From a virus, in IMG/VR virus record IMGVR_UViG_3300030107_003850, positions 1 through 23,026 of that record: a stretch of DNA of 23,026 nucleotides. One strand, 5' to 3'. The notes beneath the pieces are model-generated. The model did no database searches, was not told where the DNA came from, and saw only the letters and a list, made by a program, of their open reading frames with translations. Made by a program: the position numbers and the translations under genes. Positions 1 through 23,026 of this stretch are shown one piece after another (position 1 is the first letter of the stretch; every line of letters begins with the position of its first letter).

Positions 1-293
1 TTAATGCAGAGCCTACTTCTGTGCCTCAAGTTGAAGAAGAGTACACATACACAGACCAAGAAATAGATACAACTACATTACAAGACCCAACTTGGAAAGA
101 GTCAGCATTTCAAAATGGTAAACTTGGAAGTCCAAGATGGAATAACGATGCAAGTAAAGTAATTGTAAAGTATGAACTACCCATACAAGATGGAACATTA
201 GATGCAGTTAGTGGAGTAAGTGGTATTACTGCGATGAGTCATAGTGAGGCTATTGAAGAAATGAAAAAGGATGAATGGTCTGGTGAAAGCTAA
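1..293 (+). CDS. C-terminal end of an unrecognised, probably structural gene (5' partial)
   Basis: The reading frame is open from the first bases of the window to the TAA at 291-293, so the true start probably lies upstream; an internal GTG at 21 is only a fallback start. The visible part is about 97 residues, acidic, with no membrane segment or cysteine. It contains threonine- and glutamate-rich stretches and ends in a charged helix around EAIEEMKKDEW. I do not recognise a family. It lies just upstream of the small membrane-protein cassette and on the same strand as the tail genes, so I infer a virion or morphogenesis role, but nothing in the residues proves this. The downstream gene starts inside its last codons. 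Confidence 0.6.
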   Translation, partial: NAEPTSVPQVEEEYTYTDQEIDTTTLQDPTWKESAFQNGKLGSPRWNNDASKVIVKYELPIQDGTLDAVSGVSGITAMSHSEAIEEMKKDEWSGES

Positions 294-558
294 TGAGCGA
301 AAGTTATTATTTTGGTGGATAGTAATGCTACTAACGATATTAGGAATCATTACTACTGTTACTGGATGTAATGGTGGTTGGTCTGTAGGTGGCGTTGCTA
401 TATCTCCATCTGATTCAGTTAGCACAGATTTTATGATTATTACAGACCAAGATAGTGTAAAACATTGGTATGTTAGAACTACAGTTGATGGTGGAATATT
501 AATAGGAGATAACTATTGCCATAAACACCATGAATGGGAAACAGTAGAGAAAAAGTGA
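283..558 (+). CDS. small candidate lipoprotein, first gene of the membrane cassette
   Basis: About 91 residues from GTG 283, which has AAAAAGGA 11 bases upstream; an in-frame ATG at 271 would add four residues. A short basic N-terminus (KANERK) is followed by a hydrophobic stretch ending in VTGC, an acceptable lipobox, with the cysteine near residue 29. The rest is a soluble, glycine- and aspartate-containing domain with a C-terminal CHKHHEW cluster that could bind metal. By family logic the mature protein would be anchored to a membrane by the cysteine, like the outer-membrane partner of a two-part spanin, and the next gene is a membrane coiled-coil protein. That pairing is inference: the protein is larger and less proline-rich than classic o-spanins. 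It overlaps the next gene at GTGA. Confidence 0.6.
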   Translation: MKANERKLLFWWIVMLLTILGIITTVTGCNGGWSVGGVAISPSDSVSTDFMIITDQDSVKHWYVRTTVDGGILIGDNYCHKHHEWETVEKK

Positions 559-887
559 GTGAAACAAGTAAACCTAAGACAGCAAGAAGTTATAGAGCTA
601 CGGTTGTGGGAGATAATACTGTTGTCAGTATTAATCTTAAATGGGCTGGGCAGGTTCTTGTACTTGTCGCTGGACTTGTCTATTCGTACTTACAAGTTGA
701 AAACAGAATTAGAGAGCTTGAGCGAAGAGTGGAACACGCTGATACCAACATTGAAGAGCTTGTCAGTAAACACATAGCAGAAGAAGAGGTAAAAATTGCA
801 CAAATGCAGGAGCAACTTGAATGGTATCAAAAAGAATTAAATCTAAATCCTCTAAGCTGGGGAAAGAAAAGAAAGAAACGAAAATAA
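555..887 (+). CDS. single-TM coiled-coil protein with lysine/arginine-rich tail
   Basis: About 110 residues from GTG 555, whose GTGA overlaps the stop of the lipoprotein gene; an in-frame ATG at 534 is possible but has no better ribosome site. A polar N-terminus of roughly 28 residues is followed by one membrane helix (about 30-46, WAGQVLVLVAGLVYSYL) and a heptad-rich coiled coil (about 47-95). The C-terminus is strongly basic, ending KKRKKRK. The layout, one N-terminal helix then a coiled coil, is that of inner-membrane spanins and of several holin-like phage proteins; no specific family is recognised. The basic tail could touch nucleic acid or phospholipid head groups. The stop overlaps the start of a 17-codon minigene (TAATG). 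Confidence 0.7.
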   Translation: MSETSKPKTARSYRATVVGDNTVVSINLKWAGQVLVLVAGLVYSYLQVENRIRELERRVEHADTNIEELVSKHIAEEEVKIAQMQEQLEWYQKELNLNPLSWGKKRKKRK

Positions 888-940
888 TGCAAGATTTAAA
901 AGTGTATGTTAATTTTATGAAATTAATTGGTAAGATATAA
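887..940 (+). CDS. 17-codon minigene between two membrane-protein genes
   Basis: An ATG at 887 overlaps the preceding stop (TAATG), and its own TAA at 938-940 overlaps the next ATG (TAATG). The peptide is MQDLKVYVNFMKLIGKI, an amphipathic, net-basic segment. Exact TAATG junctions on both sides are the reason to take it seriously: they are the same coupling used by the larger genes around it. It could be a functional peptide, or merely a translated linker that carries ribosomes to the next start. It has no recognisable family, and no good Shine-Dalgarno was seen. Confidence 0.45.
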   Translation: MQDLKVYVNFMKLIGKI

Positions 941-1206
941 TGACTTCTGATGTTATAACATTAGTGCAAGAATTAGGATTTCCAGTTGCTATTAGTATTG
1001 GGTTAGCCTTTGCTTTGTATAGTGTAGTAAGGTTTATCTTAAAGGAAAAAGTAGAAGATACTTTGAATAGGTTTGATGAAAAGCATGAGAATTTACAACA
1101 TAGATTAGATATAATTATGGATGAAATGGGTAAATTAAAAAAATGGAATGCAGAGATAAAATCTGATTTAAAAGTTTATATTGATTTAACAATGAGGAAA
1201 AAATAG
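940..1206 (+). CDS. single-TM coiled-coil protein, YvrJ/holin-like
   Basis: 88 residues. A short N-terminal helix leads into one membrane segment at about 14-34 beginning GFPVAISIGLA, which resembles the GFP-start membrane helix of YvrJ-type and several phage holin-like small proteins. Residues 37-85 are a highly charged predicted coiled coil. One membrane pass with the bulk on one side suggests an oligomer in the cytoplasmic membrane. The start ATG overlaps the stop of the 17-codon minigene, and the stop TAG overlaps the GTG of a zinc-ribbon minigene. The family assignment is weak; the topology is clear. Confidence 0.7.
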   Translation: MTSDVITLVQELGFPVAISIGLAFALYSVVRFILKEKVEDTLNRFDEKHENLQHRLDIIMDEMGKLKKWNAEIKSDLKVYIDLTMRKK

Positions 1207-1298
1207 TGCCATTGCCATTTCATTGTATAGAATGTGATAAGCCAATTAGCCAAGCGTTAAATGGCATATGTGACGATTGTAAACAAGAAGAAGAATAA
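1206..1298 (+). CDS. 30-residue zinc-ribbon miniprotein
   Basis: GTG at 1206 overlaps the previous TAG, and the TAA at 1296-1298 overlaps the next ATG. The 30-residue product carries two CxxC knuckles (HCIEC near residues 6-10 and ICDDC near 21-25) separated by 11 residues, and ends QEEE. This is the minimal spacing of a zinc ribbon, so I infer a structural zinc site. Such tiny ribbons can act as protein or nucleic-acid adaptors; what this one binds is unknown. Its place in the middle of a run of membrane proteins is odd. The four ordered cysteines together with exact overlaps on both sides make a chance ORF unlikely. Confidence 0.6.
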   Translation: MPLPFHCIECDKPISQALNGICDDCKQEEE

Positions 1299-1360
1299 TG
1301 GATTTATGTTGTATAGATTTAGTATTTTTAATAGTATGGATAATTGTAATAGCGAGTTAA
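1298..1360 (+). CDS. 20-residue single membrane-helix minigene
   Basis: ATG at 1298 overlaps the zinc-ribbon stop (TAATG), and TAA at 1358-1360 ends one base before the next ATG. The peptide MDLCCIDLVFLIVWIIVIAS is almost entirely one hydrophobic helix with an acidic N-terminus and paired cysteines. It is the size of the smallest known membrane regulators and of toxin-like or pinholin-like peptides, but no family can be assigned. Alternatively it is only a translated linker. The hydrophobicity and continuity of translation coupling favour a real product. Confidence 0.5.
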   Translation: MDLCCIDLVFLIVWIIVIAS

Positions 1361-1361
1361 T

Positions 1362-1682
1362 ATGGAAGATTTTATAGGGTTGTATGCTGAATATGGAGCG
1401 ATGGGACTGGTATGTGCTGCTTTTTTCTATGGGTACTTTAAGCAATCTCAACGAGCAGATGAACAAGCTGAGTCATTGCAGGGATTAAAGACTGAGAATA
1501 GAGGTCAGTCAGAAACTTTAGAGAATATGGAGGGAATGATTATTAAACTAATTAACAGATGGAATCAATCCGATGATAAACTTGATAGAAAGTTTGATAG
1601 CATCACAAAAGAAATTAATGATTTAGATAATCAAGTATCAGAAATAAAAGGCGTAATAAGTAGGTTAAATGGAAAAAGCTAA
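1362..1682 (+). CDS. single-TM coiled-coil protein, BhlA/holin-like layout
   Basis: 106 residues. One membrane helix lies at about 11-26 (YGAMGLVCAAFFYGYF), followed by a long charged coiled coil (about 30-104) with regular hydrophobic heptads (for example IIKLINRWNQSDDKLDRKF). The short outside N-terminus, single helix and long charged cytoplasmic arm match the layout of BhlA/UviB-type small holins, but the arm is longer. It could oligomerise through the coiled coil with its neighbours. Its last four codons overlap the next gene by 14 bases. Confidence 0.7.
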   Translation: MEDFIGLYAEYGAMGLVCAAFFYGYFKQSQRADEQAESLQGLKTENRGQSETLENMEGMIIKLINRWNQSDDKLDRKFDSITKEINDLDNQVSEIKGVISRLNGKS

Positions 1683-1956
1683 TCCAATATCAGATAGTAG
1701 TAGTTTAAGTATATCTTTACCCATGATTATACAAGCAGTAACATTTGTTGTAATGCTAGTATGGGGATACAGTCAATTAAATGCTCGTATATCATTTTTA
1801 GAATATCAAGTTGCTATGAATGAAGAGCACATTAATAATATAGAAGAAGATGCAGAAGCAAATCAAGATGCAGAAATACCTGCCGATATAAAACAAAATC
1901 AAAGACTTGAATATCTTGAAAGAGAAGTTGAAAGATTAAGAAACAATGAAGATTAA
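1669..1956 (+). CDS. single-TM coiled-coil protein
   Basis: 95 residues. A serine-rich polar N-terminus is followed by one membrane helix (about 16-34, including MIIQAVTFVVMLVWGY), then a first coiled coil (about 36-60), an acidic break, and a second coiled coil near the C-terminus (about 74-92). The start overlaps the previous gene by 14 bases and the stop overlaps the next by 11, so translation is surely coupled. It is acidic where its neighbours are basic, which would suit hetero-oligomer formation. No family is recognised. Confidence 0.7.
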   Translation: MEKANPISDSSSLSISLPMIIQAVTFVVMLVWGYSQLNARISFLEYQVAMNEEHINNIEEDAEANQDAEIPADIKQNQRLEYLEREVERLRNNED

Positions 1957-2206
1957 TAAAACAATATCTATAGATAATATGATTACCTTAGCAGTTATTA
2001 TATGCGGTGCAATACTTGCCCTTGGTTTTATGCAGTATGATATAGATATGATTAAAAGAGACTTAGAATTAAAACTTGATAAAAAAGAAGCAGTGGCAGA
2101 TAGAAATCTAATTACATATAAGTTGGATGTTATTACTGCTGATATTGCTGAGATGAAAAAATCTTTAGAACAAATAAAAGGAGAAATACATGGACTTCGT
2201 AAGTGA
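1946..2206 (+). CDS. single-TM coiled-coil protein
   Basis: 86 residues. Residues about 12-29 (MITLAVIICGAILALGFM) form one membrane helix; residues 33-84 are a charged coiled coil ending in GEIHGLRK. It shares topology with its neighbours but little identity, so the cassette is either very diverged paralogues or convergent parts of one complex. The start lies within the end of the preceding gene, and the AAAAGGAG Shine-Dalgarno of the following gene lies within this one. Confidence 0.7.
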   Translation: MKINKTISIDNMITLAVIICGAILALGFMQYDIDMIKRDLELKLDKKEAVADRNLITYKLDVITADIAEMKKSLEQIKGEIHGLRK

Positions 2207-2441
2207 TTGGGTTAGCTGGTCTAACTTTTTTTACATGGTAGGTTTAGCAGTTGCTGGATATGCAACATCTGTAACAGCTAAAAATAGAAATATTGTTATC
2301 CAAATTGGAGAGCTTGTTAAGGCATTAGAAGATGGCTTAGAGGATAAGAAATTAACCAAAGCTGAAAAAGATAGGGTAATGAAAGAAGCATTGGATGTTG
2401 CTAAAGCGGTAATTCAAAGCAAATGGAAACTTTGGGGGTAA
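2190..2441 (+). CDS. single-TM protein with C-terminal charged helices, holin-like
   Basis: 83 residues, with AAAAGGAG well placed before ATG 2190. A tryptophan-containing N-terminus (DWVSWSNFF) leads into a membrane helix (about 11-29). The C-terminal half is helical and charged, with a segment LVKALEDGLEDKKLTKAEKDR whose pattern is seen in many small phage membrane proteins annotated as holin-like. It closes the membrane cassette; a tail-protein gene starts four bases after its stop. A holin role is plausible from position and topology but unproved, and no endolysin is visible in the window. Confidence 0.65.
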   Translation: MDFVSDWVSWSNFFYMVGLAVAGYATSVTAKNRNIVIQIGELVKALEDGLEDKKLTKAEKDRVMKEALDVAKAVIQSKWKLWG

Positions 2442-2445
2442 TTAA

Positions 2446-2877
2446 TTGCCTAAACAAAAATATATTATACGTGATTTTTCAGGGGGAATGAATACAAAGC
2501 GTGACCCTAGAGATATAACTGAAAATGAATCTAGTTATATGAACAATTTTTCTATTGATGCTATTGGTAAAATAAAAACAGCTGGTGGGTTCTATGCTCA
2601 CATAGAATCAAATGATGGCTCTACTAATTTATCAGAATACATACCAGATACTACACAGAATTTAAAAGATGCTAGTGATGCTACAATAAACGGTGGTGGA
2701 TTTGGAGCTTTTTATTTTGAATCAGACCACTCTAGAGATAATGCTCATACAATAACTTTAATAAAATCTGGTGGTGGTGCTTTAGCCTTGGGGACTTCAG
2801 ATGGCACAATTCAATTTGTGCAAAGTACAACTAGACCAGATGCTGAAGCTTATATACCAGTAACAGAAACTGAATAG
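2446..2877 (+). CDS. N-terminal part of a split tail/neck beta-rich virion protein
   Basis: 143 residues from TTG 2446, after a GGGGG ribosome site. The N-terminus, with IRDFSGGMNTKRDPRDITENES, resembles the start of beta-propeller-type tail or stopper proteins of tailed phages (the FSGG-N-T, DPRDI and 'IGKIKTAGG' pattern). The frame ends at TAG 2875-2877 in the middle of what looks like one domain, and the next frame continues the same type of sequence two bases later without its own ribosome site. I infer that this and the following ORF are one gene of about 990 residues broken by a single missing base, or a natural split. Confidence 0.7.
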   Translation: MPKQKYIIRDFSGGMNTKRDPRDITENESSYMNNFSIDAIGKIKTAGGFYAHIESNDGSTNLSEYIPDTTQNLKDASDATINGGGFGAFYFESDHSRDNAHTITLIKSGGGALALGTSDGTIQFVQSTTRPDAEAYIPVTETE

Positions 2878-2879
2878 TT

Positions 2880-5426
2880 ATGCCTATTCCATACAGACAA
2901 CATTTAAAATTAACAGGTGGCAATGATGATGGTACAAATAGTGATATATATACAGGTAATAAAATAAAAGTTGGTGATACTTTAAAAATATCTGGCACTG
3001 GTGATAATAATGGAATATATACAGTTTCTTCTATTACAACCAATAGCGATGATGCTTATTACGTATTAAAGGGAAGAAAAATTACAAATGAAAGTAATAA
3101 TACTAATCACGCACCTAAAATAGAAGTAATTAAAACAACGGGTGATAAATTGTGTGCTATGGCAAACTCAGGAACTGGTGCTGGAACTATTGGAATTTGG
3201 TCTAATAACGAAACAACCGATTATACAGCACGTGCTAATGGTTGGAACATAAATGCTATTACACCTACGTTATCTGGATTACCAGCAAAGTACATATATT
3301 TTTTTATAGATGAAGCGTTACGTAGTTGCAATATAAATGAAGAATGCGAATCATTAATTAAATGGTTTGGTTTTATACAGCGTGACCAGTTTGGCAACGC
3401 AGATGATAATAGTATTACTGCAAAATTTTGTGAATGGCAAGAGCATCCTAATACATTATCCCCACCACGTATGAGTGGTCAATATACTTTTGCCTATGGA
3501 ACAACAAATTTTACTTCATCTACATCTGCAAATTATTATCAAAATAATCGTGGTGTTGCTATTGTTAAAAAAAATAGCACCAGTAATTTAAGATTAAATC
3601 ATACACCCGGAACTTCTGTTACTACATTAAAGTTTGAAGATACTGGAGAAAATGAAATACTAGACCAGTCGTTTGTTGGTGAGGTTATAACAATAGGAAC
3701 TGATTTAGGTGTTGTACCAACAGAGTATTTATTTTGTAAAAAACCAGCAGGTTCTACTGGTAGTTCTATTCTTTATCAAAGAGCCTACGGAGGAGCATTA
3801 ACAGGAACTGCTCCTGATAGTTTACAGGATTTAGACACACCTGTTGTTGATAGGGGCTTGGGGTGGAATATTGCAGTTAGTGATGGCACTTCAGATGGAG
3901 ATTGGTTAGCAGATACGTATGAGTTTTATCAAACATTTGTTTATGATGGCAATCAAGAATCATTACCTGTGCAAATGGGTAATGGAGCATCTACTATTGC
4001 TACATTTAATCATACATCTGTTGGTGGTAAATCATTACGTGTTGCTGTATATGCTGACGTAGTTTATAGCGGTAGGATATCTGGCGGTAGAATATATATA
4101 AGACGTGCTGAATCAGATGATGAACTTACGTTATTATTAGACATAGATATAGTTCAAGGAGTTAGGAGTTCTATGACTGGAGACTACTCTACTTGGTCTT
4201 ATCAATCTGGAGAAGGTTTTTATTTTGTTCCAGATGCTGCTGGTAATTGCAAAGAACCTAATATAGATACGTACACAACTATAAATGGTTTTTCTAATCA
4301 AACAAAATTTATATCAATAGGAAAAATAAATGAACTATATAAAGATGTAGTTGTTGCTAATAGGAGAGCATTCATAGTAAATGTAAAAACATCTGGTTAT
4401 ACAGGAGAACTTGAAAAGTTTGGTGATAGATTAATGTATAGTGAGATAAATAGATTTGATACATTTTTAGAAAGTAATTTTATTGATGTTTCCAAGGGAG
4501 ACTATGGTGAATACGTAGCAATAAAAACATTCGCTGATAGACTTATTGCGTATAAACATAATCTTGTACATATAATAAACATAGCTAGTCCTAATCCTGC
4601 TAACTGGTACTTGGAAGATACATTACGTTACGGTGGTATAAATTTTAAGTATAGTGCTACAAATACTAAATATGGTGTGGTTTGGGTATCTGATACAGGA
4701 TGTTATTTATATGATGGAAGTCAAGTTACAAATTTAATTGAAAAAAAATTAGGTGTTAATGAAGAAACAAGTGGGGAAAGTGCTGTAATAAAATGGGCTG
4801 ATTTTGTAAATGGCAGTGCAAATATAAAAGATGCTATGATAGGCTATGAAGCTATGAGTAATTCACTAATAATAGTACGTAGCCCATCTGATAGTAGTAC
4901 TGTTAGCAATGAAGGTTACGTATATGATTTTAATACAGGGGGTTGGTCACACCTAAGCACTATTATTAATGATAGTGAAATAATTACTAATTTTTTTCAC
5001 GACTGGAATAATAATTTATGCATAGGAAAGCACGAAGATACAAATGAAATTGATATATTTAAGTTTTTACCAGTTCCTCTTAGTGCATCTGGTCAAGAAT
5101 TAGTTACTAGGGATATAGATTTTGGTGACCCATCTACTGTTAAAAAAGTTTATGCAGTGACATTAACATACAAATCATCAGCTAGTCAAGCAAATCCGTT
5201 AAAGTATGCTGTAAATGGAAAAAGACCTGCTAGTTATACTTCTTTTGCTACTAAAACATTAGGAATTACATCTGATTATGACGTTGCTACATTTACTGCA
5301 ACTAGTCCTATTTCTTGTGGTAGTATACAATTAAAAATTGAATTGCCTAGTTCTGGTACGTTTGAAATAAATGAAATGTCCATAGAATATAGAGTAATAC
5401 GTAATAAAACAGTAGCTGATGGCTAA
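2880..5426 (+). CDS. main part of a large beta-rich tail/neck virion protein
   Basis: 848 residues, beta-rich, glycine-, serine- and threonine-rich, with no signal or membrane segment. The middle and end show repeated blade-like segments (for example DRLMYSEINRFDTFL, DRLIAYKHNLVHIINI and GVVWVSDTGCYLYDG), as in propeller-like tail tubular or hub proteins. The C-terminus has a beta domain of the SFATKTLGITSDYD type before IEYRVIRNKT. ATG 2880 has no Shine-Dalgarno, which supports continuity with the preceding ORF in a shifted frame. The last eight bases overlap the fibre-like gene. Exact place in the tail is not resolved. Confidence 0.7.
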   Translation: MPIPYRQHLKLTGGNDDGTNSDIYTGNKIKVGDTLKISGTGDNNGIYTVSSITTNSDDAYYVLKGRKITNESNNTNHAPKIEVIKTTGDKLCAMANSGTGAGTIGIWSNNETTDYTARANGWNINAITPTLSGLPAKYIYFFIDEALRSCNINEECESLIKWFGFIQRDQFGNADDNSITAKFCEWQEHPNTLSPPRMSGQYTFAYGTTNFTSSTSANYYQNNRGVAIVKKNSTSNLRLNHTPGTSVTTLKFEDTGENEILDQSFVGEVITIGTDLGVVPTEYLFCKKPAGSTGSSILYQRAYGGALTGTAPDSLQDLDTPVVDRGLGWNIAVSDGTSDGDWLADTYEFYQTFVYDGNQESLPVQMGNGASTIATFNHTSVGGKSLRVAVYADVVYSGRISGGRIYIRRAESDDELTLLLDIDIVQGVRSSMTGDYSTWSYQSGEGFYFVPDAAGNCKEPNIDTYTTINGFSNQTKFISIGKINELYKDVVVANRRAFIVNVKTSGYTGELEKFGDRLMYSEINRFDTFLESNFIDVSKGDYGEYVAIKTFADRLIAYKHNLVHIINIASPNPANWYLEDTLRYGGINFKYSATNTKYGVVWVSDTGCYLYDGSQVTNLIEKKLGVNEETSGESAVIKWADFVNGSANIKDAMIGYEAMSNSLIIVRSPSDSSTVSNEGYVYDFNTGGWSHLSTIINDSEIITNFFHDWNNNLCIGKHEDTNEIDIFKFLPVPLSASGQELVTRDIDFGDPSTVKKVYAVTLTYKSSASQANPLKYAVNGKRPASYTSFATKTLGITSDYDVATFTATSPISCGSIQLKIELPSSGTFEINEMSIEYRVIRNKTVADG

Positions 5427-6069
5427 TAGAGACATACGTAGAGTAATAAATAGTAAACAAGATTCATTGGAATCTACAGGCAATCTTTCTATAAGCAGTA
5501 TGGCAGATGGTCAATTATCTATATCTAAATCGTCTAGTGAATTACTATCTATAAATAAAAAGAAATATGGTAGGTTATATAAGGGCTATCTGTCCTCTAG
5601 TGGTAATCAAGTAATAGATAAAAATCTTACTATTGGTGGTAATTTAAATGTAAAAGGAACAATTAATAAAGAGGTTATGATTTTTTATCATCCATTTAAT
5701 GCTACTGGCACAGGAAAAGTTTACCTTCCTTGGAGTTCAATAAGTGAAGCGTCATCTATTAATTATTATAATAATCTTATAGCTCCATATAGTGGTAGGC
5801 TATTAAAAGTTGTTGCTAGGTCAGCGGAAGCATTGGGTAATACTGTAATAGGATTTCATAAAGCATCTGACGGCACAGAAAGCCCTAGCACCACAGCAAC
5901 GGAAACAATAACTGTAGATATGTCAGCGGATGATACTAGTTATACTTTTGACTTTACAAAAACGTCTTCTTTTGATAGCGGTGACGTAGTTGCTGTATCT
6001 ATAGACCCAACTAATACACCAAATGATTCTAGAGTTACATCAGTTTGGTTATTTAATATATTAATATAA
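5419..6069 (+). CDS. tail fibre or appendage protein
   Basis: 216 residues. The N-terminal 60 residues (MANRDIRRVINSKQDSLEST..., then repeats of SIS-S pattern and LSINKKKYGRLYKGYLSS) resemble the virion-attachment region of small fibre proteins. The segment SGNQVIDKNLTIGGNLNVKG is the short beta-repeat typical of fibre shafts. The C-terminal half is a beta-rich, threonine- and serine-rich domain ending in WLFNILI, which could be the tip or a receptor-facing module. It overlaps the large tail gene by eight bases, consistent with a stem-and-fibre pair. The assignment rests on these repeat patterns, not a close relative. Confidence 0.6.
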   Translation: MANRDIRRVINSKQDSLESTGNLSISSMADGQLSISKSSSELLSINKKKYGRLYKGYLSSSGNQVIDKNLTIGGNLNVKGTINKEVMIFYHPFNATGTGKVYLPWSSISEASSINYYNNLIAPYSGRLLKVVARSAEALGNTVIGFHKASDGTESPSTTATETITVDMSADDTSYTFDFTKTSSFDSGDVVAVSIDPTNTPNDSRVTSVWLFNILI

Positions 6070-6086
6070 TGGTTACTTTGATAATA

Positions 6087-6134
6087 TACTATAATTTATT
6101 ATTTTTGAAACGTAAAATTACATTTTTACATAAT
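6087..6134 (+). promoter_or_regulatory. possible promoter before the internal-virion genes
   Basis: The 79-base gap 6070-6148 is the largest untranslated gap in the plus-strand block. It contains TATAAT at 6090-6095 without a good -35 box, and a second option, TTGAAA (6105-6110), 18 bases, CATAAT (6129-6134). The second would start RNA very near the AGGA ribosome site of the next gene, so the first is easier to fit. In such AT-rich DNA both may be chance. Confidence 0.25.
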
Positions 6135-6148
6135 GTTAGGAACATAGC

Positions 6149-6961
6149 ATGAATACTTTATTAGGATATTCTTACCAAGATGGCGGTGAAGTTTCTCCTT
6201 CATATCAAAGAAATTTTGGATTTAGTGGTGGCACTAGTCCAACTTTAGCTGCCTTACTTCGCAAAAGAGAAAAATACAGGGCACAAGAGGAATATGAAGA
6301 TGCGATGAGAGAGGAAGCTAAAAAGAGAGAATCAGCTTCTAGTTGGGGTGGCTTTGGTTCTCTTCTTGGTAGTTTACTCTTACCTGCACTTACAGGAGCT
6401 ACTGGTGGTTTATGGTTACCTCTAATGGCAGGTTTAGGAAGTGGATTAGGTAAGAAAATGGGTGCTTCTTCTGGTTATCAGGGTAAGCTTGATTTAAATC
6501 CTCTTAATGCTGCCGAATCTGAAGATTATAGTTCTGTAATGGAAGATGAAGATTTAATATATGGTAAGGATGCGTTTGAAGATATGAGTAAGTCTTCTAG
6601 GGATTATGCTAGAAGAGGTATAGACCAAGATGCTATTGTTAGTGGTTTAACATCAGCTGCACTAGCTGGTTTTGGTGGAGATGATAGTATTTATGCTAAG
6701 GCTGGTTCAACAGACTTATTAGAAGAGGGTGCTCGGGGTAGGATTAAAGACTTATTTAAAGCACAAGCAATGCCGACTAAAGTTGAACCTTGGTCAATGG
6801 GTAAATCAGATTTCATTGCTCGTGCTGAACAAGGTGATTATGGAGAATTTACTAAATTTAAGAACACTTTTGGTTTGAACGATTATCGTAGAAATTTACT
6901 TGATTATATGAATATTGGAACGATTCAACCTTTTGATATTACAAAACCAATTAAATATTAA
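6149..6961 (+). CDS. probable internal virion protein with N-terminal YQxGGxV motif
   Basis: 270 residues. The N-terminus reads MNTLLGYSYQDGGEV, sharing LLG(Y/F)...YQxGGxV with the next gene. A basic, helical segment (about 35-65) is followed by a long glycine- and leucine-rich hydrophobic block (about 68-105, including GSLLLPALTGATGGLWLPL), then a soluble, acidic helical part. The hydrophobic block suggests membrane contact, as in proteins ejected with phage DNA. Position between the fibre gene and the 1346-residue ejection-type gene supports a virion role. ATG 6149 follows AGGA at a suitable distance. Confidence 0.6.
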   Translation: MNTLLGYSYQDGGEVSPSYQRNFGFSGGTSPTLAALLRKREKYRAQEEYEDAMREEAKKRESASSWGGFGSLLGSLLLPALTGATGGLWLPLMAGLGSGLGKKMGASSGYQGKLDLNPLNAAESEDYSSVMEDEDLIYGKDAFEDMSKSSRDYARRGIDQDAIVSGLTSAALAGFGGDDSIYAKAGSTDLLEEGARGRIKDLFKAQAMPTKVEPWSMGKSDFIARAEQGDYGEFTKFKNTFGLNDYRRNLLDYMNIGTIQPFDITKPIKY

Positions 6962-6964
6962 ATA

Positions 6965-7747
6965 ATGAAAAATTTATTAGGATTTGTACAAAATTATCAA
7001 CAAGGTGGATATGTAAATCCATTTGACCAATCGGCAGTTCCAACACAATCTGATGTTCTTGGTCAATATGATATAGATTTAACCGATGATAAATATGCAC
7101 CATTTATACCAACATATGACCAAACAGGTGAAGACTTTCTTAGAACTAACTATATGCAGGATAGGCAAGGTTTATATGGTGGAGCTAGAAATACATTAGG
7201 TCAATTAGGTCAAAAATCTAGAGAGACAGAAGGACAGCAAGGTTTTGCAGGAAGTGGTAAATCTTTGTTAGATACCACTAGGGGAGATATTGTAGACCAA
7301 TTTGGTATGGATGCACAGCGTATGTATACAGGATTACAGCAAGATATATATGGCAGAAGAAGGGATTATGGTGAAGATGTATTGTCTGCTATTGGAGACT
7401 TACCTGATGATGCTTACACTATAGGTGGTGAAAGAATGAATAATGTTGATAGTTTATTTGGCTATCAGGGAGATACAGTTTATTATAATAATCAAGAGTT
7501 TAGTTGGAATAGTGCTTTAAATTCTTATTTACCAGTAAACTCTAGTGGTGAAACTACTACTTTAGGTGCAGGTGGTACTGGTGACCCAGTTCCCGGTGGA
7601 GATAATCCAGATACTAATGCACCTTGGAATCAAAATGGATATGACCCATCTAATCATGTTACAGGAGAAGTTTGGACAGATAGTGATGGTAAAAATTATA
7701 TATTTAATGCTGATAATGGTAGTTGGCTTTGGGATGGTATGAGCTAA
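6965..7747 (+). CDS. probable virion protein with N-terminal YQxGGxV motif and WD-rich C-terminus
   Basis: 260 residues. The N-terminal MKNLLGFVQNYQQGGYV matches the motif of the preceding gene. A glutamine- and glycine-rich helical middle (about 60-130) leads to a low-complexity glycine/proline/aspartate/asparagine linker (about 195-225) and a C-terminal short beta motif YIFNADNGSWLWDG preceded by EVWTDSDGKN, similar to small W-D-G repeats in phage structural proteins. It begins three bases after the previous stop, and its TAA overlaps the next ATG. Function unknown; virion location inferred from context. Confidence 0.55.
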   Translation: MKNLLGFVQNYQQGGYVNPFDQSAVPTQSDVLGQYDIDLTDDKYAPFIPTYDQTGEDFLRTNYMQDRQGLYGGARNTLGQLGQKSRETEGQQGFAGSGKSLLDTTRGDIVDQFGMDAQRMYTGLQQDIYGRRRDYGEDVLSAIGDLPDDAYTIGGERMNNVDSLFGYQGDTVYYNNQEFSWNSALNSYLPVNSSGETTTLGAGGTGDPVPGGDNPDTNAPWNQNGYDPSNHVTGEVWTDSDGKNYIFNADNGSWLWDGMS

Positions 7748-9498
7748 TGGCTAGAAGAAATATATTTGATAGAGATACTGGAGCGGGATACTATTCTGAT
7801 GCACTAGGTAATTTCTTAGAAAATATACCTAGTTTTTATGGACAAATAGCTAAAGAAAAAAGGCTTGAAAGACAGCGTATAGAGGATGTTAATTATAGGA
7901 ATCAAACTTATAACAACCAACTATTACAACAGTCTAGGAATAACATACGACAAAAGAAGTTAGACGATTTAAATGAAAGAAAGTTTAATCAAAAAGTAAA
8001 TAATGATAATTATACTCAGGCATATCAAATAGCTAAAGCTAAGTATGATGCTACTGGTGATTATAGTCAGCTTGCTCAAGTTGAGCAACGATATTCCCCG
8101 GAGACTTATGATTCTGAAAAAGTTAATAAAATAAAAGCTGGAACTACTGATAGACAAATTTTTGATGCTAATTATTTAGATTGGGATTCATTAAGTCTAG
8201 ATGAGAAGTATGGTAGGGGGAATGAGTTACAAGATTTAATTTCAGAATCATCAAGATTAATGAAAACAGGTGATGCTAGAAATAAAATTAATTATCAAAA
8301 CATTAATAAAATTTTAAGAAATGAATTTAAAACTTACACAAAAAATTCAGGTCAGCTTATAAAAGATAAGGACTTGTGGTCTGGACAAAAAGGTCAAATT
8401 GGATTACAAGCTTATAATTCTAATGAAAGAGGTATTGAGTCTGCCGAAAAACAAATAGATGCTTTAAAATCTAAAGTAAATGAAATAATTCCACGAAATA
8501 ATGCTATTAAAAATCCAACAACACTTAAAGAGCTTGGATATAACGATATGCAAATAAAAGAAATAAATACATTGAATCGTAGAATAGAAAATCTTAAAAA
8601 TGAAAAAGTAAATCTAACTAGCGGAAATGTTACAATCGCTAATGATTTTAGATACCCTATTTTTAATATAGACCCTACTGGTGAAGATTATGCTTTAGAA
8701 GGTATGAAGTCTGAAAGACCTGTAGAGCAAGAAACTAATATTACAGAAAACAATCAAGAAAAATTAGAAAAAATGGATGCTGACATATTAGCTAGTGTAG
8801 GTGATTTAGATGATGCAAAGATAGATGAATTTATGAGTGCATTAGAATCAGATAACCCTGAAGATTTAAATAATTATTTGTTTGGTTTTGAAGAGGGTGG
8901 AGATGATTTACCAGAGGGTGAGCCTGCTCCTAAGCCAATACAAACTGATTTAGCTGGTGTTGAAACTGGAGATGATTTACCAGAAGGTGAGCCTACTATT
9001 CCAGACCCTATTCCAGACCCAAAACCTGACCCACCAACAGGGGGTACTGTTTTACCTACAGCTACTGCTTCACCTGTGCAAGAATTTATTGAAAATATTG
9101 AAAAAGAATCTGAACTTCCAAAAGTACCTGATTTAGGTAGTGTTACAAAGCCAATTAGTGCTGAGGAATTTGAAAATTTAGATATGAAAGATGCTGAGGG
9201 TAAAAGAGTAAGTCTTAGTGATAATGTTGGTGTTTTTAATAAAAAAATTACTAATATGATTAAAAGAGTAAAAGATTTAGAAAAAATACAAAAACAATCA
9301 GGTTATTCTAACTTACAAAGACAACAATTAAGACTTGAACAAGAACAACTTGTAAGAGATTTATATGCAATATCTGATGGTGTATTATCACTTGGAGATT
9401 CATTTATTTCAAGTAAAGGTTCTAATAAATCTGTTGGGTATAAACAATCTGTAAAAAAAATAACAGGTCAAATACCATTTTCTTTAAGACGTAATTAA
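7747..9498 (+). CDS. coiled-coil and proline-rich probable internal virion protein
   Basis: 583 residues from ATG 7747, which overlaps the previous stop (TAATG); an upstream TTG at 7723 in the same frame is less likely. The first 130 residues are asparagine-, glutamine- and tyrosine-rich coiled coil (for example EKRLERQRIEDVNYRNQ). Two further helical regions lie near 215-285 and 490-550. Between them is an acidic, proline-rich linker with a duplicated GDDLPEGEP element. No enzyme motif is seen. The layout, long helices joined by a flexible linker, suits a core or scaffold component ejected or packed with DNA. It lies directly before the 1346-residue gene. Confidence 0.6.
   Translation: MARRNIFDRDTGAGYYSDALGNFLENIPSFYGQIAKEKRLERQRIEDVNYRNQTYNNQLLQQSRNNIRQKKLDDLNERKFNQKVNNDNYTQAYQIAKAKYDATGDYSQLAQVEQRYSPETYDSEKVNKIKAGTTDRQIFDANYLDWDSLSLDEKYGRGNELQDLISESSRLMKTGDARNKINYQNINKILRNEFKTYTKNSGQLIKDKDLWSGQKGQIGLQAYNSNERGIESAEKQIDALKSKVNEIIPRNNAIKNPTTLKELGYNDMQIKEINTLNRRIENLKNEKVNLTSGNVTIANDFRYPIFNIDPTGEDYALEGMKSERPVEQETNITENNQEKLEKMDADILASVGDLDDAKIDEFMSALESDNPEDLNNYLFGFEEGGDDLPEGEPAPKPIQTDLAGVETGDDLPEGEPTIPDPIPDPKPDPPTGGTVLPTATASPVQEFIENIEKESELPKVPDLGSVTKPISAEEFENLDMKDAEGKRVSLSDNVGVFNKKITNMIKRVKDLEKIQKQSGYSNLQRQQLRLEQEQLVRDLYAISDGVLSLGDSFISSKGSNKSVGYKQSVKKITGQIPFSLRRN
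8899..8994 (+). repeat. 69-base direct duplication inside the proline-rich linker
   Basis: The 27-base unit starting at 8899 recurs at 8968 with one difference (gagg versus gaag), encoding GDDLPEGEP twice, 23 codons apart. The near identity at DNA level, including third positions, shows a recent tandem duplication rather than an old protein repeat. It sits in a flexible linker where length change would be tolerated. Confidence 0.8.
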
Positions 9499-9504
9499 TG
9501 TATT

Positions 9505-12500
9505 ATGCCAGACGGTTATAGCTTTTATGAAGATTTATTAAAAAGAGCTGGGCAAAACCCAGAAAAATATCAAAATGCCATCCCCGGTATTGAGCAACTT
9601 GGTGATAAATTATACAATAAAACCCAAGTAACTGAAACACAAGTAGAAGATTATTTACCCGAAGCTAAAAAAGTAGCTGAGCAAGAGGTTTTTGAATCTA
9701 GAGAAAATGCTGAACTCTATGGTTTTATTCCCGGTAAATGGTTACCTGAATGGGTAAAAGAAGGGTATAATAATAGTATAGAGGGTTTAGGTTATCAGAT
9801 AGCAACAGGACAACGATTCTTTGAAGTTAGTGAAGATTATTTAGATAATAAAAGTTTTGCTGAGGATGTGGGTCAGTCTGTTATGTCTTTTTTTACTATT
9901 GCTGACATGGGTTCATTGATTGCTGGAGGTGGAATAGCGGGTGGTATTGCTAATGTTGGATATAAAAATGCAGCAAAACAGACCATTAAACAACTCATTA
10001 AAAACAATGTACAAAAAGGTTTAAGTAAGGAAGCTGCAGAGCGTGCAGCACAAAAAACTGTTACTCAACTTGTTAGTAAAAATAAAAAGAAAGCTGCACA
10101 AGTTATCAGAGCTTCATCTGGTATGAAAAATAAAATAAGTGAGAAGTTAGCTTTGGAGATAGTTGAAGAAGGTGCTAAAAAACTTCCTAATAAAATTATG
10201 AGTTCAGCTATAGGTGGCGGTGGAGGACTTGGTTTTTATGGAGGTCTCCAATCTGCATTTGGTCAGGAGTTGCAATCTGGAGATATAAGTGCTCTTATGG
10301 TAACAAAGGATGCGGCAATAAATGCGGGATTAGGTTTTGTTACTGCAGGCTCTGGTTCTAGATTTGGTAAATACCTATCAACTAAATTAGGTACTCCTAT
10401 AACTGCTACACAAAAATTAGCACATGGGGTAGCTGTTAAATCTTTAGAAGCTGCACAATTTGGTGCTGCTGCTCCCTTAATGGAAGGTAGAGCACCTGAG
10501 TGGAAAGATTTTGCTCATGCCGCTGGAGTAATAGCTGGTATGAATGTTGCAAGGAGAATACCATCTACTGCTGTAAAGCTAGCTGGTTTTGATAACCCTA
10601 AACTTGGAATGAAAAGTGCAGCTCAAGCAATGGCTGAAGGTGTGAGTGCTCAAAAAGCTGAATCTCAAATTTGGACATCGAGGCGTGGTGCTTCATTAAC
10701 AGATGTTAAATTTAAAGATATTGTTAAGGATGGTAAAAAAGTTGGAGTTGAAGTAACTGGTAAAAAAATAAATTTAAAGACAAATGAAATTTCTGATACG
10801 CCTACAAAACTAACAGAAAAACAATTTACATCTCGTGGTTTTGCTAGGAGGAGAGCTGGTAAGACTACTGAATCTATTAAAAAGGGTCGTAGACAAGAAA
10901 TATTTGGTAGAAAAAAGAAATTAAATATATCAGATAAAGAATTTAGAAGAATTGTAGAAGCTGAAACTGGGGTTGAAGTTAATCCAAAAAAGAATAAAAC
11001 TGGTTTTAGTCAACTTAGTTCTTTACAACAAATTAGAGTTTTAGATTTATTAAGAAAAAGACAAACTCAAAAAGATATATATAAAAATTTTAAAGAACAG
11101 GGTTATGATGAGTTTTTTATACCAAAAAGAGTAATTACAAGTAAGTTAGTTCCTGAATTTTTAATGCAAACTAAAAATAGGAATAGAACTCAAATTGGTA
11201 GAGAGAAAGCAAGAGATATTGATGCAGCTGATGCCAGAGGTATTACTTTATCTGGTACTTATATATATAAATTAAAGGAAGCTGGTATTTATTCAGGTGG
11301 TATTTTAGGTCGTTTATTTGGAAGAATTGAAGTTGAAGTTCCTAATGCAGACTATAGGGTAGGAAATAAAGCTCCCACTAAAAAAGGAGATAAGTTTTAT
11401 ATAAAATTAAGAAAAGAAAAAGAAGCTAAAGAATATTTTGAAGACTTAGGTAGAAGATTGGGGCAAAGAGAAAATCAAGCAGATGCAGATGTTGTAAAAG
11501 TTAGAAAAATATTAACGGAAATATACAAAGATGCAAAAAAAGCAGGAGTTCCTGTTAGGGCTTTTAGAGAAAATTATTTTCCTAATCAAATTAAAGAAAA
11601 ATTTTTAAAATTCTTAGGTAGTGACATATTTAAAATAATAGAAAAAGACCCAACATTTGAAAGTACAAAATTAACTGACAAGAGTTATATAGTTAATCAT
11701 ATAAACAAAATTCTTAAAGATAGTAAATTAAGTCCAGAAACAGAGTTGGCATTTAACCATCTAGCAAAAGAACTAGTAAAAGAAGCAAAGAAAAATGGAA
11801 TTACATTAAGTGATAAACAAGCTAAAGCAGATGCATTTTTAAAGATAAGAGACACAGTTTATAAACAAAGGTGGTCTTTGTCTGGTAATCTTGTAAAATC
11901 AAGAACTGCAAATTTTCCTGAAGAGTTTTATGAAAGAGATGCTAGGTTAGTATTGACTAAATATGCTAATGATGCTGCTAAAGATGTTGCAAATACTGAG
12001 TTTTTTGGAGCAAAGAATGAAAAAATTAATGTTGCCTTAGCTCAATTAAGAGCTTTGGCTAATAAAGCTAAAAGTCAAAACAATGAATTAGCAAGACAGT
12101 CCATAGAAAAAGAAATAGCTTGGCTTAATCAAACATTTAATTCTTACAATAATATGATAGAGGTAGACCCAACTAAGAATTGGAGAGACCCTCGTGCTAG
12201 GAAGTTTTGGTCTGCTACAACTGATTTTGAAGTAGCTACAAAAATAGGTCTTGGTTATGCAACCGTACCTAACGTAACACAGACTTTTATATCTACAGCA
12301 GTAAAAGCTGGTTATTATAATACATTTAAAGGAACATATAAATTAGCAACGGATAAAGAGTATAGGGCAAGAATAGCTAAATCAGGTCTTAGTAATTTAT
12401 CTGTGTTTCAAATGATTTCTGGTCTTGAGCCATCTGATACTATTTTTGGTAGAGCTGCACATTCGTTTACAAAATACAGTGGATTTCAAGCAATGAATAA

Positions 12501-13545
12501 AGTAAATCAATATGTAGCCGCAGCAGCTGGGCACGAATATGTAAAGAATTTAGTAGATGTTTCAAATGGAAAAGCTACTGGTTTTTCTAAATTAAAATCT
12601 AAATCATGGGCAAGAGATAATTTAAGACAATTAGGATTGCCAGAAGATGTTAAAAAATTATCAGAAAGACAGATTCTTGAATCTATGTATCGTTTTTCAA
12701 GAGACGCTCAGTTACAAAGAAATGTTTTAAATGACCCTATGATGTTTAATGACCCTAGATTTAGACCTTTCTTTTTATTTAAGCGATTTGGATATAAACA
12801 ATTTAATTGGATAAGAGAAAACGTAGGCAGGGAAGTATTTACTCATGGTAACGTACTTCCTTTATTAAGGCTTGGTGTAGGTGGGTTCTTTGGTGCTCAA
12901 TTTGTTGTAGCATCTAAGAAAGCTCTTAACAATTTCTTAGCTGGGGATGAGGGTGTCTTTGATGAAAATCAGTTATTTGTCCCCGGATTTATTATGCCTA
13001 AAGGAGTTGAGTATGAATATTTAGGTAATGATGTTAATATGGATTTATCTGAATATAAATGGTCTGATTTCTTAGATGATGTAGCTGCAGTAGGTGCAGC
13101 TGGTTTTATTGGAGATATATTAGCGAACGAAGATAAAGCTCGTGCTCTAGAATTTTTAGTTAAACCTGCTATATATCAAGATGCTTTAAAAGGAATTAGT
13201 GCTGTGCAAAGAACATATAAAGATATACAAGATTATGGCATAGGGATAAAAACAGGTCAAAGGTCATTAAAGTATATTGCACCTATATTTGGTACTGTTT
13301 CAAGAAGGTTAGCTCAACAATTTGAAACAGAGGGTCAAAAAGAAACTTACATTAAATATAGAAGGGGTATTGTAAAAGGGAGGATGCTTGATGCTTTTAT
13401 TGATGAGAATGATGCAGAAGCTTATAAAATTATGAAGGCTTGGAATAACGCTTATCCAGAAGAATACTTTACATCAGACGATATGGATAGCAATGCTATT
13501 TATGATAGGATAAAAAAGAAAGAAGAGAAAAGATATAACCCTTAA
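9505..13545 (+). CDS. 1346-residue internal virion / DNA-ejection type protein
   Basis: The largest gene here. It is mostly helical and basic, with several glycine- and alanine-rich hydrophobic segments: about 135-155 (SLIAGGGIAGGIANVG), 232-250 (AIGGGGGLGFYGGLQSAFG), 269-285, 333-345, and near the C-terminus LLRLGVGGFFGAQFVV and VAAVGAAGFIGDILA. The segment RPFFLFKRFGYKQFNWI near residue 1090 resembles a conserved patch in very large virion-associated proteins of uncultured phages. Its length and amphipathic layout recall the ejected core proteins of podoviruses (T7 gp16 type), but no lysozyme or transglycosylase motif was found. It ends the plus-strand block, its stop overlapping the end of a minus-strand gene. 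Confidence 0.6.
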   Translation: MPDGYSFYEDLLKRAGQNPEKYQNAIPGIEQLGDKLYNKTQVTETQVEDYLPEAKKVAEQEVFESRENAELYGFIPGKWLPEWVKEGYNNSIEGLGYQIATGQRFFEVSEDYLDNKSFAEDVGQSVMSFFTIADMGSLIAGGGIAGGIANVGYKNAAKQTIKQLIKNNVQKGLSKEAAERAAQKTVTQLVSKNKKKAAQVIRASSGMKNKISEKLALEIVEEGAKKLPNKIMSSAIGGGGGLGFYGGLQSAFGQELQSGDISALMVTKDAAINAGLGFVTAGSGSRFGKYLSTKLGTPITATQKLAHGVAVKSLEAAQFGAAAPLMEGRAPEWKDFAHAAGVIAGMNVARRIPSTAVKLAGFDNPKLGMKSAAQAMAEGVSAQKAESQIWTSRRGASLTDVKFKDIVKDGKKVGVEVTGKKINLKTNEISDTPTKLTEKQFTSRGFARRRAGKTTESIKKGRRQEIFGRKKKLNISDKEFRRIVEAETGVEVNPKKNKTGFSQLSSLQQIRVLDLLRKRQTQKDIYKNFKEQGYDEFFIPKRVITSKLVPEFLMQTKNRNRTQIGREKARDIDAADARGITLSGTYIYKLKEAGIYSGGILGRLFGRIEVEVPNADYRVGNKAPTKKGDKFYIKLRKEKEAKEYFEDLGRRLGQRENQADADVVKVRKILTEIYKDAKKAGVPVRAFRENYFPNQIKEKFLKFLGSDIFKIIEKDPTFESTKLTDKSYIVNHINKILKDSKLSPETELAFNHLAKELVKEAKKNGITLSDKQAKADAFLKIRDTVYKQRWSLSGNLVKSRTANFPEEFYERDARLVLTKYANDAAKDVANTEFFGAKNEKINVALAQLRALANKAKSQNNELARQSIEKEIAWLNQTFNSYNNMIEVDPTKNWRDPRARKFWSATTDFEVATKIGLGYATVPNVTQTFISTAVKAGYYNTFKGTYKLATDKEYRARIAKSGLSNLSVFQMISGLEPSDTIFGRAAHSFTKYSGFQAMNKVNQYVAAAAGHEYVKNLVDVSNGKATGFSKLKSKSWARDNLRQLGLPEDVKKLSERQILESMYRFSRDAQLQRNVLNDPMMFNDPRFRPFFLFKRFGYKQFNWIRENVGREVFTHGNVLPLLRLGVGGFFGAQFVVASKKALNNFLAGDEGVFDENQLFVPGFIMPKGVEYEYLGNDVNMDLSEYKWSDFLDDVAAVGAAGFIGDILANEDKARALEFLVKPAIYQDALKGISAVQRTYKDIQDYGIGIKTGQRSLKYIAPIFGTVSRRLAQQFETEGQKETYIKYRRGIVKGRMLDAFIDENDAEAYKIMKAWNNAYPEEYFTSDDMDSNAIYDRIKKKEEKRYNP

Positions 13546-13670
13546 TCTTCCTCCTTTTTATTTTCTTTAGCAGGTTCGTTCTTTACTTTTTTCTCTAATT
13601 CTTCCCTAGCAATATTATTAGCAATTTGAACATCTGCAAGTCTGTCAAATATTTCTTTTAATTGTTTCAC
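13542..13670 (-). CDS. 42-residue charged helical protein, last gene of the minus block
   Basis: GTG at 13670 begins seven bases after the stop of the cyclotransferase-like gene; the TAA at 13542-13544 lies within the stop region of the plus-strand giant gene. The product (KQLKEIFDRLADVQIANNIA at its start, then a lysine- and glutamate-rich tail ending KKEED) is a single predicted amphipathic helix with a very charged tail. No family is recognised. Its coding character and tight spacing argue that it is real; the weak ribosome site and GTG start lower confidence. Confidence 0.55.
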   Translation of the reverse strand: MKQLKEIFDRLADVQIANNIAREELEKKVKNEPAKENKKEED

Positions 13671-13676
13671 AGTTAA

Positions 13677-14024
13677 TTACCATTTTCCATTTTCGATTTT
13701 ATCATTTACCTTATCAATATGCCAAGAACCATTATCATTAAATAAATAATACTGAAAGCCTAATTCATCGTTATTAATGCGGTTATATAAAAAGCCTTCA
13801 CTCTCTAACATATCTAAGTTTGCCAAAGTATTATCATCAACTTTATAAACTTCTCCATGAACTTTACCACCTTTATCTTTTAATAGCAACGGAAAACTAA
13901 ATACTGATGGAACATAAATAGAATGGTCTTCTAGCACATCATCTCTTAAAAATTCACTACTTTCTAAGAAATGATGATTAGAACCACCCTTTTTTAAAGT
14001 TCCATATACAAATATATTATACAT
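13677..14024 (-). CDS. gamma-glutamylcyclotransferase-like (AIG2/YtfP) protein
   Basis: 115 residues from ATG 14024. The N-terminus MYNIFVYGTLKKGGSNHHFL is the hallmark YGTLxxG substrate loop of the gamma-glutamylcyclotransferase/AIG2 fold, and HGEVYKVDDNTLANLDMLE carries the conserved GE.Y and LDxxE region with the expected acidic residue. Family members release 5-oxoproline from gamma-glutamyl amines or peptides; the substrate of a phage version cannot be told. A longer frame from 14084 exists, but the first 20 residues would lie upstream of the conserved start, and ATG 14024 overlaps the upstream stop by eight bases like other genes here. It lies in a replication-type operon, so a role in modifying a small molecule, protein or base is possible. 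Confidence 0.8.
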   Translation of the reverse strand: MYNIFVYGTLKKGGSNHHFLESSEFLRDDVLEDHSIYVPSVFSFPLLLKDKGGKVHGEVYKVDDNTLANLDMLESEGFLYNRINNDELGFQYYLFNDNGSWHIDKVNDKIENGKW

Positions 14025-14553
14025 AATCTTGATTTTTGATAAGTTTAGTTGGTAAATAGTCAACTCCGCAGCAACTAGCAACATTTTGCAGCTCGTATAG
14101 ATTTCTTCCTAATCCAGTATCACCGCACTTTTCACAGTATCCAATATAAAAACCCATATCGTTCATTTTCCATCGTTTTTTATTAGATGTTGGTGAGTCT
14201 TTAAAATCCCAACTACTAATACACATTTTCCAATTCTTAATTTTAGTTTTGCCACGCATCCAACCACTCGCCTCATAATGATTATAAAACTTGGTAGCAT
14301 TCTTTTCAGGTTCATTAATACTTTTCTCACGAAAATATTTTATTACCATATCTAAGTCTTTTGGCTTTGCTTTATATTTATTAGTAGGTTTAATTGGTTT
14401 CTTCTTCACATTCTCATCTCCGGGGTCTCTAGGCGATACCCACTTTATCACATCCTTATTAAGCTCTGATTGTAAAGTAATTGTGTCTACCATCTTTTTG
14501 CAAAGAGTTTGTAACTCTGCAACAGATTTTTCTAGTTTAGCTATCTTGTCCAT
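14017..14553 (-). CDS. replisome-organiser-like DNA-binding protein with zinc knuckle
   Basis: 178 residues, with AAAGGAG before ATG 14553. A short N-terminal coiled coil (1-35) and a basic linker lead to the segment ATKFYNHYEASGWMRGKTKI, then KNWKMCISSW (about 86-115). This matches the C-terminal motif shared by many phage replication-initiation and DnaT/DnaD-like proteins (FYxxYxxxGWxxGxxxxxxWxxxxxxW). A zinc-binding pattern follows: CEKC at 140-143 and CC at 161-162. I infer a DNA-binding replication accessory protein. It overlaps both neighbours, so it is co-translated with the zinc-ribbon protein upstream. Confidence 0.65.
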   Translation of the reverse strand: MDKIAKLEKSVAELQTLCKKMVDTITLQSELNKDVIKWVSPRDPGDENVKKKPIKPTNKYKAKPKDLDMVIKYFREKSINEPEKNATKFYNHYEASGWMRGKTKIKNWKMCISSWDFKDSPTSNKKRWKMNDMGFYIGYCEKCGDTGLGRNLYELQNVASCCGVDYLPTKLIKNQDYV

Positions 14554-14869
14554 TCATCTCCTTTCTACAAGGTTTACAATCCAATCTCTTTTTACCATAT
14601 GTAGGAATGTTGTCATGATAAATTGTTGGGTTGTAACTATAATGATTTTCCCATATTTTTTTACATGAAGTGCAGTAAACTAAATAGTTATCACTACTCC
14701 TATCTATATTTCTCCTATTTGTTGGTTTATAATTATTTTGTAAATGCTGATTACCTAAATAAACATCTGATAATATGCTATCAGCTGTTAAAATTTTAAC
14801 TAATTCATCACTAAAGTGATTATTATACCTTCTTGATGATGATTTTTTATTTTTATTAATTTTGCTCAA
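14537..14869 (-). CDS. small zinc-ribbon protein
   Basis: 110 residues from TTG 14869, with AGAGG nine bases upstream. The N-terminal half is basic and polar; the C-terminal half carries YCTSC (cysteines 66, 69) and DCKPC (98, 101), a zinc ribbon with a histidine-, tyrosine- and asparagine-rich insert. Spacing resembles the treble-clef or ribbon part of HNH-type proteins, but no HNH catalytic histidine pair is evident, so I call it only a zinc-binding protein. It overlaps the next gene by 17 bases, and its partner also has a zinc knuckle. Confidence 0.6.
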   Translation of the reverse strand: MSKINKNKKSSSRRYNNHFSDELVKILTADSILSDVYLGNQHLQNNYKPTNRRNIDRSSDNYLVYCTSCKKIWENHYSYNPTIYHDNIPTYGKKRLDCKPCRKEMNGQDS

Positions 14870-14942
14870 AAAAAGTGCCTCTAATTTGCTCTATATCGTT
14901 AGATTATTAATTTTTAGTATCAATGTTCGATTATTTATTATA

Positions 14943-15004
14943 TTGTAACAGGGGTTAAATTAATAACCCCCATTACAATTTGGTTTAAATAAGCTATTTA
15001 AACC
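14943..15004. promoter_or_regulatory. two tandem hairpins after the SSB-tip gene
   Basis: Hairpin one: TTGTAA-CA-GGGGTTA (14943-14957), loop AATTAA, TAACCCC-CA-TTACAA (14964-14978), perfect but for a 2x2 mismatch. Hairpin two: GGTTTAAATA (14982-14991), loop AGC, TATTTAAACC (14995-15004), a perfect 10-base stem touching the stop codon of the minus-strand gene. Neither is followed by a U-run on either strand, so they may slow decay of the abundant upstream message or end transcription with a factor. The rest of the 134-base gap 14870-15003 shows nothing clear. Confidence 0.6.
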
Positions 15005-15204
15005 TAGAAAGGGGCATCATCTACCTTTTGGAAGTTGCCACGAAGCTGAGTTTTGCCACCTTTTGTCTTATTAATCCAAATAGATGCTTTCATCTCAACA
15101 CCACCAACTTTGGCATTGCCTGTATAGTCAGGTTTATTATCACCATCTTTTTTGAATCCGTTCTTTAGCAAACTCATGCTATTATCTTTTAGTTCAAAAG
15201 CCAT
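15004..15204 (-). CDS. small beta-type protein ending in an SSB-like acidic tip
   Basis: 66 residues with GGAG before ATG 15204. After a polar N-terminus, the segment YTGNAKVGGVEMKASIWINK then KTQLRGNFQKV has the alternating pattern of a small beta barrel, as in many short phage proteins of the DUF736-like kind. It ends VDDAPF, close to the DDDIPF tip by which bacterial SSB recruits repair proteins. I infer a single-stranded-DNA-binding or accessory role, but the fold is not proved. It has its own leader with a palindrome and is followed by two strong hairpins, so it is probably expressed as a separate, abundant unit. Confidence 0.5.
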   Translation of the reverse strand: MAFELKDNSMSLLKNGFKKDGDNKPDYTGNAKVGGVEMKASIWINKTKGGKTQLRGNFQKVDDAPF

Positions 15205-15225
15205 ATTGACTCTCCTTTATTTATA

Positions 15226-15243
15226 GGTGTTATACATAATACC
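15226..15243. promoter_or_regulatory. 18-base near-perfect palindrome upstream of the SSB-tip gene
   Basis: GGTGTTATACATAATACC is symmetric except at one pair, and a matching half-site GCATAACACC lies at 15299-15308 inside the end of the upstream gene. The position, 22 bases before the start codon on the minus strand, suits an operator or a promoter -10 region. The core TTATACATAA recurs at four other gene-start or intergenic positions in the window. No clear -35 box was found. Confidence 0.45.
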
Positions 15244-15284
15244 GATTTCTTTCGCTTTTATTAATTCGCCAACTAATATCATTA

Positions 15285-15704
15285 TCAGCCGTTACTATGC
15301 ATAACACCGTTGTTGTTAAAAAAATTCTTTGAAAGTAATTTATCAATCGGCACTAATAATATCTCTGAATCATTGTTGTCTCCGCCCATTACTTTTCTAA
15401 CTAACTTCTTTTTTAAAAGTTCCTTAATAATTTGTTTTAGCTTACTAACAGGAAAGCACACCATTGTAACCATTGCCCCATCTAATGTTAATATATGAAA
15501 CCACCAATCTGCTTTTGTTTTAGCTAATCCTGATGGCTTTCCTTTGAATTTTATTTCTATAGCTATATTACCTGTAGATGCCCAAGTATCTCTTTCAGTT
15601 TTAATCTCTATTTTGCTTTTTTCTCGCAATAGCCTTTCTAATTTCTTTTCATAGATAAGACCAAATTGTAAATCTAAATCAAAATTAGGATTATACGTCA
15701 TCAT
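15285..15704 (-). CDS. PD-(D/E)XK nuclease-like protein
   Basis: 139 residues. Near residues 32-70 it shows IEIKTERDTW, GNIAIEIKFKGKPSGLAKTKADWW, a pattern common to small phage endonucleases: an acidic residue before K, then E-I-K of the (D/E)xK motif, and a conserved KPSG...TKADWW segment. A C-terminal helical, lysine-rich part follows. I infer a structure-specific or junction-resolving DNA nuclease acting on replication intermediates. The start overlaps the end of the resolvase-like gene by 14 bases. No metal-site residue is obviously missing. Confidence 0.6.
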   Translation of the reverse strand: MMTYNPNFDLDLQFGLIYEKKLERLLREKSKIEIKTERDTWASTGNIAIEIKFKGKPSGLAKTKADWWFHILTLDGAMVTMVCFPVSKLKQIIKELLKKKLVRKVMGGDNNDSEILLVPIDKLLSKNFFNNNGVMHSNG

Positions 15705-16032
15705 TAAATTCTTTCAGCATGGACAATAACATAATGTATTTCTCGTAATCTAAAACAATATATGCCTTACCATAATCTTCTCTTATTACAACACCATCTT
15801 CTTCTTTCTCAGGCTTACACCACTTAGCAATCTTTGTTCTACGTTTACAACCATAGTACCTACCTTCAATCTCTATGTCTCCTTTCTCGTGTTGAGCACC
15901 ACCTCTATCTCTATTATATGCCTCTAAGTTGTATTCTTTAGCTAGTTTAACAGAAAACCTTTGTAATTCAGCACCTCTTTGCCTATTTCTTCTGCCTTGC
16001 CTAACTCTTCTTGGGTCTTTTTTCTTAGCCAT
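15691..16032 (-). CDS. resolvase-like PD-(D/E)XK protein with altered catalytic motif
   Basis: 113 residues. A very basic N-terminus (KKKDPRRVRQGRRNRQRGAE) precedes a helix carrying the first conserved glutamate, then NRDRGGAQHEKGDIEIEGRY and YGCKRRTKIAKW. In Holliday-junction-resolvase-like phage proteins the last motif usually reads E-C-K-R; here the acidic position is glycine (codon GGT). The later part, VVIREDYGKAYIVLDYEKY, fits the same fold. Either the enzyme uses another acidic residue, or it is a DNA-binding, inactive relative. ATG 16032 overlaps the previous stop (TAATG), and its end overlaps the second nuclease gene, suggesting the two act together. Confidence 0.55.
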   Translation of the reverse strand: MAKKKDPRRVRQGRRNRQRGAELQRFSVKLAKEYNLEAYNRDRGGAQHEKGDIEIEGRYYGCKRRTKIAKWCKPEKEEDGVVIREDYGKAYIVLDYEKYIMLLSMLKEFNDDV

Positions 16033-16211
16033 TACTTAGCCCAAGGTGATGCAAAGAAATTATATGTACCCTTAATTACCTTATCCATAAAAGTAATAGG
16101 TCTAGATTTTCTAACTACTTTCTTTTTTGCTGTTTTCTTTTTCATTGTTCTCTCCTTATTGTATACGAGCAAGTAAGTATTACCAGCCCATTGTTGTTTT
16201 ATTTTAAACAT
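16032..16211 (-). CDS. small basic protein with two possible starts (59 or 37 residues)
   Basis: The frame from ATG 16211 overlaps the upstream stop (TAATG) and runs 59 codons. Inside it, ATG 16145 is preceded by AAGGAG at ideal distance and gives a 37-residue form starting MKKKTAKKKVVRKSRP. Both are in one frame, so long and short products are possible. The long form adds a segment with WAGNTYLLVYN. The shared part is strongly basic, then ends FMDKVIKGTYNFFASPWAK. Likely nucleic-acid binding by charge alone; no family is recognised. The stop overlaps the resolvase-like start. Confidence 0.55.
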   Translation of the reverse strand: MFKIKQQWAGNTYLLVYNKERTMKKKTAKKKVVRKSRPITFMDKVIKGTYNFFASPWAK

Positions 16212-16369
16212 TAATTATTTAGATTTTTTAGTTTATCTAATTTTTCAGATATTTTCTTTCTGTACAATTCTGCATCTTCATCAGACTTTGCCCAAAAATT
16301 CACACCATCTTGTAGTGTATATTTTTTATATCCTTTTTTAATGTGAAATCCACTTTCTTTTTTACTCAT
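16211..16369 (-). CDS. 52-residue basic protein of unknown function
   Basis: ATG 16369 follows GGAGAACGCT, a good ribosome site. The product begins MSKKESGFHIKKGYKKYTL, has DGVNFWAKSDEDAELYRKK, and ends in a charged helix. The spacing of aromatic and basic residues suggests a compact helix-strand unit, but no family is recognised. Its stop overlaps the next ATG, so it is part of the coupled run leading to the two nuclease genes. Confidence 0.6.
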   Translation of the reverse strand: MSKKESGFHIKKGYKKYTLQDGVNFWAKSDEDAELYRKKISEKLDKLKNLNN

Positions 16370-16378
16370 AGCGTTCTC

Positions 16379-16651
16379 CTAAAACTCCCTATCATAATCA
16401 GGGTTTATTGATTCATTATTTATATTGCTATCTGCTATTGCATCATTGTATTTAGCAACTAAATCTACTCTTATGCTTTTTAAGTCATTAATTAATTTAT
16501 AAAATGGTTGTTTGTAATCAACATTAAGCTGAGATAAATCAGAATTGTAAATGTTTATCCTTACCATATTTTGTAAAGAATTAATAATCATATCTAATTC
16601 TGTTATATTTAATTTTATCTTAGCATTTATTTTTTCGTAATCAATATTCAA
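16379..16651 (-). CDS. 90-residue helical protein of unknown function
   Basis: Starts at TTG 16651, whose TTGA overlaps the stop of the upstream gene, with AAAGGAGA nine bases before it. The product is isoleucine- and asparagine-rich and helical (for example NAKIKLNITELDMIINSLQN), with an acidic tail ending DYDREF. No cysteine or membrane segment. It is acidic where the following small genes are basic. No family is recognised; its position among recombination genes suggests an accessory role only. Confidence 0.6.
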   Translation of the reverse strand: MNIDYEKINAKIKLNITELDMIINSLQNMVRINIYNSDLSQLNVDYKQPFYKLINDLKSIRVDLVAKYNDAIADSNINNESINPDYDREF

Positions 16652-17097
16652 AACGGAATGTCTCCTTTCGCAATTAATTCTATAGTTCTTGCAACATTAT
16701 ATCTAACATATTGGCTAAAATCATTTGTAAAAGATTTCTCAAAAACATCAATGATTACGACATTATGTATAATATCATTTCTTTTTAATGGTGCAATCAT
16801 ACCTGTACCATTATCCCTAGCTTTCTCTAACTGCATTAATTTTAAATACTTAGAGTAACCCCAATTTCTTTTAGGTTCAAACTCAAACCCCTGATGCTTT
16901 TTGTATATAAATATACCATTGTCTTTAACCTGCTTACCCTGCAAAGATAAATGTTCATTATCATTTATAGAGTAAACAGGTTTATAGACATCAGATATAT
17001 GGTTGCCAAATCTGACATTTGAATTACATTCAACATCAACTATTGTGGCTTTATATCTGCCTTGTGGGATAACATCTTTAGAGGTCTCCATACCCAT
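16648..17097 (-). CDS. DUF669-like recombination/ssDNA-associated protein ending GDIPF
   Basis: 149 residues. The opening VIPQGRYKATIVDVE, the middle KDNGIFIYKKHQGFEFEPKRNWGYSKYLKLM and the later VVIIDVFEKSF match the pattern of small phage beta-rich proteins such as DUF669, which usually sit beside Cas4-like nucleases or single-strand annealing proteins and bind or assist on single-stranded DNA. It ends AKGDIPF, resembling the SSB tip. ATG 17097 lies within the previous gene's end; a second ATG at 17091 is possible. Family placement is from pattern only. Confidence 0.5.
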   Translation of the reverse strand: MGMETSKDVIPQGRYKATIVDVECNSNVRFGNHISDVYKPVYSINDNEHLSLQGKQVKDNGIFIYKKHQGFEFEPKRNWGYSKYLKLMQLEKARDNGTGMIAPLKRNDIIHNVVIIDVFEKSFTNDFSQYVRYNVARTIELIAKGDIPF

Positions 17098-17452
17098 CTA
17101 CAATATCATTTATTCTTTGTAAACACTCATCTAGATTTTGCTCTGTTATTTTCCCACTCTCTAAGGCTTCAATAACCTTATCGGCATCAGGCTTTTTTAA
17201 AGCCTCTGCTTGTTTTCTAATGATAACATCAAATGTAGGATTTACATTTGTCTTATCTTCAGGAAACAATTCATCGCCATCGGGTAAACCATCGCCTATG
17301 CTACCATCAACGACATACCTAACCCATGATTCTATATCATTAACTAAGCTATCGTCTAGTTTATCTCCTTTTGTAAAGGCGGCTAAAGCAAAACCATGCC
17401 TTATCTTACCTTCGGTTATCTTGTCCCAATCGGGTTGTTTGTTATCACTCAT
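17078..17452 (-). CDS. 124-residue phage protein of the nuclease-associated group
   Basis: The N-terminus WDKITEGKIRHGFALAAFTKG resembles a short helix-turn region seen in many phage proteins encoded next to Cas4/RecB-like nucleases. The rest is acidic, with helices near 95-120. No enzymatic motif, cysteine or membrane segment is seen. It overlaps both the nuclease gene upstream (four bases) and the DUF669-like gene downstream (20 bases), so the three are probably made together and may act in one DNA-processing step. Function unknown. Confidence 0.55.
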   Translation of the reverse strand: MSDNKQPDWDKITEGKIRHGFALAAFTKGDKLDDSLVNDIESWVRYVVDGSIGDGLPDGDELFPEDKTNVNPTFDVIIRKQAEALKKPDADKVIEALESGKITEQNLDECLQRINDIVDGYGDL

Positions 17453-18183
17453 AACTGACTTTCTCCTTCTCCTTTAAGACCACCTCCACAAACTTGATAA
17501 AAATTGCAATACTTTATATTGCACTCCCACGAATACATCGGGGCAATACCTAGTTCGATAGGTGGGTTACCTTTTTTAAATTTATCGTTTAAATCTTTCC
17601 AATAGACCTTTGCTTCTTCTATAAATCCTAAATCAACAGGATACTCTCTAACCCTAGATGTATCCTTATTATAATAAAACAAAGCTAATTTTTTTAACCT
17701 AGTATTATGCTCTTTTTCATACCACCATGCATAAGTACCTAATTGAAGATGATAATTAACAGATGGATTCGGGTCTTTATATTTATATCCAAATAACTTA
17801 CTCCATTTCCTAGAATTACAAGTCTTTATATCATATAAAGCACCATCATCGGCAATCAAGACATCTAAAAACCCTCTTACATTTACTTCAGGCAGTCGTA
17901 TTTCTTTCTCAATATATATTTTAGAGCCATTTAATTGAGCATATTCAGTTAGTGCATCTTGTATATCTTCATGTACCATATCACCTATTCTAAATAGTCT
18001 CATTGTATCCTCATCAACAGGCTTTGGTTTTACTTTTGCAATATGCTGAAAGTAATGTTTTCTCATACACATACCTGAAGAGGATGCATGAAACCACTGC
18101 TCTTTACCAACATATCTCTTCTGTCTATTGGCTTCATTCTTATCTGCTATATACTTATCGTATACATCTTTAATATCAATCAC
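17449..18183 (-). CDS. Cas4/RecB-like PD-(D/E)XK nuclease with Fe-S cysteines
   Basis: 244 residues. In order: C39 in SSGMCMRKHYF; RIGDMVHE with H71 (motif I); FLDVLI with D107 and LYDIKT with D118 and K120 (motifs II-III); YHLQLGTYAWWY with Q147 (motif QxxxY); and a C-terminal cluster C221, C226, C232. One early plus three late cysteines is the arrangement that holds a 4Fe-4S cluster in Cas4 and AddB-type nucleases, although the C-x4-C-x5-C spacing differs slightly. Such enzymes trim DNA ends to single strands for recombination or replication. No CRISPR array is near, so this is the phage recombination type. Its end overlaps the next gene by four bases. Confidence 0.85.
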   Translation of the reverse strand: MIDIKDVYDKYIADKNEANRQKRYVGKEQWFHASSSGMCMRKHYFQHIAKVKPKPVDEDTMRLFRIGDMVHEDIQDALTEYAQLNGSKIYIEKEIRLPEVNVRGFLDVLIADDGALYDIKTCNSRKWSKLFGYKYKDPNPSVNYHLQLGTYAWWYEKEHNTRLKKLALFYYNKDTSRVREYPVDLGFIEEAKVYWKDLNDKFKKGNPPIELGIAPMYSWECNIKYCNFYQVCGGGLKGEGESQL

Positions 18184-18406
18184 TTAAAGTATCTCCTTGT
18201 TCTTGTTTTTTTATAAAGCTTTGTGCCCACTTATCTAATTCAAGTAATTCCTTAGATTTAAATTTTTCTACAACACCTATTGCTTTATTTATTCCGCATA
18301 TTTCATGAAAGTAGTAATCTTTTTTAGGTTCTTTACCCCATTTATCTTCTACTTTCCTTATTTCTTTTTGTAGTTCTCTTTCTAAATTATCCAAAGTTGC
18401 AAACAT
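18176..18406 (-). CDS. 76-residue helical protein of unknown function
   Basis: ATG 18406 follows AGGAGACGATT, a strong ribosome site directly after the large hairpin element upstream. The product is helical and charged (LERELQKEIRKVEDKWG), with a single cysteine and a histidine in YYFHEICGINKAIGVV. No family is recognised. It is the first gene after the structured intergenic region and overlaps the nuclease gene by eight bases, so the hairpin may control the entire nuclease run. Confidence 0.6.
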   Translation of the reverse strand: MFATLDNLERELQKEIRKVEDKWGKEPKKDYYFHEICGINKAIGVVEKFKSKELLELDKWAQSFIKKQEQGDTLSD

Positions 18407-18419
18407 AATCGTCTCCTAA

Positions 18420-18677
18420 ATAAAAGGGAGTGAGATACAAGGAGGATGTAGCAGAGTCCGCTACTTGTAGTATATAAAAAAACTCACTCCCCTTTTTATT
18501 ATAAATTTTTATCATTTTAAATAGGGCGAGTAGCAGAGCGAAAGGAAATAACGTATGAAAAAACAACTCCACTACCACCCTCTATTAATTTAATTATTCT
18601 AACCATAAAAAACTAGCATTTCATGAAGGGCGGTAGCCCCTGAACAAGAAAAAACAGAGGCTACCACATGACGTGCC
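18420..18677. ncRNA. structured 258-base intergenic region, candidate regulatory RNA
   Basis: Two foldable blocks flank an AT-rich centre. Block one: AAAAGGGAGTGAG (18422-18434) pairs with CTCACTCCCCTTTT (18483-18496); inside, TACAA/TTGTA (18436-18440/18465-18469) and GTAGC/GCTAC (18448-18452/18460-18464). Block two: GGTAGCC (18632-18638) pairs with GGCTACC (18659-18665), with CATG and GGGC/GCCC arms outside; GGGC-GGTA-GCCC can fold locally instead. GTAGCAGAG occurs at 18448 and 18530. Read on the minus strand, block two follows the DUF932 stop and block one ends CTCACTCCCTTTTATTT just before the next ribosome site, so it may be a terminator-antiterminator leader. Confidence 0.5.
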
Positions 18678-19679
18678 CTATTGCGTTGTATTACCCATCA
18701 ACGCATACTGATTGACTAGACTGAATGCCTTTCCTTTTTGTCTAGCCCTAGTACCATTTAGTATGTTAGACCCTGCTTTCAACTCATTATCAGTAATCAT
18801 ATGGTCAGCCCAATATGTAACTGATGAAAAGAGTCTCCAAAGCGTGTGTCCCCTATCCTTCTGACCCGGAGAATTTTCATAAGCATAGAATAAATCATTC
18901 ATTTGTTTATCATGCTTACCTGAATATATTGGTTCAGTCATATAAGGAACTTTATTTTTAGTCCTTTTTCGTGGTCTTTTCTCAGCACTAAGTACGTTTG
19001 AAAAGAAAGTTTCCGTATTATGTCTATCCCAAGGTGTATCTTGGAGTAGCTTTACTACATCATAGTAATCATTTATCACATCTGTAGCTACCTTAATTTG
19101 ATTAGCGTACTTATTTAAACGAATATCACAATGCTTTGTATGTTTAGCAGTAAACAATAAATCAGAACGATAGTTCAGCATAAAATCATTTATACATACA
19201 CCATCCCTAACCTTTATTGTGCTTTTTAATGCTAATGAGCCATCGTGAGATGTACCAATCCACATCTTAGGTTTTAAGTTAGTACCATCAAATTCTAACT
19301 TAGGTAATTCAGGGTTTTCTAATTCAACATAGGCTAACCTATTATTCTTTAGTTCCCCAAAACCTGTTATTTCATATCCCGCTTTTGTTAGTAGCGTAGC
19401 AATCTTTTCCAAAGTCCTTAGTGTTATTGGATAGTAGGTTGCAGGTTGAACAGACAATACATCTGTAGGTTTAAATGGGTTATCTTTATGAAATCTGACA
19501 ACACTATTAAACTCAGGTATATTTTCAGAATATGTAGTACCATCTTCTTTTTCTATATTCCTGAAGATTGGAGACATTTTAACATCATGGTCAAACAACC
19601 TTACATTATTAATGTCATCTTCTGTTTGAAGAATAGTAATATCCTTTGTTTTAATATTATCTTTTTTAATTGCTATCAT
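18678..19679 (-). CDS. DUF932 family phage protein
   Basis: 333 residues, with TAGGAGG ideally placed before ATG 19679. The overall pattern fits the DUF932 (phage/plasmid-like) family: a first third with TYYPITLRTLEKIATLLTKAG, a middle with VELENPELPKLEFDG and a hydrophobic SLALKSTIKVRDGVCINDFML strand, and a C-terminal helical part including GHTLWRLFSSVTYWADHM and ending near ARQKGKAFSLVNQYALM. Members are common in phages and mobile elements and are thought to act on DNA, but no biochemical role is established. The upstream small gene overlaps its start by 14 bases; the structured region follows its stop. Confidence 0.75.
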   Translation of the reverse strand: MIAIKKDNIKTKDITILQTEDDINNVRLFDHDVKMSPIFRNIEKEDGTTYSENIPEFNSVVRFHKDNPFKPTDVLSVQPATYYPITLRTLEKIATLLTKAGYEITGFGELKNNRLAYVELENPELPKLEFDGTNLKPKMWIGTSHDGSLALKSTIKVRDGVCINDFMLNYRSDLLFTAKHTKHCDIRLNKYANQIKVATDVINDYYDVVKLLQDTPWDRHNTETFFSNVLSAEKRPRKRTKNKVPYMTEPIYSGKHDKQMNDLFYAYENSPGQKDRGHTLWRLFSSVTYWADHMITDNELKAGSNILNGTRARQKGKAFSLVNQYALMGNTTQ

Positions 19680-19812
19680 ATTTTCCTCCTATTTTATATG
19701 ATTCTTTATGTTCATCAATTAATTCCCTCGCCCAAACTTCTCCTAAGATTGAACTGAGTTCTGTAAAATTTTCTTCTTCTACAAGTTGATAAATGTATTT
19801 CATCTTACCCAT
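19666..19812 (-). CDS. 48-residue protein of unknown function
   Basis: ATG 19812 overlaps the stop of the upstream gene (TAATG), with GGAGAAAAAT just before it. The product (MGKMKYIYQLVEEENFTEL at its start, then a helix with SILGEVWARELIDEHK) is acidic and helical and ends YKIGGKYDSN. The ribosome site of the DUF932 gene is embedded in its last codons, and the two genes overlap by 14 bases, showing that it is translated. No family is recognised. Confidence 0.65.
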   Translation of the reverse strand: MGKMKYIYQLVEEENFTELSSILGEVWARELIDEHKESYKIGGKYDSN

Positions 19813-20066
19813 TATTTTTCTCCTTCTTTGTTTTTTTCTTCAAAAAATTCTGCCCTGTAAATTCCGCTCAATTCTTTCAATTTATCTAATTTTAATTGCT
19901 TTAGTTCTGAATATGGTAAAAAATTAAATAATGTTGCCAAATCTTCTAATCTACTTTGCATAAATGTATCCAATTCCTCATATTCTCTTTCCATAGCTCT
20001 TAAAATTCTACCTGCTAGTTCCCTATCAACTTTTATGTATTTTTCTTGTTTGTTTTTTTTATTCAC
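19812..20066 (-). CDS. 84-residue helical protein of unknown function
   Basis: GTG 20066 follows AAAAAGGAGAAAAATA, a very strong ribosome site, about 17 bases after the predicted start of RNA from the ECF-like promoter at 20089-20117. The product is almost wholly helical and charged (DRELAGRILRAMEREYEELD, later YSELKQLKLDKLKELSG), with basic ends. No cysteine or membrane segment. It is the first gene of the transcription unit leading to the DUF932 gene. Function unknown. Confidence 0.65.
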   Translation of the reverse strand: MNKKNKQEKYIKVDRELAGRILRAMEREYEELDTFMQSRLEDLATLFNFLPYSELKQLKLDKLKELSGIYRAEFFEEKNKEGEK

Positions 20067-20088
20067 TATTTTTCTCCTTTTTATAATT

Positions 20089-20117
20089 ATATAACGCTAA
20101 TTCGGTAAAAAAGTTCC
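20089..20117 (-). promoter_or_regulatory. ECF-like promoter D
   Basis: On the minus strand: GGAAC (20117-20113), a T-run and 16 bases in all, then CGTTATAT (20096-20089). The same GGAAC-N16-CGTT(A)TA layout occurs at three other gene starts in the window. It overlaps the last codons of the upstream gene and stands about 20 bases before the GTG of the 84-residue gene. Confidence 0.75.
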
Positions 20118-20513
20118 ATCTTTTCTTTTCATATCTAATGCTTTGTTTAAAACATTAATATCTATACCATCAATAGTTTTTACATATATTCCTCTAGAGA
20201 GCATCGTTATAATCTCTGTAATTTTTTCTCTATTATTCCAAAAATCTCTAAAAATATATGTCATAATGCCTGAGTCTTTATCTCTCATCGTACAGGCAAA
20301 CGCATATAGGTCTCCTTCTCTTTTATCGTGTTCTAATCGTATAAACTCATCTTCAAAATCTTTATACACACCTATCTTAATCATATTGTCTAACCCAAAT
20401 GAGTCATCTGAAGATGCAGTAAAAGCAAATCCATCTTCGTCTGATGTGTCCTCTGTGAATACATCCGTATTAGATGCCATCTTATCTAAGTAATATTTAG
20501 GTTTATTTATCAT
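20097..20513 (-). CDS. 138-residue acidic protein of unknown function
   Basis: ATG 20513 follows AAGGAG. The N-terminus is acidic and serine-rich (DTSDEDGFAFTASSDDSFG, about 23-41), probably disordered. The middle reads FIRLEHDKREGDLYAFACTM, then SGIMTYIFRDFWNNREKITE, an alpha/beta pattern, and the end has TIDGIDINVLNKALDMK. I do not recognise a family. It lies between a hairpin-bearing miniORF and promoter D, whose -35 region overlaps its last codons. Confidence 0.6.
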   Translation of the reverse strand: MINKPKYYLDKMASNTDVFTEDTSDEDGFAFTASSDDSFGLDNMIKIGVYKDFEDEFIRLEHDKREGDLYAFACTMRDKDSGIMTYIFRDFWNNREKITEIITMLSRGIYVKTIDGIDINVLNKALDMKRKDGTFLPN

Positions 20514-20532
20514 TTTATTCTCCTTGTTTTAG

Positions 20533-20604
20533 TTAGTTAGGCGGGGGCTGAACTCTTAAAACAGCCCCCACCCTCTGCCAAACAAAATCTCTTATGTTTG
20601 ACAT
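20533..20604 (-). CDS. 23-codon ORF carrying an 11-base-pair hairpin
   Basis: ATG 20604 follows AAGGAGATAAATTAAT, an acceptable ribosome site. The peptide starts MSNIRDFVWQRVGAVLRVQ and ends PPPN. Its second half is a hairpin in the RNA: GGTGGGGGCTG, 11-base loop, CAGCCCCCGCC (20572-20540), far richer in GC than the rest of the window. It could be a small protein, or a leader ORF whose translation melts the hairpin to control the 138-residue gene downstream. No U-run follows the stem, so a simple terminator is unlikely. Confidence 0.45.
   Translation of the reverse strand: MSNIRDFVWQRVGAVLRVQPPPN
20540..20572. promoter_or_regulatory. GC-rich 11-bp stem-loop within the 23-codon ORF
   Basis: Arms 20540-20550 and 20562-20572 pair over 11 positions with one G-T wobble, with loop 20551-20561. 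The stop codon of the small ORF lies just beyond the second arm, and the ribosome site of the next gene is about 15 bases further on, which is the layout of a translation-sensitive attenuator or an RNA stability element. Confidence 0.6.
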
Positions 20605-20618
20605 ATTAATTTATCTCC

Positions 20619-20888
20619 TTAATAATTTTTAACTGATTTATAATTATTTACCCATGTAGGTTTCTTTTTTAACCAAGGGAAGAGAGCCTCTAATTTGTTC
20701 TTGCTACCTCTCGGATATTCATTATCACTTAAACACTCTATTTCAATTATCTCCCCATCTTCATCTTTAAAGTATTTATATACTTCAGTAACCCATATGT
20801 TCTTACTTTTATTAAAATAGATTAGTTCTTCTTTAATCCAATCAGAAGCCTCATAACCTTTTTTCCATATTTTTCCGTGTAATTTCAT
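20619..20888 (-). CDS. 89-residue protein of unknown function
   Basis: First gene after ECF-like promoter A; ATG 20888 follows GAAAGGAAACTAAA. The product is aromatic- and lysine-rich (MKLHGKIWKKGYEASDWIKE), with a beta-like acidic middle (KDEDGEIIEIECLSD) and a basic, tryptophan-bearing end (LFPWLKKKPTWVNNYK). The pattern suggests a compact alpha/beta domain; no family is recognised. Its own transcript start is predicted about 28 bases upstream. Confidence 0.65.
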   Translation of the reverse strand: MKLHGKIWKKGYEASDWIKEELIYFNKSKNIWVTEVYKYFKDEDGEIIEIECLSDNEYPRGSKNKLEALFPWLKKKPTWVNNYKSVKNY

Positions 20889-20921
20889 TTTAGTTTCCTT
20901 TCTTTGTTTGTTTGTTTAACT

Positions 20922-20950
20922 CTATAACGCACCAAGTTCAAAAAAGTTCC
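20922..20950 (-). promoter_or_regulatory. ECF-like promoter A
   Basis: On the minus strand: GGAAC (20950-20946), T-run within a 16-base spacer, CGTTATAG (20929-20922). It begins four bases after the stop of the nuclease-like gene and drives the 89-residue gene. It is the clearest of the four sites, since the CGTTATAG element is complete. Confidence 0.8.
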
Positions 20951-20953
20951 AAA

Positions 20954-21361
20954 TTATTTTTTATCGAAGGGACATTCTAAAAAAGATTTAAAGAAATTAA
21001 CCTTCTTTACTTGGTTGTTTTTTGGATAGTATTTTTGAAATGCTATCGTATATCTTTTATTTTTACGAGTGTTCTTATACCACATTATATGCATTCTACC
21101 ATAAGCCTGAACAGGTATTGCTATGTAATCTGCTTTAGTAGGTTGTATCTTAACTTGTATTGCAGAGGATGACATTATTGTAGTATGATACTTCACTTGT
21201 ACTTTCGTGTATTTATTATCTTGTTCTATTAATAAATCAATTCCAAAGTCATCTACTATGGGGGCATATAGTTTTAAATTTTTCTCTAGTAAAAATTTTA
21301 TTACCAGATTTTCTCCTATATACCCCTTCCGAGTTCTACTTAATTTTGGCAGTTTAGACAT
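20954..21361 (-). CDS. PD-(D/E)XK nuclease-like protein (group-I-intron/resolvase type)
   Basis: 135 residues. GYIGENLVIKFLLEKN carries the first glutamate (E17); VDDFGIDLLIE gives the D of the active site (D42); and TKVQVKYHTT gives the Q-V-K motif (Q55, K57) typical of the GxD...QVK branch of PD-(D/E)XK enzymes. The later YIAIPVQAYGRMHIMWY is the usual core strand. The end is basic. It could be a resolvase, restriction-like or homing-type enzyme. ATG 21361 has little Shine-Dalgarno and overlaps the TTATGTATAA palindrome, unlike its neighbours, suggesting separate control or late acquisition. Confidence 0.7.
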   Translation of the reverse strand: MSKLPKLSRTRKGYIGENLVIKFLLEKNLKLYAPIVDDFGIDLLIEQDNKYTKVQVKYHTTIMSSSAIQVKIQPTKADYIAIPVQAYGRMHIMWYKNTRKNKRYTIAFQKYYPKNNQVKKVNFFKSFLECPFDKK

Positions 21362-21375
21362 TATGTATAATAGGA

Positions 21376-21519
21376 TTAATGATATAATCTATTATTAAGG
21401 TCTAAAGCAGTCTGCCTCCAACTATTTAGATTCATTTCACTTACATTTAACTTGCTTTTTAGGTTAGCAACGGCTACTGTAAGTAAAACAATTACTATAG
21501 ATAGTATTGTGTACATCAT
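21376..21519 (-). CDS. 47-residue single-TM protein
   Basis: ATG 21519 immediately follows the stop of the upstream gene, with AAGGAG just before it. One membrane helix (about 3-19, YTILSIVIVLLTVAVAN) is followed by a short polar, helical tail (KSKLNVSEMN, later WRQTALDLNNRLYH). This is the only clear membrane protein in the minus block and repeats the design of the plus-strand cassette (one N-terminal helix, then a charged or polar arm). No family is recognised. Confidence 0.65.
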   Translation of the reverse strand: MMYTILSIVIVLLTVAVANLKSKLNVSEMNLNSWRQTALDLNNRLYH

Positions 21520-21699
21520 CTACTTCTCCTTTCTTTTTTTTACTTCAATTATATAAGCTTCCCACATTTGCACCATTATTTCCTCACTAATATTATTTTC
21601 TTCCATGTAAGCTATTAGATTGAGGCTACCTTCACCATCCATTGTTCTTCTAAAATCATCGTATAAGTGGTCAAATATAATGTCATTTTCTGTTGTCAT
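21520..21699 (-). CDS. 59-residue acidic protein of unknown function
   Basis: ATG 21699 follows AAAGGGAAGAAA. The product (MTTENDIIFDHLYDDFRRTM at its start) is strongly acidic in the first half, helical in the middle (LIAYMEENNISEEIMVQMW) and lysine-rich at the end. It overlaps the end of the MazG-like gene by 17 bases and abuts the membrane-protein gene, so the three are coupled. No family is recognised. Confidence 0.6.
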   Translation of the reverse strand: MTTENDIIFDHLYDDFRRTMDGEGSLNLIAYMEENNISEEIMVQMWEAYIIEVKKRKEK

Positions 21700-21883
21700 T
21701 TTCTTCCCTTTCTTTGATTTGTAAAAGTTTGGCAGTCAGGTAAACAAGGCTATCTAAAACTTCTTCTAGTGCCTCATTTACCCAATCTCTGCCATCGTTA
21801 ATATCTAACTCTTCGTTATATTCCCGCTTACCTTTCTCTAAGCGTTCTTCTATCATAGATATTATTTTTTTATTCATCTTCAT
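21683..21883 (-). CDS. short MazG-like (all-alpha NTP pyrophosphatase superfamily) protein
   Basis: 66 residues from ATG 21883 (or the next ATG at 21877, better spaced from AGGG). The helix pair RLEKGKREYNEELD and DWVNEALEEVLDSLVYLTAKL matches the E-x-x-E...E-x-x-D arrangement by which MazG-like and dUTPase-like helical enzymes bind magnesium and nucleotide. It is shorter than typical members (about 90-110 residues), so it is either a minimal dimeric form or a non-catalytic remnant. Role would be hydrolysis of non-standard or signal nucleotides. Overlaps both neighbours. Confidence 0.5.
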   Translation of the reverse strand: MKMNKKIISMIEERLEKGKREYNEELDINDGRDWVNEALEEVLDSLVYLTAKLLQIKEREENDNRK

Positions 21884-22058
21884 CCCTATTATACATAATA
21901 CTTAAAACATCATTATAATCATCATTAATATTACCAGATAAACCAGAACTTTTACTTTCGTATAATGCATATAGTAGATGTTCTACTTCATCGGCTGAAG
22001 AGTTAGACTCGTTAATAATCCAATCAGCTATCTTACTTATTTTATCGTGTATCTTCAT
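21870..22058 (-). CDS. 62-residue acidic helical protein of unknown function
   Basis: I start at ATG 22058, preceded by AAAGGATAATAACA; an in-frame ATG at 22148 would need translation through an inverted repeat without a ribosome site. The product (MKIHDKISKIADWIINESNS at its start, later DEVEHLLYALYES) is helical and acidic and ends MYNRDEDE. The palindrome ATTATGTATAAT lies in its last codons, five bases before the next gene. No family is recognised. Confidence 0.6.
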   Translation of the reverse strand: MKIHDKISKIADWIINESNSSADEVEHLLYALYESKSSGLSGNINDDYNDVLSIMYNRDEDE

Positions 22059-22081
22059 TGTTATTATCCTTTCTTGTTTAG

Positions 22082-22148
22082 ATGAGAAGAAGAACCTTTG
22101 CTGATTAACGAGTGTTGGGTTTTTATAGCCGTCAAAACTTCTTCTCAT
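22082..22148. promoter_or_regulatory. 11-bp inverted repeat in the leader of the 62-residue gene
   Basis: ATGAGAAGAAG (22082-22092) is the exact complement of CTTCTTCTCAT (22138-22148), with a 45-base loop. It lies wholly between two minus-strand genes, ending about 24 bases before the ATG at 22058. In RNA it would form a hairpin closing a 45-base loop, which may stabilise the message or act as a protein-binding or ribosome-access element. The 96-base gap holds no other clear signal. Confidence 0.55.
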
Positions 22149-22154
22149 TATTAT

Positions 22155-22340
22155 TTATTTATTCCTTCCTAAAGCACACCACATTAACTCGGGTGTAAGT
22201 CTTTTTAAATTACCTTCGGCACATCTATTTGCCATTCTGCGTACAAAACAAACTAATTCGTATTCAATACTATCCATAGCACCGCCACCAATTTGTACAC
22301 CTGCGTTTTTAAACTCTTTTTTTATTTGTGTTTTTGTCAT
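22155..22340 (-). CDS. 61-residue protein with possible histone fold
   Basis: First gene after ECF-like promoter B, with AAGGAGTAAATC before ATG 22340. Residues 5-14 (QIKKEFKNAG) resemble the first helix of archaeal histones (I...IKDAG); residues about 22-47 form a long helix with basic face (YELVCFVRRMANRCAEGN); and LKRLTPELMWCALGR matches the loop plus third helix (K-T-I-x-x-E-x-x-x-A-L). Helix-loop-long helix-loop-helix in about 55 residues is the histone fold. Two cysteines in the long helix are unusual. I infer a DNA-binding or dimer-forming protein; a helical regulator of another kind is the main alternative. Confidence 0.45.
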   Translation of the reverse strand: MTKTQIKKEFKNAGVQIGGGAMDSIEYELVCFVRRMANRCAEGNLKRLTPELMWCALGRNK

Positions 22341-22373
22341 GATTTACTCCTTGTTATTTACTTGCTTATATCT

Positions 22374-22402
22374 CTTTAACGCAGAACTTCAAAAAAAGTT
22401 CC
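22374..22402 (-). promoter_or_regulatory. ECF-like promoter B
   Basis: On the minus strand: GGAAC (22402-22398), a seven-T run in a 16-base spacer, CGTTAAAG (22381-22374). It lies between the 114-residue gene and the histone-fold-like gene and would start RNA about 30 bases before ATG 22340. Confidence 0.75.
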
Positions 22403-22421
22403 ATAATATTTTTATTTATTT

Positions 22422-22766
22422 TTATATACCTCTCCAAGTTCTTTTATTTTCTTCTCTCTCTGCGAGTAATTCCTCGCCCCTAATATAAGTAAACATATTT
22501 ACCACTGATTCAGGGTTTGAAAAATCCGTATTTACCTCCCCGAAATTGTCGTTCTCATATTCTTTTATATAATCTATTACCTTGAAAGCGTTATCACCTA
22601 GCCATTTTTCAGCCTTGTAAGTACCTATTATATAATAGTCTTCATTAAATAAATGGAAATGTAAATCACCTTTTATAATATCCCAATCTCCATTTTCTTT
22701 CCACTCTTTTATAGAGTCTGTTATGTACTCGTTTAATTCATTATCTTTAAATGTCAATGTATTCAT
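22422..22766 (-). CDS. 114-residue acidic protein of unknown function
   Basis: ATG 22766 follows AAGGAGTAATAAA and promoter C. The product is acidic and aromatic-rich: helix ELNEYITDSIKEWKENGDWD, strands with LHFHLFNEDYYIIGTYKAEKW, then a helical C-terminus with NPESVVNMFTYIRGEELLAE. The LHFHLF segment could bind metal but is isolated. It is the first gene of the minus-strand run in this window. I recognise no family; early-expressed phage proteins that target host functions often look like this (small, acidic). Confidence 0.65.
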   Translation of the reverse strand: MNTLTFKDNELNEYITDSIKEWKENGDWDIIKGDLHFHLFNEDYYIIGTYKAEKWLGDNAFKVIDYIKEYENDNFGEVNTDFSNPESVVNMFTYIRGEELLAEREENKRTWRGI

Positions 22767-23026
22767 TTTATTACTCCTTGTTTTTGTTTATATACCTTAT
22801 ACCCAAAATAGCATAAAAAGTTCCAAAATAATTTAAAAAAGTTTGTAAAAAACTGGCTGGGGTGGGGAAGCTGGTGGGAAAAGTAACCAGCATATATATA
22901 ATTAAGTATAATTAAATGCGTCTTTAATAGGATTATGTATAATAGCACATACCCTTATAAATAGCCTAAAACCCGCCTAAATCGGCTACAACTTACCCGC
23001 TTGAATGAAATATATGTATATTACCT
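22767..23026. other. 260-base untranslated region at the head of the minus block
   Basis: It holds promoter C (22796-22824), a G-rich tract with possible G-quadruplex (22855-22879), a six-base inverted repeat GCTGGT/ACCAGC, an AT-only stretch, one copy of ATTATGTATAAT (22932-22943) and a pair of TTTAGGC repeats 11 bases apart on the minus strand near 22967-22983. No credible gene is seen. It may extend beyond the window and could be a divergent control region or an origin-like region, but nothing visible proves this. Confidence 0.5.
22796..22824 (-). promoter_or_regulatory. ECF-like promoter C
   Basis: On the minus strand: GGAAC (22824-22820), 16 bases, GGTATAAG (22803-22796). The -10 element begins GGTA instead of CGTT but keeps the spacing and the following TATA. 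It would start RNA about 25 bases before the ATG at 22766. Confidence 0.65.

Follow-up and report, generated by a model that had tools for sequence, protein, structure and literature searches.

Does the short minus-strand open reading frame in this stretch of DNA encode a phage histone and, if so, what would the protein do? The stretch (hereafter the window) comprises 23,026 nucleotides of a 24,593-base virus contig, and the reading frame specifies a product of 61 amino acids, MTKTQIKKEFKNAGVQIGGGAMDSIEYELVCFVRRMANRCAEGNLKRLTPELMWCALGRNK (Table 1).

The gene and its family

Analysis of IMG/VR contigs revealed seven that carry homologs with 92-98% amino acid identity to the 61-residue protein. 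Comparison of the window gene with its close homologs identified 10.5-17 synonymous and 1-10.5 non-synonymous differences (dS 0.37-0.76, dN 0.007-0.075; dN/dS approximately 0.01-0.18), a substitution pattern that indicates strong purifying selection. The plus strand across the same interval contains several stops in the one frame tested. Given the homologs and the low dN/dS, the reading frame is a functional gene and not a chance occurrence. Both patterns quoted in the preliminary description (FKNAG and RLTPELMWCAL) are present in the protein.

Table 1. Coordinates of the gene, its predicted structural elements and the upstream elements in the window
Feature	Position	Strand	Basis
Gene for the predicted histone-fold protein, 61 aa plus stop	22155..22340	minus	ORF, homologs, purifying selection, fold evidence
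Shine-Dalgarno sequence AAGGAG	22347..22352	minus	sequence
Predicted alpha1 helix, residues 3-12	22305..22334	minus	AlphaFold2, profile alignment
Predicted alpha2 helix, residues 21-42	22215..22280	minus	AlphaFold2; gap-free against alpha2 of alpha3 histones in profile alignment
Predicted loop L2, K46-R47	22200..22205	minus	profile alignment, conservation
Predicted alpha3 helix, residues 50-57 (8 residues)	22170..22193	minus	AlphaFold2
GGAAC-N16-CGTT, 62 nt upstream of the histone-fold ATG	22378..22402	minus	motif search; kept in relatives
Second GGAAC-N16-CGTT, 62 nt upstream of ORF 20619-20888	20926..20950	minus	motif search
Third GGAAC-N16-CGTT, 51 nt upstream of ORF 19812-20066	20093..20117	minus	motif search
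Degenerate fourth copy, GGAAC-N16-GGTA, 58 nt upstream of ORF 22422-22766	22784..22834	minus	motif search

Iterative searches, in which neighbors and then remote members served as queries, identified 59 distinct full sequences including the window protein, 61-69 residues long and 31-98% identical to it; the family alignment was built from these (approximately 34 effective sequences at 80%). The relatives, at least 58 distinct sequences, were found in viral contigs only, presumably mostly marine given the nature of the collection, and a single copy was present in each of 15 phage records checked. Near-invariant positions were F10, Q16, M36, R39, C40, G43, N44, K46, R47, L48, T49, A56 and G58. 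Two members (L153 8001-8207 and L159 1788-1979) have an L2 loop two residues longer, which reads Y-K-T-L-T instead of K-R-L-T and resembles the canonical RKT motif of histones more closely; a search for more K-T variants returned only known members.

No family in Pfam, PHROG or NCBIfam covers the protein, single-sequence searches of Pfam, PHROGs, the PDB and INPHARED phages gave no match, and individual family members had no significant match to any curated family. Short peptide patterns, which divergent relatives can escape, detected no relative in two scans of the genomes of 84,980 species of bacteria and archaea. Weak tblastn matches in Lysinibacillus phage LysYB1, Escherichia phage UE-S1 and an Oscillospiraceae phage lay within longer annotated genes and were dismissed as chance.

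Predicted fold and relationship to known histones

AlphaFold2 modeling with the 59-sequence alignment produced a confident single-chain structure (mean pLDDT 91.5) with the short-long-short topology of histones. A first run with eight near-identical sequences was poor (pLDDT 60) and the fold search made from it was meaningless; the confident model thus rests on the wider alignment. The helix pattern of the preliminary description was recovered, but its long helix is not basic, as residues 21-42 contain D23, E26, E28 and E42 against R34, R35 and R39. The protein as a whole is basic (net charge +5; family range +2 to +8). FKNAG aligned with the end of alpha1, as had been proposed, and extension of the profile register placed A56 at the conserved alpha3 alanine of HMfB (A63).

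A Foldseek search of the PDB returned histone-fold proteins at each of the top 50 positions. The first match was HLp of Leptospira perolatii (probability 1.00, TM 0.72/0.78, rmsd 1.9), followed by nucleosomal histones, CENP-T/W, HTkC (probability 0.97, TM 0.71/0.75) and NF-Y chains; E-values exceeded 0.05, as expected because the chain has only 61 residues. The best viral match in BFVD, the unannotated A0A516LUS5 (64 aa; TM 0.87/0.83), probably represents this single-domain type in the database. A second viral match, A0A516LIY4 (139 aa; TM 0.75/0.34), was also unannotated and is approximately 80 residues longer.

Profile comparison by hhalign of the 59-sequence alignment with an alignment of alpha3 histones (HBb, HLp and HTkC segments from the PDB matches together with five haloarchaeal proteins) scored 93.3% across 51 collinear columns, in register, at approximately 12% identity to the alpha3 bacterial histones. 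For reference, the alpha3-histone alignment scored 95.0% against nucleosomal histones. Negative controls stayed below 10%: column-shuffled family alignments reached at most 7.9% in 300 trials, the reversed alignment 0.2%, and 65 further families of small proteins encoded at these phage loci no more than 9.0%. When the family profile was compared directly with four nucleosomal histones the score was 1.2%; this direct comparison fails, and the link runs through the alpha3 histones. The nearest relatives of the family are the alpha3 histones, bacterial as well as archaeal, and not the classical nucleosomal histones of archaea, whose RKTxxxxD motif is also missing from the family. Divergent members gave weak collinear Pfam matches to the histone-fold families CENP-X (four members, best 0.0086) and CBFD_NFYB_HMF (0.085), and other unrelated families matched these members equally weakly.

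Could the protein be some other small helical protein that happens to resemble a histone? Many folds match short three-helix proteins, and the lack of a significant single-sequence match would fit. Model confidence, top structural matches that were exclusively histone-fold and a profile score far above the shuffles and above the 65 other phage families make this very improbable. Neither outcome that the preliminary description had named as refuting a histone fold, a confident model of another topology or profile matches confined to unrelated helical proteins, was obtained. The 61-residue protein very probably has a histone fold, and from this well-supported fold we infer its function below.

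Comparison with the alpha3 bacterial histones HBb (PDB 8FVX, 8CMP) and HLp (PDB 9QT0, 9QT1) revealed the same fold, the same gap-free short form of alpha2, lysines of alpha1 and L2 at DNA-contact sites, and a similar size of approximately 60 residues with no extra domain. In alpha3 histones the alpha2 helix is 4-5 residues shorter than in nucleosomal histones and the alpha3 helix is truncated to 3-4 residues (Schwab et al. 2024, PMC11390915). The protein described here differs from HBb and HLp in being phage-encoded, in having an alpha3 helix of eight residues against 3-4, and in reading x-K-R-L-T where they have RxTxxxD.

RxTxxxD occurs in FtF and bacterial dimers and is absent from the 'phage histones', which have a pair of lysines likely to bind DNA (K10 and K49) and a C-terminal helical tetramerization domain (Schwab et al. 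2024, PMC11390915). These 'phage histones' (example A0A2E7QIQ9), like the present protein, come from dsDNA phage contigs and lack RxTxxxD, and their lysines are 39 residues apart, as are K7 and K46 here, a comparison made with the published description only. None of our 59 family members has the tetramerization helix; all end just after alpha3, so the protein is not placed among the 'phage histones'. Set beside them by description, it may be a single-domain relative.

HTkC is a face-to-face tetramer (PMC11390915). Face-to-face archaeal histones, namely HTkC (PDB 9F2C) and haloarchaeal DUF1931/DNA-binding proteins, have the fold, the profile and the alpha1 lysine in common with the phage protein, which lacks their L2 motif RxTxxxxD (R47, T49 and D54 in D4GZE0). 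In the face-to-face archaeal histones, R41 and N45 are tetramer residues. An alternative is that the protein bridges or wraps DNA through tetramers, as has been proposed for the 'phage histones' and as face-to-face histones do, instead of acting as a simple dimeric bender. HTkC and HLp are both among the closest structural matches, an HLp-DNA complex is in the PDB, and one paper bears the title 'DNA Wrapping by a tetrameric bacterial histone' (PMC12701072). We consider this alternative rather improbable for a family of 61-69 residues that lacks the C-terminal tetramerization helix throughout.

What is known of histones in bacteriophages comes from one brief passage of a survey, and the literature searched yielded no experimental study of them. 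Phage histones as such are already known. The present family is new in being single-domain, in its altered L2 motif, in its breadth and in having no entry in curated libraries. As a compact, widespread and strongly conserved family with a clear gene context, it offers an easily expressed test case for a phage histone, and it is relevant to the movement of histone folds among phages, bacteria and archaea.

Candidate DNA contacts and proposed function

In the profile alignment, K7 corresponds to the conserved alpha1 lysine of alpha3 histones, and K46 and R47 fall on the K and T of the RKT motif, respectively, with L/V45 replacing R and L52 replacing D. The register of L2 is supported by the two longer-loop members, which read Y-K-T-L-T-P there. 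Conservation at the candidate DNA-contact positions was high: position 7 is K or R in 100% of members (K 81%, R 19%), K46 is kept in 97%, R47 in 94% (T in the two longer-loop members) and Q16 in 94%. The loop, V/L45-K46-R47-L48-T49-P50-E51-L52, is without RxTxxxD, which in most histones structures L2 and contacts DNA. As read from the alignment, this change (R to V/L, T to R, D to L) counts against a DNA bender.

The histone-fold gene lies in a minus-strand block of early type, opposite long plus-strand genes taken as structural. In the window this block also encodes two PD-(D/E)XK proteins, one exonuclease-like and one endonuclease-like, together with a DUF932 protein; PD-(D/E)XK nucleases are among the neighbors that recur on the strand of the histone-fold gene. 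Across 81 loci, recurrent neighbors on the same strand were a DnaB-like helicase with a primase C-terminal domain, a Sak single-strand annealing protein, Gp157, an HNH endonuclease and DUF932, and in many of these loci very long genes on the opposite strand come next. Such replication and recombination neighbors suggest a role in DNA metabolism rather than in the virion.

Based on its fold and its place beside DNA-replication and recombination genes, the protein is probably a homodimer that bends the DNA to which it binds and acts early in infection. The preliminary description had suggested that it could compact or shield phage DNA or bind host regulators. It would be a minimal histone, with a single alpha1-L1-alpha2-L2-alpha3 fold akin to alpha3 histones and no tail or extra domain, and by analogy with known single-fold histones a homodimer is the most likely form. 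Paired alpha1 lysines (K7/K8) together with loops L1 (Q16) and L2 (K46-R47) would provide a basic face that could bind double-stranded DNA with no strong sequence preference and bend it. With its own promoter-like element and its position in the replication and recombination block, the protein would be expected early, and would shape phage DNA during its replication in the manner of a nucleoid-type architectural protein. We infer each of these properties, from dimer to DNA binding, bending, timing and role.

The loss of RxTxxxD would also fit a different use of the fold, in which the dimer contacts a host or phage protein (RNA polymerase, a repressor or a recombinase) and does not bind DNA generally. 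Several eukaryotic histone-fold factors work through protein contacts, and small early phage proteins often target host factors. The most conserved block (M36-A37, R39-C40, G43-N44, L48-T49, A56 and G58), many of whose residues are non-basic, is a possible interface. Set against this, conservation is among the highest for basic residues at the canonical DNA-contact positions, and the gene is surrounded by DNA replication and recombination genes; protein contact is therefore an unlikely main role, and DNA bending by a homodimer is the reading we favor.

The promoter-like element and other features of the window

The preliminary description placed the gene under an ECF-like promoter, and at the level of sequence this was borne out by the repeated GGAAC-N16-CGTT element (GGAACTTTTT...), one copy of which lies upstream of the gene. 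Three exact copies were found in the window compared with 0.06 expected, all on the minus strand and 51-62 nt before gene starts. The related contig L012 has three sites at matching, syntenic positions, and the element is kept before the histone-fold gene in L014 and L015; it was not found before that gene in other branches of the family. In alphaproteobacteria, promoters of the EcfG-dependent general stress response have the consensus GGAAC-N16-CGTT (PMC3892343, PMC7083833). The window element equals this consensus and would be a candidate EcfG promoter in an alphaproteobacterial host; no Sigma70_r2 gene was detected in nine related phage records. A broader proposal is that single-domain histones form a large family, which marine tailed phages carry as early chromatin proteins, and that in the clade of the window phage the general-stress sigma factor EcfG of the host switches the gene on; we regard this combination as improbable. 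If true, host stress signaling would control phage chromatin.

Just after the histone-fold gene, an inverted repeat, GAGAAGAAG ... CTTCTTCTC, with a loop of approximately 50 nt, spans positions 22075-22150. The ORF listed at 21870-22148 begins inside this repeat, and a homolog suggests a later start near 22058. Elsewhere on the minus strand, positions 13677-14084 encode a gamma-glutamyl cyclotransferase (AIG2-like; Pfam E 9.9e-20). In L012, a close relative of the window phage, positions 4016-6066 contain a putative amidoligase gene and, after it, a gene with weak similarity to class-II glutamine amidotransferases. On the plus strand of the window, five successive ORFs between 940 and 2441 (940-1206, 1362-1682, 1669-1956, 1946-2206 and 2190-2441) encode small proteins that each appear to have one membrane segment and a charged part; they may be a set of proteins related to holins or spanins in type.
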